From NCBI GenBank assembly GCA_017472965.1, contig JAFUNR010000004.1:62001-126000 (forward strand): a stretch of DNA of 64,000 bases, written 5' to 3'. Positions 1-64,000 of the stretch are shown here, piece by piece. Below the pieces are notes generated by a model, which saw only the letters and a program-made list of their open reading frames with translations, did not search any database and was not told the DNA's origin. A program made the position numbers and the translations under genes. This DNA is from Oscillospiraceae bacterium. GTDB lineage: Bacteria; Bacillota; Clostridia; Oscillospirales; Ruminococcaceae. Every line of letters begins with the position of its first letter. Positions within the stretch are counted from its first letter, which is position 1.

Positions 1-2
1 AT

Positions 3-1721
3 GCCCGCAATGAGGATTTCGGCACCGAGGCCGAGATGCTGCAGGGCAATCTGGGCTATGTGGGCGCGACCTACGGCATGAACAACCAGCCGTACGATAA
101 CCCGCTCGCCCTTGGCATCCCCTACGAGATGAAGCCCCGGGGCGGCTGCGCCTCCAACCACGAGTTTCCATATTTCAAGCTGCAGTTTGAAAATGACGGC
201 GTTTTTACGGCAGTCGGCTGGCCGGGCCAGTGGCGCGCCGGCTTTCTGGCCGGTCGCGAGGGCGTGCGCCTGAGCATCGGACAGGAGTTTCTGGACACTA
301 TCCTGCACCCCGGCGAAAAGCTGCGTACCCCGCTGAACTGCTTTGTGCTGTATGATGGCTGCGATGCCGACCGTCAGGCCAACCTGTGGCGCCGCTTTAT
401 GATGGAGTGCAATATGCCACGCCGCAACGGGCAGCTGATGCAGCCGGCCACAGCCTCGCTGCCGGTGGGTACGGCTCTGATGGCCACCGCCACCGAGGAA
501 AACCAGCTGGCCCGCATCAAAGCGTATCGGGATAAGGGCATCCACTGGGATTACTGGTGGATGGATGCCGGCTGGTATACCATCGGCACCAACGGCGAGT
601 GCCCGCAGGAGCTGGATGACTACGGCTTCTCCGGCACATGGGAGCTGCGGGAAAAGGATTTCCCCACCCGCATGAAGGCGATCTCCGACTGTATGGCCGA
701 GACCGGCGGCGAGACCATTCTCTGGTTCGAGCCGGAGCGCTGCGGCCTTGAGCCGGATACCCTGCGGGATGACGGCACGACCCTGAAGAAGGAGTGGCTG
801 CTCAATTACCGGTGGGAGGTCTCCGTTCCCCGCAAGGACGGCAGTATGATGACCGTTCCCATGCAGATGGTCAATCTGGGAGATCCCGATTGCTATACAT
901 GGCTGCGCGACCGCATTTTCAAGGTCCTGCGTGAGGGCAACATCGGTCTTTACCGCGAGGATCACAACATCCGTCCGCTGGAATACTGGAAGCGTACCGA
1001 TGAGCCCGGGCGCATCGGCCTGACCGAGAACAAATACATCATCAACCATCTGCGCCTGTGGGATGATATCCGTGCCGAATTTGACGGGATGTTTATCGAC
1101 AGCTGCGCCTCCGGCGGCCGCCGCAACGATCTGGAAAGCATGCGCCGCGCCCTGCCGCTGCACCTGAGCGATTTCTTCAACTGGCGCTTCTCCTGCCGGC
1201 AGGCGGTGCAGCAGTCCATGTTTGCCTGGTTCCCGTATTTCAAGTCCTGGACAAAATTCATGGAGGAAAAGCTGGACGATACGCTGGAGTATCAGATGCG
1301 CACCTCCATGGCGCCGTTTACCAGCGTGCGTGTGGATTGTCTGGATATGACGGACGAAACCGCTGCATCCATCCGCACTTATCTGGATGAGTGGCGTGCG
1401 GTGTGCAACTATTATTACGCCGACTATTACCCGCTGCTGGACTGGAACTATGACGAGGGCCGCTGGATGGCGCATATGTTTGTGGATCCCGTCCGTCAGG
1501 AGGGCTTTGTGCAGGCGTATCGCCGTGAACTGAATGACGAGCCGCTGCGGTATATCCCGCTCAAGGGGCTGGAGCCTGAGGCGCTGTACGAATTTACCGC
1601 CGTGACGGCGGAGGGCGCAAATGTGCGGCTGACAGGCGCACAGGCGATGACAGAGGGTCTGCCGGTTTCGCTTTCGCAGCCGGCAAGCGCTGCGACGGTC
1701 AAGTTCACTGCGGTGGGATGA
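3..1721 (+). CDS. GH36-like alpha-galactosidase family glycosidase, 5' truncated by the window edge
   Basis: The reading frame is already open at base 3, so the true start lies upstream; the first internal Met is at base 36. The protein is a retaining alpha-glycosidase of the GH36/melibiase clan. Visible TIM-barrel landmarks are WMDAGWY, LWFEPERCG, LYREDHN and DSCASGGRRND. By family analogy the Asp of YREDHN (codon 960-962) is the nucleophile and the last Asp of GGRRND (codon 1128-1130) the acid/base. A beta-sandwich region with VGWPGQWRAGF precedes the barrel and a C-terminal beta domain follows. No signal peptide can be judged because the N-terminus is missing. It shares clan motifs with the fusion enzyme at 3361-5916. 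Exact substrate (alpha-galactoside or alpha-N-acetylgalactosaminide) cannot be told. Confidence 0.85.
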   Translation, partial: ARNEDFGTEAEMLQGNLGYVGATYGMNNQPYDNPLALGIPYEMKPRGGCASNHEFPYFKLQFENDGVFTAVGWPGQWRAGFLAGREGVRLSIGQEFLDTILHPGEKLRTPLNCFVLYDGCDADRQANLWRRFMMECNMPRRNGQLMQPATASLPVGTALMATATEENQLARIKAYRDKGIHWDYWWMDAGWYTIGTNGECPQELDDYGFSGTWELREKDFPTRMKAISDCMAETGGETILWFEPERCGLEPDTLRDDGTTLKKEWLLNYRWEVSVPRKDGSMMTVPMQMVNLGDPDCYTWLRDRIFKVLREGNIGLYREDHNIRPLEYWKRTDEPGRIGLTENKYIINHLRLWDDIRAEFDGMFIDSCASGGRRNDLESMRRALPLHLSDFFNWRFSCRQAVQQSMFAWFPYFKSWTKFMEEKLDDTLEYQMRTSMAPFTSVRVDCLDMTDETAASIRTYLDEWRAVCNYYYADYYPLLDWNYDEGRWMAHMFVDPVRQEGFVQAYRRELNDEPLRYIPLKGLEPEALYEFTAVTAEGANVRLTGAQAMTEGLPVSLSQPASAATVKFTAVG

Positions 1722-1734
1722 GCTTTTGAAAGCA

Positions 1735-1778
1735 TAAAAAAGCTCCGCATCGCCGGCTGTCTGCCGCGATGCGGAGCT
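1735..1778 (-). terminator. Rho-independent terminator for the minus-strand membrane protein gene
   Basis: A perfect 13-bp stem (1741-1753 with 1766-1778) lies just past the stop of the 1788-2258 gene. On the minus strand it is followed by a run of six T (1740-1735). It sits between two convergent genes and could also stabilise the 3' end of the plus-strand glycosidase mRNA. Confidence 0.8.
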
Positions 1779-1787
1779 GTATGCAGC

Positions 1788-2258
1788 TCAGATGCCTGCC
1801 ACCTTACAGTTGCGCAGAATAAGGGTGTAAAAATCCAGTGTTTTTGGCGAAATGCTTTGCGGCATACGGGCAGCGACGGTGTGCGCATTGCGCAGCAGAT
1901 CATAATCGGCATTGGGATAACGCCGTTTTGCCCGGTTGGTCATCAGTGCGGCGCACACATGAAGCAGAGCGGTCTCGTCGGGTTTTTTGAGGAAGCGGAT
2001 CAAAGGTTTGTGAATGGGGGAGCGCAGCATGACCCATCCGTTGGTCCACAGGGCGATCCCCCAGAAAAACAAAACGATGCCGCCGATCAGATATACCCAC
2101 AGCCAGAAGCGGGGAAGCGTTTCGGATGCCGTTTTGAAAAAAATCACCGGAAGAAGCATGAATGCCCAGCAGTAAATGCATCGTGCAGCGCCCCAGAGCT
2201 TGTGCAGGCGGGCTCTGCGCATCATTTTCTGAAATAAGGGCTCGTGAAAGACAGACAT
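1788..2258 (-). CDS. Small two-helix membrane protein of unknown function
   Basis: This 156-residue protein has a basic N-terminus (about residues 1-28), two hydrophobic segments (about 29-45 and 50-72) and a soluble basic C-terminal half of about 80 residues. I do not recognise a family. The start is supported by GAGGTGATACC directly before ATG and by a well-formed promoter (TTGACC-N17-TATAAT at 2310-2338) about 50 bp upstream. It is convergent with the GH36 gene and divergent from the DUF624-like gene. No function is proposed. The soluble tail after the helices probably faces the cytoplasm because of its Arg/Lys content; that is inference. Confidence 0.65.
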   Translation of the reverse strand: MSVFHEPLFQKMMRRARLHKLWGAARCIYCWAFMLLPVIFFKTASETLPRFWLWVYLIGGIVLFFWGIALWTNGWVMLRSPIHKPLIRFLKKPDETALLHVCAALMTNRAKRRYPNADYDLLRNAHTVAARMPQSISPKTLDFYTLILRNCKVAGI

Positions 2259-2293
2259 GGTATCACCTCATTGGATTTGATTGCAGCTTGCGG

Positions 2294-2338
2294 AAAACCG
2301 TCTGTAAAAATTATAAACGGTTTTGCGCAGCGGGTCAA
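2294..2338 (-). promoter_or_regulatory. Promoter of the 1788-2258 gene with an inverted repeat around the -10 box
   Basis: On the minus strand TTGACC (2333-2338) is followed after 17 bp by TATAAT (2310-2315). An inverted repeat, AAAACCGT (2294-2301) and ACGGTTTT (2317-2324), flanks the -10 box and could be an operator. Confidence 0.7.
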
Positions 2339-2455
2339 CGAAAAAACAGAAAGAACCGTATATTACAATTATAAATGCGTGTTGCCGTCGTCTTGAGCGG
2401 CGAAAGACGGCAGACGGCTGCCGCAGATTTGTCACAGCAGGAAAAGGAGTTTAGA

Positions 2456-3301
2456 ATGGCACTGTTTCGTTTCGGTTTCGATAAGCCGGGCCCCGGCGTG
2501 GAAAAGGACACCCCGCCGAAAAAAGGGCTCGCCCGTTGGTGGGAGGTGCTGGTTCGCGATTTTTTTGCGATCTTGCTGGGCAATATGGCGCTGATTATCT
2601 GCGGACTTCCACTGGCGGTATCCGTTCTTGTGTTCTGGACAAGCAGCGTGAAGGGCGCACCGTGGATGCCGGCGCTGCTGCTGAATCTGCTGTTCGCAGT
2701 GCCTGTCGGCCCCGCGCTGGCGGCGGTGCATCATCTGACCCTGCGTATGTGCAGGGATATACCGTTTTTCGCGTGGCATGAATTCAAAAAGGCATACCGG
2801 CAGAATTTCAAACAGGGCAGCATTGCGATGGTCGCGTTTGCGGCTGTGGGCAATGTGCTGCTTTTCAGTATGTGCCTGACATTCTGGACAGACGAAATCG
2901 GTCTTTCTTATATTGCCGTGCTGGCCGTGGGGGCTTATGTCTGGTTTTCGCTGATCAACACAGTGTTTCAGCAGATCGCACTGCTGGATAAGGATCTGCC
3001 CGGTATTTTTATGAACGGCGTACTGATGCTGTTTATGTCCGGCTGGCGCAGCGCTGCAGTGACTCTGGCGGATGTTGCCCTGCTGGTGCTTTTTGTTGAA
3101 AAAGGCTGGCTGCTTTTTCCGCTGGCTGTCATGGGGCTTTTCGGTGTAGCGATCATGACCGGTGATCTGGTGATGTATCCCCGTCTGGAACAGATATTCA
3201 TCAAAAAAGAAGAGCCTGCCGCACAGGAGCACCTTTCTGTCAAAGAGGAGTGGCAGCTGCTGGTGGATGCGGAGGAAAATCCTGCGGAAAAAAGGAAATG
3301 A
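2456..3301 (+). CDS. DUF624/YesL-like integral membrane protein
   Basis: The 281-residue protein has about five or six hydrophobic segments (roughly residues 38-65, 75-92, 118-138, 145-165, 190-235) and a charged C-terminal tail. Its layout, a basic N-terminus with RWWEVLVRDFF then several helices, matches the DUF624 (YesL) family often found with glycan-use genes. The start at 2456 was preferred to the upstream ATG at 2375 because AAAAGGAG lies 7 bases before it and homologous proteins begin close to a FxFDKPGPGV segment. It lies 59 bp upstream of the NlpC-GH36 fusion and may be cotranscribed with it. Its biochemical role is unknown; accessory roles in sugar transport have been suggested for the family. 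Confidence 0.75.
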   Translation: MALFRFGFDKPGPGVEKDTPPKKGLARWWEVLVRDFFAILLGNMALIICGLPLAVSVLVFWTSSVKGAPWMPALLLNLLFAVPVGPALAAVHHLTLRMCRDIPFFAWHEFKKAYRQNFKQGSIAMVAFAAVGNVLLFSMCLTFWTDEIGLSYIAVLAVGAYVWFSLINTVFQQIALLDKDLPGIFMNGVLMLFMSGWRSAAVTLADVALLVLFVEKGWLLFPLAVMGLFGVAIMTGDLVMYPRLEQIFIKKEEPAAQEHLSVKEEWQLLVDAEENPAEKRK

Positions 3302-3360
3302 AAAGGTGAGAAGAAGATGTCGGCCGGACCGATGATCCGTATTGCAAAGGAGGAGTAAAA

Positions 3361-5916
3361 ATGGAATTGCGTTACCGTTGCCGGATGCCTCAGCCCGAGG
3401 TGGGAGATCAGTGGTTTGACGATTTTGAAAAGGCAAAGAGCTGGGCGGATAAGAATGCACAGATCGGCTGCACCGTTTCGGATGCGGACGGCAGGCTGCT
3501 GTACAGCCCTGTGCGGGAGGGGATCGCGGATCTGCTGTATCATGCCAAGCAGGCCTGTGACTATTTCCGCGACAATGAATTCAATTACGGCGATGCGCCC
3601 ATCAATCCTGCCATCAATGATGATGCACGTCTTGTCAGCTGCGACCGTCTGGTCGGCTGCTGCCTGTACCGCTGGGGCTGGGTGGATCAGCCCTATCGTC
3701 AGGGACTGCGCGTGGCCTGTATGCGTTTTGCAAATTGGTGCGAGGAGCATGGCTTTGCCCTCGTCGACCGGGTGGAGGACCTGGAGCCCGGCGATATCTG
3801 CTTCCAGCGCTGGGATGCAAATCATATGCCGGCGCACGCCTATCTGTATGCCGGCAAGGGACCGGAGGAGGGGATGCACTACCGCTATGACGGCGGCAAC
3901 GTGAACCGCCTGCGCAGCACGCAGCCCTCCTGTGAGCCCATTCAGATGTTCCTGTTCGCTTACCGCCCCGTTGCGCCGGCGTATCCCGTCATGCCGCAGC
4001 TGTCCTTCCTGTATGACGGTGTTCCCTTTGCCGAGCTGGAGAAAAAGACCGAGACCACCGGAAACGGTGTGCTGTACACTCTGCCCGACGGCCTGCAGCT
4101 GGAATGCCGCATCACCTACCATGCAAAGCAGCGGGTCATTCAGTGGCACAACCACTGGCACAACCCCACCGATCATGAAAGCGGTCTGATCACCGATCTG
4201 TGGGATTGCGATGTCACGCTGCCCGTTGCGCCGGATGCTCCCCGTACCCGCCGCAACAAGCAATCCACATGGGAACCGCAAAGCACGCTGCTGTATGTGA
4301 CAAAGGGCTCCAATTCCAAAGAGGATGACGGCTTTATCGAGCCGGTTCGTCTGTGGGCGGGCGAAAGCAGACGGTATGCCTGCGAAAACGGCCGCAGCGC
4401 TATGGGTACCGCTCCCTATTTTGATATCAACCGTCAGCAGGACGGCTGGCTGCTGGGCGTTGGCTGGACAGGCCAGTGGAATGCGATTTTTGACCGGACA
4501 CAGGATGCGGTGCGGGTCCGCATCGGTATCGAGAACGCCGCCTTCCGTGTGCGCCCGGGCGAAAAATTCCGCACCGCGGGTGCTGCGCTGACAAACTACC
4601 TGCAGGGGCAGGATCAGGGGCACAACCGCTGGCGCTCCTTTATGAAGGAAATTTCACCGCTGAACAAGGGCAGAGGAGAGCACTGTCCCTTCAGCGCTTT
4701 GTTCTGGGGCAGTGTGCGCAGCGAGACCCTGATCGCCCGCTGGAAAGATTTTTTGAAAGAAAAGCTGCCCTTTGAGCTGTGCTGGGTGGATGCCGGCTGG
4801 TATCTGCCGCACACGGCGGCGGAAGAAAATCCCACCGAAAAATGGTGGGATGTGGGTGACTGGACGGTCAGCGGGGAATTCCATCCGGATCATTTCCGGG
4901 AGGTGTCCGCCTTCCTGCACGAAAACGGAAAAAAATTGATGCTGTGGGCTGCGCCGGAGCACGCCCGTCCGGATATTCTGGAGTGGATCCGCTGGCTGGA
5001 GGGCAGGGATCTGCACCCGCACTATCCCAATAAGCTGGTGGCGCTGTGCGATGACGAAGTGACCGATCAGGTGATCGAAAAGGTCTCCTCCCTGATCACG
5101 GAATGCGGTCTGGATGCCTACCGGCAGGATTTCTGCGTGATGCCGCTGGATTTCTGGCGCTCGAACGATGAGCCGGAGCGCGCCGGTATTACCGAGATCA
5201 GGCATATCAATAACCTGTACCGCTTCTGGGATACGCTGCTGCAGCGGTTCCCGCAGCTGCTGATCGACAACTGTGCCGGCGGCGGTCAGCGCAATGATAT
5301 CGAGATGCTTTCCCGCTCGGTATCGCTGTGGCGCAGCGACTACCAGTGCGTATGGGATTGCTGCCCCGAAGCGAACCAGAACCAGAATCAGTGTGCGGCG
5401 TGGTGGAATCCCTGCTCCGGCATCGGTTTCGGCCCCACGCTGGGCGATACCTATGCATGGCGCAGCGCCTATGCGCCGGGTCTTGCTGTGCGCAGCTGGG
5501 AGCTGGAGGGCGATGAATGGGATGTGGGGGCTGCCGGCGAACCGCTGGACTGGGCCCGAAAGCATTTCAATGAGTATCTGTCCGTCCGCGACCTGCTGGA
5601 AAAGGATTTCTATATGCTGCTGCCGCCCTCGAAGGAGAACACCGGCTGGTCGGTTTCACAGTATTATGACCATGATAACCACCGCGGCATGCTTCTGGCC
5701 TTCCGCCGTGCGCGCAGTCCGTATGCCTCGGCGCATGTGCAGCCAAAGGATTTTGAGCTGTATGCCTATTACGAATTCACCGATGCCGACACCGGCAAAA
5801 AGTTTATTCTGAACGGTACGGATATCAACCGGGAGGGTATGGATCTGCTCATTCCCGAACAGCGCCGGTCCATGCTGCTGACCTACCGCGCCCTGCTGCC
5901 GGGCATGCCCTACTGA
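3361..5916 (+). CDS. GH36-type glycosidase fused to an N-terminal NlpC/P60-like domain
   Basis: This 851-residue protein starts after a strong AAAGGAGGAG site. Residues about 50-200 look like an NlpC/P60 (papain-like) domain: a Cys in LVSCDRLVGCC (Cys94), a PGDICF turn, and a His in MPAHAYLYAGKG (His159), followed by HYRYDGGN. Residues about 205-420 form the beta-sandwich seen before GH36 barrels (GVGWTGQWNAIFD). The TIM barrel follows, with WVDAGWY, LWAAPEH, YRQDF (Asp590, likely nucleophile) and NCAGGGQRND (Asp646, likely acid/base). No signal peptide is visible, so it is probably cytoplasmic. The open frame is continuous across the domain junction. The GH36 part is firm; the NlpC/P60 call rests on pattern only. 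It follows a DUF624-like gene and precedes an RpiB-like gene. Confidence 0.85.
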   Translation: MELRYRCRMPQPEVGDQWFDDFEKAKSWADKNAQIGCTVSDADGRLLYSPVREGIADLLYHAKQACDYFRDNEFNYGDAPINPAINDDARLVSCDRLVGCCLYRWGWVDQPYRQGLRVACMRFANWCEEHGFALVDRVEDLEPGDICFQRWDANHMPAHAYLYAGKGPEEGMHYRYDGGNVNRLRSTQPSCEPIQMFLFAYRPVAPAYPVMPQLSFLYDGVPFAELEKKTETTGNGVLYTLPDGLQLECRITYHAKQRVIQWHNHWHNPTDHESGLITDLWDCDVTLPVAPDAPRTRRNKQSTWEPQSTLLYVTKGSNSKEDDGFIEPVRLWAGESRRYACENGRSAMGTAPYFDINRQQDGWLLGVGWTGQWNAIFDRTQDAVRVRIGIENAAFRVRPGEKFRTAGAALTNYLQGQDQGHNRWRSFMKEISPLNKGRGEHCPFSALFWGSVRSETLIARWKDFLKEKLPFELCWVDAGWYLPHTAAEENPTEKWWDVGDWTVSGEFHPDHFREVSAFLHENGKKLMLWAAPEHARPDILEWIRWLEGRDLHPHYPNKLVALCDDEVTDQVIEKVSSLITECGLDAYRQDFCVMPLDFWRSNDEPERAGITEIRHINNLYRFWDTLLQRFPQLLIDNCAGGGQRNDIEMLSRSVSLWRSDYQCVWDCCPEANQNQNQCAAWWNPCSGIGFGPTLGDTYAWRSAYAPGLAVRSWELEGDEWDVGAAGEPLDWARKHFNEYLSVRDLLEKDFYMLLPPSKENTGWSVSQYYDHDNHRGMLLAFRRARSPYASAHVQPKDFELYAYYEFTDADTGKKFILNGTDINREGMDLLIPEQRRSMLLTYRALLPGMPY

Positions 5917-6021
5917 GCCTGCGGCGGGCGATATCCGGAGCGTATGCCCATTCGTTTACGGCAGCAGAGCACTTGCCGCTGCCGGTCTGTGCTGTTCACG
6001 GGAACTTTTTTCAAGGAACGA

Positions 6022-6051
6022 TTGACACCCCGGCACCGGCGGTGCTACAAT
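6022..6051 (+). promoter_or_regulatory. Promoter of the RpiB-like gene
   Basis: TTGACA (6022-6027) and TACAAT (6046-6051) are 18 bp apart; the -10 box is preceded by a TG motif. The gene starts 45 bp downstream. Confidence 0.75.
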
Positions 6052-6095
6052 GAAAAAAAGCGCTGCTGCAGCCGCGCGGGAAAAGGAGAAAAAGC

Positions 6096-6674
6096 ATGAA
6101 AACTGTCAAGGATAAATATCTGGTCGTCGGCGCCGATTTTGCCGGTTACCCTCTGAAGGAGGCCGTCTGTGCCCATCTGCGTGAAAAGGGCTGGAAGATC
6201 ACCGATCTGGGTGTCACCGCCGATTCCGATCCCGACAACGACACCGATCTGATGTTCCATCGCGTGGGTCTGCGCGTGGGCGCCGCCATTGCCGAGGGCG
6301 AATTTGAGCGTGCTCTGGTTTTCTGCGGCACCGGCATGGGCATCCACATCGCCGCATCCAAATGTCCCCATGTCCACGCCGGCGTGGTGGAAAGCGTTCC
6401 CGCCGCACTGCGTGCCATCACCGGCAACGGTGTCAACGTGCTTGCCATGGGCGCTTTCTATGTTGCTCCCGCTATGGGCTGCGACATTGCCGACGCCTAC
6501 CTGAATGCCGAGCTGGGCAGCGGCTATGAGTGGTGGCACAACTTCTATGAGTTCCACAAGCTGGCTATCGACGAGCTGGAGGCCTTTGACTACGAGGAGT
6601 ACAAGGCAAACGGCTTCAAGGTGAAGAAGCTGGGCGATTACCCCCTCAAGCTGGAGAAAAAGCCGGAGGAATAA
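6096..6674 (+). CDS. RpiB/LacA/LacB family sugar-phosphate isomerase
   Basis: The 192-residue protein belongs to the RpiB/LacAB fold, which interconverts aldose and ketose phosphates. Landmarks are VVGADFAGYPLK near the N-terminus, the anion-binding loop FCGTGMGIHIAASK (about residues 75-88), and NGVNVLAMGAFYVAP. It is longer than RpiB (about 150 residues) because of a C-terminal extension of about 45 acidic/basic residues. GGAAAAGGAG precedes the ATG. It has its own promoter and a terminator, so it is monocistronic. Substrate could be ribose-5-phosphate, galactose-6-phosphate, allose-6-phosphate or another pentose/hexose phosphate; the sequence does not decide. Confidence 0.85.
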   Translation: MKTVKDKYLVVGADFAGYPLKEAVCAHLREKGWKITDLGVTADSDPDNDTDLMFHRVGLRVGAAIAEGEFERALVFCGTGMGIHIAASKCPHVHAGVVESVPAALRAITGNGVNVLAMGAFYVAPAMGCDIADAYLNAELGSGYEWWHNFYEFHKLAIDELEAFDYEEYKANGFKVKKLGDYPLKLEKKPEE

Positions 6675-6691
6675 TTATTTGGCAGCATAAG

Positions 6692-6726
6692 AAAAGAGCC
6701 GACGCACGCCGCGCTGGCTCTTTTTT
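6692..6726 (+). terminator. Intrinsic terminator after the RpiB-like gene
   Basis: AAAAGAGCC (6692-6700) pairs with GGCTCTTTT (6716-6724) and runs into a T tract. It lies between convergent genes and its A-rich left arm would let it act from both sides. Confidence 0.8.
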
Positions 6727-6791
6727 GTGAAAGTCTATGTAAATGCGATCCGCAGCCTTTTGCTGCTGCTTTCTGCAGAAGCGTTGTCCGC

Positions 6792-7796
6792 TCAGGCGAG
6801 GATCATTTTGGGGCGCATGGTCCGGGCGATCTCCACGGCGCGCTCCTCGGGCATCCCATCGCATGGCAGCAGGTAGATGATCTGATCCTCCCGCAGCCCC
6901 TGTGCATACAGCGCAAGCTCCTCGGAAGCACGGTCGTTCAGCTGGAAGCTTTTCAGGTTTTTCATTTTGGCAAAAAGCGGGATCAGGTGTCCGTGGCTGC
7001 CGCACAGATGGATCAGACCGCCGTGCGGGTATACGCCCAGAAGCTCGTCATCCAGCGGCATAATGAATTCCTCATACAGCGCCGGCGAGACCAGCTGCGT
7101 GGAACAGCCGCAGAGCTGGCCGTAGCCCGGCGGCTGGATGCGGCAGCCGCAGATCATCTGCAGCCGGTCGGCGGGGATATGCTCCCGGTACCACCGGTGC
7201 ATCTCGATCTGGATATCGGTGATGATGCGCAGGTCGTGCCGGGCCGCTTCCGGCTCCTCCAGCATGGCGATCAGAAACTCCGCGCCGTACAGATTGACCG
7301 CCACATTCAGCGGGCTGGCGATCACCGGCGGCACAAAGAAAACGCTCTTCACATCAAAGCTCAGGTAGGCCTCGGCGATCCGCATCGCCAGCTGCCAGGT
7401 CTCGTTTGCGGCAAGCTCCGGCTTTTGCAGGCTGCCGACCGGAGTTTTCAGGCAGCGGGTGTTCCACATACCGGTCTCCGGCTTGTAAAAAACATCCGCA
7501 CCGAAAACCTTATCCGTAAAATGTACGCCGTAGATCCAGTTCTCAATGGCCAGATGGTAAAAGATCGGCTCCTGCAGCGGCCGGCTGACCTGATCCGCCA
7601 GCGAGCACAGGGCTTCCTCCATGTATTTTTCCGGCTCGGTGTAGATGTCCGTCTCAGAAGCGCCAAATATGCGTCCGCCGATCTTCATCGGAGTCGGGTG
7701 CTGCGCTGTGCCGAAATCGCGCAGCTGCTGAAAGTTTTTCTCATAATAGGCAAGCAGTTCCGGTGCATTCAGTTTGCTTCGAATGGCTTCCTCCAT
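6792..7796 (-). CDS. URO-D superfamily protein with a MtaA-type zinc motif
   Basis: The 334-residue protein has the uroporphyrinogen decarboxylase fold, but the sequence resembles the corrinoid:CoM methyltransferase branch (MtaA/CmuA type) more than haem HemE. It keeps GGLIHLCGSH (His-x-Cys) and a later Cys in LLPCDGM, matching the zinc-binding His-x-Cys-xn-Cys pattern of that branch. QPPGYGQLCGCST is shared word for word with the paralogue at 17945-18988. AAGGAGAGA precedes the ATG. It is the second gene of an operon with a phosphodiesterase (56 bp gap). No corrinoid protein or haem gene is nearby, so its substrate is unknown. Confidence 0.8.
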   Translation of the reverse strand: MEEAIRSKLNAPELLAYYEKNFQQLRDFGTAQHPTPMKIGGRIFGASETDIYTEPEKYMEEALCSLADQVSRPLQEPIFYHLAIENWIYGVHFTDKVFGADVFYKPETGMWNTRCLKTPVGSLQKPELAANETWQLAMRIAEAYLSFDVKSVFFVPPVIASPLNVAVNLYGAEFLIAMLEEPEAARHDLRIITDIQIEMHRWYREHIPADRLQMICGCRIQPPGYGQLCGCSTQLVSPALYEEFIMPLDDELLGVYPHGGLIHLCGSHGHLIPLFAKMKNLKSFQLNDRASEELALYAQGLREDQIIYLLPCDGMPEERAVEIARTMRPKMILA

Positions 7797-7851
7797 GATG
7801 AAATCTCTCCTTCTGGTGTTTATGATACGGAAAAAGACAGGAACGGGCCGG

Positions 7852-8664
7852 TTACTTCGCTGCCGGATATGCCATATACCGGTGCAGGATGTTCAGATCC
7901 TCCGGCATATCCAGACCGTGGCTGCCAAGATTGCCGTCGATCTCGTGGCAGCCGTGATCCATGGCAAAGCCCACCAGTGTGTCATGCTGCTGCCAGTGGG
8001 TGCGGATCAGCGTGCTGAACAGAGCAAAGGCATCCGCATTGGCGTGCAGCTGGCTCAGCGATTCGATGCTCTCGGGCCCGTAGCGGTGCATGGTGGCATC
8101 GTAATTGCCGTTGTATACGGCGATGAAATCGTATTCATCCGCAAGGATCAGTTCCACAGCCTTGGCGTTGACCTCTTCGATGGTGTCGTAGATGAAATAA
8201 TCCATCGCACGCTCCAGATAGATCATGGACATACTGCAGTCGGTCTGGGCAACGATAGCGGCCTTTTTGCCGGCACGCAGCAGCGCATCGAACAGGCAAT
8301 CGATTTTGATGACCGGCTTTTCGTAGCGGCGGATACCGTGCACCTCCGGCTGAGCACCGGTGTACATGGTGCCGAAGCATACAGGCGTTACCGAGGGCAT
8401 CACGCTGCACAGCGCCAGCGGCAGCTCGGTGCGTGCGGTGACGCGCTCCAGCAAAGCGGGATATTTTTCATACACCCACTGGGCGATGGCGTCCGGATTG
8501 TACATGAAGATGCGGTCGGCCTTGCGGCCTGCCAGCGCCTGATCAATGTAAGCGGTCAGCGCGGGGGCGGGTGCAGCAGCCTGCGCGGGCGGCTCGATGC
8601 CCATGGCATATGCCAGTGCGCCGCAGACGGAATCAAGAGAAAGCTCGTTCAGCTTATCGTTCAT
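7852..8664 (-). CDS. Alkaline-phosphatase superfamily phosphodiesterase/nucleotide pyrophosphatase-like
   Basis: The 270-residue protein shows the alkaline phosphatase superfamily metal sites: MPSVTPVCFGTMYTG, where the first Thr after Pro is the likely nucleophile, YNGNYDATMHRYGP with Asp and His ligands, and FAMDHGCHEIDGNLGSH with the second Asp-His pair and a final His. It is short compared with typical type I phosphodiesterases and lacks a signal peptide, so a cytoplasmic role is likely. It is the first gene of an operon with the URO-D-like gene and has its own promoter at 8712-8740. The URO-D partner suggests a shared small-molecule substrate, possibly a phosphate ester; this is inference. 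Confidence 0.75.
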   Translation of the reverse strand: MNDKLNELSLDSVCGALAYAMGIEPPAQAAAPAPALTAYIDQALAGRKADRIFMYNPDAIAQWVYEKYPALLERVTARTELPLALCSVMPSVTPVCFGTMYTGAQPEVHGIRRYEKPVIKIDCLFDALLRAGKKAAIVAQTDCSMSMIYLERAMDYFIYDTIEEVNAKAVELILADEYDFIAVYNGNYDATMHRYGPESIESLSQLHANADAFALFSTLIRTHWQQHDTLVGFAMDHGCHEIDGNLGSHGLDMPEDLNILHRYMAYPAAK

Positions 8665-8711
8665 GTGTTTTCCTCCAGTGTGTTCTCGGGTGGATGGCGG
8701 TCTTTACTGTC

Positions 8712-8740
8712 ATTATAAAGTGAAAAGCCGCAAAAAGCAA
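8712..8740 (-). promoter_or_regulatory. Promoter of the phosphodiesterase/URO-D operon
   Basis: On the minus strand TTGCTT (8735-8740) precedes TATAAT (8712-8717) by 17 bp. The first gene of the operon starts 47 bp downstream. Confidence 0.7.
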
Positions 8741-8803
8741 GTGGTTTCGGGCGGCAGTATCGCTGCGCTGCCGGCAGTAAAGCGGCGGCCTTAACCGGCG
8801 CGC

Positions 8804-9670
8804 TCACCGAAAAAAGCCGCCGCTGCGGTATTCCGTGGGGGTCATGCCGTAGCAGGCACGGAACTGTGCGGTAAAATGGCTGCTGTTGCGGTAGCCCACA
8901 GCGGCGCCGACCTCGCTCACAGGCAGCCCGGTGCCGGCAAGCAGCTCGCAGGCCCTCAGCAGCCGGTAGCGCTTCAGATATTCGTGCGGGGTGTAACCGG
9001 TTTTCTTCTGAAAGCTGCGGATGATCTGATTGACCGAAAGATAGTATTCGCCGCACAGCGCTTCCAGCGTCAGCCGGTCGGCATAGTGCTGCTGGATGTG
9101 CTGCCGGATCAGCTCCGCCGTTTTTGAGGAGGAGCCTTTTTCGTTTTCCGCATCGAAAAAGCATTCGCAGACCAGTCTGTGAAAAAGCTCCTGCAGCCAT
9201 GCACTGCGCTGGGGTTCCGTGGAGCTGCGGGAACAGCTCTCTTCATTCAACCGGCTGAAGCTCTGCCGGAAAAAATCCGGCTCGCGGCACAGATGCACCG
9301 CGCCGCCATCTGTCCAGATGCGCTGCGCAGCGGAAAAAACATCGCCGCCGGTCAGATTCAGCCAGTAAAATTCCCATTTACCCTCCCCGGTGTGAGCGGT
9401 GCCGTATTCGATGGCGGTGCCGGCCGGCACCGTGACAAGGGTATCCTGCGGCAGCTCCCATGTTTTTTCGCCGCTGCGTATCCATCCCCTGCCGCGCAGC
9501 GTAAAAATCATCAGCACGCAGGGAACGCCCTCGGGGTACCGCATGTGATAGGCACTGTTGCAGCAGTGCCAGCCTGCGGTGTGGCAGCAGGCAAGATGCC
9601 TTTCGGCATCGGCGGTGGGCAGATATTTCGCAATGCGTGCGATGCCGTAATAAGCATGCTCCAGTTCCAT
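8804..9670 (-). CDS. AraC family transcriptional regulator
   Basis: A 288-residue regulator with an N-terminal cupin-like sensing domain (residues about 20-140, with LRGRGWIRSGEKTW) and a C-terminal AraC double helix-turn-helix (last 100 residues, with LSVNQIIRSFQKKTGYTPHEYL and VGYRNSSHFTAQFR). A longer frame starts at 9712, but the promoter -10 box at 9732-9737 would put the transcript start only about 13 bases before that ATG; the ATG at 9670 has GGAGA upstream and is preferred. It is divergent from the URO-D-like gene at 9830 and upstream of the phosphodiesterase/URO-D operon, the two likely targets. Confidence 0.85.
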   Translation of the reverse strand: MELEHAYYGIARIAKYLPTADAERHLACCHTAGWHCCNSAYHMRYPEGVPCVLMIFTLRGRGWIRSGEKTWELPQDTLVTVPAGTAIEYGTAHTGEGKWEFYWLNLTGGDVFSAAQRIWTDGGAVHLCREPDFFRQSFSRLNEESCSRSSTEPQRSAWLQELFHRLVCECFFDAENEKGSSSKTAELIRQHIQQHYADRLTLEALCGEYYLSVNQIIRSFQKKTGYTPHEYLKRYRLLRACELLAGTGLPVSEVGAAVGYRNSSHFTAQFRACYGMTPTEYRSGGFFR

Positions 9671-9731
9671 TTTCTTCGCTTTCTCCGATACGGAATGTTC
9701 AAATATCACCATATAGTATCGTCATATTACC

Positions 9732-9777
9732 ATTGTAGCACAAGACGGTTGATTTGGCAAACGGCCTGATTTATAAT
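9732..9777. promoter_or_regulatory. Back-to-back divergent promoters for the AraC gene and the URO-D-like gene
   Basis: Minus strand: TTGCCA (9755-9760), 17 bp, TACAAT (9732-9737). Plus strand: TTGATT (9749-9754), 17 bp, TATAAT (9772-9777). The two -35 boxes abut at 9754/9755, so polymerase bound at one should exclude the other. A regulator site here would control both directions. Confidence 0.8.
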
Positions 9778-9829
9778 CAAAAACAGAATAACGGCAGTGT
9801 GCTGAAAAACGGAAAAAGGAGAGACTATC

Positions 9830-10963
9830 GTGAAATTGACATCCAGAGAGCGCATTATGCGTATATTCCGCAATCAGGAGACCGACCGCCCCGCCTTTAA
9901 GCTGTGGGGCGCGGAGTTCGGCAGCTATCCGCTGCTGCACAGGGATTATGAGCCCGTTGCCGCTCTGGCACAGGAAAACACCGATCTCTTCGGCGGCTGC
10001 GGCGGTTTTCCGGCCGATTTGATCACCGGCGCAAACAGGGGAAAATATGTGGAGCAGTGGGATGAGGACACCTCCAGGCCCACATGGAAGATCCGTCACA
10101 CCGTATATCATACGCCGCTGGGTGATCTGCACCAGCGGGAGAAGATCTCCACCATCGGCGAGCCGGGCTACACGCTGGAATACTGCGTCAAGGAGCCGGA
10201 GGATATCGAAAAGCTGCTTTCCATGGAATACACACCTTACCCGGTGGACAGAAGTGATTTCGATCTGCGGGAGCGCCGCCTCGGGGATAAGGGCGTGACC
10301 ATGATCAGCCTTCCGCATGCCGCCTACACCGCACAGACACTGATGGGCTCCGAAACGCTGGCGTACTTTTGCATCGATTACCGGCAGGAGCTTGCGCAGC
10401 TGATCGGTACCTATGCCGACCGCCGTCTGCAGCATACAAAACGGGTGCTCGACACCGGCGTGAAAGCGCCCTTTGCATGGGTCGGGCCGGAGCTTTTCCT
10501 GCCGCCGCTGGTGGGGCCAGAGGAATTCCGCGAATTCGTCTATGATTGCGACAAGCCGCTGTGCGATCTGATCCACGAGGCCGGCTGCCATGTCTGGGTA
10601 CACAGCCACGGCAGCGTGAACGATTTTATCGAAAGCTTCATCGGTATGGGCGTGGACGTACTGAATCCCATTGAGCCGGCAGGGAAGGGCGGCGACGTGC
10701 TTCTGGATGAAGTCGTGGCAAAGTTCGGTAACCGCATCGGCTGGGAGGGCAATATCGAGATCAAGGATATTCTGCTGGCTGACCCGCAGCAGCTGCGTGC
10801 GCTCATCGATGAATGCGTGCGCTGCGGCGCACCGTCCGGACGCTTCATCCTGTGCCCCTCGGCAGGCTTCAACGAGTATGTTGCGCCCACACAGCGCTAC
10901 ATCGAAAACCTGCGCCTGTATCTGACCTATGGTCTGGAAGCGGTGGAAAAATACCGCAGATGA
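9830..10963 (+). CDS. URO-D superfamily protein, second type
   Basis: A 377-residue URO-D-fold protein starting MKLTSRERIMRIF after AAAAAGGAGAG. It is more distant from the other two URO-D-like proteins in the window: the zinc motif region reads HVWVHSHGSV, with His rather than Cys, so the His-x-Cys pair is not kept, although a Cys remains in FILCPSAGF. The N-terminal RERIMRIFRNQETDRP is typical of URO-D family methyltransferase-like proteins (RxR..x(A/L)L..x..DRxP). It is divergent from an AraC regulator and is a single-gene unit with a terminator at 10971-11015. Reaction unknown; decarboxylase, methyltransferase or demethylase roles are all possible. Confidence 0.8.
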   Translation: MKLTSRERIMRIFRNQETDRPAFKLWGAEFGSYPLLHRDYEPVAALAQENTDLFGGCGGFPADLITGANRGKYVEQWDEDTSRPTWKIRHTVYHTPLGDLHQREKISTIGEPGYTLEYCVKEPEDIEKLLSMEYTPYPVDRSDFDLRERRLGDKGVTMISLPHAAYTAQTLMGSETLAYFCIDYRQELAQLIGTYADRRLQHTKRVLDTGVKAPFAWVGPELFLPPLVGPEEFREFVYDCDKPLCDLIHEAGCHVWVHSHGSVNDFIESFIGMGVDVLNPIEPAGKGGDVLLDEVVAKFGNRIGWEGNIEIKDILLADPQQLRALIDECVRCGAPSGRFILCPSAGFNEYVAPTQRYIENLRLYLTYGLEAVEKYRR

Positions 10964-10970
10964 ATTGAAA

Positions 10971-11015
10971 AACGGCCGCGTGTGTTTCGTAGGGGATGCA
11001 CGCGGCTGTTTTTTT
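10971..11015 (+). terminator. Intrinsic terminator after the second URO-D-like gene
   Basis: GCCGCGTG (10975-10982) pairs with CACGCGGC (10999-11006), extended by a few weaker pairs, and seven T follow (11009-11015). Confidence 0.85.
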
Positions 11016-11057
11016 GCGGATGCGGCAGGATTGCAGCATGATTTTTCACTATCGCCC

Positions 11058-11086
11058 TTTCCAAATGCCGGCAAATAGAGTATAAT
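11058..11086 (+). promoter_or_regulatory. Probable promoter of recD2
   Basis: TATAAT (11081-11086) has TTTCCA (11058-11063) 17 bp upstream. The -35 is a weak match. recD2 starts 72 bp downstream. Confidence 0.55.
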
Positions 11087-11157
11087 ATAATTTTAGTAGA
11101 AAGCAATGCATTTTTTCGTGTTTTGATACACGGTGAAAAAAGAGAGAAGGTGACGGT

Positions 11158-13383
11158 ATGCCCTATCAGCAGGAAAGCCCGGTGGAGCGGCTCAACGGCA
11201 TGGTGACACAGGTGGTGTTTCAAAGCGCCGGCACCGGCTTTTGCGTGCTGGAGCTGCTGCTGGCCGACGGCGATACCGTCACCGTGGTGGGCGAGCTTGC
11301 GGGCGTTGCTCCCGGCGAGGAATTGACCCTCGGCGGCAGCTGGACAGAACACCCCAGCTTTGGCCGTCAGTTCAAGGCGGTCAGCTGCGAATACCGCCTG
11401 CCGGATACCGAAAGCGCCATCCTCCAGTATCTTTCCAGCGGCGTGCTCAGCGGAGTAGGGCCGGTGATGGCGCGGCGCATCGTGGATGAATTCGGTGCGC
11501 GGACACTGGATATCCTGCAGACGGACTGTGAGCTGCTGGCACAGCGGGTGCGGGGCATCTCGCTTTCCAAAGCGCGGCAGATCGGGCGGGATTTCAACGA
11601 GCTGGTCGGTCTGCGGGAATGCGTGGACCGTCTGGGCCGACTGGGGGTCAGCGCCGCTTCGGCTATGGCCGCCTATCGCCAGTTCGGCGAGATCACCCTT
11701 GCCCGCGTAACGGAAAACCCCTATCTGCTGTGCGATTTTCCCATCAATGTGCCCTTCAATCAGGCTGACGATGCCGCCGCCTCGCTGGGACTGGATCCGG
11801 AAAGTGAATTCCGCCGCCGCGCCGGTGTGCTGCACGTGCTGCGCCACAACCTGAATAACGGCCATACCTGTCTGCCGGAAAGCAAGCTGCTGGCAGCCGC
11901 AGGCGGCTTTCTGCAGACCGAGCCGGAACAGATGGCCCGTGTGCTGGAGCGTATGCTGGACGAGGCCGTGGTGCTGCGCCAGCTTTACCGCGAAGAGAGC
12001 TTTATCTACCTGCCGGAATATTTCCGCGCAGAGTTTTATTCCGCCGTCCGTCTGAAAGAGCTGATGGCCATCCCCGATGCGCCGGTACATGGGCTGGAGG
12101 CTGCCATCGACCGCCGTCAGATCGTCACGGGTGTCACTTATGCGCCGCTGCAGCGGCAGGCCATCATCACTGCGCTCACCGAGCGGGGCATGGTGCTTAC
12201 CGGCGGCCCCGGCACCGGCAAGACCACCACTGTCAATGCCATTCTGGCCCTGCTGGAGGATCAGCAGCTGCGGGTCTCTCTGGCGGCGCCCACCGGCCGA
12301 GCGGCAAAGCGGCTGGCCGAGCTCACCGGTCACAAGGCCTCCACCATCCACCGTTTGCTGGAGGTCGATCCCAAAAGCGGCGGCGAGCAGCTGCGTTTTG
12401 TGCACAACGAATCCAATCCGCTGCGGGCGGATGTGGTCATCGTGGACGAGATGAGCATGGTGGATGCCCTGCTTTTTGAAAGCCTGCTGCGGGCGCTGCG
12501 CCCGTCCTGCCGGCTGATCCTTGTGGGCGATTTCAACCAGCTGCCCAGCGTGGGCGCGGGCAATGTGCTGCGCGGTATCATCGACAGCGGCCGGATGCCG
12601 GTGGTCTGCCTGAAGGAGATTTTCCGTCAGGCGGCGCAGAGTCTGATCATCAGCAACGCCCACCGCATCGTCGCGGGGGAAAACCCCGTGGCCGGCGGCC
12701 GCACGGATGACTTTTTCTTCATGCAGACCGACGGTGCCGCCGGGCCGGAGCTGCTGTGCGAGCTGATCGCCAAACGACTGCCCGCCAGCTACGGCTTTGA
12801 GCCCGCACGGGATATTCAGGTGCTGTGCGCCACCCGTCTGGGGCCGTTGGGAACCGAAAACCTCAACCGTCGTCTGCAGCAGCTGCTCAACCCGCCCGCC
12901 AGGGGCAAGGGACAGCTGGATAACCGGGGCGTCACCTGGCGCGAGGGCGACAAGGTGATGCAGACCCGCAATAATTATGATATCGAATGGCGCAGGGATG
13001 ACGGTGAGGAGGGCGCAGGCGCTTTCAACGGCGATATCGGTGTCATTGAATTTGCCGACCGCCGCGCCGGGGCGCTGCAGGTGCGCTTTGACGACAGGGT
13101 GTTCCGCTACGAGGGCGAGGATATCGCCCAGCTGGAGCTTGCCTATGCTGTGACGGTGCACAAAAGTCAGGGCAGCGAGTTCGAGGCGGTGATCCTGCCG
13201 GTGGCAGAGGTGCCCGCCAAGCTGTGCTACCGCAACCTGCTTTATACCGGCGTCACCCGTGCCAAAAAGCTGCTGATCCTGCTGGGGCAGCCCGCCGTGC
13301 TGGGGGCGATGGTGCGCAACGACCGGCGCATTTTGCGTTACTCCTGCTTCTGCGATTTTCTGCAGGATGAGGCATTGGGCTGA
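11158..13383 (+). CDS. recD2: RecD2-type SF1B DNA helicase
   Basis: This 741-residue helicase unwinds DNA 5' to 3' and acts in repair and replication-fork maintenance. It has the RecD2 N-terminal extension: an OB-like start (FQSAGTGFCVLEL), a helix-hairpin-helix region (SGVGPVMARRIV, RGISLSKARQIG), then motor domains with Walker A GGPGTGKTTTVNA (residues about 348-360), the DExx-box VVIVDEMSMVD and QLPSVGAGNVL. The C-terminal motif VTVHKSQGSEF is the UvrD/RecD signature. It has its own promoter. comFC starts 35 bp after its stop, so the two are probably cotranscribed, with mreB after them. Confidence 0.95.
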   Translation: MPYQQESPVERLNGMVTQVVFQSAGTGFCVLELLLADGDTVTVVGELAGVAPGEELTLGGSWTEHPSFGRQFKAVSCEYRLPDTESAILQYLSSGVLSGVGPVMARRIVDEFGARTLDILQTDCELLAQRVRGISLSKARQIGRDFNELVGLRECVDRLGRLGVSAASAMAAYRQFGEITLARVTENPYLLCDFPINVPFNQADDAAASLGLDPESEFRRRAGVLHVLRHNLNNGHTCLPESKLLAAAGGFLQTEPEQMARVLERMLDEAVVLRQLYREESFIYLPEYFRAEFYSAVRLKELMAIPDAPVHGLEAAIDRRQIVTGVTYAPLQRQAIITALTERGMVLTGGPGTGKTTTVNAILALLEDQQLRVSLAAPTGRAAKRLAELTGHKASTIHRLLEVDPKSGGEQLRFVHNESNPLRADVVIVDEMSMVDALLFESLLRALRPSCRLILVGDFNQLPSVGAGNVLRGIIDSGRMPVVCLKEIFRQAAQSLIISNAHRIVAGENPVAGGRTDDFFFMQTDGAAGPELLCELIAKRLPASYGFEPARDIQVLCATRLGPLGTENLNRRLQQLLNPPARGKGQLDNRGVTWREGDKVMQTRNNYDIEWRRDDGEEGAGAFNGDIGVIEFADRRAGALQVRFDDRVFRYEGEDIAQLELAYAVTVHKSQGSEFEAVILPVAEVPAKLCYRNLLYTGVTRAKKLLILLGQPAVLGAMVRNDRRILRYSCFCDFLQDEALG

Positions 13384-13418
13384 ACGGCTCTGCCCATACA
13401 GAGAGAGGAGGGCGTGCG

Positions 13419-14222
13419 ATGGAGAAAGAAAACCCGATCCCTGCGCTGCCCGCCGAACCGCAGATGCCGGCAGGCCGTTTCGGCGCAGCGCTGCTGCGTT
13501 CGTTATTTCCGCCACGGTGCGCTTTTTGCGGCAAAAGAGGGGAGAGCACGGTATGCAGCGCCTGTAAACAGGAGCTTCGTACTCTGACCCCGCCGTCGGG
13601 GGAGCCCACCGCACGGCTGCACAGCAGCTGGATGCCCTGTGCGCTTTCGGTGTGGCGCTATGAAGGAACTGTGCGGCACGCACTTTTGCGGCTCAAGCGG
13701 TATGCAAGCCGCTGGCGCGGTACGGAATTTGCCCGTCAGCTGGCAGCGGCTGCTGCAGCGGCGCATTTGCCGCCGCCGGATGTGGTCATTCCGGTGCCCA
13801 ATTATAAAGAAAAGAGCCTGCAAGGCCTGAAGCGGCATTCAGAGGAAAACCCCGTGCCGCTGCTGCTGGCCGAGCGGCTTGCCCAGCAGTTTTCCGTGCC
13901 GCTGGATGAAAACCAGCTGATCAAATATTACCCCACTCCGCAGCAGCACCGGCTGAGCCGTGCCCGCCGCCGCGGCAATCCGGTGGGCGCATACCGGGTG
14001 CTTGCACCCCGGCGTCTGCAGGATAAAACCGTCTGGCTGGTGGATGATATCGTCACCACCGGCGCCACCATGAACGAATGCGCCCGTCTGCTGTGGCTGT
14101 ACGGCGCAAAGCAGGTGGTAGGACTCAGCTTTTGCGTGACGGTCAGTCGCCCGGTCGCCCGTGAACAGAATGGAACGGTGCAGCCGGAGGAGGATATCGG
14201 ACAAACCCCGCATACCCTGTAA
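13419..14222 (+). CDS. comFC: ComF family phosphoribosyltransferase-like protein (ComFC)
   Basis: The 267-residue protein belongs to the ComF family, linked to DNA uptake and also found in non-competent bacteria. Four Cys in CAFCGKRGESTVCSAC (near residue 32) form the expected zinc ribbon. The C-terminal part has the phosphoribosyltransferase loop WLVDDIVTTGATMNE with the PRPP-binding Asp-Asp. It starts after AGAGAGGAGGG and sits between recD2 and mreB. The first ~25 residues are Pro/Ala rich and probably disordered. Its partner ComFA is not in the window. Confidence 0.85.
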   Translation: MEKENPIPALPAEPQMPAGRFGAALLRSLFPPRCAFCGKRGESTVCSACKQELRTLTPPSGEPTARLHSSWMPCALSVWRYEGTVRHALLRLKRYASRWRGTEFARQLAAAAAAAHLPPPDVVIPVPNYKEKSLQGLKRHSEENPVPLLLAERLAQQFSVPLDENQLIKYYPTPQQHRLSRARRRGNPVGAYRVLAPRRLQDKTVWLVDDIVTTGATMNECARLLWLYGAKQVVGLSFCVTVSRPVAREQNGTVQPEEDIGQTPHTL

Positions 14223-14271
14223 AAAATAAAAAATGCCCCGGTACAGACCGCGGGCGCAGAAAGGATCCGTC

Positions 14272-15294
14272 ATGGGAAACAATAACATCGGCATCGACCT
14301 TGGCACCACTACAACGATCATCTATATCGAAGGCAAGGGCGTGGTGCTGAATGAGCCCAGCGTGGTCGCTGTAAATACCGAGACCGGCAAGGTGATGGCC
14401 GTGGGCGATGATGCCGCCAAAATGGTGGGGCGCACTCCCGCGCATATTCAGGCGGTCTACCCGCTCAAGGATGGCATCATCTCGGATTACAAGCTGACAA
14501 AAGAGCTGATCCGTCGTTTTTTGATGAAGGTGTACTCCTCGCTGATCGTCAAGCCGCAGGTGGCGGTGTGCGTTCCCAGTGAGATCTCCGGCATCGAAAA
14601 CGACGCCGTCATCGAAGCCGTTGCCAGTGTGGGCGCACGGCGCATCTATCTTATCGAAGAGCCGATGGCCGCCTCGCTGGGCTGCGGGGTGGATATTTTC
14701 CGACCCGAGGGACATATGTTCATCGATGTGGGCGGCGGCACCACCGATGTGGCCGTGGTCTCGCTGGGCGGTCAGGTGCGTTCGGCCAGCACCACTGTGG
14801 CCGGCAACAGCATCGACGAAGCGCTGATCCACCATCTGCGCATCGCCCACAGCATCGCCGTGGGTAAAAAATCCATCGAAACGCTGAAAAAGGAGGTGGC
14901 CGACTGCATGGCCGCCCCTGAACGCAACCGCAGCAGCACCATCAGCGGCCGCAGCTTGCTCACAGGTCTGCCCCAGCGGCTGACGGTGGACAGCATGGAT
15001 CTACTGCCCTCCATTCTGGAATGCGCGGAGGATATCGTCCGCTGCGCCCACGGCGTGCTGGAGCAGACCCCACCGGAGCTCGCCGGCGATATTTTCTCCG
15101 AGGGCGTTATCCTCACCGGCGGCGGCAGCCTGCTGCGAGGTCTGGATGAATACCTCTCGCAGAAGCTGAAGGTAAAGGTGCGCGTGGCACAGGATCCCGT
15201 CAACTGCGTGGCGCTGGGCACCGGCCGCTCGCTGGATTACGCCGACCGTCTGGAAAGCGGCTTCCGCAACGCCACCCCCGGTCTGCGCGGGTAA
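14272..15294 (+). CDS. mreB: MreB/Mbl-type actin-like cell-shape protein
   Basis: The 340-residue protein is a bacterial actin that organises side-wall peptidoglycan synthesis. It has the phosphate-1 loop NIGIDLGTTTT, phosphate-2 FIDVGGGTTDVAVV, the connecting EEPMAASLGCG and the adenosine-binding ILTGGGSLLRGLDEYL. The ATG at 14272 is used because AGAAAGGA lies just upstream; the ATG at 14233 lacks a site. mreC and mreD do not follow, so it is a stand-alone copy, which is common for Mbl-like paralogues. A strong hairpin (15312-15345) follows the gene. Confidence 0.92.
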   Translation: MGNNNIGIDLGTTTTIIYIEGKGVVLNEPSVVAVNTETGKVMAVGDDAAKMVGRTPAHIQAVYPLKDGIISDYKLTKELIRRFLMKVYSSLIVKPQVAVCVPSEISGIENDAVIEAVASVGARRIYLIEEPMAASLGCGVDIFRPEGHMFIDVGGGTTDVAVVSLGGQVRSASTTVAGNSIDEALIHHLRIAHSIAVGKKSIETLKKEVADCMAAPERNRSSTISGRSLLTGLPQRLTVDSMDLLPSILECAEDIVRCAHGVLEQTPPELAGDIFSEGVILTGGGSLLRGLDEYLSQKLKVKVRVAQDPVNCVALGTGRSLDYADRLESGFRNATPGLRG

Positions 15295-15311
15295 AACAGA
15301 ATAACACACCT

Positions 15312-15345
15312 CTGCCCCGGAACGCACAGCAGTGTTCCGGGGCAG
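15312..15345 (+). terminator. Hairpin after mreB without a T tract
   Basis: CTGCCCCGGAAC (15312-15323) pairs perfectly with GTTCCGGGGCAG (15334-15345). No T run follows, so it may protect the 3' end or act as a weak terminator. Confidence 0.5.
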
Positions 15346-15414
15346 GCTGCATTCCGGTGAAGAAAAAACCTCCGCTCCTTCCGTTTTATAAGCAGAGATC
15401 CCGCGCGGCCTCAT

Positions 15415-15482
15415 CTTAAAACATTTTTAAGAAAATCTTAAAGTGTCTGTCGCTGTTTTCTTAAGAATTTTTCGGGTAAACT
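15415..15482 (+). promoter_or_regulatory. Putative operator with repeated TTAAG boxes upstream of the small peptide/GT2 operon
   Basis: CTTAA occurs at 15415-15419, 15437-15441 and 15460-15464, spaced 22 and 23 bp. The middle box forms TTTAAGA-AAA-TCTTAAA, a perfect inverted repeat (15426-15442), and the third forms the palindrome TTCTTAAGAA. A possible -10 box TAAACT lies at 15477-15482 with no good -35, which suits an activator-dependent promoter. Confidence 0.45.
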
Positions 15483-15521
15483 GAATGGGATCGACAAAAA
15501 ACGGAATGCGGGGAATGCGTT

Positions 15522-15713
15522 ATGAAAAAAAGATCCATGTGGAAGATATTTGCTGTCAGCGCGGCTGCGGCTGCGGCGCTTGCGGGGCTTGTGCTGGTGG
15601 CGGCGGGTGCTGCGGGCAGGCTGCTGCCGCAGCTGCCCGGTGCGCAGCGCACGCAGTGCCGCACGGCATATAAGCACCTGCGGCGCGGAGGTACGGATCA
15701 TGCGGAGTGCTGA
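15522..15713 (+). CDS. Small Ala-rich single-helix membrane peptide
   Basis: A 63-residue ORF with a basic start (MKKRSMWK), one hydrophobic Ala/Leu/Val segment (about residues 9-32) and a polar tail. It ends inside the first codons of the glycosyltransferase gene, overlapping it by 14 bases, so translation may be coupled. The ribosome site (GGGG eight bases before ATG) is modest. It resembles a leader or signal-anchor peptide, and I do not recognise a family. It could be a real small protein or merely a translated leader. Confidence 0.45.
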   Translation: MKKRSMWKIFAVSAAAAAALAGLVLVAAGAAGRLLPQLPGAQRTQCRTAYKHLRRGGTDHAEC

Positions 15714-16977
15714 GCTTCTGGTGGCGGCAGCCACTGCCGTGAGCGGTATTTTTGCCGGGCTCACCTGCTACCAGCTGCTGTATCTGCTGCTGCCGCACAT
15801 AAAAAAAGACCCGCCCCACCGCAGCGGGCGGCTGCACCGGTATGCGGTGCTCATCTGTGCCCGCAACGAAGCCGCCGTTCTGCCGCATCTGCTGGCCAGC
15901 ATCCGGGCGCAGAGCTACCCTGCGCAGCTGATCAGCGTCTTTGTGGCGGCGGATAACTGCACCGACGCTACCGCAGCGGCTGCCCGTGCCGGCGGCGCGG
16001 CGGTCTATGAGCGCTTTGATGCGCAGCACATCGGCAAGGGCTATGCGCTGGAATTCCTGCTGGAAAACATCCGTCGGGATCATGGCGACAGCTTTGACGG
16101 CTACTTTGTCTTTGATGCGGACAATCTGCTGCAGCCGGATTACATCGAGCAGATGAACCGTACCTTCTGCGACGGCTATGAGGTGATCACCAGCCTGCGG
16201 AATTCAAAGAACTACGGCGATAACTGGATCAGCGCCGGCTACGGGCTGTGGTTTCTGCGGGAATCGGAATACCTCAACCATGCCCGGTTTCTGCTGGGGA
16301 CGGGGTGCGCTGTTTCCGGCACCGGCTTTCTGTTCAGCGCCGGCGTGCTGCGCCGCCGGGGCGGGTGGCGTTTTCATCTGCTGACCGAGGATATCGAATT
16401 CAGCGCGGCCAATATTCTGGCCGGCGAACGGACAGGCTTCTGCGCCGCCGCGGAATTTTTCGATGAGCAGCCCACTGCCTTTTCCCAGTCGTGGCGGCAG
16501 CGGCTGCGCTGGGCGCGGGGCTATGTGCAGGTGTTTTTCCGCTACGGCCGCCAGCTGCTGGCGGGGGCGTTCGGCGCGCAGCAGGCCGGCGGCTTCCGGC
16601 ACAGATTTTCCTGCTACGATATGACGGCGGTCAATCTGGCGGTCATCCTGTGCGGCGCACTGGATCTTTTTCTGCTTGCTGCCGCCTGCGTCTGTGCGCT
16701 GTGCGGCGGTGCACCGTTCTTTCGGGCGGCTGCACCGCTGGGGGCTATGCTGGCGGGTACATATCTGTATTTTCTTTTCTGGGGCGGTATCACCACCGCA
16801 ACGCAGTGGCGGCGCATTCACACCACCCGTGTGCGTAAGCTGCTGTATGTTTTCACCTTTCCGCTGTTCATGCTCACCTATCTGCCTATCGGCGCGGCGG
16901 CGCTTTTCTGCCGGGTGGAATGGAAGCCCATCCGGCATACGGCGGCCGTTCCGCTGGAAGAACTGCAGCGCCGCTGA
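15700..16977 (+). CDS. Processive-type GT2 membrane glycosyltransferase
   Basis: A 425-residue family 2 glycosyltransferase. After an N-terminal helix (about residues 5-28) comes the GT-A domain with VLICARNEAAVLP, the DxD-type FDADN, the TEDIEF acceptor Asp and the QxxRW-like motif QRLRWARG, all typical of processive synthases such as those making polyglucosamine or cellulose-like polymers. Two or three C-terminal hydrophobic segments (about 315-345, 350-375 and 385-410) form the membrane channel region. The start at 15700 is chosen because GGAGG lies 8 bases before it; the longer upstream frame is a shadow of the small peptide gene. Polymer product unknown. Confidence 0.85.
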   Translation: MRSAELLVAAATAVSGIFAGLTCYQLLYLLLPHIKKDPPHRSGRLHRYAVLICARNEAAVLPHLLASIRAQSYPAQLISVFVAADNCTDATAAAARAGGAAVYERFDAQHIGKGYALEFLLENIRRDHGDSFDGYFVFDADNLLQPDYIEQMNRTFCDGYEVITSLRNSKNYGDNWISAGYGLWFLRESEYLNHARFLLGTGCAVSGTGFLFSAGVLRRRGGWRFHLLTEDIEFSAANILAGERTGFCAAAEFFDEQPTAFSQSWRQRLRWARGYVQVFFRYGRQLLAGAFGAQQAGGFRHRFSCYDMTAVNLAVILCGALDLFLLAAACVCALCGGAPFFRAAAPLGAMLAGTYLYFLFWGGITTATQWRRIHTTRVRKLLYVFTFPLFMLTYLPIGAAALFCRVEWKPIRHTAAVPLEELQRR

Positions 16978-16987
16978 CCGCCGGCGG

Positions 16988-17815
16988 TCATCCGGTGCGG
17001 CCGCGGCGGTACTGTGTGGGGGTCAGACCGGTCTGCTGCCGGAAAAAGGTGCTGAAATACTTCTCATTTTCAAAGCCGGTCTCTTCGGCGATCTGTGCTA
17101 CGCTGCGGTCGGTGCCGATCAGCAGCGCCTGCGCCTTCTGCAGCTTTTTCTGCGCCAGATACCGGTGGATGGATTCGCCGTAGGTCTGCCGGAAGATCCG
17201 CTGGGCGTGCCGCGGCGTGATGCCGATGCGGCGGCAGACCTCCGTCTGTGTCAGACCGCTTTCGGCGCAGCGCTCGAATTCGCTGCGCACCCGTGCGGCC
17301 AGCGGCGGGGCTTCGCGCTGCTGCGTCTGGTGCAGGTGCAGCAGGGTGCGGAACAAAAAGGTCTGCATCTCCGTCTGCCAGCTGTCCGGATCGGTCTCTT
17401 CCTCCGTGATGCGGGCGATCAGCGCCAGAAACTCCCCGCCCAAAGCGAACGGCGAAAACAGGATCTTATCCTGCAGACCGTACAGGCGTACCAGCTCCTG
17501 CCAGTGGCTGCCGGCCAGATTGACCCAGCAGAATTCCCAGTCCGCCTCCGGATAGTAAACATGGGAATCGCCGGCGGTCACAAGGAACAGGCTGCCGGGC
17601 ACGGCGCGGACCTGCTGCCCGTTCTGGCATACCGTGCCGCTGCCGGAAAGCGTCAGCCCGATGACGGAGATGGGCGAGCGCTCTCTTTCCACCCGGTATT
17701 GCGGCGCGCAGCGGTCAAAGCCTGCCATCTGGATATAAAACGGCATGCTGCGGCACAGGTCGGTTTCCAGATATCGGTATTTTCCCGTGCGGGTGTCCAT
17801 GTGGGAAGCAGCCAC
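16988..17815 (-). CDS. AraC family transcriptional regulator
   Basis: A 275-residue regulator with an N-terminal cupin-like domain (LTLSGSGTVCQNGQQ) and a C-terminal AraC double helix-turn-helix (RIGITPRHAQRIFRQTYGES and IAEETGFENEKYFSTFFR). A longer frame begins with ATG at 17839, but AAAGGAGG (17826-17833) falls inside it and 10 bases before a GTG at 17815, so the GTG is the likely start. It is divergent from the URO-D-like gene at 17945, whose promoter has a good -10 box but no recognisable -35, as expected for activator control. Confidence 0.85.
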   Translation of the reverse strand: MAASHMDTRTGKYRYLETDLCRSMPFYIQMAGFDRCAPQYRVERERSPISVIGLTLSGSGTVCQNGQQVRAVPGSLFLVTAGDSHVYYPEADWEFCWVNLAGSHWQELVRLYGLQDKILFSPFALGGEFLALIARITEEETDPDSWQTEMQTFLFRTLLHLHQTQQREAPPLAARVRSEFERCAESGLTQTEVCRRIGITPRHAQRIFRQTYGESIHRYLAQKKLQKAQALLIGTDRSVAQIAEETGFENEKYFSTFFRQQTGLTPTQYRRGRTG

Positions 17816-17903
17816 GGCAGATTCGCCTCCTTTATGCAAAATGATGTCGCATTTTCAAACTTATCTGTCGCGAAAAACGGTTTTTGCCTGCCGCTGCAGG
17901 TGC

Positions 17904-17909
17904 TATAAT
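17904..17909 (+). promoter_or_regulatory. -10 box of the third URO-D-like gene
   Basis: TATAAT lies 36 bp before the start codon. The -35 region (around 17881-17886, TTTTTG) does not match consensus, suggesting the divergent AraC protein is needed for activation. Confidence 0.55.
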
Positions 17910-17944
17910 GAGAAAAACAACTCCGGAAAGAGAGGGCAGGAAAA

Positions 17945-18988
17945 ATGGCACTCAGCGAAAAGGCGCGGCAGATCCTCAACCGGCAGGATCTCATCGAAAA
18001 GCGGGATCTCTGGTTTGACCGGATGGAAAAGCTGTTCCGCGGCGAAAATACCGGCTGGAACGAAAAGTATGTCTACGGCCTGAACGGCATCGTTTCCCAC
18101 ATTGCCTGCGATGATACCGATGCGCGGCTGCGGGTGGAAAACAGCCTTGAGGCACTGGCGGCGCAATACGAAGCGCTGGAAAATGAGACCTATTTCCGGC
18201 CGCTTTGCGTGGAGCATCCTCCTTTTGGTGTACACTTTATCGACAAACTGCTGGGGGCAGAGGTATATTTCTACGCCGGCCAGTGGTACAACAAATACCT
18301 GAATACGCCCGTCGGAAGCCTGAAAGTCCCGGTGCTGGAAAACGATCCGCTGTGGCAGGATTGCATGCGGGTCGCGGAGGCCTTCGTGGAGACGGATGTG
18401 GCGCTGCCGCTGTTCGGTCTGCCCACCATTGCCAGCGCGCTGAATATCGCCATCAACCTGTACGGTGAGCGTATTCTGGTGGCGATGATCGAGGAGCCGG
18501 AGGCAGCGCAGGCGGACCTGAACACCATCAACGAGGTGCTGTGCGATATCCACGCATGGTATCGGAAAACGGTTCCTCAAAAGCAGCTGCAGCCGGTGAT
18601 TTCGTGGAATCGCACCCAGCCGCCTGGTTACGGTCAGCTTTGCGGGTGCAGCACCCATCTGCTTTCGCCGTACCTGTACGGAGAGATGGTGGCGCCGCTG
18701 GATAACCGTCTGCTGGAGGTATACTCCTGCGGCGGTTTGATCCATCTGTGCGGCTCTCACACCCAGCACATGGAAATTTTCCGCAATATGCCGGCGCTGA
18801 AGGCGGTTCAGCTGAACGATGATGCGGCGCGGGATTTCAAAAAATACTACGAGGGCCTGCGCAGCGATCAGATCATCTACCTGAACCCCTGCGAGGGGAT
18901 GTCGGTGGAACAGGCCATGGACATCTGCGGCGGCGACCGTCTGGTGATCGCTGCCGATCTGGATGCGCCGGTGCTGAAGAAAAACTGA
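17945..18988 (+). CDS. URO-D superfamily protein with a MtaA-type zinc motif (paralogue of 6792-7796)
   Basis: A 347-residue URO-D-fold protein closely related to the one at 6792-7796. Shared landmarks are TPVGSLK/TPVGSLQ, QPPGYGQLCGCST, GGLIHLCGSH and the late Cys motif NPCEGM versus LPCDGM, which give the His-x-Cys-xn-Cys zinc pattern of corrinoid methyltransferases. The two copies have different partners: this one is alone with a divergent AraC regulator, the other has a phosphodiesterase. No corrinoid protein is encoded nearby. Haem synthesis is unlikely because the conserved HemE N-terminal motifs are missing. Substrate unknown. Confidence 0.8.
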   Translation: MALSEKARQILNRQDLIEKRDLWFDRMEKLFRGENTGWNEKYVYGLNGIVSHIACDDTDARLRVENSLEALAAQYEALENETYFRPLCVEHPPFGVHFIDKLLGAEVYFYAGQWYNKYLNTPVGSLKVPVLENDPLWQDCMRVAEAFVETDVALPLFGLPTIASALNIAINLYGERILVAMIEEPEAAQADLNTINEVLCDIHAWYRKTVPQKQLQPVISWNRTQPPGYGQLCGCSTHLLSPYLYGEMVAPLDNRLLEVYSCGGLIHLCGSHTQHMEIFRNMPALKAVQLNDDAARDFKKYYEGLRSDQIIYLNPCEGMSVEQAMDICGGDRLVIAADLDAPVLKKN

Positions 18989-19015
18989 CCGCCGGAATAG
19001 AAATCAAACCGCAAA

Positions 19016-19055
19016 ACGCGGAGCGTGTGCAGGAATGCAGCCGCTCCGTGTTTTT
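19016..19055 (+). terminator. Intrinsic terminator between convergent URO-D-like and pyruvate kinase genes
   Basis: ACGCGGAGCG (19016-19025) pairs with CGCTCCGTGT (19042-19051), one G-T pair, followed by TTTTT. Confidence 0.75.
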
Positions 19056-19056
19056 A

Positions 19057-20034
19057 TTATGTATTCTGTAGCCAGTGTTCCGCCTCCCGTGCGGTGTTGG
19101 CCATGTAGGTGATGGCCTCCACCGGCCAGCGGCCTGCGGCGGTCTCACCGGTGAGCATCACGCCCCAGCTGCCGTCTGCCACGGCGTTGAAGATATCGCT
19201 CACCTCGGCGCGGGTGGGCACAGGGTTCTGCTCCATGGATGCCAGCATCTGCGTCACGGTGATGAACGGTTTGCCGGCTTTGCGGCAGGCGGCGGCAATG
19301 TGCTTTTGCACCGCGGGCAGCTGCCACAGCGGCATATCGTTGCCCAGATCGCCGCGGGCGATGATCACCACATCGGCCTGCTCGATGATGCCTTCCAGCT
19401 CCCGCACACCGGCCATGGATTCGATCTTGGCGAAGATCTGTACCTCCGGTGCACCGATCTCCTTCAATATGGCACGCACACCGGCCAGATCCGCGCCGCT
19501 GCGTACAAAGGGCTGCATCAGCGCAGTGACGCCGTAGGCCGATGCCTTTTTCAGGTTGTCGATATCGTGCTGTGTCAGCAGCGGCAGCTGTACCTCGATG
19601 CCCGGCAGCTTGACGCTTTTGTGCCCTTTCAGCACGCCGCCGCGGAGCACGGCGGCGTGTTCCTTGTCCAGCACCCGCACCAGCAGTCTGCCATCATCCA
19701 GCATCAGCTCCTGCCCGGGGGTAAGATACCCCTCCAGCACCGCCGGCAGCGGAATCCCGCCTTCGCCCAGCAGCACCGTTTCGCCCTCGGTCAGCATCAG
19801 CGGCGCTTTCAGTCCGCCGATGCGCAGCTCAGGCCCCTGCATATCGATCAGCAGCTGCGCATCGATGCCCGCTGCCTTTGCCGCTGCATGGAACGCCGCC
19901 AGCAGATCGCTGCTCTCGGCAAGCCCCGTGTGGGAAAGATTCAGCCGCATGCCGGTCATGCCGGCGCGGAACATGGCCTCCAGCGTTTTCTGCTCTGCGC
20001 AGGCGGGGCCCAGCGTACCGAATACCTGTATCAT
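19057..20034 (-). CDS. Short pyruvate kinase-like protein lacking the C-terminal domain
   Basis: The 325-residue protein has the pyruvate kinase barrel: TLGPAC at the start, RLNLSHT, the catalytic Lys in AKIES, IARGDLG with metal ligands, TVTQMLASM and LTGETAAGRWPVEA. It ends right after the barrel, so the C-terminal allosteric domain of about 130 residues is absent; full pyruvate kinases have about 470 residues. Domain B is also compact. The stop is followed at once by a terminator, so this looks like a stable short form rather than a recent break. It could be a working pyruvate kinase without allosteric control or a relative acting on another enol-phosphate. It is divergent from a DeoR regulator. 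Confidence 0.75.
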   Translation of the reverse strand: MIQVFGTLGPACAEQKTLEAMFRAGMTGMRLNLSHTGLAESSDLLAAFHAAAKAAGIDAQLLIDMQGPELRIGGLKAPLMLTEGETVLLGEGGIPLPAVLEGYLTPGQELMLDDGRLLVRVLDKEHAAVLRGGVLKGHKSVKLPGIEVQLPLLTQHDIDNLKKASAYGVTALMQPFVRSGADLAGVRAILKEIGAPEVQIFAKIESMAGVRELEGIIEQADVVIIARGDLGNDMPLWQLPAVQKHIAAACRKAGKPFITVTQMLASMEQNPVPTRAEVSDIFNAVADGSWGVMLTGETAAGRWPVEAITYMANTAREAEHWLQNT

Positions 20035-20080
20035 CGTGTCTCTCCTGTATCCACCGGAATTTCAAATATACTCTGCGGTT

Positions 20081-20109
20081 ATTATACCATATCGCGCGGG
20101 GAAAAACAA
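20081..20109 (-). promoter_or_regulatory. Promoter of the short pyruvate kinase gene
   Basis: On the minus strand TTGTTT (20104-20109) lies 17 bp before TATAAT (20081-20086). The start codon is 47 bp further on. Confidence 0.65.
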
Positions 20110-20221
20110 ACGCATATCCGATTACCGAAAATATTGAAATATGATGGAATATGTGGTAAATTATAACTGCAAGCTTGCGAAACAAAAATAAACAAAAATC
20201 AATGAAAAAGGAGTATGCCTT

Positions 20222-21007
20222 ATGTTTATGGAAGAGCGGCAGCGCGAGATCGCGCGCTGCATCGAAGAACAGGGCAAGATCACGGTGGCCCAGATCGTTG
20301 CCCGGTATGCGGTATCGGATGAATCCGCCCGGCGGGATCTGCGTATGTTGGAGCAGCAGGGGCTGTGTCGCCGTACCCACGGCGGGGCACTGGCTCCGGT
20401 ACAGGTGAGCTCGCACCCTGCGGAGAACAGAGATTTTGCCGCGATGCCGGTTTATGAGACGTATGACCGTATCGCGGCGTATGCGGCGGCACAGGTGCGG
20501 GAAAATGACACCGTTTATCTGTGCGGCGGCAGCTTCGGACATATCCTGCTGCGCCATCTGCCGAAGGATATCCCCTTTACCGTTGTGGTCAATCAGGTGG
20601 ATGTGGCAAAAGAGCTGCGCGGCTGGGAAAATGCGGCAGTGTACATTGCCGGCGGACAGATGCGAAAAAGCGGCTCGGTGACGGATGCCATGGCGGCGGC
20701 CTTTGTGTCGCAGATGCATTTCGATCTGTGCTTTCTCACCGGTGCGGGCCTGACCGCCGGCTTCGGTCTTTCCAATGTCACCGCCGAGACTGCTGAATTC
20801 CAGCGCACTGTGCTGAAAAACAGCCGCCGCAGCCTGCTGCTGATGCCGGGCAGCAAGGTGGGAAGGGAGGCTTTCATGCGTGTGTGCACCGCGCAGGAGT
20901 TTGATGCGGTCATCACCGACTGGGAGTGCGCACCGGAGCATATTACGGCCCTGCGCGAGAGCGGAGCAGAGGTGATCACCGTTGAAAGACAAACCGCCGA
21001 CGCGTGA
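20222..21007 (+). CDS. DeoR family transcriptional regulator
   Basis: A 261-residue repressor. The N-terminal DeoR winged helix has KITVAQIVARYAVSDESARRD and the typical CRRTHGGA wing. The effector domain (residues about 80-250) has the sugar-phosphate-isomerase-like fold with a LTGAGLTAGFGLSN segment, so the ligand is probably a phosphorylated sugar. AAAGGAG lies 8 bases before the ATG. It overlaps by 26 bp with a small XRE protein gene. Its position divergent from the pyruvate kinase-like gene suggests that gene as a target. Confidence 0.88.
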   Translation: MFMEERQREIARCIEEQGKITVAQIVARYAVSDESARRDLRMLEQQGLCRRTHGGALAPVQVSSHPAENRDFAAMPVYETYDRIAAYAAAQVRENDTVYLCGGSFGHILLRHLPKDIPFTVVVNQVDVAKELRGWENAAVYIAGGQMRKSGSVTDAMAAAFVSQMHFDLCFLTGAGLTAGFGLSNVTAETAEFQRTVLKNSRRSLLLMPGSKVGREAFMRVCTAQEFDAVITDWECAPEHITALRESGAEVITVERQTADA

Positions 21008-21185
21008 ACAGGCGCTGCGCTGGCGCATTCTGGAGCAGTATGTCAGCCTGCGCCAGTTTGCTGCCGCCGCAGATGTACCCTACAGCACCCTGCTGACTTT
21101 GCTGGAGCGCGGAGTGGGCGGCGCAGCCTTTGACACGGTTCTGCGCATCTGCCGCACCCTTTCGATGGATCCCTTCGAAATCTGA
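20982..21185 (+). CDS. Small XRE-like helix-turn-helix protein, TTG start
   Basis: A 67-residue protein that is almost only a DNA-binding fold: LRQFAAAADVPYSTLLTLLE gives the helix-turn-helix and FDTVLRICRTLSMDPFEI the following helices. The start codon is TTG, preceded by AGAGGTGAT at good spacing, and lies within the end of the DeoR gene. The two are probably cotranslated. Role unknown; small proteins of this type are common in Clostridia and may act as stand-alone regulators. Confidence 0.65.
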   Translation: MKDKPPTREQALRWRILEQYVSLRQFAAAADVPYSTLLTLLERGVGGAAFDTVLRICRTLSMDPFEI

Positions 21186-21233
21186 CAAAGCTCTGCCGGT
21201 TGCGGCAGACTGCGCCCTGCCTGTTTGGACAGG

Positions 21234-21278
21234 ATCCGCTCTTTGTACCTGTTATACTGGTGCAAAGAGCGGATTTTT
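21234..21278 (+). terminator. Intrinsic terminator after the DeoR/XRE pair
   Basis: A perfect 12-bp stem (21234-21245 with 21263-21274) is followed by TTTTT. It ends 23 bp before the SpoIIE-like start, so that gene needs a promoter that overlaps the hairpin region or reads through it. Confidence 0.8.
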
Positions 21279-21301
21279 GTTATCGGAGAGGATGGTACGG
21301 A

Positions 21302-23644
21302 ATGGGACAGGCTGTCAGGGAACAGCAAACGGAACAGCGCAGAAAAACGACAGGCGGTAATCTGCAGATACGGCTGCTGGCGGCGGTGCGGCGGCGGATC
21401 GGTGCACTGTGCGCCGCCATGCCAAAGGCATGGCGGAAGCTGCGCCCGTGGGCGGCGGGCTTTGCGCGCTGCGGGGTGTGCGCCGCTGCGGCGGCCGTGG
21501 TGCTGCCGGGAAATATCGCTCCCTTCGGTCTGGCGCTGTGTATTGCCGTGCCGCAGCAGGCAGCTTTTCTATGCAGCGTATGCTGTGCGCTGGGGGGCTT
21601 TGCCGCACTGCCCGTACCGCTGGCGATGGGACAGGCGGCGGGCGCGCTGCTGATCGGTGCACTGCGGCTGGTGCTGGGGCGTCAGAATGCCTTCTGGGCC
21701 GGCGTAGCAGGGGTGACGGTATGCAGTATGCTTTCGCAGACCGCTGCGGCTATGGGGCAGCCGCAGGCGGGGCCGCTGCGCTGGCTGGTGCAGGGCTGCC
21801 TTGTGCTGGCACTGGCGCTTTTTTACCGGGAGGTCCGTCCCGACGGTCTGTTCGGGGAAGCACCTCGCCGGCAGGCGGTGCGGATGGCGGTGTGGACAAG
21901 CATCGGCTGTGCGCTGGCGGTGCTGCCGTCACCCTGGCTGGGCTGTGCAGTGGGTTTTGTGTCGTTGGTGCTGTGTGCGCTGGAGCGTCCCGCACGACTG
22001 ACGCTTGTCTGGGCAGCTGCAGCATTGGGCGGTCTGGCTGCCCATGCTGATCTGAGCTGGCTGCCGGCAGGGCTCTTTGCCGCATGGGCTGCTTCCTGCT
22101 TCGGCGGCCGCCGGCGTGTGATGGCCGCAGTCTGGTGGGGGGCAGGTCTGCTGGGGATCTTTACGGCTGCGGATCTGCCCGCACTGGGCGCCCTGCTGTT
22201 GGCAAACGCCTGCACGGCGGCGGCGTTTTGTCTGCTGCCGGAACGTTTTTTTCTTCGGCTGGACGAAATGCTGACGGCGGCGGAGGAAAGATCCTGTACG
22301 GCGCCGGTACGCGCGCTGCAGGCGCTGGCCTGCGGTCTGCGGGCCATTGGCAACGGTGTGGAGGCGGTGGGCCGTGCGGCTGCACAGCCGCCGGAGGATC
22401 CCAATGCGCCGGTGGAGACCGTGTGCCGGCAGGTGTGCAGCGCCTGTACGCAAAAGGCCCGCTGCTGGGGCGCTGGCTACGATGATACTCAGAACGCCAT
22501 GCAGGGTTTTCTGGATGGATGGAGAAAGGAATGCAAAGCGGAGTTCGCTCCGTGGTTTATATGTACGCGGCAGAGCGCGGTGCGCACCGCACTGCTGCGG
22601 GCGGAAAATCTGCGGGTACTGCGCCGCGCCGGTCAGGCAGAGGCAGGCGTACTGCGCGGCACGGTCAGCGGGCAGTACCGCGCCATGGCAGACGGGCTGT
22701 ACCGCATGGCGGAAAGCTGGCAGCCGGATTCCCCGCAGCCGCACCTGACCTCCCGGCTGCAGGCTTTAACGGAGACGATGCAGCTTCCGGTACGGCAGCT
22801 GGCTGCGGTGCGCCGTCCGGACGGCAGCCTTGCAGTGACGCTGCAGCTGCGCAGTGCAAGGCTGAGCGATGATGCAGCGCAGCAGCTCACCGCTGCGGTC
22901 AGCCGTCTGTGCGGTACTCCCATGCAGCTGGATGCTGCCGGAGGAGCCCCGGACGGCGGCAGCGGTCAGATGCTTTGCTTTGAACCGGTACCTTTTTGCG
23001 GCGTGGAGACCGGTGCAGCCAGCCGGGCTTATAAAGGCGTTTGCGGGGATGTGACCGAAGAGCTGCAGCACGGCGGCAATTGCTGTCTGGTGCTGTGCGA
23101 CGGCATGGGTACCGGTGCGGATGCAGCTGTGGAGGCCAAGCTGGCGGCGCTTTTCACCGCCCGGCTGCTTCGTGCCGGCTTTGAAGAGGATGTGGCGGCA
23201 CGGCTGGTCAATGCCGCGCTGCTTGCCCGCGCTCCGGGGGATCAGGGCAGCACGCTGGATGTGCTGCGCATCCGCGGCGCGGACGGCAGAGCGTTTATAT
23301 ATAAAGCGGGGGCGTGTCCGGGGTATCTGGTGCGCGGGACACAGGTGCGCCGCCTTGGTGCGGAGGATGGCAATACGGCGCTGGGGCTTCCGCTGGGCGC
23401 CGCCGGCACCGTGCGGGACTGGCGGCTGGAAGTCAGCCTTGTGCCGGGGGATCTGCTGGTGCTGGCAAGTGACGGCCTTTTTGAACAGGGCGAGGCCGTT
23501 TTCCTCCGTGCGCTGCGGGCGCTGCAGCCGGATACCCCGCAGCGCATGGCGCAGGCGCTGCTGGATGCCTGCGCCGCCGCCCCTCAGGATGATTGCACCG
23601 TGCTGCTCGCCCGCATCACGGCAGGCAGAAAAAAATACAGGTGA
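21302..23644 (+). CDS. spoIIE: SpoIIE-like membrane PP2C phosphatase
   Basis: A 780-residue protein with about ten hydrophobic segments in residues 40-310, a middle region with a Cys cluster (CRQVCSACTQKARCW) as in SpoIIE, and a C-terminal PP2C domain. PP2C metal ligands are visible in LVLCDGMGTGADA, VLASDGLFEQG and PQDDCTVLL. In spore formers SpoIIE dephosphorylates SpoIIAA to release sigma-F in the forespore. The ATG at 21302 has GGAGAGG upstream; the longer frame from 21200 reads back into the terminator. No other sporulation gene is in the window, so whether this species forms spores cannot be said. Confidence 0.88.
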   Translation: MGQAVREQQTEQRRKTTGGNLQIRLLAAVRRRIGALCAAMPKAWRKLRPWAAGFARCGVCAAAAAVVLPGNIAPFGLALCIAVPQQAAFLCSVCCALGGFAALPVPLAMGQAAGALLIGALRLVLGRQNAFWAGVAGVTVCSMLSQTAAAMGQPQAGPLRWLVQGCLVLALALFYREVRPDGLFGEAPRRQAVRMAVWTSIGCALAVLPSPWLGCAVGFVSLVLCALERPARLTLVWAAAALGGLAAHADLSWLPAGLFAAWAASCFGGRRRVMAAVWWGAGLLGIFTAADLPALGALLLANACTAAAFCLLPERFFLRLDEMLTAAEERSCTAPVRALQALACGLRAIGNGVEAVGRAAAQPPEDPNAPVETVCRQVCSACTQKARCWGAGYDDTQNAMQGFLDGWRKECKAEFAPWFICTRQSAVRTALLRAENLRVLRRAGQAEAGVLRGTVSGQYRAMADGLYRMAESWQPDSPQPHLTSRLQALTETMQLPVRQLAAVRRPDGSLAVTLQLRSARLSDDAAQQLTAAVSRLCGTPMQLDAAGGAPDGGSGQMLCFEPVPFCGVETGAASRAYKGVCGDVTEELQHGGNCCLVLCDGMGTGADAAVEAKLAALFTARLLRAGFEEDVAARLVNAALLARAPGDQGSTLDVLRIRGADGRAFIYKAGACPGYLVRGTQVRRLGAEDGNTALGLPLGAAGTVRDWRLEVSLVPGDLLVLASDGLFEQGEAVFLRALRALQPDTPQRMAQALLDACAAAPQDDCTVLLARITAGRKKYR

Positions 23645-23656
23645 TTTCCCGCACGG

Positions 23657-23690
23657 CTTCCGCAGTCTTTTGGCTGCGGAAGTTCTTTTT
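23657..23690 (+). terminator. Intrinsic terminator after the SpoIIE-like gene
   Basis: CTTCCGCAG (23657-23665) pairs with CTGCGGAAG (23674-23682), followed by a T-rich run. Confidence 0.8.
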
Positions 23691-23723
23691 TGCATTTGTG
23701 AGGCACAAAAAACAAAATAATAC

Positions 23724-23752
23724 TTGCAAAAACCGTGCGTTTTAGGTAATAT
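23724..23752 (+). promoter_or_regulatory. Promoter of the rhamnose operon
   Basis: TTGCAA (23724-23729) and TAATAT (23747-23752) are 17 bp apart. The leader to rhaB is about 83 nt. Confidence 0.6.
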
Positions 23753-23841
23753 AGAACTGTATGAGAAGCAAGCGGGGAAAGACCTGCTGCAAAAGGAAAC
23801 AACGGGCGCGTACAATGCGTCTTTGAAAGGAGAACGACCCT

Positions 23842-25242
23842 ATGAAATACTATCTGGCAGTTGACATCGGTGCTTCCAGCGGCCGTCATATCCTCGCTCA
23901 TGTTGAGGATGGCAAGATGATCCTGGAGGAAGTCTACCGTTTCGAGAACGGTGCCTCCAAGCGGAACGGTCATGATTGCTGGGATCTGGAGCATCTGTAC
24001 AAGAGCATTCTGGAAGGCATGAAGGCCTGCGGCGATATGGGCAAGGCTCCCGTCAGCATGGGCATCGATACCTTCGGCGTCGACTTCGTCCTGCTGGATG
24101 AAAACGGCGAGATCATCGGCGATACCGTCGCCTACCGTGATGCCCGTACCGAGGGTATGGACAAGGTGGTGGAGCAGACCATCTCCTGGGCTGACCTGTA
24201 CAGCCGCATCGGTATCCAGAAGGCTGTTTTCAACTCCATCTATCAGTTTGAGGCTCTGAAGGGCGAGCATCCCGAGCAGCTGGCCGCCGCCAAGCGCTTC
24301 CTGATGATCCCCGAGTATTTCAATTACCGTCTGACCGGCAATGCCGTCAACGAGTATACCAACAACACCACCACCTCTCTGATCAACGCCCGTACCAAGA
24401 CCTGGGACTGGGAGGTTCTGGAGAAGCTGGGCATCCCCGCCGGCATCTTCGGCGAGCCCGCTATGCCCGGCACTCTGGTCGGCACCCTGACCGAGGAAGC
24501 CAAGGCTTATGTCGGCTATGACTGCAAGGTCATGCTGCCCGCTACCCATGACACCGGCTCTGCCTATCTGGCTGTGCCCGCCCGCGATGACAAGGCTGTG
24601 TACATCTCCTCCGGCACCTGGAGCCTGCTGGGTGTCGAGAATACCGAGCCCATCACCAACGAGGCTGCCATGGCCGAGAACTTCACCAACGAGGGCGGCT
24701 ACAAGTACCGCTTCCGCTTCCTGAAGAACATCATGGGCCTGTGGATGATCCAGTCCATCCGCCGCAATCTGGATAAGAAGTATTCCTTTGCCGAGCTGGA
24801 GGCTTTTGCCCGCGAGGCTTCCGATTTCACCAGCATCGTGGATGTCAACGATGACTGCTTCATGAACCCCGTCAATATGATCGATGCCGTCAAGGAGTAC
24901 TGCGCCAAGTCCGGCCAGCCCGTGCCCGAGACTGTCGGTCAGGTCATGCAGTGCGTGTACATCTCTCTGGCTGATTGTTATGCCAAGTCCATCAAGGGTC
25001 TGGAGAAGATCACCGGCAAGACCTATACCAGCATCAACATCGTCGGCGGCGGCAGCAAAGACGGCTACCTGAACGAGCTGACTGCCAAGGCCAGCGGCCT
25101 GACCGTGTTCGCCGGCCCCACCGAGGGCACCGCTCTGGGCAACCTGATGGTCCTGATGATGGACGAGGGCGAGTACGCCGATCTGGCCGAGGCCCGCGAA
25201 GCCATCAAGGCCAGCTTCGAGATCAAGGAGATCCGCGGTTAA
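23842..25242 (+). CDS. rhaB: Rhamnulokinase
   Basis: The 466-residue FGGY-family kinase phosphorylates L-rhamnulose. It has the N-terminal phosphate loop AVDIGASSGRH, the substrate region GIDTFGVDFVLLD, the ATHDTGSAYLAVPA motif typical of RhaB, and the C-terminal GGGSKDGYLNEL adenosine motif. AAAGGAGAACGACC precedes ATG. It lies 66 bp before rhaA. Codon choice (mostly CTG, AAG, GCC, ACC) marks a highly expressed gene. No rhamnulose-1-phosphate aldolase or mutarotase is present in the window. Confidence 0.95.
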   Translation: MKYYLAVDIGASSGRHILAHVEDGKMILEEVYRFENGASKRNGHDCWDLEHLYKSILEGMKACGDMGKAPVSMGIDTFGVDFVLLDENGEIIGDTVAYRDARTEGMDKVVEQTISWADLYSRIGIQKAVFNSIYQFEALKGEHPEQLAAAKRFLMIPEYFNYRLTGNAVNEYTNNTTTSLINARTKTWDWEVLEKLGIPAGIFGEPAMPGTLVGTLTEEAKAYVGYDCKVMLPATHDTGSAYLAVPARDDKAVYISSGTWSLLGVENTEPITNEAAMAENFTNEGGYKYRFRFLKNIMGLWMIQSIRRNLDKKYSFAELEAFAREASDFTSIVDVNDDCFMNPVNMIDAVKEYCAKSGQPVPETVGQVMQCVYISLADCYAKSIKGLEKITGKTYTSINIVGGGSKDGYLNELTAKASGLTVFAGPTEGTALGNLMVLMMDEGEYADLAEAREAIKASFEIKEIRG

Positions 25243-25308
25243 TCCCCGATCTGATACATTCGTTATCCGTTACCAAATCAAACATAAACAAAAAGGAGAA
25301 TTCGTAAC

Positions 25309-26577
25309 ATGGATCGTTTTGAAAGCGCAAAAGCCCGTTACGCTGCCATGGGTATCGATGTTGATGCCGCTATGGCTCGTGTTGCCGCCGCCCCCGTTGC
25401 TCTGCACTGCTGGCAGGGTGATGATGTCAAGGGCTTTGACGGCGACCCCAACGCTGCCCTGACCGGCGGTATCCAGACCACCGGTAACTATCCCGGCCGC
25501 GCCCGTACTCCCGATGAGCTGATGGCTGATCTGGATCTGGCCCTGAAGCTGTGCCCCGGCACCAAGAAGATCAACATCCATGCCTGCTACGCTGTCTTCA
25601 CCGAGGAGAACGGCGGCTGGGTGGATCGCGACAAGCTGGAGCCCAAGCACTTTGCCAAGTGGGTCGAGTTCTGCAAGGAGCGCGGTCTGGGCGCTGACTT
25701 CAACCCCACCTTCTTCTCTCATCCCAAGTGCGATCCCCTGACCCTGTCCAGCCCCAACAAGGAGACCCGCGATTTCTGGATCGAGCACGGCAAGGCCTGC
25801 ATCCGTATCTCCCAGTATCTGGCTGAAGAGCTGGGCCAGCCCTGCGTTATGAACATCTGGACCGGCGACGGCTTCAAGGATATCCCCGCCGACCGTATGG
25901 GCCCCCGTGTTCATTACAAAGAGTCCATCGAGGCCATTCTGGAAGAGCCGTTCGACTTCAACCTGGTCAAGCCCTGCGTTGAGTCCAAGGTGTTCGGTAT
26001 CGGCGTCGAGGCCTACACCGCCGGCAGCGCCGAGTTCGCTCTGAGCTTCGCCGCCATGCACAAGGATAAGTGCATCCCCCTGCTGGACAACGGCCACTAT
26101 CATCCCACCGAGGTCGTCTCCGACAAGATCCCCGCTCTGCTGGCCTTCTTCGACGAGGTCGCTCTGCATGTGACCCGCCCCATCCGCTGGGACTCCGACC
26201 ATGTTGTTCTGCTGGATGACGAGACCAAGGAGATCTGCAACGAGATCGTTCGCTGCGGCGGTCTGGAAGGCCCCGTCAAGATCGCTCTGGACTACTTTGA
26301 TGCTTCCATCAACCGTGTTGCTGCCTGGGTCATCGGCCTGCGCAACACCCAGAAGGCCCTGCTGATGGCCGCTCTGCAGCCCGTTGAGCGTATGCAGAAG
26401 CTGCAGAATGAGGGCAAGTTCACCGAGAAGATGATGGTCATGGAAGCTGCCAAGACCATGCCCTTCGGCGATATCTGGGAGAAGTACTGCGAGCTGCAGG
26501 GCGTTCCCGCCTGCGACGAGTGCTGGTTCAAGGAAGTCATGAAGTACGAGGAAGAGATCCAGCTGAAGCGCGTCTGA
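25309..26577 (+). CDS. rhaA: L-rhamnose isomerase
   Basis: The 422-residue TIM-barrel metalloenzyme converts L-rhamnose to L-rhamnulose. Recognisable stretches are VALHCWQGDDVKGF, GGIQTTGNYPGRA, NIHACYA, DFNPTFFSHP, IWTGDGFKD, LLDNGHYHPTE, WDSDHVVLLDD and DYFDASINRVAAW, matching RhaA along its length. AAAAGGAG precedes the ATG. It forms an operon with rhaB and shares its strong codon bias. A long palindromic hairpin follows. Confidence 0.96.
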   Translation: MDRFESAKARYAAMGIDVDAAMARVAAAPVALHCWQGDDVKGFDGDPNAALTGGIQTTGNYPGRARTPDELMADLDLALKLCPGTKKINIHACYAVFTEENGGWVDRDKLEPKHFAKWVEFCKERGLGADFNPTFFSHPKCDPLTLSSPNKETRDFWIEHGKACIRISQYLAEELGQPCVMNIWTGDGFKDIPADRMGPRVHYKESIEAILEEPFDFNLVKPCVESKVFGIGVEAYTAGSAEFALSFAAMHKDKCIPLLDNGHYHPTEVVSDKIPALLAFFDEVALHVTRPIRWDSDHVVLLDDETKEICNEIVRCGGLEGPVKIALDYFDASINRVAAWVIGLRNTQKALLMAALQPVERMQKLQNEGKFTEKMMVMEAAKTMPFGDIWEKYCELQGVPACDECWFKEVMKYEEEIQLKRV

Positions 26578-26616
26578 TTCATCTGCCGGCTTCAAATTCA
26601 ATAACCGTGACAAAGG

Positions 26617-26645
26617 GAGCGGAGGCCGGCCGGCCTCCGCTCTTT
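26617..26645 (+). terminator. Palindromic terminator-like hairpin after rhaA
   Basis: Bases 26617-26642 form a perfect 26-base GC-rich palindrome followed by only three T. It may reduce rather than stop transcription into the esterase gene. Confidence 0.6.
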
Positions 26646-26695
26646 GCATTTTACCCGATACGGACATTTCAACCGATACGGATTGGAGTATATGT

Positions 26696-27559
26696 ATGAA
26701 CATTCCTCATCTGAAAAACAATCCTCTGCACGAGGGCCACTACCGTCTGCGCCGGGATATCGTCTATTCCTCCGCCGAGGGCAATGGTCTGACGATGGAT
26801 ATTTTTACGCCGTGGCATGTGGAAATGGGCAATGAGCCGCCCGTGGCGCTGCCGCTGCTGGTGTTTGTGCAGGGCAGTTCGTGGTGTACCCCTGACCGCA
26901 GCTTTGAGCATGCCCAGCTGGCACTTGCTGCCCACATGGGCTTTGTTGTGGCTACAGTGGGCCACCGCGATATGCGGGAGGGTCATCCGTTCCCCGCATT
27001 TCTGCAGGATGTCAAGTGTGCCATCCGTTACCTGCGGGCCAACGCCGCACAGTACGGCATCGACCCCGAACGCGTGCTGATCTGGGGCACCTCCTCCGGC
27101 GGCAACACCGCCGCGCTGGTGGCTGTCACAGGGGATGATCCCGCCTATAAAACGCAGGAGTATGCGGAATACTCCGATGCCGTATGCGCCGCTGTCAGCT
27201 GCTTCGGCCCGATGGATGTGGAGGCACTGTTCAAGTTCCTGATCGACATGCCCGGCGCCAGAGAGATCGGCGCCGCACTGGCCGGTTCCATGGACGAGGA
27301 CTGTATCTGGGCCGCCGCCCGGGAGATGAGCCCGGTCAGCCATGTGCAGCCGGGCAAAACCTACCCGCCCATGCTGCTGCTCAACGGCACGGCCGACCCC
27401 ATCGTTCCCCATGCGCAGATGGAGGCCATGGTGGAAAAGCTGGAGTCCGTCGGCAGCCCGGTGGAAGCCTACTACGTGGATAACGCCGAACACGAGGGCA
27501 ACTTCTGGAGCCTTGAAGTCCGTGAGGTCATTTTTGATTTCATTAAAAGAAACGCCTGA
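26696..27559 (+). CDS. Alpha/beta hydrolase, acetyl-esterase/lipase type
   Basis: The 287-residue enzyme has the alpha/beta-hydrolase fold of the BD-FAE/acetyl esterase group. The nucleophile Ser lies in IWGTSSGGNTAALVA, preceded by LVFVQGSSW (oxyanion loop in place of HGGG). The catalytic Asp is likely in NGTADPIVP and the His in NAEHEGNFW. No signal peptide. It lies downstream of rhaA behind a hairpin; a link to acetylated or methylated plant oligosaccharides (pectin, rhamnogalacturonan) is plausible but inferred. GGAG precedes the ATG. Confidence 0.8.
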   Translation: MNIPHLKNNPLHEGHYRLRRDIVYSSAEGNGLTMDIFTPWHVEMGNEPPVALPLLVFVQGSSWCTPDRSFEHAQLALAAHMGFVVATVGHRDMREGHPFPAFLQDVKCAIRYLRANAAQYGIDPERVLIWGTSSGGNTAALVAVTGDDPAYKTQEYAEYSDAVCAAVSCFGPMDVEALFKFLIDMPGAREIGAALAGSMDEDCIWAAAREMSPVSHVQPGKTYPPMLLLNGTADPIVPHAQMEAMVEKLESVGSPVEAYYVDNAEHEGNFWSLEVREVIFDFIKRNA

Positions 27560-27577
27560 CAGACATTTGCATAAAAG

Positions 27578-27620
27578 AAGAGCGGAAACGAAGGATATCC
27601 CTTTTGTTTCCGCTCTTTTT
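27578..27620. terminator. Bidirectional terminator between esterase and AraC genes
   Basis: A perfect 12-bp stem (27578-27589 with 27606-27617) is followed by T on the plus strand and preceded by A-rich sequence giving a T-rich run on the minus strand. The flanking genes are convergent. Confidence 0.85.
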
Positions 27621-27654
27621 TGTAAGACGCTGTTCTGCAGCCCGGCTGTAAAGG

Positions 27655-28575
27655 TCATTCCGGCTGCTCCGGAAGGCTCTGCCGGTATTGCGCCGGGGTG
27701 ACACCGTGGCGTTTGATGAATTCCCGGTAAAAGCCCGTGCGGGAACCGAAGCCGATGATGCGGGCGATCTCGTCGGTGGTCAGGGCGGTGGTGTGCAGCA
27801 GATGTATCGCGGTGGAGATGCGTTTATCCATCATCATCTCATGCAGGGTGGAATTGTGCTGCTTTTGAATAATGCGGGCAAGCTGCCGCGGGCTGACATG
27901 CATTTTGGCGGCGATCTGTTCGGCAGTCACCGATTGCATGAAATAGCTGTTGATCAGATGCTCCAGATAGGCACTGCGCGAAAGCTCGTTTTCGCCCGGT
28001 TCGGCTGCGGCGAACTGCCGGCCCGGCTGCAGCTCACAGATGGTGAGCAGCAGCTCCGCCAGCTTCAGCACAGGCAGATATTCCGCGCCGCGCTGCATAT
28101 CGGCAATGATCTCCATCACCTTGGTGCAAAGCTCCGGGTGTCCCCGCAGCACCTGCAGCTGTTCGCCGTGAAAAAACCTTTCGCATTGACGGTAGAGAGG
28201 CTGACAGCCGGAGGTCTGCCGCTGTATGCCGGTAAAAGCAAAGCTTCCGCGGCCCTTTTCGTGCAGATTGGGGATGTGTACATGTGAAGCACCGGAGGGC
28301 ACCACCACAAGATCGCCGGCATCCAGCTGCAGCAGACCGTTTTCCGTGCTCAGCCAGAGCTGACCGCCGGTGCAGGCGAAGATCTCACTGTATTGATGGC
28401 AGTGCCGGATCAGTCCCAGCAGCGAGCCGGGAGCGGCCTTGTCTGTGTCCGCCTGTGCGTCTGCATCCGTCTGTGCGTTTGCGCCGGTGCTCACATTTAC
28501 CATCATCTGCAGTGCGATATCCTCCAGCGCTACGGTACTTTTGCGCATCTGTGCCATATAAAGCTCTTCGTTCAA
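27655..28575 (-). CDS. AraC family transcriptional regulator
   Basis: A 306-residue regulator with a cupin-like sensing half (HQYSEIFACTGGQLWL, VVVPSGASHVH) and a C-terminal AraC domain (IAAKMHVSPRQLARIIQ and IARIIGFGSRTGFYREF). The insert AQTDADAQADTD near residue 40 looks disordered. Start: the frame can open at GTG 28584, but GAGAGGTG sits right before a TTG at 28575, which fits spacing better. A perfect TTGACA-N17-TATAAT promoter drives it. Targets could be the convergent esterase/rha genes or, divergently, the pilus operon. Confidence 0.85.
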   Translation of the reverse strand: MNEELYMAQMRKSTVALEDIALQMMVNVSTGANAQTDADAQADTDKAAPGSLLGLIRHCHQYSEIFACTGGQLWLSTENGLLQLDAGDLVVVPSGASHVHIPNLHEKGRGSFAFTGIQRQTSGCQPLYRQCERFFHGEQLQVLRGHPELCTKVMEIIADMQRGAEYLPVLKLAELLLTICELQPGRQFAAAEPGENELSRSAYLEHLINSYFMQSVTAEQIAAKMHVSPRQLARIIQKQHNSTLHEMMMDKRISTAIHLLHTTALTTDEIARIIGFGSRTGFYREFIKRHGVTPAQYRQSLPEQPE

Positions 28576-28599
28576 GGCGATCACCTCTCAATGTACCCG

Positions 28600-28628
28600 A
28601 TTATACTGTTTTACGGTGAAAATGTCAA
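28600..28628 (-). promoter_or_regulatory. Consensus promoter of the AraC gene
   Basis: On the minus strand TTGACA (28623-28628) and TATAAT (28600-28605) are exactly 17 bp apart, a perfect sigma-A consensus. Confidence 0.85.
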
Positions 28629-28822
28629 TTGATCTGTATCGGATTCGGACATGTTTGGATATTGATGTCCGTTTTAGGAACATATTTTCTGTACCTAAAA
28701 ACGGTCTCATACGGGTTTTGCAAATATGCTTTATGCTTGCTGCAATTTGGTGATTTGCACTATAAGTGTTATGAAATCTGCACAAATATCATAGGTTTAG
28801 TGAGAAAAAACGGCGTGAGTTA
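28629..28822. other. AT-rich intergenic region between the AraC and pilus promoters
   Basis: This ~195-bp stretch separates two perfect divergent promoters. It holds a stem (28669-28678 with 28694-28704, one bulged A) and several T/A runs. No ORF with a ribosome site is seen. It may carry regulator sites for pilus expression. Confidence 0.5.
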
Positions 28823-28851
28823 TTGACATGATAATAATATTTCTATATAAT
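28823..28851 (+). promoter_or_regulatory. Consensus promoter of the pilus operon
   Basis: TTGACA (28823-28828) and TATAAT (28846-28851) are 17 bp apart. The transcript would start near 28858, leaving a leader of about 27 nt to the GTG at 28885. This rules out the upstream ATG at 28828 as a start. Confidence 0.85.
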
Positions 28852-28884
28852 GAGTGTGTAAATTATATCCGGAGGAATGCAGGC

Positions 28885-29358
28885 GTGAAGGAAAGGGAAC
28901 TGAAGCATCTGAGCAGGGCAGAGCTGCTTGAGCTGCTGCTGGCACAGACAAAAGAGACCGAGCGTTTGAGTGCCGAGCTGGAACAGGCGCAAAGGGAGCT
29001 TGCGGACCGCCGCCTGAGGCTGCAGGAAGCCGGTTCACTTGCGCAGGCTGCGATAGAGATCAACGGCGTGATGGAAGCCGCACAGGCTGCCGCCCAGCAG
29101 TATCTGGATAACATTCGCCTGATGGAGGAAGAAGCCAGACAGCAATGCGAACAGATGCTGGCCGATGCCGAAAAGAAGGCGGCAAGGATCAGACAGGATC
29201 TGCTGAAGGATGCAAAAACAGAGGCATCACAGCTGACCCAAAAGCTGCTGGAGGATGCCCGGGTCAAGGCAGAACAGGCAACGAAAAAACGAGAGGCAGC
29301 TGCCCGACAGAAGGGCGGAACGAAAGATAAACGCAAACCGCAGGGCAGAAAGAAATAA
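28885..29358 (+). CDS. Coiled-coil protein at the head of the pilus operon
   Basis: A 157-residue, highly charged protein starting at GTG after GGAGG. It begins KHLSRAELLELLLAQTKETE and is predicted to be almost wholly alpha-helical coiled coil (heptads from about residue 15 to 135) with a Lys/Arg-rich tail. No signal peptide or membrane segment. It ends with TAA directly joined to the ATG of the signal peptidase gene. Similar small coiled-coil proteins sit next to signal peptidase I in pilus loci of Clostridia; a scaffold or chaperone role at the membrane is a guess. Confidence 0.7.
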   Translation: MKERELKHLSRAELLELLLAQTKETERLSAELEQAQRELADRRLRLQEAGSLAQAAIEINGVMEAAQAAAQQYLDNIRLMEEEARQQCEQMLADAEKKAARIRQDLLKDAKTEASQLTQKLLEDARVKAEQATKKREAAARQKGGTKDKRKPQGRKK

Positions 29359-29952
29359 ATGAGCAGAGATATGAAAAAGCAACAGGCACAGCTGCCCAGC
29401 GCAGCGCAGGTGGAACAGGAGCTGCAGCGCGAACAGTACAGGCGGCGTTACAGGAAAACGCTGAAAAGTACAATATTTGCTCTTGTTACTGCCGCTGCCG
29501 TTGCGGTGCTTGTGGCAATGCTCTGGATGCCGGTGCTGCAGATCTACGGGTCCTCCATGACCCCGACCCTGCAGGAGGGCCAGATCGTGGTCTCTGTCAA
29601 GGCAAACGAGATGAAGCCGGGCGATATCGTAGCGTTTTATTACGGCAACAAGGTGCTGATCAAGCGCTATATCGCCGGCCCGGGTGCATGGGTGGATATT
29701 CAGCAGGATGGCACCGTTCTGGTGGACGGCGAGATTCTGGATGAGCCCTACCTTACCGAAAAGCACTTCGGCATCTGCGATATCGATTTGCCCTATCAGG
29801 TGCCGGATGAAACCTGCTTCCTGATGGGCGACCAGAGAAGTACCTCGGTGGATTCCCGCCACAGCAGCGTGGGCTGCGTTACACAGGAACAGATCATCGG
29901 CAGGATCATATTCCGTGTATGGCCGATGAAGGAATTCGGGTTTGTCCGGTAA
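29359..29952 (+). CDS. lepB: Signal peptidase I of the pilus operon
   Basis: The 197-residue type I signal peptidase has an N-terminal cytoplasmic segment, one membrane helix (about residues 35-58), and the Ser/Lys dyad: Ser in YGSSMTPTL and Lys in VLIKRYIA. FLMGDQRSTSVDSR is the conserved box with the Gly-Asp-x-R-x-SxDSR pattern. It starts immediately after the coiled-coil gene. Dedicated signal peptidases are known in several Gram-positive pilus operons, where they help process or assemble pilins. Confidence 0.9.
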   Translation: MSRDMKKQQAQLPSAAQVEQELQREQYRRRYRKTLKSTIFALVTAAAVAVLVAMLWMPVLQIYGSSMTPTLQEGQIVVSVKANEMKPGDIVAFYYGNKVLIKRYIAGPGAWVDIQQDGTVLVDGEILDEPYLTEKHFGICDIDLPYQVPDETCFLMGDQRSTSVDSRHSSVGCVTQEQIIGRIIFRVWPMKEFGFVR

Positions 29953-30009
29953 AACCGGCATAAAGATAAAAGCAACAGGCGATATTTGACTTTAGCAATG
30001 GAGAACCGC

Positions 30010-33000
30010 ATGAAAAACGATTTGCTGCAAAAGGCACGAAAACTGAATACCGGCAGCAAGATCCGTAAGCGTTGGCACAGAGTGGTCAGCGTTCTGGCTG
30101 CAACTACGGTTTTCTGTACGACCTATATGCTGATCCTGCCCGCCATCACCATGGATACGGAAGCGATCTGCGGCATGGAGGAACATCTTCACAGCGAAAG
30201 CTGCTTCGGCTATGTTGTAACGACCGAGCTGCAGTGTGCGCTGGAGGAGGGGGCAGGGGCACATACCCATGCCGAAGAGTGCTTCGATGAGCAGGGAACG
30301 ATTCTCTGCGCACTGGAGGAATCGGCGGGTCATGTCCATACCGAAACCTGCTATGTACAGGTACAGCAGGAGGAGCCGGTGCTGGTTTGCACGCTGGCCG
30401 AGCACACGCACGATGTGCCCTGCTACCCGGTGGAAAGCGAAGACATGGAGCAGACCTCCTCGGAATATCTGTGCGGCATGGGTGTCCATGCACACATGGA
30501 AGGCTGCTATGATGAAGCAGGTGCGCTGGTCTGTACCATTCCGGCACATGACCATGCAGCGGAATGCATCGTGGCCGATCTGGATGTGAATGCGGATGTG
30601 GAAACGCCCGAACAGTGGGAGGCAGCCATTGCGCAGCTCACCTTTACCGGTGACTGGCGGCAGGATGTGCTGACCGTGGCCGCAAGTCAGCTGGGGTATA
30701 CCGAAAGTATCCGCAATGTACAGCTTCGGAACGGTGAGCTGAAGGGCTATACCCGTTACGGTGCGCGTCTTGGCGATGCCTACTGCAGCTGGGATGCCGC
30801 TTTTGCAGCCTTCTGTCTGGAATATGCCGGGATCACACAGCAGTATATCCCCTACGGCGCCGATCCCGCCGGCTGGGTGCAGGCACTGGCCGCAAGCGGA
30901 CAGTTCGCTGCCTCGCAGGATTACACTTACGCCATGGGAGATCTGGTGTTCGTGGATACCAATGCGGACGGTGCAGCCGACCGGATGGGCTTTACCGGGG
31001 CGCTGAATGCCGACGGCACTCTGCAGATGCTGGCGGGTGATACCGCCAACGCAGTCGGCTACGAAACCGTCAGCGCCGGTATTGTGGGTTACGGCATTCT
31101 GCCGCAGAACCCCCTGTCCATGCAGGAATGGGCCGATGCCAATGCGATGGCGCGTATGCTGGCTGAACTGCCCGATGCACAGCAGGTGCAGCAGGCCTTT
31201 GAAGATCTGAACGCCGAAGGCGATAAAGCCGGTTACGAAGCGCTCCGTCAGGAGCTGACCGGCCGTCTGGGTGCCATTTATACCGCATACGAAGCCTTTA
31301 ATGAGCTGCAGAAGCAGCGGGCAGGCGATCTGGCAAAGGCGGATGCACTCAAGGAGGTCTGCGGCGGTGCCGCATGGCGTACCCACCCCGTGCTCGTCGG
31401 TGACGATGCCGTTGTTTCCGGTCTGCGCATTGATGGTGTGGAGATCCTTTCCGCGCCGCAGCCGGAGGATGCAGCTGAAAATGCTGCCGAAACTTCCGCC
31501 GATGCGGAAGAAAACAGCGAAGAAACCGCCGAACCGGAAGAACCGGTGCCCGCGGCAGAAGAACAGCTTCCCGAGGGATACATCCGCCGCGGCGATACGC
31601 TGATTTACACCTTCAGCGTGGATACACAGTCTTATTATACCGATATACAATACGGCGAAGCGCTGGTCAAGATCGAGATGGTGCTTCCCGTGGATAGCAC
31701 CAAAGCCGTGTTTGACACCGCGGCCATGCCGTGGATGGAGCACGTCCGCAGCTACGAGGAATACCGCACCGTAAATGACAAAAATACCCTGTGTCAGGTG
31801 CTGGTGGGCTACAAGCGGCTGCGTGCCACCGAAGAGGACGGCGTTGTGGTGCCCGGCAGCTTCAGCGAAACCGTGTACGTGCAGGTGGGACAGCTGCTCC
31901 ACAAGCAGCAGCTCAGCCTGATCGTCAGCGCCTCTATGGAGTTCGCCGCATGGGATGAGCCGTGCGCCGAGCATGGCGTTGTGGAAAAGCTGACGGTTGC
32001 CTCCGACCCGCTGACGGTCTGGGCTCCCCTGACCGCAGAAGAGCAGCAGGCCAATTATGAAAAGTATCTGGCTCTGCTGGGAGAGCTGCAGACGGCACAG
32101 CTTGCCGAAGAGGAATACAGCGCCCGTCTGACGGCTCTGGAAGAAGAGATCATTGAGCAGTATGTGGCCGGTGCGCTGAACGAGGAGCATTACTCCGGAT
32201 TGAACGCACTGCTGCTGCAGATGACCGGTGTGGATCTGGAAACCATCGCAGAGCCCAGCGTGGGTGACGGCTGGTTCTGGCTGCATTACAATTCGGCCAA
32301 CCGCATCAGCAGCATCGGCACGCAGGCAGTGGCTGCCAGTGCACAGCCCGCACAGGAGATCGTTCCCGTAAGTGCGATGCCTGAAAAATATGCGGCCTCG
32401 CTGGGGCTGGATTCCAACAGCCAGATCCCCGCAGACGGCTGGGGCGGCGAAAACTCGCAGGATGATGTGATCTGGGTCAGCAAGACCATCGAGGGTACTG
32501 AACAGGAAAATATCTTCGATATCACGCTGCAGATCATCACCAGAGAAAAGATCAACGAGGTCTACAAGGATCCCGATATGGCGGTGGTCATCGTTATGGA
32601 TATCTCCAATACCATGGCCTCCATCTTCTCCGGCGAGACTACTGTCAGCCGCTATGATGCAGCTATGGATTCCGCCGAAGCCTTTATGAAGAGCTTCGCC
32701 GAGGAGACCACCGGTCTGAGCAAGCTGGGCTATGTGGCATTCAATACCCACGGTCACGAGGTCTTTGCGATGCAGGAATGCTCCACGGCGGCACAGGCGG
32801 CTGCGCTGAGCACCATCATGCGCGACAAAACCGAGGATATCATGGATAAGGCAGCGGCTGCTGCCGGAACATATGCCAGCTCGCACGATCGCTTTACCAA
32901 CATGGAAGCCGGCCTGAAGATGGCGCAGGATATGCTGGCCGGAGTGAACAACCGGCATAAATATGTCATCTTCCTCAGCGACGGCTTCCCCACCACATAC

Positions 33001-34497
33001 ATGACCGCAAGCTCGACGGATGGTTATGCAGGCTACGACCCCTATACCACCTCCGGTTCCAACGGCAGCAATGGCGTTTTCTATGACCGTGTCATGGGCC
33101 ACCACTGCGATTACGGTACCAGCTATTCCGATACCGCTGCCATCAAGGCGCGGCAGCAGGCGGTCAGGATGAAGGATGCCGGCATCAATATCTTCTCCAT
33201 CGGTGTCGATGTGGAAGGCCAGACTATTTATGAGTATCATTGGGACAGCGCCCTCCGTCTGAAAACCGCTTCCACCGTGGAGCGGCGTCAGAACACCACA
33301 TACTATGACTCTACCGGTTACGAGATCGGCACGATGCACTCCGAGCTGACAGCCTCTGTTCCCACAAAGCAGGAAGACTTGAGCAAGGATTATGCGGCAA
33401 AGTATCTGACGGAAAAGCAGCGGACGGATATGTCCAACGATTTCAAGAACTGGCTGAGGGGCAGTGCCAAAGCGGGCATCGGATCCAATTTCTACTACGA
33501 CAGTACCGATAAGGCGGATCTGTCGGCGGCCTATGAGCAGATCTTCGAGGAGATCCTGATCATGAATGCCGAAAGCGCCCATCTGGACTGGGTCGCCACC
33601 GACCCCATGCCGGAAATGGGCGTGCATGAGCTGGATACCATGGAGTTTATCGGCTTCTGGGATATCTACGGCTCGGATCCTCCCGTTCTGGTACAGAGTC
33701 TGACCGGCGAAAGCGTAGACGGCTCACTGTATTACAATACCGCTGCCTTTGATACGACCGAAACCACCATTCACTGGGATCTGAAGAATTCGGGTTATCA
33801 GTCGGTCAGTCTGGGCACGAACAAGAACTATATGTGCGCGCTGAAGTACCGTGTCCGCCTGCAGAATGAGCATGACGGCTTCGTGGAACGGCAAAGCTAC
33901 GTTACCAACGATACCACCTTCCTGAATTACCGCGTGATCGAGGTGGTCAACAATGTGACGCAGGTATCGGGGCTCAAGCGCATTGAATTCCCGATCCCCA
34001 AGGTGTTCGGCTATCTGGCCGAGCTGGAATTCACCAAGGTGGATTCGAGAGGCGGGGCCCTGCCGGGTGCAAAATTCACCCTGACCCATGATACAGCCGC
34101 CTGCGGCACCTGCCGCGGCGATGGCGTGGGCCATGTGGATCTGGAGGTTATGGAAGCGGTATCCGGTCTTGACGGACTGGTGCATTTCGGGAATATTCCC
34201 TCCGGCCACAGCTACATCCTGCAGGAGACCGAGGTCCCCAGGGGGCATCAGGTAAACGGAAACAGCTATCATGTGACTGTTTCCTACGATGCTCTCACCG
34301 TTACCGTCACCGACCGGGACGGCAACGAGATCCCGTGGGATGAGTACATTGTCAACTACACCGAATACACCCTTCCCGAAACCGGCGGTGCCGGTACCCA
34401 CCTTTATACATTCGGCGGTCTGCTTGTGCTTGCGGCGGCTGCTCTGATGTACATAAACATGTTTGGGCGAAAGCGACAGAAGGGGGACGGGAGTTGA
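30010..34497 (+). CDS. Large LPETG-anchored pilus tip adhesin with VWA and degenerate CHAP-like domain
   Basis: A 1495-residue surface protein. Start at 30010 has GGAG 6 bases upstream. Residues about 23-47 form an N-terminal signal/anchor helix. Residues 54-186 hold repeated Cys/His units (CGMEEHLHSESC, CTLAEHTHDVPC). Residues about 216-365 resemble a CHAP/amidase fold but the Cys position reads SWDAAF (Asp262) and the His position DRMGF (Met326), so it is probably inactive. A VWA domain spans about 855-1180 with MIDAS residues DISNT (864-868). A Cna-B/SpaA repeat starts near 1338 (ELEFTKVDSRGG). LPETG is at 1455-1459, then a helix and basic tail. Position before the major pilin fits a tip adhesin. 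Confidence 0.9.
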   Translation: MKNDLLQKARKLNTGSKIRKRWHRVVSVLAATTVFCTTYMLILPAITMDTEAICGMEEHLHSESCFGYVVTTELQCALEEGAGAHTHAEECFDEQGTILCALEESAGHVHTETCYVQVQQEEPVLVCTLAEHTHDVPCYPVESEDMEQTSSEYLCGMGVHAHMEGCYDEAGALVCTIPAHDHAAECIVADLDVNADVETPEQWEAAIAQLTFTGDWRQDVLTVAASQLGYTESIRNVQLRNGELKGYTRYGARLGDAYCSWDAAFAAFCLEYAGITQQYIPYGADPAGWVQALAASGQFAASQDYTYAMGDLVFVDTNADGAADRMGFTGALNADGTLQMLAGDTANAVGYETVSAGIVGYGILPQNPLSMQEWADANAMARMLAELPDAQQVQQAFEDLNAEGDKAGYEALRQELTGRLGAIYTAYEAFNELQKQRAGDLAKADALKEVCGGAAWRTHPVLVGDDAVVSGLRIDGVEILSAPQPEDAAENAAETSADAEENSEETAEPEEPVPAAEEQLPEGYIRRGDTLIYTFSVDTQSYYTDIQYGEALVKIEMVLPVDSTKAVFDTAAMPWMEHVRSYEEYRTVNDKNTLCQVLVGYKRLRATEEDGVVVPGSFSETVYVQVGQLLHKQQLSLIVSASMEFAAWDEPCAEHGVVEKLTVASDPLTVWAPLTAEEQQANYEKYLALLGELQTAQLAEEEYSARLTALEEEIIEQYVAGALNEEHYSGLNALLLQMTGVDLETIAEPSVGDGWFWLHYNSANRISSIGTQAVAASAQPAQEIVPVSAMPEKYAASLGLDSNSQIPADGWGGENSQDDVIWVSKTIEGTEQENIFDITLQIITREKINEVYKDPDMAVVIVMDISNTMASIFSGETTVSRYDAAMDSAEAFMKSFAEETTGLSKLGYVAFNTHGHEVFAMQECSTAAQAAALSTIMRDKTEDIMDKAAAAAGTYASSHDRFTNMEAGLKMAQDMLAGVNNRHKYVIFLSDGFPTTYMTASSTDGYAGYDPYTTSGSNGSNGVFYDRVMGHHCDYGTSYSDTAAIKARQQAVRMKDAGINIFSIGVDVEGQTIYEYHWDSALRLKTASTVERRQNTTYYDSTGYEIGTMHSELTASVPTKQEDLSKDYAAKYLTEKQRTDMSNDFKNWLRGSAKAGIGSNFYYDSTDKADLSAAYEQIFEEILIMNAESAHLDWVATDPMPEMGVHELDTMEFIGFWDIYGSDPPVLVQSLTGESVDGSLYYNTAAFDTTETTIHWDLKNSGYQSVSLGTNKNYMCALKYRVRLQNEHDGFVERQSYVTNDTTFLNYRVIEVVNNVTQVSGLKRIEFPIPKVFGYLAELEFTKVDSRGGALPGAKFTLTHDTAACGTCRGDGVGHVDLEVMEAVSGLDGLVHFGNIPSGHSYILQETEVPRGHQVNGNSYHVTVSYDALTVTVTDRDGNEIPWDEYIVNYTEYTLPETGGAGTHLYTFGGLLVLAAAALMYINMFGRKRQKGDGS

Positions 34498-34563
34498 CAG
34501 GAAAGAAACGAATCTGTCTCCCCGGCGCTTTCAAACAAACATAACTATAAAGGAGAGCAAACC

Positions 34564-36222
34564 ATGAAAAAGACATTTGCACTGGTACTTACCGTCATCA
34601 TGCTCTTTACTCTGGCGCTGCCAGCATTTGCAGCGGAACCCACCGTTTCTCTGACCATCGCCGGCGAAAAATCCGGCCACATCTACGAAGCCTATCAGGT
34701 ATTCGATGGCAAGCTGAATGCCTCCGGCGTTATGACCGAGATCACCTGGGGCTCCGGTCTGAAGGATACCGATGCCCTGCTGGCTGCGCTGAAGGCCGAT
34801 ACCGCCACCTTTGGTTCCGACTTTGCCGCAGCGACCAGCGCAGAGGGCGTTGCCAACGCCATGAAGGCATGGGGCGACAAGGGTCCCAAGATCGATGCCT
34901 TCGCCGATCTGCTGAAGAGCTATCTGGTCACTCCCGCCGTCTACACCACCACCAGCAGTACCACTACCTATACCTTTGATGCTCTGGATCCCGGCTATTA
35001 TCTGATCAAGGATCAGGACGGTACCGTTGACGAGAAGAACGACTTCTACACCAAGTTCCTGCTGGATGTCACCACCAGTACCGATGTCGCTGTCAAGGGT
35101 TCTGTGCCCACCGTCAAGAAAGAGGTCTCCACCCAGCTGTCCAGCGGCTACTCCGACAAGATCGCCAATCAGCTGAACAAGGAGCACTACTATCAGTGGA
35201 CCGGCACCATCCCCGATGATATCGCCGACTACGACTGGTACTACTATGAGTTCGTTGACACCCTGTCCGACGGTCTGACCTTCATCGATTTCGAGGAGAT
35301 CTACATTCAGACCAATACCAATAAGATCGAGATCTTCAACGCTGCCGTTGAGGATGATCCCGCCACCCCCGAAGACGAGCGTATCAAGGATCCTGTCAGA
35401 TACCCCGATGTGGTGGATGCAGATGATTCCGACAACAAGATCGGTCTGGTGTGGAACGATCTGAAGGGCGATTACAATGCACTGGCTCCCAATAATACCA
35501 TCGTTGTCCGTTACTCTGCCAAGCTGAATGAGAATGCCGTCATCGGCGGCGCCGGCAACCTGAACGAAGTCGAGCTGATCTTCTCGAACAACCCCCATGA
35601 CGAAGACGATAAGGGCAAGACTCCCCCGATGGACCCCCGCGTCTACAGCTTTGCTCTGGAAGTTGTCAAGAGAGCCGATTCCGAGACCGGCGAGGTCCTG
35701 AAGGGCGCCAAGTTCATCCTGTATCACAACCACACCGTTGAGACTACCCCCGGCTCCGGCTCTTATGTGAATGTTCCCGTGTATGCCAAGGTCACCGACG
35801 GCAAGATTTTGGAGTGGGTCGAGGACGAAGACGATGCCACCGTTCTGACCACCGATGCCAGCGGCAAGATCAATGTGGCCGGCCTGACCGTCAAGATTAC
35901 CTATTACCTGAAGGAGATCGAGGCGCCCGACGGCTACAACAAGCTGACCCGCGATGTGGCTGTCATCATCGACAGCTTTGAGACCAGCGCCACCAACTAC
36001 AAGGTCAGCAAGATCACCTATAACGTGGATAACAGCCAGAAGACCTCCACCGGCGCCACTGCCGAGGCCGGCACTGTTGTTGCCACCGTGATCAACCGCG
36101 CCGGTACCACCCTGCCCTCCACCGGCGGTATTGGTACCACTCTGTTTTACATCGCCGGCGGCCTGATGGTTGCTGTCGCTGTGGTTCTGCTGGTCACCAA
36201 GAAGCGCATGAATTCTCAGTAA
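34564..36222 (+). CDS. Major pilin, SpaA type, LPSTG-anchored
   Basis: The 552-residue shaft pilin has a signal peptide (MKKTFALVLTVIML..., cleavage near AFAA, residue 23-24), a first beta domain with DALDPGYYLIKD, a pilin-motif-like Lys in GSVPTVKKEV (about residue 185) for polymer bonds, later Cna-B domains, and the E-box KEIEAPDGYN. Sortase signal LPSTG begins at residue 517, followed by a membrane helix and KKRMNSQ. Codon bias is as strong as in pckA and rhaA, suggesting high expression. The strong AAAGGAGAG site and the hairpin after the gene fit more pilin than sortase. Confidence 0.92.
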   Translation: MKKTFALVLTVIMLFTLALPAFAAEPTVSLTIAGEKSGHIYEAYQVFDGKLNASGVMTEITWGSGLKDTDALLAALKADTATFGSDFAAATSAEGVANAMKAWGDKGPKIDAFADLLKSYLVTPAVYTTTSSTTTYTFDALDPGYYLIKDQDGTVDEKNDFYTKFLLDVTTSTDVAVKGSVPTVKKEVSTQLSSGYSDKIANQLNKEHYYQWTGTIPDDIADYDWYYYEFVDTLSDGLTFIDFEEIYIQTNTNKIEIFNAAVEDDPATPEDERIKDPVRYPDVVDADDSDNKIGLVWNDLKGDYNALAPNNTIVVRYSAKLNENAVIGGAGNLNEVELIFSNNPHDEDDKGKTPPMDPRVYSFALEVVKRADSETGEVLKGAKFILYHNHTVETTPGSGSYVNVPVYAKVTDGKILEWVEDEDDATVLTTDASGKINVAGLTVKITYYLKEIEAPDGYNKLTRDVAVIIDSFETSATNYKVSKITYNVDNSQKTSTGATAEAGTVVATVINRAGTTLPSTGGIGTTLFYIAGGLMVAVAVVLLVTKKRMNSQ

Positions 36223-36261
36223 TACATAAACAAGCAAAACCAAGACTGTATCAATGCTGTA

Positions 36262-36293
36262 TGCAGGGGGAGGGGCTTCCTCCTCCCCCTGCA
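36262..36293 (+). other. Stable stem-loop between major pilin and sortase genes
   Basis: TGCAGGGGGAGG (36262-36273) pairs perfectly with CCTCCCCCTGCA (36282-36293), loop of 8. No T run follows, so it is likely a processing or stability element rather than a full terminator. The sortase ribosome site lies just after it. Confidence 0.65.
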
Positions 36294-36315
36294 CAGCACC
36301 AAGGAGAATCCTTTA

Positions 36316-37155
36316 ATGAAAAAAAGAAGTTTTTCCACGGTATTACTGCTTCTGGTTTTGATTACAGGATTGTCCTTGCTGCTGTATCCCAGCTTCAGTG
36401 AATACTGGAACTCGCTGCATCAGTCCGAAGTCGTAGCCAGCTATCTGGAAACCGTTTCTCACATTGATGACGATCAGTATAAAGAGCTGTGGGATTCGGC
36501 CCGTGCCTACAACGAATCGCTGCTGGAACGGGACAATGTCTTTCTTTTGAACGAAGAACAGAAGGCGGCGTATAATTCACAGCTGAATATCGGCGGCAAC
36601 GGCGTGATCGGCTATGTGGATATTCCCAGTATCAATGTGTTTCTGCCCATCTACCATGGTACGGACGAAACGGTTCTTCAGTTTGCTGTGGGCCATCTGG
36701 ATTGGACCAGCCTGCCCACCGGCGGCGAAAGTACCCACTGCGTTATTTCCGGCCACCGTGGGCTGCCCTCGGCCAAGCTGTTCACCGATATCGATCAGCT
36801 GGCAGTGGGAGATTATTTTATGCTGAATGTTCTGGATGAGGTGCTTACCTATGAGGTGGATCAGATCCGCATCGTGCTGCCCGCCGAAACGGACGATCTG
36901 CTGATCAAGCAGGGCAAGGATTACTGCACACTGGTCACCTGTACCCCTTACGGTGTCAACAGTCACCGGATGCTGGTACGCGGTCACCGGGTGGATAATC
37001 TGGAACAGGCACAGGTCGTCCGTGTGACAGCCGATGCGGTCATCGTCGAAAAGATGGTGGTGATCCCCATCATTCTGGCGCTGATCCTGCTGGTGATGCT
37101 GGTTTTCCTGCTTATCACCACTTCCGGAAGGAAAAAGAGGAGGAAAGAGCAATGA
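36316..37155 (+). CDS. Class C pilin-polymerising sortase
   Basis: The 279-residue enzyme links pilin subunits through the LPxTG Thr and a pilin Lys. It has an N-terminal helix (about 8-25), catalytic His147 in VISGHRGLP, Cys209 in TLVTCTPYG and Arg218 in NSHRML, and a C-terminal membrane helix (about 249-270) with a basic tail, as in class C sortases. The usual N-terminal lid motif (DPW/DPF) is not apparent in the expected region (residues about 60-90). AAGGAG precedes ATG. Its stop overlaps the minor pilin start by 4 bases. Confidence 0.9.
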   Translation: MKKRSFSTVLLLLVLITGLSLLLYPSFSEYWNSLHQSEVVASYLETVSHIDDDQYKELWDSARAYNESLLERDNVFLLNEEQKAAYNSQLNIGGNGVIGYVDIPSINVFLPIYHGTDETVLQFAVGHLDWTSLPTGGESTHCVISGHRGLPSAKLFTDIDQLAVGDYFMLNVLDEVLTYEVDQIRIVLPAETDDLLIKQGKDYCTLVTCTPYGVNSHRMLVRGHRVDNLEQAQVVRVTADAVIVEKMVVIPIILALILLVMLVFLLITTSGRKKRRKEQ

Positions 37156-37808
37156 AAAGACGGATGCTTGCGGTGCTGTGCGCATTTGTTTTACTATGTA
37201 CTGTGACTGCGACCGCCCACGCGGCGGTGGAAGCCATTGATTTCAGCCGCAAGGGCACCATCTCTCTTGCTATGAACTATAAGGGAACTCCGGTGCCGGG
37301 CGGCAGTATGACAGCCTATCGTGTGGCCTATGCCGCCAAGGTGGATACCGGTTACGCGCTGATCTATCTTGCGGAATATGAGTCCAGCACCTACGGCCTG
37401 GATCACTTCAATGAGCCGGGAATGGCGCAGGAGCTTGCCGAAATCACAAACGAAAAAGGCGTTGCCGGCACTAAAAAGACCATTGATGGTACCGGCAAAG
37501 TTGTGTTTGATAATCTGGAACTGGGCTTGTACCTGATGGTGCAGGAGGATCGCGCACCCGGTTATCATGTGGTGGAGCCGTTCCTCGTAACGGTGCCCGG
37601 ATGTGATAACGAAGGTCATTATTATTACGAAGTGGATGGTTCGCCCAAGCTGGCACTGGAGCCGAAGCCGGAAACCCCGCCGCCGCCCGAGCTGCCGGAT
37701 ACCGGCCAGATCAACTGGCCTGTTCCGGTGTTGAGTACAGCGGGAGCAGCATTGTTCTGCGGTGGCTGGCTGCTTCGCAGAAGCGGAAAGAAAAAGCATG
37801 AAGATTAA
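37152..37808 (+). CDS. Minor (basal/anchor) pilin, LPDTG-anchored
   Basis: A 218-residue secreted protein with a signal peptide (cleavage near AHAAVE, residues 23-25), one beta-rich pilin domain with NLELGLYLMVQEDRAPGY (E-box-like), and a Pro-rich linker before LPDTG near residue 186. A membrane helix and KKKHED tail follow. Its place between the two sortases and its small size fit a base pilin that anchors the fibre to the wall. It overlaps the upstream sortase gene (ATGA) and the downstream sortase gene by 11 bases, so the three are translationally coupled. Confidence 0.88.
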   Translation: MKRRMLAVLCAFVLLCTVTATAHAAVEAIDFSRKGTISLAMNYKGTPVPGGSMTAYRVAYAAKVDTGYALIYLAEYESSTYGLDHFNEPGMAQELAEITNEKGVAGTKKTIDGTGKVVFDNLELGLYLMVQEDRAPGYHVVEPFLVTVPGCDNEGHYYYEVDGSPKLALEPKPETPPPPELPDTGQINWPVPVLSTAGAALFCGGWLLRRSGKKKHED

Positions 37809-38412
37809 GTTTGGGACATTGCTGATGGTATTGGGTTCAGTGCTGCTTGCGGCAGCACTGGCCCTTTTCCTGTTCAACCGGCACCAGCAGCAGCAGGCAT
37901 CCCGTTCGGTGGAGGAACTGATGCCGCAGATGGCCGAGATCATTCAGGAACGAAAAGCAGCGCCTGTACCCGCTCCGCAGCAGCCGGAACAGTCTGCTGA
38001 ACCGGAAGAACCGCAGATGACAGTGGTGGAGATCGACGGCCACGGCTATATCGGTTTTGTGGGGATCCCCGCGCTGGAGCTGGAGCTGCCGGTCCTGGCG
38101 CAGTGGAGCGATGCACTTTTGAAAATTTCACCCTGTCTGTTCACCGGTTCGGTATACAGCGGAGACATGGTGATCATGGCGCACAACTACACAAAGCATT
38201 TCGGCCGGCTTTATCAGCTGCGTGCAGGTGATACCGTCACCTTCACCGATATGGATGGCATCACCCGCTATTACGAGGTAGCAGCGCTGGATGTGCTGGG
38301 CCCCTACGATGTGGAGGAGATGACAGCGGGCGAATACGCGCTGACGCTCTTCACCTGTACTTACGGCGGTGAAAACCGCGTTACGGTGCGGTGCGATATT
38401 GCAGCCGGCTGA
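37798..38412 (+). CDS. Second sortase of the pilus operon (class B/D-like)
   Basis: A 204-residue sortase with an N-terminal helix (about 5-27), a Pro/Glu-rich spacer, and the sortase barrel with His129 in IMAHNYTKHFGRL, Cys187 in TLFTCTYGGENR and Arg194. It lacks the C-terminal helix of the class C enzyme. The MAHNY..HFG motif resembles class D/related Clostridial sortases. It may attach the finished pilus to peptidoglycan or process the base pilin. The start at 37798 overlaps the minor pilin gene by 11 bases. A terminator at 38441-38471 closes the operon. Confidence 0.85.
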   Translation: MKIKFGTLLMVLGSVLLAAALALFLFNRHQQQQASRSVEELMPQMAEIIQERKAAPVPAPQQPEQSAEPEEPQMTVVEIDGHGYIGFVGIPALELELPVLAQWSDALLKISPCLFTGSVYSGDMVIMAHNYTKHFGRLYQLRAGDTVTFTDMDGITRYYEVAALDVLGPYDVEEMTAGEYALTLFTCTYGGENRVTVRCDIAAG

Positions 38413-38440
38413 CAGGCTTTGCAACACAGAAATATCACAG

Positions 38441-38471
38441 ACAGCGATGGGAACGGCCATCGCTGTTTTTG
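38441..38471 (+). terminator. Terminator of the pilus operon
   Basis: ACAGCGATGG (38441-38450) pairs with CCATCGCTGT (38457-38466), followed by TTTTG. Confidence 0.9.
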
Positions 38472-38500
38472 TTGACAAAAAAGACTGCATGTGGCAAAAT
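38472..38500 (+). promoter_or_regulatory. Probable promoter of the giant membrane protein gene
   Basis: TTGACA (38472-38477) is perfect; 17 bp further CAAAAT (38495-38500) is a partial -10. It begins right after the pilus terminator. Confidence 0.5.
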
Positions 38501-38547
38501 TATATAGATAGGGTGGATCCGTGCGGTCTGCAAAGAAAGGAAAAAGG

Positions 38548-41500
38548 ATGAAAACGATGACTGCTTTGAAGAAATGCAAAAGTCTGTTTTTGTGGGATGG
38601 CTGTGTGTTCTGGCCTGCGATTTATATCATGGCTCGCAGTCTGTACTGGTACGAGCCGTGGCACGATGTACCGATCGAAAGCTTTGACCGTTCGATCGGT
38701 CAGGCTACGCTGGCGGATCAGCTGATCTCCGGCCGCACCGGGAATGCCATGCTGACCCTGCTTGTCTGGGTACCGCTGCTGCTGGTGCTTGGCTGGCTGG
38801 TTGCTTCTCTGTGCTTCGGCCCGGGACGGCGCTATGAGCAGCGGCGGGAATTTGCCGGCTGGCTCAGTGCTTTTTCCGGCATCGGCATGATCGGCATGAC
38901 GGTGGATTATCTGTACCAGTTCGGTACTGCGGATGATATCTGGATGCGTGAGGCGCAGGCAGTGCCGCTGGCCATTGTGCTTTGCTCGCTGATCTGGTGT
39001 CTGTTCCTGCGTTTTGCGCCGGATGAGATGTCCTGTATGTATTCCGACAGCGTCAAGCAGTATTTGCTGTGCGGTATGATGCTGGGCTTTCCTGTACATA
39101 TGCTGGCCCGTTTCCAGAATTACACGGCGGTGGTGTGCGGTGTGTGCACCATCGCTGCGCTGATCCTTTGTATCGCTATGTCCCGTTTCAAGCCGGATCT
39201 CATCGGGCAGTATGTGCGTACCTATGCAGGCATTCCGCTGCTGCTGATGCTGCCTGCCATGCTGCTGTATCTGGAGATCGGCAATATTCTGAATCAGTAT
39301 AACATTTTCGTGGGCAAAAATCACGGCCCGCTGGTGCTGATCGCCGTGGCCTGTATGATCGCCAGCGCGGTGATCGGTGGTGTGATGCGCGGCCGTCTGC
39401 AGACACGCTATGCCGAAAACATTGCTTTCAACAGGAAGCTGGATCTGACGGTGAAGGATTGGCGCGATGTCTGGTATCCTGTTATTCTGGTCAGTCTGGC
39501 GCTGCTGGCCGGCTACAATGAGCTGCAGACCTATGTGGGCAGTGATTTCTTCGAGCGCGCCAACAGTGCCGTCAGTATCAGCGGTTTTCTGAATTTCGGT
39601 CAGATCCCCGCGGTGGAGACCCACGGCGCACACATGGGTATCGATTACTTCGGCGGTATTTTCTGGGGTCTAGTCAACGGAGACCCGCTGGCGGCCAGTT
39701 TTATGAAGTATAACGGCATCCCGATGGCGCTGACCATTCTGGTGTTCTATTATCTGCTGCGCCGCTGTATCGGTGCGGATGCCGCGCTGGTCGCTTCTAT
39801 GGTGCTGCCTGTGATCAACACCAGCCACAGCGCAGGCGACTGGTTTGCCCATATCGCCTATCTGCCGGTGGTGGTGCTGCCCTGGGTCATCGAAAAGCCT
39901 TCCTTCCGCCGGTATGCCCTGTTCTGGGGCTCTGCGGCATTCTCGGTATTGTACCGCGGCGATATCGGCCTTGCACTGGGCGTGGGCGCGGTATTGGTGA
40001 TGACGGCATTCGTCCTGCTGCAGAAAAGCCTTGCAGCCATCAAAAAGTATCTGCTCAGCTTTGCCTGTGTGGGCGGCGGTCTGGCCGCTGTGCTGGTGGT
40101 GCTGTGCCTGATCCGCGGCATTAACCCCGTCTCCCGTCTGTGGGAATTTCTGGAAATGATGGCCGGTTCCAACCAGAACTGGGCGTATAACAGCATCGGT
40201 ATTCCCGGTTCGTCCGCGATGGCGTGGACCTATTTTGTCACTCCGCTGCTGCTTCTGGCGCTGACGGTCACCTGTATTCTGCGCCTGGTTCGCAGGCAGA
40301 CAGCCCTGCGCAGTGAGCACTGGCTGTTCTTTGTGTTCACCGCCGGCTATTATATGAATTTCCCCCGCACGCTGGTGCGTCACTCTCTGCTGGAGAATGT
40401 CCCCGTCTACTGCCTTGCCATGGGTATGTGGGCGCTGGCGCTGGGTGTGTGGCTGCTGTGGCGCGACCGCGACCCCGAGCATCGACCCGGCGGTACAGTG
40501 CTGCCTGCCGCCATGATGCTTTCCCTGCTTATCACTGCAGTTTGCTTCAATGCGCAGCTGCTGGGTTCTACCACACTGTACACCATGGCTCACAACAAGC
40601 TGCAGGGCGGCGAGATCGTTTTCCCGCAGCTGGTGGATTATGCCGGCAACCCTAACCGGCAGCTTCGTGTCCGGGAAAAGGTCAGCCGTGTGGTGCTTCC
40701 CGCTGAGATGAAGAGTACGGCCAACAGTCTGGAAAGAGTATTGGATGAGATCCTGAAAGAGGATGAGACCTGGGTGGATTTCACCAACCAGAGCACGCTG
40801 TATGCGCTGCTGCAGCGCCGCAGTCCGGTCTATGTCAACCAGAGCCCGGGTATGCTCTCCGGTGACTATACGCAGAAATGCTTTGTGGAGCAGGTCGAAA
40901 AGCAGAAGGATAAGGTTCCTGTGGCACTGCTGCCGCAAACAGCCATGGCGCTGGGCTTCTCGATGGATGGTGTCAACACCAGCCTGCGCTATTACCGTGT
41001 GGCGGAGTATATTTTCAATAACTATGTCCCGTACAAGACGGTGGATAAATTTGCCATCTGGGTGCGCCCCGAGCGTCTTGCCGAGCTGCGGCCTGCGGAG
41101 AGCGAAGAGGGCGGTACGGAATCGAACCGCATGGATCTGAACAATCAGAGCTTCCGGGTGTCCAACGCCGAAATGGTGATGGATGAAAGCGGTATCAGCA
41201 TCCGTGCCGACGGCGGCGATCCCATCATCGACAATTTCCAGTCGCTGCTGACCGGCAACGGCCTTAAGAGCGGCCAGGCCACCGTCACGATTTATTACAC
41301 CTCGGATACGGCAGGCGATCTGCAGCTGTTCTACGCAGAGCCGGCCCGCAATTATGAAGAGAAAAATTCCATCCGTGTGCCGGTACAGGAGACCGGCGAC
41401 AGTGAAAACGCCGTGCAGCTGGTCTTTGAGTGGAACAACACCAAGCGGCTGCGGCTGGATACGCCCGCTCATTCCAATTTCACCATCACCGGTATTTCCA

Positions 41501-41937
41501 CCGATTCCGAGGTCATCACCACCGGCGGTTACGGCTACGGCTCCATGAGCGAATCCCATACCTATCAGCTGGGCGCGGTGGCACGGCTGTGGGGTGAACA
41601 GGATGAGCAGAAGGCATGGCTGAATCCGCAGCTGGCAAAGCTGCAGCGGGTAAGCGGCCTGACCTACGCCGTTCCCGAGGAGCTGACCGGCGGCGAAAAC
41701 GGCCGCTATATCAAGCTGGTCATCAAGGCTGCGACAGAAGGTTCTGCATCGCTTTCGCTGGCGCGTACCGGCGATAGGGCGGTGACATACGCCACCTTTG
41801 TGTTTGATGTTGCAGAGGGGACCCACACCTATCTGATCCGCGTCAGCTGCGACAGCTACTGGTACTCCGGCATGGTGAACGCCGTCAATTATGCCGGTCC
41901 GGCTCTGCAGAGCATTTCCATCCTTGAGGGCGACTGA
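38548..41937 (+). CDS. Giant polytopic membrane protein, possibly GT-C type glycosyltransferase
   Basis: A 1129-residue protein. Residues about 20-680 contain roughly 14 hydrophobic segments; the C-terminal ~440 residues are soluble and beta-rich with no membrane anchor at the end. A loop HMGIDYFGGIFWGLVNGD follows one helix and resembles the acidic first loop of some GT-C enzymes, but no GT-C motif is firm. AAAGG lies 7 bases before the ATG at 38548. I do not recognise a named family. The large outward domain suggests work on lipid-linked sugars or surface polymers. A GNAT acetyltransferase follows 3 bases after its stop. Confidence 0.65.
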   Translation: MKTMTALKKCKSLFLWDGCVFWPAIYIMARSLYWYEPWHDVPIESFDRSIGQATLADQLISGRTGNAMLTLLVWVPLLLVLGWLVASLCFGPGRRYEQRREFAGWLSAFSGIGMIGMTVDYLYQFGTADDIWMREAQAVPLAIVLCSLIWCLFLRFAPDEMSCMYSDSVKQYLLCGMMLGFPVHMLARFQNYTAVVCGVCTIAALILCIAMSRFKPDLIGQYVRTYAGIPLLLMLPAMLLYLEIGNILNQYNIFVGKNHGPLVLIAVACMIASAVIGGVMRGRLQTRYAENIAFNRKLDLTVKDWRDVWYPVILVSLALLAGYNELQTYVGSDFFERANSAVSISGFLNFGQIPAVETHGAHMGIDYFGGIFWGLVNGDPLAASFMKYNGIPMALTILVFYYLLRRCIGADAALVASMVLPVINTSHSAGDWFAHIAYLPVVVLPWVIEKPSFRRYALFWGSAAFSVLYRGDIGLALGVGAVLVMTAFVLLQKSLAAIKKYLLSFACVGGGLAAVLVVLCLIRGINPVSRLWEFLEMMAGSNQNWAYNSIGIPGSSAMAWTYFVTPLLLLALTVTCILRLVRRQTALRSEHWLFFVFTAGYYMNFPRTLVRHSLLENVPVYCLAMGMWALALGVWLLWRDRDPEHRPGGTVLPAAMMLSLLITAVCFNAQLLGSTTLYTMAHNKLQGGEIVFPQLVDYAGNPNRQLRVREKVSRVVLPAEMKSTANSLERVLDEILKEDETWVDFTNQSTLYALLQRRSPVYVNQSPGMLSGDYTQKCFVEQVEKQKDKVPVALLPQTAMALGFSMDGVNTSLRYYRVAEYIFNNYVPYKTVDKFAIWVRPERLAELRPAESEEGGTESNRMDLNNQSFRVSNAEMVMDESGISIRADGGDPIIDNFQSLLTGNGLKSGQATVTIYYTSDTAGDLQLFYAEPARNYEEKNSIRVPVQETGDSENAVQLVFEWNNTKRLRLDTPAHSNFTITGISTDSEVITTGGYGYGSMSESHTYQLGAVARLWGEQDEQKAWLNPQLAKLQRVSGLTYAVPEELTGGENGRYIKLVIKAATEGSASLSLARTGDRAVTYATFVFDVAEGTHTYLIRVSCDSYWYSGMVNAVNYAGPALQSISILEGD

Positions 41938-41940
41938 TCC

Positions 41941-42414
41941 ATGATGCATGACTCCTTGAAACAGCTCCGGCTGGTCCCGCTGCGGGAGCAGCCGGCCCTG
42001 CTGGAAACGGCGGTGGTGTGGTTTTCCTCCAAATGGGGCATTCCCGCCGCAGCCTACCGGGAAAGTATGACTGCCTGCCTTGCGGGCGGTGTGATCCCGC
42101 AGTGGTATATGCTGCTGGATGAACAGGATGCTATCGTCGGCGGCGCGGGCGTCATCGAAAACGATTTTCATGACCGTCCCGATCTTGCGCCTAACCTGTG
42201 CGCCGTGTTTGTGGAGCCTGCATGGCGCTGCCGCGGCTGTGCCGGCTGGTTATTGAATGCCATCCGCGCCGATATGGCATCACGGGGCGTGCATACGCTG
42301 TATCTGGTCACCGACCACACCGCGTTTTACGAACGGTACGGCTGGCGGTTTCTGACCGTGGTAAACGGCGATGACGGCAGCCCCACCCGGCTGTATACGG
42401 CATATACTCCTTGA
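41941..42414 (+). CDS. GNAT family N-acetyltransferase
   Basis: A 157-residue acetyltransferase with the acetyl-CoA region NLCAVFVEPAWRCRGCAGWLLNAI (conserved R/Q-x-x-G-x-G/A replaced by RCRGCAG) and TDHTAFYERYGWRFL at the C-terminal part, typical of GNATs. It is joined to the giant membrane protein gene with a 3-base gap. Substrate unknown. Confidence 0.8.
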   Translation: MMHDSLKQLRLVPLREQPALLETAVVWFSSKWGIPAAAYRESMTACLAGGVIPQWYMLLDEQDAIVGGAGVIENDFHDRPDLAPNLCAVFVEPAWRCRGCAGWLLNAIRADMASRGVHTLYLVTDHTAFYERYGWRFLTVVNGDDGSPTRLYTAYTP

Positions 42415-42420
42415 TAAATC

Positions 42421-42467
42421 AAAAAACACATCCGGCAGGGCAGCGTGCCTTGCCGGATGTGTTTTTT
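42421..42467. terminator. Bidirectional terminator
   Basis: A 17-bp perfect stem (42421-42437 with 42451-42467), A-rich on one side and T-rich on the other, lies between convergent genes. Confidence 0.9.
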
Positions 42468-42509
42468 GCATATCAGTTTTTTTGAAACAGAATCCGGAAA
42501 ATTCCGGGG

Positions 42510-43496
42510 TCATTCCTCATCTGCTTCGCCGCTGTTCAGCGCCAGCACCAGAGCGGCCAGCTTTTCGGCATCCTCATACACCGTCAGTCCGGTGGAAAGC
42601 CCCCGCAGCTTTGCTGCGCCGCGCAGACCTTTCATGTAAAAAGCGGCCTGCCCGCGCATCTGGCGCATGGCGTTCACTTCGCCTTTTTCCTCGCACATGG
42701 CCTTTGCCTGTGCGCACAGCAGCGCCATGCGCTGCTCCAGCGATGGGGCAGGGGGCAGCGGCAGTCCACGGACGGCGGCATCGATCTCGGCAAAAAGCCA
42801 CGGGTTGCCCATGGCGCCCCGGCCCACCAATACGCCGGCACAGCCGGTGGCGTGCATCAGGGCAAGGGCATCCTGCGCCGTGTGGATGTCGCCGTTGCCC
42901 AGCACCGGCACATTTACCGCCTGTACTACGCGGGCGATCTGCTCAGGGTAAATGGGCGGGGTGTACTGCTGATCCCGGCTGCGGCCGTGCACTGCCACCA
43001 GCTGTGCGCCCGCCTGTACACAGGCTTGCGCTACCTCGGGGGCATTCAGATGTCCGGTATCGTAGCCGGTGCGCATTTTGACGGTGACGGGCAGTCCGGC
43101 TTTGACAATGCTTTCCACCAGTCTGCCGCACAGATCGGGGGTGCGCATCAGGGCGCTGCCTGCGCCGTTGCCCGCGATTTTCGGGGCGGGACAGCCCAGA
43201 TTCAGATCCAGAAAATCAGGATGAAAGGCCTCTGCCACCAGTGCGGCAGCCTCGGCCATAACATCCGGTTCACTGCCGAAAAGCTGAATGCCGTACAGTC
43301 CGCTGCCGGCGGTGTGGGTGCAAAGTGTGCGGGATTTTTCATCCCCCATTACCAGCGCTTTGGCACTGACCATTTCGCTGACAGTAAAGGCCGCGCCGTG
43401 GCTGTCGGCGATGCGCCGCATGGCAAGATCCGTCAGCCCGGCCATGGGGGCAAGGCCTGCGCCGTGCAGGGTACGCCCTGCCAGTTGATAACTCAT
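42510..43496 (-). CDS. dus: tRNA-dihydrouridine synthase
   Basis: The 328-residue flavoenzyme reduces uridines in tRNA. FMN-barrel motifs are APMAGLTDLAMRRI at the start, DLNLGCPAPKIAGNGAGSAL with the catalytic Cys, VKMRTGYD, AVHGRSRDQQY, LGNGDI and GVLVGRGAMGNPWLF. It fits the DusB group. It is the last gene of a minus-strand operon, 18 bp after the ThrE-like subunit stop. Confidence 0.93.
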   Translation of the reverse strand: MSYQLAGRTLHGAGLAPMAGLTDLAMRRIADSHGAAFTVSEMVSAKALVMGDEKSRTLCTHTAGSGLYGIQLFGSEPDVMAEAAALVAEAFHPDFLDLNLGCPAPKIAGNGAGSALMRTPDLCGRLVESIVKAGLPVTVKMRTGYDTGHLNAPEVAQACVQAGAQLVAVHGRSRDQQYTPPIYPEQIARVVQAVNVPVLGNGDIHTAQDALALMHATGCAGVLVGRGAMGNPWLFAEIDAAVRGLPLPPAPSLEQRMALLCAQAKAMCEEKGEVNAMRQMRGQAAFYMKGLRGAAKLRGLSTGLTVYEDAEKLAALVLALNSGEADEE

Positions 43497-43514
43497 TCGG
43501 TAAACCTCGCTGTA

Positions 43515-43976
43515 TCAGATATCCGCATCGCTGTGTCTGTGCTGTGCGATCAGCTTGCGGATCATATCGCTCAGCGCCCATACAAGGCTGGCGCCGGCCG
43601 CCAGCGCCAGCACATACAGCACCAGTGTCCAGGTGTGTTCCGCGGCCAGCTCCATATCGCCCTGCACGGCAGCGCTCATGGCGTAAAAGAGCGATCCGCC
43701 CGGCACCAGTACAATGATGGTTGGCACAAAGAAGATGGGGGCGGGAGCGCGCAGAATGCGGGCCAGTACCTCGGCATAGACCGTGGAACAGATGGTGGTG
43801 ATCAGACTGGGGTAGAAGATGCCCTCCATGCAGGAGCAGCACGCAAGATAGATGCCCCAGCACAGCACGCCGCCGAAAGAGGCGGGCAGCACCAGATTTT
43901 TTCGTACATGAAACAGCAGTGCAAAACTAAAGGCGCTGAGAAAAGCTGCCAGCAGCTGAATGATGATGTCCTTCAT
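43515..43976 (-). CDS. Threonine/serine exporter family, small subunit (ThrE_2 domain)
   Basis: A 153-residue, four-helix membrane protein matching the ThrE_2/DUF3815 half: MKDIIIQLLAAFLSAFSFA at the start and FFVPTIIVLVPGGSLFYAM. The start MKDII at 43976 has GGAGGACT upstream and overlaps the larger subunit by 4 bases (ATGA). In some bacteria both halves are one protein (ThrE); here they are split. Role: export of Thr/Ser or a related solute (by family). Confidence 0.85.
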   Translation of the reverse strand: MKDIIIQLLAAFLSAFSFALLFHVRKNLVLPASFGGVLCWGIYLACCSCMEGIFYPSLITTICSTVYAEVLARILRAPAPIFFVPTIIVLVPGGSLFYAMSAAVQGDMELAAEHTWTLVLYVLALAAGASLVWALSDMIRKLIAQHRHSDADI

Positions 43977-44770
43977 ACGCCCAGTCCTCCTGTCAGCCGC
44001 AGTGCGATCATAAAGCCGAAGGCCAGCGCCGCTGCCCACAGCAGACATTCGATGAAGCGCATGATACCGGTGATGGTATCGCCGCCCATGATATCACGCA
44101 CCGAGTTGGTGATGGCAAGACCGGGGATCAGCAGCATGATATCGCCGATGACGATCTTATCCGCATGCAGCGCCGGGAAAAGCGATACTGTCAGCATGAT
44201 GCCGATGCCGGATACCAGTGCACCCAGCAGATTGAAGATCATCCGGTTGCGGCAGACAGAGGAAAGCTTTTGCTGCAGAAAGCAGATCAGCACGCCGAAC
44301 AGCGCCGCCACAAGACCGTCCCACAGATTTCCGCCGAAAAAGACCGCAAAGGCACCGGCGCCGAGAATGCTGCCGATATACTGCCGGAGGGGACTTGACC
44401 GGAGCGCAAGGATCTCATCGGTACGGCGCTGCAGCTCGGAAAGCGGCAGCGGCTTCGCGCAGCATTCGCGGCTCAGAGCATTCAGCCTTTCCAGCCGGAT
44501 GAAGTTGGTGGAGCCCGCACCGCGGATGCGGCGGGTCTGGGTCAGTTCGCATCCGTCGGCAAAAAGCATGGTGATAACGATGCTGGAGGTGATGACCAGC
44601 ACATTCATGCGCTCCGCGCCATAGGCTTCACCCATGCGGGTGATGGTATCCTCCACGCGGTAAACCTCCGCACCGGCATCCACCATGGCCTCGGCAATGT
44701 CCAGCAGCTCATGCAGCAGAGCGGAAGGCTCCTGTGCGGGATCGCGCCGATTCATAACAGCCTCTTCCAA
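43973..44770 (-). CDS. Threonine/serine exporter family, large subunit (ThrE_1 domain)
   Basis: The 265-residue ThrE_1/DUF1212 half has a cytoplasmic N-terminus (DIAEAMVDAGAEVYRVEDTI, ITSSIVITM) and about five helices with the IVIGDIMLLIPGLAITNSVRD motif. The start codon is TTG at 44770 with AAAGGAGAA about 10 bases before it; an in-frame ATG lies 5 codons on. It is 26 bp after the SGNH-like hydrolase gene and overlaps the small subunit. Confidence 0.85.
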   Translation of the reverse strand: MEEAVMNRRDPAQEPSALLHELLDIAEAMVDAGAEVYRVEDTITRMGEAYGAERMNVLVITSSIVITMLFADGCELTQTRRIRGAGSTNFIRLERLNALSRECCAKPLPLSELQRRTDEILALRSSPLRQYIGSILGAGAFAVFFGGNLWDGLVAALFGVLICFLQQKLSSVCRNRMIFNLLGALVSGIGIMLTVSLFPALHADKIVIGDIMLLIPGLAITNSVRDIMGGDTITGIMRFIECLLWAAALAFGFMIALRLTGGLGV

Positions 44771-44796
44771 GAGTGTAGTTCTCCTTTGAAAAAAAT

Positions 44797-45576
44797 TTAC
44801 AGCAGAATGCTGTGCTCACGAACGGTTTCCTCCGCTGTGCGCAGCAGCTGAGCAAGCAGTGCGGGATCCGCTGTCACGCCGTCCTGCGCGGGAATAAAGG
44901 CATCCGCTGCGGGCAGCACGCCGCACAGGGTTTTCAGCCAGACACAGGCAGCCAGATACCGGCCGTAGACCCAGCCCATATGGAAGGCATCGCGGTACAG
45001 TGAAATACCGTCGTGCTCACTGTCAAAGGCAGACAGGCGCTTGGCGGCGTGCACAGCCTCGCCGGTGGGGATTAGGCCCAGCGCATGCTCCCGGGCAATA
45101 TTGCGGCAGTTTGCCCGCACGGCGGCGTACATGGTGTCACAGTCGCAGCCGTAATCGGGAAAACCCGGATGCTCGCTGCAGTATTCGTATTCCCATGTCT
45201 GGTGAAAATAGATCTTTGCCTGCGGCTGCGCTTTGCGGATGGCAGCCAGCAGCTCATTCAGATACGGCTGGTTGCTCTCCGGCTTTCCTGCCAGATGGCT
45301 CACCTGCTGAATGGTGATGATATCCCATCTGCCATCCTCCAGTCCCTGTCGGAAGCGGCGCGGGTTCTCCAGACTGTCCGGGTCGTAAATGCCGTTTTTC
45401 TGGTACAGATACTTCCCCTCGCCGCTGCGCAGATTCTGCGCATGCCATTCCAGCGGACAGCCGCCGATGACATAATCATGTGTTTCGATCTCGACGCCCG
45501 CAGCGCAGGCAAGGTCATACAGCCAGCGGTGGGAATCGTCCGAAAAGCTGTTGCCAAAAGAAAGAATGCGAAGCAT
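44797..45576 (-). CDS. SGNH-like hydrolase (DUF4886 type)
   Basis: A 259-residue protein starting MLRILSFGNSFSDDSHRWLYD: GNSFS is the block I Ser. ITIQQVSH corresponds to a later block, and DAFHMGWVYGRYL supplies the Asp-x-x-His pair of block V. The fold is that of SGNH esterases. No signal peptide, so intracellular. The family occurs in gut bacteria that use glycans, perhaps removing acyl groups from oligosaccharides. It leads the thrE/dus operon. Confidence 0.75.
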   Translation of the reverse strand: MLRILSFGNSFSDDSHRWLYDLACAAGVEIETHDYVIGGCPLEWHAQNLRSGEGKYLYQKNGIYDPDSLENPRRFRQGLEDGRWDIITIQQVSHLAGKPESNQPYLNELLAAIRKAQPQAKIYFHQTWEYEYCSEHPGFPDYGCDCDTMYAAVRANCRNIAREHALGLIPTGEAVHAAKRLSAFDSEHDGISLYRDAFHMGWVYGRYLAACVWLKTLCGVLPAADAFIPAQDGVTADPALLAQLLRTAEETVREHSILL

Positions 45577-45618
45577 GAGCAGAGCTCCTTTCGTCTATCG
45601 CTTTGATCCGTCTCATTT

Positions 45619-45627
45619 ATTGTATCA
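45619..45627 (-). promoter_or_regulatory. Extended -10 promoter of the SGNH/thrE/dus operon
   Basis: On the minus strand TGA precedes TACAAT (45619-45624), an extended -10 element; no clear -35 is seen. Confidence 0.5.
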
Positions 45628-45715
45628 TAAGATCCGCCAAAGAGGAACCGTTTTTTTCAATAAAGAAATCTTTTCCCTGTCCGGACAGATTGTTCTATCA
45701 TATTCCGGCAGTTTG

Positions 45716-45724
45716 TGGTATACT
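45716..45724 (+). promoter_or_regulatory. Extended -10 promoter of polA
   Basis: TGG followed by TATACT (45719-45724) forms an extended -10 box 56 bp before polA. Confidence 0.55.
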
Positions 45725-45780
45725 TACACTGGAATGATATCGACCGCTATCCTGTCGGATGCGAAGAAGGGAGCCTTTTT

Positions 45781-48360
45781 ATGAAACTGCTGGTTCTGGA
45801 TGGCAACAGTCTGGTCAACCGGGCCTTTTACGGCATCAAGGTGCTCACCACCCACGACGGCCGTTATACCAATGCCATTTTCGGATTTCTGAATATCCTC
45901 ACCAAGCTGCGGGAGCTGGAAGCCCCCGATGCGGTGGCCATTGCCTTTGACCTGAAAGCGCCTACCTTCCGTCACAAAATGTACGATGGCTACAAGGCAC
46001 AGCGCAAGGGGATGCCGGAGGAGCTTGCCCAGCAGATGCCGGTGCTCAAAGAGCTGCTGGGGTATCTGGGCTATACCTGTATCTCTGCCGAAGGGTGGGA
46101 GGCGGATGATATCCTCGGCACGCTGGCCACGGCCTGTGCCGGTGCAGGGGATGAATGTGTGCTGGCCACCGGCGACCGGGACAGCCTGCAGCTGATCGAT
46201 GAGCACACCCGTGTGCTGCTGGCTACCACCAAGGAAACGGTGGATATGACGGTGGAGGCCGTGCAGGAGAAATACGGCGTCAGCCCCCGTCAGCTTATCG
46301 ATGTCAAGGCGCTGATGGGCGATACCTCGGATAATATCCCCGGCGTACCCGGTATCGGCGAAAAGACCGCGCTGACACTGATCGCAAAATTCGGCACGCT
46401 GGACGGCGTGTATGAAAATATCGGCGACCCTGCCATCAAGCCCGGTATGCGCACCAAGCTGGAATCCGGCCGCGAAAGTGCCTATATGAGCCGTACCCTT
46501 GCCGAGATCGTGCGCAATGCACCGGTGCCGCTTGCCGCAGCGGATTACCGTATCGGCGAAGGTGACCGTGCTGCTGCAGCCGATCTGCTCACGCAGCTGG
46601 AAATGTACTCTCAGATCGAAAAGCTGGGCCTTGCTGCGGTGCAGACCGGCATGGAAGCCCTGCTGGAAGCTGCGGACAGCGGCCTGCCGCTTGTCGGTGC
46701 AAAGCTGCTGGATGCACAGACGCTGGAAACAGTTGTCTGCAAAAGCAAGGACAAGCCCTGGTGCCTGCTTGCCGCAGCGGATCGTATCTGGGCGGTGCAG
46801 GATGATGCCGTTTTGTGCTGCGCACCGGAGCAGCCTGCCCTTGCCGCACTGCTTGCGGATACGACGGTGGAAAAACACTGTTTTGATGCCAAATTCTTTG
46901 CGCATATCGCACTTGATGCCGGAAAAACGGCAAAAAATATCACGCTGGACGGTCAGCTGGCCGCCTATCTGATCGACCCCTCCGCGGTGGATTACGCGGT
47001 GGAGCATCTGGCAGGCCGCTACCGCGTGCAGCCCGCGTGGCGAACCGCTGCACCGGACGGCACCGACCCGGGTGCGGCGCCTGCCCTTGCACAGGAAACG
47101 CTGCTTGCTTTGAAAAACGACTGTGCGGAAAAGAATATGCTGACCCTGCACGATTCCATCGAACTGCCGCTGGCGGGCGTGCTGGCCGGTATGGAGCATG
47201 ACGGCTTTGCGGTGGATAAAGAGGGGCTGTTTGCCTTCGGAAATGAGATCAAAACGCAGCTGAAGACTCATCTGGATAACATTTATTCCATGGTAGGGCA
47301 CGAATTCAACCTGAATTCTCCCAAACAGCTGGGCGAGGTGCTGTTTGATGAGCTGGGCCTGCCCACCCGCAAAAAGACCAAAAGCGGCTATTCCACCAAT
47401 GCCGAAACGCTGGAAAGTCTGCGCAAATACCATCCCGTCATCGAGGAGATCCTGCAGTACCGTGTGTACCAGAAGCTGGATTCCACCTATGTGGAGGGCT
47501 TGCTGAAAAAGATCGAACCGGACGGACGCATCCGTTCCACCTTCAATCAGACCGAGACCCGTACCGGACGCATTTCCTCCGGTGAACCCAATTTACAGAA
47601 TATCCCCGTGCGCACCCCGCTGGGCAGCCAGATGCGCCGCTTCTTTGTGGCTGCCCCCGGCAAGGTGCTGGTGGATGCCGACTATTCCCAGATCGAGCTG
47701 CGGCTGCTGGCGCACATCAGCGGCGACGAGGCCATGAAAGAGGCTTTCCTCACCGGCGCGGATATCCACCGCTCCACCGCTGCCCGGGTCTACAATATGC
47801 CGGAGGAGATGATCACCCCCGCGCTGCGCTCCTCGGCCAAGGCGGTGAATTTCGGCATCGTCTACGGCATCGGCGCTTTCAGCCTTTCCAAGGATATCGG
47901 CGTTTCCGTCAAGGAGGCCGAGGCTTTCATCAACAGCTATTTCGCCAGCTTCCCCAAGGTCAAGCAGTATATGGATGACACCGTGGAGCAGGGCCGGCAG
48001 CAGGGTTATGTCACCACCCTGTACAACCGCCGCCGCAACCTGCCGGAGCTTGCCAACAGCAATTTCAATGTGCGCGAGCTGGGCAAGCGCATGGCGATGA
48101 ACACCCCTATTCAGGGCACCGCGGCGGATATCATCAAGATCGCTATGGTGCGTGTGGCGCAGCGGCTGGAGGCCGAAGCACTGCAGGCCCGTTTGATCCT
48201 GCAGGTGCACGATGAGCTGATCGTGGAGTGTCCCATAGCCGAGCAGGCACAGGTGGAGAGCATCCTGCGCGAGGAGATGGAGCGTGCCGCCGACCTGAGC
48301 GTGCCGCTGGCCGCCGATGTACACGCCGGCGCCACATGGTATGCGGCGAAAGGGGAGTGA
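45781..48360 (+). CDS. polA: DNA polymerase I
   Basis: The 859-residue polymerase has a 5' nuclease domain (residues 1-290; AFDLKAPTFRHKMYDGYKAQR, EADDILGT, GDRDSLQL, GDTSDNIPGV), a middle 3'-5' exonuclease-like domain whose DxE active site motifs are not visible, so proofreading is probably lost, and a polymerase domain with motif A DADYSQIELRLLAHIS, O-helix RSSAKAVNFGIVYG and motif C QVHDELIVE. The ATG at 45781 has GGGAG upstream; the earlier ATG at 45715 precedes the promoter. rimI follows with a 4-base gap. Confidence 0.95.
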   Translation: MKLLVLDGNSLVNRAFYGIKVLTTHDGRYTNAIFGFLNILTKLRELEAPDAVAIAFDLKAPTFRHKMYDGYKAQRKGMPEELAQQMPVLKELLGYLGYTCISAEGWEADDILGTLATACAGAGDECVLATGDRDSLQLIDEHTRVLLATTKETVDMTVEAVQEKYGVSPRQLIDVKALMGDTSDNIPGVPGIGEKTALTLIAKFGTLDGVYENIGDPAIKPGMRTKLESGRESAYMSRTLAEIVRNAPVPLAAADYRIGEGDRAAAADLLTQLEMYSQIEKLGLAAVQTGMEALLEAADSGLPLVGAKLLDAQTLETVVCKSKDKPWCLLAAADRIWAVQDDAVLCCAPEQPALAALLADTTVEKHCFDAKFFAHIALDAGKTAKNITLDGQLAAYLIDPSAVDYAVEHLAGRYRVQPAWRTAAPDGTDPGAAPALAQETLLALKNDCAEKNMLTLHDSIELPLAGVLAGMEHDGFAVDKEGLFAFGNEIKTQLKTHLDNIYSMVGHEFNLNSPKQLGEVLFDELGLPTRKKTKSGYSTNAETLESLRKYHPVIEEILQYRVYQKLDSTYVEGLLKKIEPDGRIRSTFNQTETRTGRISSGEPNLQNIPVRTPLGSQMRRFFVAAPGKVLVDADYSQIELRLLAHISGDEAMKEAFLTGADIHRSTAARVYNMPEEMITPALRSSAKAVNFGIVYGIGAFSLSKDIGVSVKEAEAFINSYFASFPKVKQYMDDTVEQGRQQGYVTTLYNRRRNLPELANSNFNVRELGKRMAMNTPIQGTAADIIKIAMVRVAQRLEAEALQARLILQVHDELIVECPIAEQAQVESILREEMERAADLSVPLAADVHAGATWYAAKGE

Positions 48361-48364
48361 GCCC

Positions 48365-48826
48365 GTGCTGACGGTTCGTAAAATGCAGCCGGCAGATGTG
48401 CCCGCCGCCGCTGTTATCGAGTGCAGTGCCCCCGATCCGTGGAATGAAAAGCAGCTTGCGGAGGAATTGCAAAGCGATTTTTCCCGCAACCTTGTGCTGT
48501 GCGAGCAGCGGGATGGCGTGGAATGCATTCTGGGTCTCTGCAGCGCCCAGACCGCTGCGGGCGAGGCCACCCTCAACGCCATCACTGTGGACCCCGCCGC
48601 CCGCGGCCGGGGCTGCGGCGCAGTGCTGCTGAATGCCCTGCTGGAAAGCCTTGCCGCCGAAGGTGTGAGTGAGGTGTATCTGGAGGTGCGTACACAGAAC
48701 GCCCCTGCGATCGCGCTGTATGAAAAAACAGGCTTTGTCCGCACCGGTCTGCGCAAGCGTTTTTATAAGAATCCGCCGGATGATGCCGTCACCATGAAAA
48801 AAGAACTGCCCGCAGCGGGCGGCTGA
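48365..48826 (+). CDS. rimI: Ribosomal-protein-alanine N-acetyltransferase RimI
   Basis: The 153-residue GNAT enzyme acetylates the N-terminus of ribosomal protein S18 and is commonly near tsaD. It has NAITVDPAARGRGCGAVLLN for acetyl-CoA and NAPAIALYEKTGFVRTGLRKRFY at the C-terminal half. The start is GTG at 48365 with AAAGGGGAG before it. It follows polA by 4 bases. The protein ends normally at MKKELPAAGG; what follows in frame is a relic of another gene. Confidence 0.88.
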   Translation: MLTVRKMQPADVPAAAVIECSAPDPWNEKQLAEELQSDFSRNLVLCEQRDGVECILGLCSAQTAAGEATLNAITVDPAARGRGCGAVLLNALLESLAAEGVSEVYLEVRTQNAPAIALYEKTGFVRTGLRKRFYKNPPDDAVTMKKELPAAGG

Positions 48827-48829
48827 ACG

Positions 48830-49069
48830 GTATACGATCTGCCCGCGCTCAAGCAGGCGTTCGCCGGCCGGCTCTGCTTCTGGGGCGGCATCTCCACCCA
48901 GCGGGATCTGCCCGTGCTTGCCCCACAGCAGCTTGCCGAAACAGTGCGGCAGACCGCTGCTGTGATGGGCAGGGGCGGCGGGTACATTCTTGCGCCCACC
49001 CACGCCCTTCCGCAGGATGTTCCGCCCGAAAATGTGCTTGCTCTGCTGGAAATCTTTCGAAATTTGTAA
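48830..49069 (+). pseudogene. C-terminal relic of a URO-D family gene
   Basis: Immediately after the rimI stop, and in the same frame, 79 codons without a start encode the typical C-terminal end of a URO-D family protein: VYDLPALKQAFAGRLCF, FWGGISTQRDLP and GGGYILAPTHALPQD then VPPENVLALLEIFRNL and a stop. About three quarters of the gene is missing. No ribosome site or start codon serves it. It differs in sequence from the three intact URO-D-like proteins in the window, so it is the trace of a fourth type. Confidence 0.8.
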
Positions 49070-49121
49070 AATGGTGCAATAAATATACATATAGTATATG
49101 CTTTGCGGGAGGCGGATACAG

Positions 49122-49488
49122 ATGAAAGCTGAAATATTTGCGCATCCTGCCTATCGGATCGGCGCGGTGGATCCCCGTATCTTCGGTTCTTTTGTGAAGC
49201 ATCCGGGCCGCTGCGGATCATGTCCGGCAGGTAATGCACTCCAAAAAGACGATGTATCTCTCCTTTGTGGATGAGGACATGGAATTCCGCTGCGATCTGT
49301 CCGCTTTCGGTGCAAAGAAAGTTGCGGAGCAGATCGTCATGAACAGCGAGGATGTCAGCGCCTTCAACACACCGGATGCCCCGCAGACCGTTGCTCCGAA
49401 AAATGGCGGCGATGCTGCTGCGCAGAATGGTGTTGTCACGGCCATACTGGAGAAGCATTCGTGGAATGTGATCCGGATAAAGCTTTAA
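49122..49488 (+). pseudogene. GH51 alpha-L-arabinofuranosidase relic with a large internal deletion
   Basis: An ATG at 49122 with GGGAGG 9 bases upstream starts MKAEIFAHPAYRIGAVDPRI, then FGSFVKHPGR, which matches the N-terminus of GH51 arabinofuranosidases. About codon 30 the homology stops. From about 49213, in another frame, comes a GH51 C-terminus: ADHVRQVMHSKKTMYLSFVD to NTPDAPQTV and LEKHSWNVIRIKL, ending at 49488. About 400 codons of the catalytic barrel are gone and the halves are out of frame, so the N-terminal frame stops at 49274. The enzyme cannot be functional. Confidence 0.8.
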
Positions 49489-49581
49489 AAAGAATTGTGT
49501 ACCCGCTGCGCAGTGCGGCGGAAAAACAGACTTTCCGTATAACAGAATCATTTTCAAAGTAATCCGAAAGGACGGGTTTTT

Positions 49582-50592
49582 ATGTATATCCTTGGTATTG
49601 AAACCAGCTGCGATGAAACCGCTGCCGCCGTGGTGGAGGATGGCCGCATCCTGCACAGCAATGTGATCGCCAGCTCTGCCGCCGAGCAGAATCTGTACGG
49701 CGGCGTGGTGCCGGAGATCGCCAGCCGCCGCCATATCGAAAACATCAGCGCCGTGGCCGATGCCGCCATGAAAGAGGCAGGTCTTACTCCGCAGCAGCTG
49801 GATGCGGTGGCCGTCACCTTTGCACCGGGGCTCATCGGTGCTGTTCTGGTGGGCACCAACTACGCAAAGGGTCTTGCCTATGCCGCCGCAAAGCCGCTGG
49901 TGCCGGTGCACCATCTGCGCGGGCACATTGCGGCGCTGTACCTGACCTATCCCGAGCTGAAGCCGCCGTTTCTGTGCCTTGTGGCCAGCGGCGGTCACAG
50001 CCACATCGTGCAGGTGGAAAGCTATACAAAGTTCCGTGTGCTGGGCCGTACGGTGGATGATGCCGCCGGTGAAGCCTTTGACAAGGTCGCCCGCACGCTG
50101 GGGCTGGGGTATCCCGGCGGTCCTGCCGTCAGCAAGGCGGCTGTCGGCGGTGATATCCGCGGCTACACACTGCCCACACCCCATGTGGAGGGTAAATACA
50201 ATGTCAGCTTCTCCGGCCTGAAAACCGCCGTGCTGAATGTCATCAATCAGTGTGCCATGAAGGGTGAGGAGCTGCGCACCGCCGATCTGGCGGCCTCCTT
50301 CCAGTTCCGCATCACAGATATTCTGGCGGAAAAGCTGCTGCTGGCCGCAAAGGATGCCGGTGCAAAAACACTGTGCGTGGCCGGCGGCGTGGCGGCAAAC
50401 GCCCTGCTGCGTGAAAACCTGACAAAGCAGTGCAAAAAGCAGGGTATAACGCTGTACCTGCCGGAGCTTGCCTTCTGCGGCGACAACGCCGCCATGATCG
50501 CCGCACAGGGCTATTACGAGCTGCTGGCCGGCAACACCGCCGGTCTGGATCTGAACAGCCTGCCCACTCTGCCCATCGATTACAGAGAGTGA
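49582..50592 (+). CDS. tsaD: tRNA N6-adenosine threonylcarbamoyltransferase TsaD
   Basis: The 336-residue ASKHA protein transfers threonylcarbamoyl to A37 of ANN-decoding tRNAs, with TsaB, TsaC and TsaE. Landmarks are ILGIETSCDETAAAVV, the metal-binding VHHLRGHIAA, LVASGGHSHIV, GEAFDKVARTLGLGYPGGP and CVAGGVAANALLREN. CGAAAGGA lies before the ATG. TsaB and TsaE are not in the window. It is separated from rimI by about 750 bp of relic DNA. Confidence 0.96.
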   Translation: MYILGIETSCDETAAAVVEDGRILHSNVIASSAAEQNLYGGVVPEIASRRHIENISAVADAAMKEAGLTPQQLDAVAVTFAPGLIGAVLVGTNYAKGLAYAAAKPLVPVHHLRGHIAALYLTYPELKPPFLCLVASGGHSHIVQVESYTKFRVLGRTVDDAAGEAFDKVARTLGLGYPGGPAVSKAAVGGDIRGYTLPTPHVEGKYNVSFSGLKTAVLNVINQCAMKGEELRTADLAASFQFRITDILAEKLLLAAKDAGAKTLCVAGGVAANALLRENLTKQCKKQGITLYLPELAFCGDNAAMIAAQGYYELLAGNTAGLDLNSLPTLPIDYRE

Positions 50593-50730
50593 CATTTTTC
50601 ACCGCTGCGAAGCAGCAGGGGGGCTGCCCTGCTTTGAAATACGGCGCGTCTGACCTTACCCTTTCCTTTCTGACGAACAGCCGATGCTCTTTTAATAACA
50701 CAAAATATATCATAGCAAGGAGTATCGATT

Positions 50731-51354
50731 ATGCTGAACAGTAAAGGCTTCGATCTGTGGGCGGGCGGTTATGATCGCAGCGTTCAGATCAGTGAAGAAG
50801 AGAATACCTATCCCTTTGCGGGATACAAAAATGTACTGAACACAGTTTACGGCGCTATCCGCAGCGCGGCTGCCATGCGGGTGCTGGATGTGGGCATCGG
50901 CACCGGCGTGCTGGCAAAGCGGCTTTATGAGGACGGTTATAGCATCACCGGCGTGGATTTTTCCACAGAGATGCTGCACATCGCCGGTGAAAAAATGCCC
51001 GGGGCACGGCTGGTGTGCCATGATTTTTCCACAGGGTTGCCGCCGCAGCTGACGGCAGAGCGCTTTGATGCCGTTGTGTGTACCTATGCCATCCACCATC
51101 TGACCGATGCACAGAAGCCGGTCTTTATCCGGCATCTGCTGGCGATGCTTGCACCGGGCGGCCTGCTGCTGATCGGCGACGTGGCCTTTCACGATCGCGC
51201 CGCGCTGGAGCGCTGCCGCACACAGTGCGGACAGGAATGGGACGACGAGGAATTCTATCCCGTTGCACAAGAGTTGCAGTGTGTTTTTCCGGAACTTCAT
51301 TTTGAACAGATCTCTTTCTGCGCCGGTGTGTTTGCGCTGCGCAGGGAAGAGTAA
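50731..51354 (+). CDS. Class I SAM-dependent methyltransferase
   Basis: The 207-residue methyltransferase has FDLWAGGYDRSV at the start, motif I VLDVGIGTGVLAKRLY, motif II Asp in GVDFSTEML, and DAVVCTYAIHHLTD with LLLIGDVAF following. It resembles the YrrT group linked to sulphur amino acid metabolism, but the context does not confirm that. GCAAGGAG precedes ATG. It is a single-gene unit with a terminator. Confidence 0.85.
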   Translation: MLNSKGFDLWAGGYDRSVQISEEENTYPFAGYKNVLNTVYGAIRSAAAMRVLDVGIGTGVLAKRLYEDGYSITGVDFSTEMLHIAGEKMPGARLVCHDFSTGLPPQLTAERFDAVVCTYAIHHLTDAQKPVFIRHLLAMLAPGGLLLIGDVAFHDRAALERCRTQCGQEWDDEEFYPVAQELQCVFPELHFEQISFCAGVFALRREE

Positions 51355-51373
51355 TCCGAAGAAAGCAAATGAG

Positions 51374-51417
51374 AAACTCCCGCTTTCGCCGTGTTGACGG
51401 AAGCGGGAGTTTTATTT
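51374..51417 (+). terminator. Terminator after the methyltransferase gene
   Basis: A 12-bp perfect stem (51374-51385 with 51401-51412) is followed by TTTTATTTT. Confidence 0.85.
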
Positions 51418-51454
51418 TATGTGAAGGTTTGCGGGGGTGCCTTTTCGGATGGCA

Positions 51455-53830
51455 TTAATCCGCGGCGGTAAATTCCGCGCGGAGCGTTTCGCCCTGTGCA
51501 TCGGAAAAATCAAAGGTCAACTCCGTCTTTTCCGCTTCGCAGACCGCGGCAATGCGCGGATCGGCACTGCTTATGGTCAGCGCCCTGTCGATGCACAGCT
51601 GTACGGCGGACTCTTTCTGCGACGGCTCGGATACGGCGATCTGTACCCCGCCGTCAGTCTCCTTCAGCATGACGATGCAGGGAGTATCCGCTGTGATGCC
51701 GCAGCAGCTTCCCGCCTGCCAGAACACCATGGCAGTGATCCCCAGCGTCTTTTCCCGCACTGCGTGCAGCGCTTCGCTGCAGTGCAGAAGCTCCACATCC
51801 GGCGATTCACTGTATGCGGCGGTCTCGGCGGCGGTCCTGCCGGGCAGCATCACATAGGCATAGGCGGCATTCTGCGGCTTCAGCCCGTGCGAAAGCCACA
51901 GCTCAAAGAACTGTCGTTCGCCCTCCGTCACATGGAGGACGGCATTGCCGCCGGCGGGCAGATAATAGCCGCCGAAGCAGCCCAGATGCACCCAGCGCGG
52001 CTGCAGCTGCAGCTCTGTGTGCAGGGCATCGTTTTTATAAAGGATGCCGTCCGCCGTGATATCCCCGCCGGCAGGCTCTTTCGAGAAGAAAAGCCCGCGG
52101 TTATCGATGTAGGTGTTGACGGGATATTCGTTGGTGGTGCAGATCGCAGAGCCCAGTGCGACCACCTCGTCGTCAAACATGAACCAGGATTTTCTTGCGC
52201 TCAGGTCGGAGAAGATCTGCGGATAGCCGCCGCCGACACCCACATCCTCCTGAATATCCGGTTCCTCGTGGTGGTATGCCTCAAAATCCATGGCCGCGGC
52301 AATATACCGCCCGTCCATTTCGGCGCCGCCCACAAAATCACGACCGCCCATGATGTACCGCTGAATGCTGGCAGGCTCGCGTTTGCGGGTATCCTCGGTG
52401 GTACCGGGCAGCCGGTGCATATTGGCGTAGGGCAGGGGACTTCTGGGGCGTACGGAAGGCCGCGACTGGTTGAAGTATGCATCGCCGAATTCATCCTGCA
52501 GGCCGTCTGTCAGGCCAGTGTAAATATACAGGGTACCGTCACCCTGATACCAGCCCTCCTCGTTATCGTGGTTGATGCACTCATACCGGCCGATGCGGGT
52601 GGAGGACATATTCAGCGATACAGCATATTTTCTGCCGTGCGGGTCTTTGCGGTGCTGCACTGCCCGGTCGGTCAGGTAGCGCATCATGCCTCTTTCATAG
52701 GCGGGCACATCGCCGTCCTCCTCCAGCACGGTGAGCAGCCGCTGGGCCAGAAAGACACTGTTGAGCGAAGCGATCACGGCATCGGCGTTTTTGCGCGGCA
52801 CATTCTGCCGGATGATCTGCTTCAGCACGCGGTCCTCCTCACTGCCGAAGCTTCCCAGCAGGAAAAGTGCACCCGCAAGTGCAGACCGTCCGCAGGAGAT
52901 GCCTTCACCCGGCCCTCTGCCGCAGTAGCCGGAGAAAAAGACTCCGTTGTGCAGAAGAGGGCGGAAGGTGTGATCCATCCAGAGGAACTGGTTGTAGACC
53001 TCTTCGCTGTTGACCTCGAATTTCGTTCCGGCCAGGATCGAGGCGGTACAGATCAGTCGATTGATGAGGACGGATGTACCGTACATCCCCTCCATGGCGT
53101 GCGGGCCGTGGGTAAGGTAGGAGTAATCCTCCATAACGCCGCCGTTCATAACATCCTCTCCCGGCTGCAGGATCTTGTCCAGATCCTCCAGACACTGCAG
53201 CATCAGCAGCGGATCCTCCTTCAGTACGGCAGCTTCGGTGACCACATACGAGCGGGTATTGGCATACGGGAGCTGCTTGCCGGTGCGGCTGACGGTGCGG
53301 ATGTAATCAAAGGGCATCAGATATTTATATATTGCGCTGCGGGGCAGCTCTCCGTCAAGCACCGTCAGAGTATCACACAGAAAACCGGGCACCTGCACAT
53401 ACCACTCCCACCAGTTGTGAAGAAAAACGCTTCGCCAGCCGGTGCCGTCGATCTCGGCCATGCCGTAATAGTGGTTGTACAGCCATTCGATCGCATACAG
53501 GATATCCTCTTTCAGCCCTGCATCTTTGTGAAGCGCTGTTCCGCAGGTGCCCCACGCCTGTGCCATATTCCACAGATGTCTGTACTGTGCGCCCATTTCA
53601 TGGGTCTCTTTCACAGGCTCGGTGCCGAAAAGCACCTGCGCATCCGCATTTCTGTTCATGGCCTGCAGGGAGGCCTGCGCCTTTTGTGTGATGTGATCCA
53701 GCAGCCGCCTGACCGCGGGCTCGTTCACACGGTTGGTCTCGTCACCTGTCAGGAAGTTTCTCCATTTTTTTCGGATCAGTGCAAAATCGGCCGATGAGAT
53801 ATTGGCGGTATCCACAACATTCCGGATCAA
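51455..53830 (-). CDS. Polysaccharide lyase family 8 enzyme without signal peptide
   Basis: A 791-residue PL8 lyase of the hyaluronate/chondroitin/xanthan lyase family, which breaks uronic-acid-containing polymers by beta-elimination. An alpha/alpha toroid (residues about 1-350) has HNWWEWYVQVP and SYLTHGPHAMEGMYGTS with the catalytic Asn, His and Tyr. The beta-sandwich part has NMSSTRIGRYECINHDNEEG and WYQGDGTLYIYTG. Start: the frame opens at 53860 (TTG), but AAAGGAG precedes a TTG at 53830, which I prefer. Neither start gives a signal peptide, so it should act on imported oligosaccharides. A promoter (TTGACA-N17-TATGTT, 53916-53944) drives it. Confidence 0.85.
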   Translation of the reverse strand: MIRNVVDTANISSADFALIRKKWRNFLTGDETNRVNEPAVRRLLDHITQKAQASLQAMNRNADAQVLFGTEPVKETHEMGAQYRHLWNMAQAWGTCGTALHKDAGLKEDILYAIEWLYNHYYGMAEIDGTGWRSVFLHNWWEWYVQVPGFLCDTLTVLDGELPRSAIYKYLMPFDYIRTVSRTGKQLPYANTRSYVVTEAAVLKEDPLLMLQCLEDLDKILQPGEDVMNGGVMEDYSYLTHGPHAMEGMYGTSVLINRLICTASILAGTKFEVNSEEVYNQFLWMDHTFRPLLHNGVFFSGYCGRGPGEGISCGRSALAGALFLLGSFGSEEDRVLKQIIRQNVPRKNADAVIASLNSVFLAQRLLTVLEEDGDVPAYERGMMRYLTDRAVQHRKDPHGRKYAVSLNMSSTRIGRYECINHDNEEGWYQGDGTLYIYTGLTDGLQDEFGDAYFNQSRPSVRPRSPLPYANMHRLPGTTEDTRKREPASIQRYIMGGRDFVGGAEMDGRYIAAAMDFEAYHHEEPDIQEDVGVGGGYPQIFSDLSARKSWFMFDDEVVALGSAICTTNEYPVNTYIDNRGLFFSKEPAGGDITADGILYKNDALHTELQLQPRWVHLGCFGGYYLPAGGNAVLHVTEGERQFFELWLSHGLKPQNAAYAYVMLPGRTAAETAAYSESPDVELLHCSEALHAVREKTLGITAMVFWQAGSCCGITADTPCIVMLKETDGGVQIAVSEPSQKESAVQLCIDRALTISSADPRIAAVCEAEKTELTFDFSDAQGETLRAEFTAAD

Positions 53831-53860
53831 AAATACGCACGCTCCTTTCTTCGGGTGCAA

Positions 53861-54162
53861 GCAGTAAAGAGGGGGAGTTTCCGTCGCGGCGCTCCCTTGG
53901 TAGCACTGTGTTTATAACATAGCACAGCGCAAAAAAATTGTCAATGCGCAGCATCCGCGCTGCTGGCGGACAAAAAATGCGGACAAAATTCCATCTTTTT
54001 TGTACAAAATAAAAATTTCGAAAAAATTCACGCAAAAAGGCTTGATAAACCTTTAACAGACCGCTATAATGATATTCAGGGAAATATGGGTCTGCTGTAT
54101 GCAGCCCGCATCCTGAGGGAAGAAGTAAGCAAATTCCATTATTATAAGGAAAGGTGATAAAC
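53861..54162. promoter_or_regulatory. Divergent control region of the PL8 lyase and pckA
   Basis: Minus strand: TTGACA (53939-53944), 17 bp, TATGTT (53916-53921) for the lyase; the hexamer GTGCTA is repeated 20 bp apart near its -10. Plus strand: TTGATA (54042-54047), 17 bp, TATAAT (54065-54070) for pckA. An A/T-rich spacer lies between. No ORF is seen. Confidence 0.75.
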
Positions 54163-55953
54163 ATGAGCAATCTGACCAAGAACCCTAACGTTCTGGCATG
54201 GCTGGACGAAGTCATCGCCCTGACCACCCCCGACAAGGTCGTCTGGATCGACGGCAGCGAGGAGCAGCTGCAGGCTCTGCGTGATGAGGCCATTTCCACC
54301 GGCGAGATGGAGACTCTGAACAGCGAAGAGTACCCCGGCTGCCTGCTGCACCGCACCAAGAAGAACGACGTTGCCCGCGTTGAGGGCCGTACCTATATCT
54401 GCACCAAGAAGAAGGAAGACGCCGCCCCCATCAACAACTGGATGGAGACCAGCGAGATGAAGGCCATGCTGACCCCGCTGTACACCGGTGTTATGAAGGG
54501 CCGCACCATGTATGTCATTCCCTACTGCATGGGCCCCATCGGCAGCCCCTATTCCAAGGTGGGCGTTGAGGTCACCGACTCCATCTATGTTGTGCTGAAC
54601 ATGGACATCATGACCCGTATGGGTCAGTGCGCTCTGGATCAGCTGGGCGACGAGAGCAACGACTTCGTCCGCGGTCTGCACTCCAAGGCTGACGTGGAAG
54701 AGGAGAAGCGCTACATCGTGCAGTTCCCCGAGGAGAACGCCATCTGGTCCATCAACTCCGCTTACGGCGGCAACGTTCTGCTGGGCAAGAAGTGCTTTGC
54801 TCTGCGTATCGCTTCTTATCAGGGCTACAAGGAAGGCTGGATGGCCGAGCATATGCTGATTCTGGGCATCGAGGATCCCAACGGCAATGTGGAGTACATC
54901 ACCGCTGCCTTCCCCTCTGCCTGCGGCAAGACCAACCTGGCCATGCTGATCCCGCCCAAGCACTTTGCCGAAAAAGGCTACAAGGTCTGGACCGTCGGTG
55001 ACGACATCGCCTGGATGCATGTGGGCGAGGATGGCCGTCTGTACGCCATCAACCCCGAGGCCGGCTTCTTCGGCGTTGCCCCCGGCACCAATGCCAAGAG
55101 CAACTACAACGCTCTGATGAGCACCAAGAAGAACGCCATCTTCACCAATGTTGCCGTGGATAATGACACCCGTAAGGTCTGGTGGGAAGGTCTGGATAAG
55201 AATCCTCCCGTCAACGCCACCGAGTGGACCGGTATTCCCGTCAACGGCCCCGAGTACATTGCCGAGGGCAACAAGCTGGCTCATCCCAACTCCCGCTTCA
55301 CCGCTCCGGCTGTCAACTGCCCCTGCCTGAGCAAGGAATTCGATAACCCCAACGGCGTACCTGTCAGCGCCATCGTCTTCGGCGGCCGCCGCGCCAAGAC
55401 CGCTCCGCTGGTCTACCAGAGCTTTGACTGGAACCACGGTGTGTATGTCGGCTCTGCTATGGCTTCCGAGACCACCGCTGCCGCCACCGGCGCTGTCGGC
55501 GTTGTCCGCCGCGATCCCATGGCCATGCGTCCCTTCACCGGCTACAACATGGGCGATTACTTCGGCCACTGGCTGGAAATGGGCAAGAAGCTGGGCGACA
55601 AGGCCCCCAAGATCTTCAATGTCAACTGGTTCCGCACCAACGAAGACGGCAAGTTCATCTGGCCGGGCTTCGGTGACAATATGCGTGTCCTGATGTGGAT
55701 CCTGGCCCGCTGCCGCGGCGAGGTCGAGGCCAACGAGACTGCCATCGGCTACCTGCCCAACGCCGCCGATATCGATGTTGAGGGTCTGGAGGGTATCGAC
55801 CTGGCCACCATCGAGGGTCTGCTGAGCGTGGATAAGGATCTGTGGCTGGAGGATTGCGCCGGCGTGCAGGATCTGTACGACCAGATCGGTGAGCGTGTTC
55901 CCGCCGAGCTGCGCAGCCAGCTGGCCGCTCTGCGTGACCGTCTGAGCAAGTGA
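54163..55953 (+). CDS. pckA: Phosphoenolpyruvate carboxykinase (GTP)
   Basis: The 596-residue enzyme interconverts oxaloacetate and phosphoenolpyruvate with GTP/GDP, in fermenters often toward oxaloacetate. It has the kinase-1a loop FPSACGKTNLAML, kinase-2 GDDIAWMHVGEDG, the INPEAGFFGVAPGTN metal region and GGRRAKTAPLVYQSFDW, all typical of the GTP form. The start ATG at 54163 follows GGAAAGGTG. Codon bias is extreme. It has its own promoter and a terminator. Confidence 0.96.
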   Translation: MSNLTKNPNVLAWLDEVIALTTPDKVVWIDGSEEQLQALRDEAISTGEMETLNSEEYPGCLLHRTKKNDVARVEGRTYICTKKKEDAAPINNWMETSEMKAMLTPLYTGVMKGRTMYVIPYCMGPIGSPYSKVGVEVTDSIYVVLNMDIMTRMGQCALDQLGDESNDFVRGLHSKADVEEEKRYIVQFPEENAIWSINSAYGGNVLLGKKCFALRIASYQGYKEGWMAEHMLILGIEDPNGNVEYITAAFPSACGKTNLAMLIPPKHFAEKGYKVWTVGDDIAWMHVGEDGRLYAINPEAGFFGVAPGTNAKSNYNALMSTKKNAIFTNVAVDNDTRKVWWEGLDKNPPVNATEWTGIPVNGPEYIAEGNKLAHPNSRFTAPAVNCPCLSKEFDNPNGVPVSAIVFGGRRAKTAPLVYQSFDWNHGVYVGSAMASETTAAATGAVGVVRRDPMAMRPFTGYNMGDYFGHWLEMGKKLGDKAPKIFNVNWFRTNEDGKFIWPGFGDNMRVLMWILARCRGEVEANETAIGYLPNAADIDVEGLEGIDLATIEGLLSVDKDLWLEDCAGVQDLYDQIGERVPAELRSQLAALRDRLSK

Positions 55954-55985
55954 TTTCTGCTCCCCGCATGAAAAGCAACTGAAAA

Positions 55986-56029
55986 AGCGCTGTATGCCGG
56001 GTGTTCATGCCTGCATACAGCGCTCTTTT
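55986..56029 (+). terminator. Terminator of pckA
   Basis: AGCGCTGTATGC (55986-55997) pairs with GCATACAGCGCT (56013-56024), followed by CTTTTT. Confidence 0.9.
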
Positions 56030-56114
56030 TCTGCCAATGCTGCAATTTGTGCGGGTTCCGCACAGATGCCTTTGTGCGTAATACAGAAAATACGCAAAAA
56101 CTCCCACAAAGGTC

Positions 56115-56143
56115 TTGACAAGTAACGGAAAAAACAGTATAAA
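56115..56143 (+). promoter_or_regulatory. Promoter of acpP
   Basis: TTGACA (56115-56120), 17 bp, TATAAA (56138-56143); acpP starts 42 bp downstream. Confidence 0.8.
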
Positions 56144-56185
56144 AGAAACAGGAGTCATTCTAAAACTGAAAGGAAGGTACACAGC

Positions 56186-56413
56186 ATGGTATTTGAGCAA
56201 ATCAAAGAGCTGCTGGCTGAACAGCTGGATCTGGACGAGTCCAAGATCACCATGGATTCCGATATCGTGGAGGATCTGGAGGCGGATAGCCTGGATGTTG
56301 TTGATCTGGTGATGTCCATGGAAGACGCTTTTGGCGTTGAGGTGCCGGATGAAGCCATTGAAAGCTTCAAGACGGTTGGGGACGTTGTCCGTTATATCGA
56401 AGAAAACACCTGA
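56186..56413 (+). CDS. acpP: Acyl carrier protein
   Basis: The 75-residue acidic four-helix protein carries acyl chains for fatty acid synthesis. The phosphopantetheine Ser lies in EADSLDVVDLVM, and the surrounding DIVEDLEADS and FGVEVPDEA are ACP hallmarks. AAAGGAAGG precedes ATG. It stands alone rather than in a fab operon, with its own promoter and a hairpin terminator before proS. Confidence 0.95.
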   Translation: MVFEQIKELLAEQLDLDESKITMDSDIVEDLEADSLDVVDLVMSMEDAFGVEVPDEAIESFKTVGDVVRYIEENT

Positions 56414-56432
56414 TAACAGTCGTTTTTTTACG

Positions 56433-56463
56433 GTACCCCCCAATGACCTTGGGGGGTACTTTT
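56433..56463 (+). terminator. Hairpin terminator between acpP and proS
   Basis: GTACCCCCCAA (56433-56443) pairs with TTGGGGGGTAC (56449-56459), loop of 5, then TTTT. No T-box motif was seen in the 90-bp gap. Confidence 0.75.
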
Positions 56464-56502
56464 CATCTTGCAGGCCGTGCCTGCTTTATCTAGGAGGAAA
56501 TT

Positions 56503-57936
56503 ATGGCAGAGAAGAAGCTGGTGGAGGCGATCACCGCGCAGGAGGTCGACTTCACCCAATGGTACACCGATGTTTGCCTGAAGGCTGAGCTGGTGGATTA
56601 CTCCAGTGTCAAGGGTTTTCTGGTCCTTCGCCCCTACGGTCAGGCCATCTGGGAGAACATCCAGAGAATTCTGGACGGTGAATTCAAAAAGACCGGCCAC
56701 GAAAATGTGGCAATGCCCGTGCTGATCCCCGAAAGCCTGCTGAAAAAAGAGGGCGAGCTGGTCAACGGCTTTGCTCCCGAGGTGGCGTGGGTCACCCACG
56801 GCGGCAGCGAAAAGCTGGAGGAGCGCCTTGCCGTGCGCCCCACCAGCGAGACCATGTTCTGCGATCACTGGGCCCATGTGCTGCACAGCTACCGTGAGCT
56901 GCCCATGAAGTATAACCAGTGGTGCAGTGTCATCCGCTGGGAAAAGACCACCCGTCCCTTCCTGCGCAGCCGCGAGTTCTGGTGGCAGGAGGGTCACACC
57001 ATCCATGAGACCAGAGAAGAGGCCGAGGCCGAGACCATGCAGCAGCTGAACTGCTACGCCGATTTCTGCGAGCAGTCCCTGTGCATCCCCGTGCTGCGCG
57101 GCCGCAAGACCGATAAGGAAAAATTTGCCGGTGCCGAGGCTACTTATACCATCGAGGCCATGATGAAGGACGGCAAGAGCCTGCAGAGCGGTACCAGCCA
57201 CTTCTTCGGCGATAAGTTCAGCCGCGCCTACGATGTCACCTTCCAGGGCCGCGACAACAAGCTGCAGGTCCCCTGGCAGACCAGCTGGGGTGTTTCCACC
57301 CGTCTGGTGGGCGCCATCATCATGACCCATGGCGATGACAGCGGTCTGGTACTGCCCCCTGCGGTGGCTCCTTACCAGGTCGTGGTGGTGCCCATTGCCG
57401 CGCACAAGCCCGGCGTCAACGAAAAAGCCGCCGAGCTGACTGAGCGCATCTCCAAATTTGCCCGCGTCAAGCTGGACAACAGCGATAACTCTCCCGGCTG
57501 GAAGTTTGCTCAGTGGGAGATGAAGGGCGTGCCCCTGCGTCTGGAGATCGGCCCCAAGGATATCGAAAAGAATCAGTGCGTGCTGGTGCGCCGCGATACC
57601 CGCGAAAAGATCTTCGTCAGTCTGGATGAGCTGGAGACCGCCATCCCTGCCGCGCTGGAGGCTCTGGCGCAGGATCTGTACAACAAGGCTCTTGCCAACC
57701 GTGAGCAGCGTACCTGGACCGCCTCCACCATGGATGAGATCATGGATCTGGCCGAGAACAAGACCGGCTTTGTCAAGACCATGTGGTGCGGCGAACTGGA
57801 GTGCGAAGAGCTGATGAAGGAAAAGGCCGGCCTTTCCAGCCGCTGCATGCCGCTGGCGCAGGAAGAGCTGGGCGAGGTATGCCCCATCTGCGGCAAGCCC
57901 GCCAAGGTCAGCATCGTCTGGGGCAAGGCATATTAA
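56503..57936 (+). CDS. proS: Prolyl-tRNA synthetase, archaeal/eukaryote-like type
   Basis: The 477-residue class II synthetase charges tRNA-Pro. It lacks the bacterial editing insertion and matches the short ProS type 3: KGFLVLRPYGQAIWENIQ, LAVRPTSETM, WCSVIRWEKTTRPFLRSREFWWQEGH with motif 2, and GTSHFFGDKFSRAY. A C-terminal Zn-like domain has CGELECEELMKEK, then CPICGKPAK and the C-terminal Tyr. AGGAGG precedes ATG. Confidence 0.96.
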   Translation: MAEKKLVEAITAQEVDFTQWYTDVCLKAELVDYSSVKGFLVLRPYGQAIWENIQRILDGEFKKTGHENVAMPVLIPESLLKKEGELVNGFAPEVAWVTHGGSEKLEERLAVRPTSETMFCDHWAHVLHSYRELPMKYNQWCSVIRWEKTTRPFLRSREFWWQEGHTIHETREEAEAETMQQLNCYADFCEQSLCIPVLRGRKTDKEKFAGAEATYTIEAMMKDGKSLQSGTSHFFGDKFSRAYDVTFQGRDNKLQVPWQTSWGVSTRLVGAIIMTHGDDSGLVLPPAVAPYQVVVVPIAAHKPGVNEKAAELTERISKFARVKLDNSDNSPGWKFAQWEMKGVPLRLEIGPKDIEKNQCVLVRRDTREKIFVSLDELETAIPAALEALAQDLYNKALANREQRTWTASTMDEIMDLAENKTGFVKTMWCGELECEELMKEKAGLSSRCMPLAQEELGEVCPICGKPAKVSIVWGKAY

Positions 57937-58002
57937 GGCATTGTATTCAGAGCGAAACCGCATTTTGCAGATGTGCCGTTTTGCATAAACTGCTGAAACT
58001 CA

Positions 58003-58042
58003 AAACGGAGCTGCTGCGGGATCGCGGCTGCTCCGTTTCGCT
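58003..58042 (+). terminator. Terminator-like hairpin after proS
   Basis: AAACGGAGC (58003-58011) pairs with GCTCCGTTT (58030-58038), followed by a short T-rich run. Confidence 0.6.
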
Positions 58043-58070
58043 TTAATATAAAAAACAGGGAGGAAAGAAT

Positions 58071-58601
58071 ATGGATACGACTGCAACCGTTCTGCAAAGT
58101 CTGCAGACCCGCCGCAGCGTGCGCAGCTATCTGCCGAAGCAGGTGGAGGAGACCGCGCTGGAAGCTGTGCTCACCGCCGGAACATGGGCGCCCACCGGCA
58201 TGAATAAGCAGGCGCCCGTCATCGTGGCGGTGCAGGATGCCGCCACCGTGGCGAAGCTGTCCGCGCTGAATGCCGCAGTCATGGGCTCAGATAAGGATCC
58301 CTTTTACGGCGCCCCCACCGTGCTGGTGGTGCTGGCCGACCCCTCCGTGCGCACATGGGTGGAGGATGGCAGTCTCGTCATGGGCAACCTGATGAATGCG
58401 GCCCATGCCGTGGGGCTGGCATCCTGCTGGATCCACCGCGCCCGCGAGGTGTTTGATTCCGATGAGGGCAAAGCGCTGCTGAAACAGTGGGGTCTGCCCG
58501 ATACCCTGCGCGGTGTGGGCAACTGTATCCTCGGCTATGCCGATGGTCCGCTGCCCGATGCCCGTCCCCGTAAGGAAGGCTATATTGTGCGGGTGAAATG
58601 A
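58071..58601 (+). CDS. Nitroreductase family flavoprotein
   Basis: A 176-residue FMN-binding oxidoreductase: QTRRSVRSYLPKQV at the start, AGTWAPTGMNKQAPVIV, GSLVMGNLMNAAHAVGLASCW and NCILGYADGPLPDARPRKEGY, all nitroreductase landmarks. AGGGAGGAAAG precedes ATG. Physiological substrate unknown. Confidence 0.88.
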   Translation: MDTTATVLQSLQTRRSVRSYLPKQVEETALEAVLTAGTWAPTGMNKQAPVIVAVQDAATVAKLSALNAAVMGSDKDPFYGAPTVLVVLADPSVRTWVEDGSLVMGNLMNAAHAVGLASCWIHRAREVFDSDEGKALLKQWGLPDTLRGVGNCILGYADGPLPDARPRKEGYIVRVK

Positions 58602-58613
58602 TCCTGCAAAGCA

Positions 58614-58652
58614 AAAAGCTCCGCTGCAGCCATACGCTGCGGCGGGGCTTTT
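58614..58652. terminator. Bidirectional terminator between nitroreductase and thioesterase genes
   Basis: A 16-bp stem (58614-58629 with 58637-58652, two G-T pairs) ends in TTTT and lies between convergent genes. Confidence 0.8.
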
Positions 58653-58673
58653 GTCTTTGATGCGGTACGATGA

Positions 58674-59111
58674 TCAGCGCTGCTCCCACTGTGCCGTATC
58701 CTGTATGTGGACAGCGGCAAAGCGTTCCGCCAGCTGCGGAGCGCTGCGTTCCAGCGCCACGGGGCGGCCGGCAGCGTTCATAAAGCAGTGCATGCTGCTG
58801 CCCTCAGCCAGCAGAGTTCCCCTTGCATGATCGGTCACGCGGTAGGCAAAGCCAAAACGCAGCCGTTCAAAACGGGTCATGGCAACGGCGATATCCACCG
58901 TGTCGCCAAAGGTGCAGGCGCGGTGGTATTTGCAGTTCATCTCCAGCACAGGGCTCAGCAGACCGTCCGCTTCCATTTTGTCAAAGGGCAGACCAATGCT
59001 TTCCAGATAGTCCACCCGGCTTTCCTCAAACCAGCGGATATAATTGGAGTGGTGCACAAAATTCATTTTGTCCGTTTCGTAATACTGGACTTTTCGGGTG
59101 TATATATGCAT
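58674..59111 (-). CDS. Acyl-CoA thioesterase, 4-hydroxybenzoyl-CoA/YbgC hot-dog type
   Basis: The 145-residue hot-dog protein has VQYYETDKMNFVHHSNYIRWFEE, where the Asp is the catalytic residue in the YbgC/4HBT family. It probably hydrolyses acyl-CoA or acyl-ACP thioesters. An extended -10 element (TGGTATACT on the minus strand, 59142-59150) lies upstream. Confidence 0.88.
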   Translation of the reverse strand: MHIYTRKVQYYETDKMNFVHHSNYIRWFEESRVDYLESIGLPFDKMEADGLLSPVLEMNCKYHRACTFGDTVDIAVAMTRFERLRFGFAYRVTDHARGTLLAEGSSMHCFMNAAGRPVALERSAPQLAERFAAVHIQDTAQWEQR

Positions 59112-59141
59112 GATGCTTTCCTTTTCTGCGGTGTTTTATCC

Positions 59142-59150
59142 AGTATACCA
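59142..59150 (-). promoter_or_regulatory. Extended -10 promoter of the thioesterase gene
   Basis: TGG plus TATACT on the minus strand, about 35 bp before the start codon. Confidence 0.5.
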
Positions 59151-59199
59151 CAGCGGCAGTGCCGCTGCCACAGGGCAAAACGTGCCGGATGCCAAAAAA

Positions 59200-61020
<1,821 letters not shown>

Positions 61021-61042
61021 AAATCATCAACTTCCTTTCCTT

Positions 61043-61067
61043 ACTATATAAATCTTTTTTTAGTATA
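61043..61067 (-). promoter_or_regulatory. Possible promoter of glmS
   Basis: On the minus strand TATACT (61062-61067) and TATAGT (61043-61048) are both possible -10 boxes, without convincing -35 boxes. Confidence 0.35.
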
Positions 61068-61074
61068 CTGAAAG

Positions 61075-61120
61075 AAAATAAAAATATGCCCCGGATCGCT
61101 ATGAGGCAGATCCGGGGCAT
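61075..61120 (-). terminator. Terminator after the glmM/transferase operon
   Basis: A perfect 12-bp stem (61086-61097 with 61109-61120) is followed on the minus strand by ATTTTTATTTT, so glmS is transcribed separately. Confidence 0.85.
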
Positions 61121-61146
61121 TGTTTGTCGAGGGATACTGTCGGGGT

Positions 61147-61824
61147 TCAGCGCTTCTTTACAAGACCTTTTTCGGCTTTGAAAATATGGCCGGCAGGGAT
61201 GAAGCCGCGCACGCTGGAGAGGGGATACACATTGCTCTGTGCACCGATGACGGTGCCGGGATTCAGTACGCTGCCGCAGCCCACCTCCACATGGTCGGCG
61301 AGGATCGCGCCCAGCTTTTTCAAGCCGGTTTCGATGCATTCACCGTCGGTGTGAATGACGACCGGTGTCTTGTCGCTTTTGACATTGCTGGTGATGGCGC
61401 CCGCACCCATGTGGCTTTTGAAGCCCAGGATGGAGTCACCCACATAGTTATAGTGGGGAACCTGTACGCCGTCGAACAGGATCACATTTTTCAGCTCGGT
61501 GGAATTGCCCACCACAGCGCCCGCACCCACCAGTGCGCTGCCGCGTATGAAGGCACAGTGGCGCACTTCGGTATCGGGGCCGATGATGGCGGGTCCGTTG
61601 ATGCAGGCGGTGGGGGCGATGCAGGCGCTTTTTGCCGCCCAGATCTCCTCACCGATGCAGTCATATTCCTCTGCAGGCAGTGCGGGACCCAGCGCACGGA
61701 TGAATTCCTTCAGCCCGGCCAGTGCCTGCCACGGGTATTCCGTCTGTGCCAGCAGCGGTGCAGCCAGCGTGTGAGTCAAATCGGGGAACAGCGCAGCGGT
61801 GCGCAGTGCGGCTTTTTCGCTCAT
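61147..61824 (-). CDS. Left-handed beta-helix transferase (GlmU-like C-terminal half)
   Basis: A 225-residue protein with hexapeptide repeats (ACIAPTACINGPAIIGPDT, FIRGSALVGAGAVVGNSTE) as in the acetyltransferase half of GlmU, but with no nucleotidyltransferase domain. The C-terminal NPGTVIGAQSNVYPLSSVRG is typical of this stand-alone group. The start MSEKAAL at 61824 has CAGGAGGGAC upstream and overlaps the glmM stop by 4 bases (ATGA). It probably acts on glucosamine-1-phosphate or a related sugar phosphate made by GlmM. Confidence 0.8.
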   Translation of the reverse strand: MSEKAALRTAALFPDLTHTLAAPLLAQTEYPWQALAGLKEFIRALGPALPAEEYDCIGEEIWAAKSACIAPTACINGPAIIGPDTEVRHCAFIRGSALVGAGAVVGNSTELKNVILFDGVQVPHYNYVGDSILGFKSHMGAGAITSNVKSDKTPVVIHTDGECIETGLKKLGAILADHVEVGCGSVLNPGTVIGAQSNVYPLSSVRGFIPAGHIFKAEKGLVKKR

Positions 61825-63185
61825 GCCAGTCCCTCCTGTTTGATGGTATCGATCACGCTGTCCACCAGTGCGGTGCAAAGCTCCTCGGTTTCACACTCCG
61901 CCATCACGCGGATCAGCGGCTCGGTGCCGCTTTCGCGCACCAGAATGCGTCCGCTTTCGCCCAGCTGCGCGGTGACGGCGGCGATCTGTGCATTTACCGC
62001 AGCGTTGGCTTTCACTGCGGCCTTGTCGGTGACGCGGATGTTTTTCAGTACCTGCGGATAAAAACGGACGGGTGCGCAAAGTTCGGAAAGGGTGCGCCGC
62101 TCATCCAGCATCACATTCACCAGCTGCAGCGCGGTCAGGATGCCGTCGCCGGTGGTGGCGTATTTGCTCAGAATGATGTGACCGCTCTGTTCGCCGCCCA
62201 CACAGTTGCCGGTGGCAACCATATTTTCATAAACATATTTGTCGCCCACAGCGGTTTTGACGGTGTCGATTCCGGCCTTTTCCAGAGCCTTGTACAGCCC
62301 CAGATTAGACATCACAGTGGTCACCACCGTGTTGTTCTTCAGCTTGCCGCTCTTTTTCAGCGCAGTGCCGAATACATACAGGATGTGGTCACCGGTGACC
62401 ACATTGCCTTTTTCGTCCACCGCAAGGCAGCGGTCGGCATCGCCGTCAAAGGCAAAGCCCACATCCAGACCCTTTTCCCGCACCAGCGCCTGCAGCCCTT
62501 CGATGTGGGTGGAGCCCGCATTCCGGTTGATGTTCAGGCCGTCCGGCTCGTTGTTGATCACATAGGTCTTTGCGCCCAGCGCATTGAATACGCCGGGGGC
62601 GATGCGCCATGCACTGCCGTTGGCACAATCCAGACCGATGCGCAGCCCGCGCAGCGAATGCCGCGCCACGCTCAGCAGATAACCCATATACCGGTTGCGG
62701 CCCGCATCGAAATCCTCCATGCGGCCGATGGCTTCGCCCACGGCATAGGGAAGGTCCTCGCTCAGACCCAGCTTGTCGAGATCACCGTCCAGATAAGCCT
62801 CAGCCAGATCAAGCACCTCCTGCTCCATCTTTTCACCGCTGCCGTTGATCAGCTTGATGCCGTTGTCGGTGTAGGTGTTGTGGCTGGCAGAGATCATCAC
62901 GCCGCAGTCAAACTCCTCCAGACGGGTGATGTAGGATACGCTGGGCGTGGTGGTGACATGCAGAATGTAGACATCCGCACCGGAGGCGGTCAGCCCCGCT
63001 GCGATGGAATATTCATACATATAGCAGGAACGGCGGGTATCCTTGCCGATGACCACACGCACGCGGTCGGTTTTGTTTTTGCCGAAGTACCAGCCAAGAA
63101 AACGCCCGATACGCCATGCATGCATGGAGGTGAGCGTCACACCGGCCTCTCCGCGGAAGCCGTCGGTTCCGAAATATTTTCCCAT
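61821..63185 (-). CDS. glmM: Phosphoglucosamine mutase
   Basis: The 454-residue alpha-D-phosphohexomutase converts glucosamine-6-phosphate to glucosamine-1-phosphate. It has GKYFGTDGFRGEAG at the start, the phospho-Ser loop GVMISASHNTYTDNGIK, the metal loop FAFDGDADRCLAVD, GEQSGHIILS and the phosphate-binding RESGTEPLIRVM. An extended -10 (TGCTATACT on the minus strand at 63281-63289) lies about 96 bp upstream. Confidence 0.96.
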   Translation of the reverse strand: MGKYFGTDGFRGEAGVTLTSMHAWRIGRFLGWYFGKNKTDRVRVVIGKDTRRSCYMYEYSIAAGLTASGADVYILHVTTTPSVSYITRLEEFDCGVMISASHNTYTDNGIKLINGSGEKMEQEVLDLAEAYLDGDLDKLGLSEDLPYAVGEAIGRMEDFDAGRNRYMGYLLSVARHSLRGLRIGLDCANGSAWRIAPGVFNALGAKTYVINNEPDGLNINRNAGSTHIEGLQALVREKGLDVGFAFDGDADRCLAVDEKGNVVTGDHILYVFGTALKKSGKLKNNTVVTTVMSNLGLYKALEKAGIDTVKTAVGDKYVYENMVATGNCVGGEQSGHIILSKYATTGDGILTALQLVNVMLDERRTLSELCAPVRFYPQVLKNIRVTDKAAVKANAAVNAQIAAVTAQLGESGRILVRESGTEPLIRVMAECETEELCTALVDSVIDTIKQEGLA

Positions 63186-63554
63186 GGATCAGTCTCCTTG
63201 TCAGTTTCAAAATCAAGGCGGAACGCCTTGTATCAGCATATGCGGCAAAGCTCTGTAAAATCCGGTGCTTTCCATAGAATAGTATAGCATAATTTGAACA
63301 AAAGTCCACGATTTTTGCACAAATGAACAAATGTTTTCCCTTTATACCAGAAATATCCAAAAGTAAATTTTTGTTATTGTGAAAATTATAGATAAAATTT
63401 ATCCAATCGTCCACTTTCTTTTTCGGCTGCGATTGAAAAAATCTGTACAGAGTGCTTGAAATGCAGCTGCCTATAAGGTATGATTATACTGATGAGATAT
63501 ATACTGCCGCTTCTTTTGAAAAGGGCGGAATATGGGTCGGCGGAGGATGAAAAA
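63186..63554. promoter_or_regulatory. AT-rich intergenic control region between glmM and the sugar isomerase gene
   Basis: This ~370-bp gap holds the glmM extended -10 box (63281-63289, minus strand). A TATACT (63485-63490) is a candidate -10 for the plus-strand gene, but no good -35 is seen. Otherwise it is AT-rich with no ORF that has a ribosome site. Confidence 0.45.
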
Positions 63555-64000
63555 ATGAAGGCACTGCTGGGAATGTATTCGCTGCGCGAGGCGATGGCGC
63601 AGGATCTGGAAGGCACGCTGGCACAGGCAAAGAAGCTTGGCTTTGACGGTGTGGAGCTGGCGTGGTATGCCGGTCATCCGGTGGAAAAGGTGCGCGAAGC
63701 GGTGCGGAAGCTGGGCATTGAGGTGTGGAGCTGCCACACCGATGTGAAGGAAATGCTGGCCGATCCGCACAAAAACTTTTCGGATATCGTTTCGCTGGGG
63801 GCAAAATATGTGATCATCTGCCATATGTTTCCGGAGGAGCGCCCCGACGGTGAGCGCTTTGAGGAAACGCTGGCGGCTGTGCGGCAGCTGGAAAAGCTGG
63901 CGCGGGAGCAGTACGGTCTGACCATGCTGTACCACAACCACGATTTTGATATGAAGCTGCTGCCGGACGGCCGCCGCAGTCTGGATGCAAGCTATACCCT
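63555..64000 (+). CDS. Sugar phosphate isomerase/epimerase-like TIM-barrel protein, 3' truncated by the window edge
   Basis: From ATG at 63555 (GGAGG at 63542-63546) 148 codons run to the window end: MKALLGMYSLREAMAQDL, KKLGFDGVELAWYAG, ICHMFPEERPDGE and LYHNHDFDM. This is the AP-endonuclease-2-like TIM barrel of IolE/sugar isomerases, with His and Glu metal ligands expected further on. An in-frame ATG at 63492 would add 21 residues but has no ribosome site. Substrate unknown. Confidence 0.8.
   Translation, partial: MKALLGMYSLREAMAQDLEGTLAQAKKLGFDGVELAWYAGHPVEKVREAVRKLGIEVWSCHTDVKEMLADPHKNFSDIVSLGAKYVIICHMFPEERPDGERFEETLAAVRQLEKLAREQYGLTMLYHNHDFDMKLLPDGRRSLDASYT

Follow-up and report, generated by a model that had tools for sequence, protein, structure and literature searches.

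The window analysed here, a stretch of DNA 64,000 nucleotides in length, contains on its forward strand a gene whose product joins a cysteine-hydrolase-like N-terminal domain (N-domain) to a glycosidase of family GH36. This gene and its neighbours are as follows.

36..1721, + strand: another GH36, distantly related to the fused one (29% identity)
2375..3301, + strand: a DUF624 protein (PF04854, E 1.9e-8), directly upstream of the fusion gene with a gap of 59 bp
3361..5916, + strand: the 851-residue fusion protein, N-domain plus GH36 (from the ORF, Pfam and the Shine-Dalgarno sequence)
3361..3510, + strand: a small module, residues 1-50, of the type YxVR..GaF..leeAk..A...GYkVyD..Gn.vY.P
3511..3978, + strand: the NlpC/P60-superfamily domain, residues 51-206 (from conservation and hhalign)
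3640-3642, 3835-3837 and 3889-3891, + strand: the codons of C94, H159 and D177
4000..5913, + strand: the GH36 part, residues 214-851, with D590 and D646 on the catalytic Asp positions and A478 and R588 in place of a conserved Asp and Lys
6096..6674, + strand: an RpiB/LacAB-type sugar-phosphate isomerase, downstream (Pfam PF02502; below the NCBIfam cut-offs)

The frame runs from its ATG start without an internal stop, which confirms the in-frame fusion of 851 codons reported in the initial annotation, and a good Shine-Dalgarno sequence, AAAGGAGGAGTAAAA (3346-3360), abuts the ATG. The upstream DUF624 gene is a possible operon partner. As that annotation had also noted, no signal peptide is visible: the Kyte-Doolittle profile of the protein has no hydrophobic stretch suited to export or to a membrane segment, the mean over 19 residues peaking at 0.29 in the first 68 residues and at 0.76 overall.

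The source assembly is in 63 contigs and 85% complete, which would leave room for the fusion to be an artefact of assembly or of a frameshift, or a chance joining of neighbours. However, the ribosome-binding site lies before the N-domain, the two halves of the gene are alike in GC and GC3 (0.597/0.714 and 0.592/0.729), and a search of related genomes found the same architecture twice more, in two further Clostridia (L057 in genome G970 and L129 in G1034), so that the three fusion genomes span two families (f1 and f40). These independent copies refute the artefactual reading, to which we give almost no credence.

The N-domain and its family

Within the N-domain we found the Cys94/His159 pattern as originally described, with PGDICF at residues 143-148 and AHAYLYAG at 158-165, together with D177 as a plausible third member of the set. 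Relatives of the domain run its full length (E 3.5e-37 within the same genus). Among 35 members including that of the window, a set that excludes overlapping copies from the same locus, matches with E >= 1e-20 and matches of 130 or fewer profile positions, H159, D145 and D177 are each present in 35/35 and C94 in 34/35, the single exception being L036, which has Ser at the Cys position. Full-length relatives and the conservation of C94, H159 and D177 together imply that the pattern did not arise by chance. Further motifs conserved across the family are YGDAxxNP, CDR, RYDxG, QPxxEP and FAYR.

NlpC/P60 enzymes cleave peptide or amide bonds in the cell wall. When 34 family rows (the 35 members minus L036) were compared by hhalign with 11 NLPC_P60 rows, taken from 22 matches listed and including L083, which is without the Cys, the alignment brought the Cys and the His of the two profiles into register with a probability of 94.4% and a score of 50.9; 20 column shuffles scored no more than 18.5 and the reversed profile 14.3. 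A higher score (85.1; 97.9%; 110 columns; 20 shuffles at most 16.5) was reached against eight Amidase_5-like rows, a comparison that is not independent, since those rows were hand-picked weak matches of the family's own profile, and in which D177 falls out of register. These Amidase_5 (PF05382) and clostridial lysin-like proteins are the closest profile relatives that we found; among ten proteins scanned, L037 and L040 score above the cut-off of PF05382. Seven of the eight are 188-251 residues long and the other, L049, has 648 residues with repeat domains; two (L037 and L043) have no Cys and, unlike some members of the N-domain family, none is fused to GH36, GH43 or GH106.

Searched alone, the N-domain of the window matched nothing in Pfam or PHROGs (E up to 1 in each) or in NCBIfam (E up to 0.1), and stayed below the curated Pfam cut-offs of NLPC_P60 (PF00877) and CHAP (PF05257). 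A sequence search of the PDB gave no significant match with the single sequence (best E 0.89), chance-level rows with a 10-sequence profile (the best, at E 0.54, a C40 NlpC/P60 peptidase) and no row with E <= 1 for a 30-sequence profile. Alignment A4 keeps 30 of the 35 members and drops L036, L075, L068, L021:47-694 and L023:2943-3503. When the ten members of alignment A2 were scanned for NLPC_P60 and CHAP, five matched weakly (best 0.0069); the best-scoring member scanned against NLPC_P60, L028, reached 22.0 bits where the cut-off is 23. The order Cys, GD(I/L)xF, His is common to NlpC/P60 and the N-domain, but the latter is longer and carries extra conserved motifs. Profile comparison thus puts it in the NlpC/P60 superfamily (papain-like, clan CA), upholding the earlier assignment at that level, whereas a match to the Pfam NLPC_P60 or CHAP profiles themselves did not materialise, which indicates a separate family within the superfamily. 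We predict that its members are papain-type cysteine hydrolases, previously unnamed and narrowly distributed, with Cys94-His159-Asp177 as the putative catalytic triad.

The GH36 half

GH36 enzymes remove alpha-galactosyl-type sugars. Pfam Melibiase (PF02065) matches residues 468-661 (E 1.7e-16; 60.6 bits, cut-off 27) and the barrel aligns with solved GH36 alpha-galactosidases (2xn0, AgaA/AgaB), whose two catalytic Asp are in register with D590 and D646. Both catalytic Asp of the initial annotation are therefore in place. Unlike known GH36 alpha-galactosidases, however, the protein has DAGW for DDGW (D477-A478) and RQD for KWD (R588-Q589-D590), so that it does not have the DD pair and K(W)D that PMC11762096 gives for FpGalNase and 4FNT. 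With two active-site residues replaced, the alpha-galactosyl specificity originally proposed is not secured. The fused GH36 is 22% identical to the one GH36 with DDGW and KWD found in the same genome, and its sole NCBIfam match is to the BAD_1528 beta-L-arabinopyranosidase model NF053652, at 31.7 bits far under the equivalog cut-off of 1100. We predict that this half is a retaining glycosidase of GH36 type, belonging to an uncharacterised clade. Its sugar, which automatic annotation would give as plain alpha-galactose, may well be a different one.

The altered GH36 active site speaks for a reading in which the Cys head is an esterase, deacylase or acyltransferase that removes an acyl group, or the N-acetyl group of a hexosamine, before GH36 cuts. 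LRAT is, going by its name, an acyltransferase. LRAT-like enzymes lie within the superfamily according to PMC6403190, and PMC11762096 describes a known two-step route in which a deacetylase acts before a GH36 galactosaminidase: FpGalNAcDeAc and FpGalNase of Flavonifractor plautii, a functional precedent in which engineered fusions of the two were reported to be more efficient. The fusion protein resembles that pair in joining a putative amide-cleaving enzyme to a GH36, but differs in that the natural enzymes are separate and in two active-site residues of its GH36; FpGalNase is reported to share D346, D347 and K461 with an alpha-galactosidase, and at two of the three positions the present GH36 has other residues. 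Moreover, the LRAT branch is described in PMC6403190 as circularly permuted, whereas here Cys precedes His. We regard this reading as quite unlikely.

A recurrent partnership between the Cys domain and one GH36 clade

Beyond the three fusions, the two enzymes occur in a split form, with the Cys gene, a LamG lipoprotein gene and the GH36 gene in that order on one strand, in six genomes (G848, G783, G905, G1004, G1035 and G1036). Across 11 loci of the GH36 clade, nine have the Cys domain fused or adjacent; six of those nine served to build the GH36 profile, which leaves an independent count of three in five. The GH36 parts from three fused and three split loci form one clade (support 98/99), as do the three fused Cys domains (99/96) in a tree of 34 of the 35 members plus 12 further members. 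In a class sample of 391 genomes, all seven genomes with the GH36 clade (>=989 bits) fall among the nine with a strong Cys domain (E < 1e-50), a co-occurrence with a hypergeometric probability of 1.4e-13 when kinship is ignored and with thresholds set after the score gap had been seen.

The remaining two of the 11 loci (G761 and G922) have no Cys domain nearby, as could be the case if the N-domain had lost catalysis in the fusion and now served GH36 in binding or oligomerisation. All three fused proteins nevertheless keep Cys, His and Asp, as do 34, 35 and 35 of the 35 family members, and such conservation would not be needed for binding alone; we consider this reading improbable.

The family was found in none of 298 other genomes sampled from the phylum, where only some candidates per genome were scored. 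Since the genome searches scored part of the first-look candidates (at most eight per genome in the Cys-domain search of the class, ten in the 298-genome search and three in the GH36-clade search; for G577, at most seven of 11 in one search), copy numbers and absences are lower bounds. Scans of genome contigs gave 15 pattern matches for the whole protein, none confirmed, and 70 for a two-row profile, of which two were confirmed. One match, in G291 (E 4.2e-4, with five in-frame stops), was dismissed as chance because the only covering frame of more than 60 residues runs on the opposite strand. A phage origin was likewise rejected: phage records held no match, and three viral-contig scans yielded none that was confirmed.

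Elsewhere the Cys domain is fused to GH43 (two loci), to GH106 (one, in a Bacteroidales genome) and to lectin or dockerin modules. Numerous members are exported, their links being to lectin or unassigned modules and not to glycosidases, so the domain may also have a role unrelated to glycosidases. These partners bear on whether the Cys head keeps a lysin's job, cleaving peptide bonds of imported muropeptides or wall glycopolymers while GH36 strips sugars from foreign wall polymers. Its nearest relatives in the superfamily are indeed lysin-like (Amidase_5, CHAP), and the first 50 residues resemble a clostridial C-terminal module: profile positions 3-48 match the C-termini of L048, L055 and L056, L055 having a SPOR match just below the cut-off (E 6.4e-4; 20.4 bits, cut-off 21). 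On the other hand, the fusion partners are GH36, GH43 and GH106, with GH28, GH127 and GH123 genes nearby in single loci each, members that are exported have lectin or dockerin modules attached, and no lysozyme or glucosaminidase match was found among the family members and neighbours scanned. We therefore hold this alternative to be unlikely, if deserving of some weight. The cell wall hydrolase CwlT, as presented in PMC6403190, offers a close parallel in layout, a glycosidase and an NlpC/P60 domain in one chain; there the glycosidase is a lysozyme, and not GH36 (or GH43 and GH106, as in the relatives), and the protein of the window, unlike CwlT, has no export signal. The fusion of an NlpC or papain-like domain with a glycosidase such as GH36 or GH43 is undescribed in the freely accessible literature covered, which includes PMC9942572 and PMC6403190.

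That relatives keep both enzymes fused or side by side suggests joint action on a molecule that combines a sugar with an amide or ester bond. The explanation that we favour, and think somewhat better than an even bet as a whole, is a cytoplasmic two-headed hydrolase acting on one imported glycoconjugate, its Cys half descended from a lysin-like ancestor. The N-domain family would have arisen from the NlpC/P60 - CHAP - Amidase_5 superfamily and been recruited to carbohydrate utilisation; the GH36 half would take off a terminal sugar; its Cys partner, which is probably catalytic, would cut an amide (or ester) bond shielded by that sugar or next to it. We infer an amide as the bond, one substrate shared by the two heads and, for that substrate, a glycopeptide-like compound of plant or host origin. 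The initial annotation's two-headed enzyme in the cytoplasm is in this respect partly supported, its wall-derived glycan surviving as one of several possible substrates. A bolder proposal, which we advance tentatively and with more doubt than confidence, is that the domain represents a novel family of cysteine amidases that work inside the cell on glycoconjugates. Gut Clostridia would couple it to GH36, by fusion or in the operon with the LamG lipoprotein, and to GH43, and a Bacteroidales genome to GH106, so that a single chain removes a sugar and also cleaves the amide which that sugar protected.

If so, candidate substrates would include plant glycopeptides of the hydroxyproline-rich or arabinogalactan kind, glycopeptides of mucin type and N-acylated sugars. 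A hydroxyproline dehydratase beside the G1034 fusion would have favoured an extensin substrate, but the neighbouring glycyl radical enzyme reaches 262.9 bits where the cut-off is 1100, so this is not supported; the GH127 at the same locus scores 321.7 where the cut-off for an aceric acid hydrolase is 950. The analysis adds an unannotated cysteine-hydrolase family that is kept with a specific glycosidase clade, fused and unfused, a genomic hint of paired cleavage of sugar and amide (or ester) in the use of gut fibre or glycoproteins. One protein and two point mutants would suffice to test both heads.

The location of the Cys domain is not uniform, as the Cys gene of the G848 operon has a start that by eye is lipoprotein-like and those of G905 and G1004 do not. 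A polysaccharide deacetylase, weighed as a clue and set aside, adjoins a stand-alone copy in G079.

A single chain with two hydrolase-type heads

The initial annotation had described one uninterrupted 851-codon frame joining an NlpC/P60-like domain (here the Cys domain) to a GH36 glycosidase, and the frame is indeed open throughout from an ATG start.

3361-5916, + strand: Cys-GH36 fusion gene, open frame of 851 codons
8804-9712: AraC regulator, near the fused gene

Since AAAGGAGGAGTAAAA lies directly before the ATG, translation most likely starts at the Cys domain rather than at GH36, and GC and GC3 are alike between the two halves. Nor does the fused protein show any hydrophobic stretch that could form a membrane segment or a signal peptide, the latter in line with the initial annotation. 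Near the fused gene, 6792-7796 (-) and 9830-10963 (+) give weak, below-cut-off matches to methylcobalamin:coenzyme M-type methyltransferases. The genome itself (G000; G- and L-numbers denote genomes and loci or proteins) comprises 2.9 Mb in 63 contigs and is 85% complete.

In the GH36 half, the Melibiase/GH36 Pfam match covers residues 468-661 (60.6 bits; cut-off 27), and D590 and D646 are in register with the two catalytic Asp of solved GH36 alpha-galactosidases, bearing out the proposed barrel with both residues. According to one report, active-site residues common to FpGalNase and alpha-galactosidase 4FNT include D346, D347 and K461 (PMC11762096); in our own mapping by alignment, the first is kept in the window protein as D477, whereas the other two are replaced by A478 and R588, replacements that recur in each of the six GH36s aligned from fused and operon loci. 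The sole NCBIfam match of the fused GH36 is a beta-L-arabinopyranosidase model, far below its cut-off, an activity that a second report ascribes to some GH36 enzymes (PMC10688797). Given the altered residues and this distant match, the sugar of the fused GH36 may well not be plain alpha-galactose. Five other GH36 genes were found in the window genome; DAGW occurs in three of these, and DDGW together with KWD in one (L014). DAGW and/or YR[EQ]D motifs are likewise seen in window gene 36-1721 and in GH36 loci L005, L009, L010 and L011 (G000 and G079), at positions where alpha-galactosidases have DDGW/KWD; judged by these motifs, alpha-galactosidase would be a doubtful name for such proteins.

Superfamily placement of the Cys domain

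Across 35 members, H159, D177 and the Asp of the GD motif (D145) are conserved in all, and C94 in 34, the sole exception (L036) having Ser. A profile-profile comparison of 34 Cys-domain rows with 11 NLPC_P60 rows gave 94.4% probability and a score of 50.9, with C94 and H159 aligned to the Cys and His of NlpC, respectively, against at most 18.5 for 20 column-shuffled profiles and 14.3 for one reversed profile. Compared with eight of its own weak matches, the profile reached 97.9% over 110 columns (score 85.1; 20 shuffles at most 16.5), a figure that is not independent because these proteins were picked by the family profile; two of them pass the Amidase_5 cut-off, two have no Cys, and D177 falls near the Asp of the eight Amidase_5-like proteins, out of register. 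The earlier NlpC/P60 assignment thus stood at the level of the superfamily and did not extend to a Pfam match: neither Pfam and PHROGs, both searched to E 1, nor NCBIfam, searched to E 0.1, gave a match for the N-terminal 206 residues, the best NLPC_P60 score among scanned members was 22.0 bits (L028; cut-off 23), and PDB profile searches gave no significant match. Because profile comparisons are positive and library cut-offs are not reached, we place the domain by profile within the NlpC/P60 - CHAP - Amidase_5 superfamily, as a putative papain-like member outside every curated family tested.

The first 50 residues of the family (window 3361-3510) resemble a small module, YRVRKS...GAF..LE.AK..A...GYKVYD..G..VYTP, that also terminates several otherwise unrelated clostridial proteins (C-termini of L048, L055 and L056); one copy is a SPOR match slightly under cut-off.

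Recurrence and descent of the Cys-GH36 pair

A search of related genomes for the same architecture, as initially proposed, recovered the fusion in G970 (863-aa frame) and G1034 (856-aa frame), neither with a visible signal sequence. A split form, in which a Cys-domain gene, a LamG lipoprotein gene and a GH36 gene follow one another on one strand, was found in G848, G783, G905, G1004, G1035 and G1036, the LamG call resting on Pfam for the two proteins tested (L074, L072) and on similarity for the others. The Cys gene of the G783 operon is itself a GH43-Cys fusion, a contig end cuts the GH36 of the G1036 locus (contig C81), and even among these operons the location of the Cys protein varies, its start being lipoprotein-like in G848 and not in G905 or G1004. 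Downstream of the G970 fusion lie genes for an SH3-domain lipoprotein and for another, distant GH36. Divergent neighbours of the G1034 fusion (L129 1719-6333) are a GH127, a glycyl radical enzyme and its activase; none reaches a specific NCBIfam cut-off, and a general cut-off, at subfamily level, is cleared by the activase alone. The glycyl radical enzyme of this glycan locus is thus unassigned.

In the GH36 tree, three fused and three split loci form one clade (98/99 support), with 48-63% identity in pairs that include a fused member, against at most 36% between fused GH36s and the others tested; this tree does not settle how the window protein, the split forms and the two remaining fusions branch relative to one another. 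The Cys-domain tree places the three fusions in one clade (99/96) and the six operons in another (99/93), with one further GH43 fusion nested inside the latter, a separation that points to a single event in which the Cys-GH36 fusion may have arisen.

By score, the GH36 clade holds 11 loci, nine complete (at least 989 bits) and two truncated at contig ends, whose bits per position are similar; the tree included six of the 11. The Cys domain is fused (three) or adjacent (six) in nine of the 11, six of which had built the GH36 profile, giving an independent count of three out of five. In the loci of G761 and G922 it is neither, though each genome has 11 copies elsewhere. Just outside the clade (467-561 bits), two of 12 GH36s (G1034, contig C1; G1036, contig C54) have a Cys-domain gene next to them, encoded on the opposite strand; contig ends clip some of the 12 neighbourhoods. 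Within a class sample of 391 genomes, all seven with a clade GH36 are among the nine with a strong Cys domain (hypergeometric 1.4e-13, uncorrected for kinship; the seven come from three families, f1, f40 and f77); the Cys-domain and GH36 searches each covered 391 genomes, and the hits of the latter brought in no new genome. What is established is a recurrent Cys-GH36 partnership and, in the window protein, two conserved hydrolase-type heads on one chain.

Distribution, partners and candidate substrates

The window genome has one copy of the Cys domain. Within its family (297 genomes), the domain was otherwise found in G079 (E 3.5e-37), the sole same-genus neighbour in our genome set, where it forms a protein of its own, roughly 215 aa long; one further match, in G291, was taken as chance. 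A search of 394 genomes of the order added G577, with at least seven copies, and two weak matches, L017 (SH3 plus NlpC/P60-like by eye) and L018 (a CHAP protein). At class level, 32 of 391 genomes match at E 1e-4 or better: nine strongly (E below 1e-50, window counted), G979 at 1.1e-27 and 22 weakly. Family f40 has the domain in 11 of 16 genomes, with up to 11 copies each. Besides the window, a phylum-wide draw of 299 genomes gave no match at E 1e-10, and none was found in phage records or viral contigs. A Bacteroidales genome from horse faeces, the only carrier among 164 of its family, carries a single copy, located on a contig of 4,236 bp, which suggests transfer or misbinning. With so few and scattered occurrences across the class, phylum and Bacteroidales samples, the family is rare and patchy in distribution.

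Other architectures include GH43-Cys fusions (G783, G1036) and a GH106-Cys protein with a signal-peptide-like start (L025). Forms judged by eye to be exported carry a ricin-type lectin (G577, G761), a dockerin (G577), CBM9-like modules that fall short of the Pfam cut-off (G761) or Pfam-unmatched modules (G577, G761, G922, G1032 and G1034 among others, the last two judged by eye only), and some copies are short and stand-alone. Given the GH43, GH106, lectin and dockerin partners, the family often accompanies carbohydrate-related modules, both inside and outside the cell. A separate lipoprotein type with a conserved N-terminal region of ~240 aa and a terminal Cys domain (L059, L071, L034/L073, L075, L138, L139) occurs in six genomes, five of family f40 and one of f77; L059 and L075, the two that were scanned, match nothing in Pfam.

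A glycosidase and an NlpC/P60 domain in one chain are already known from CwlT, a bifunctional wall hydrolase (PMC6403190); CwlT pairs NlpC/P60 with lysozyme, whereas the window protein pairs an NlpC/P60-like domain with GH36, and our searches of the open-access literature turned up no description of such a domain joined to GH36, GH43 or GH106. Both heads may be catalytically active and may share one cytoplasmic substrate brought in by import.

Single genes near Cys-domain loci encode GH28, GH127 and GH123; judged circumstantially by what is known of these families and of the partners GH36, GH43 and GH106, plant cell-wall or glycoprotein glycans would fit better than peptidoglycan. The glycyl radical enzyme beside the G1034 fusion falls under the hydroxyproline-dehydratase cut-off and so lends a link to extensin no support. 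G922 and G761, which belong to one genus, each combine their 11 Cys-domain copies with diverse partners, an expansion that suggests diversified substrates.
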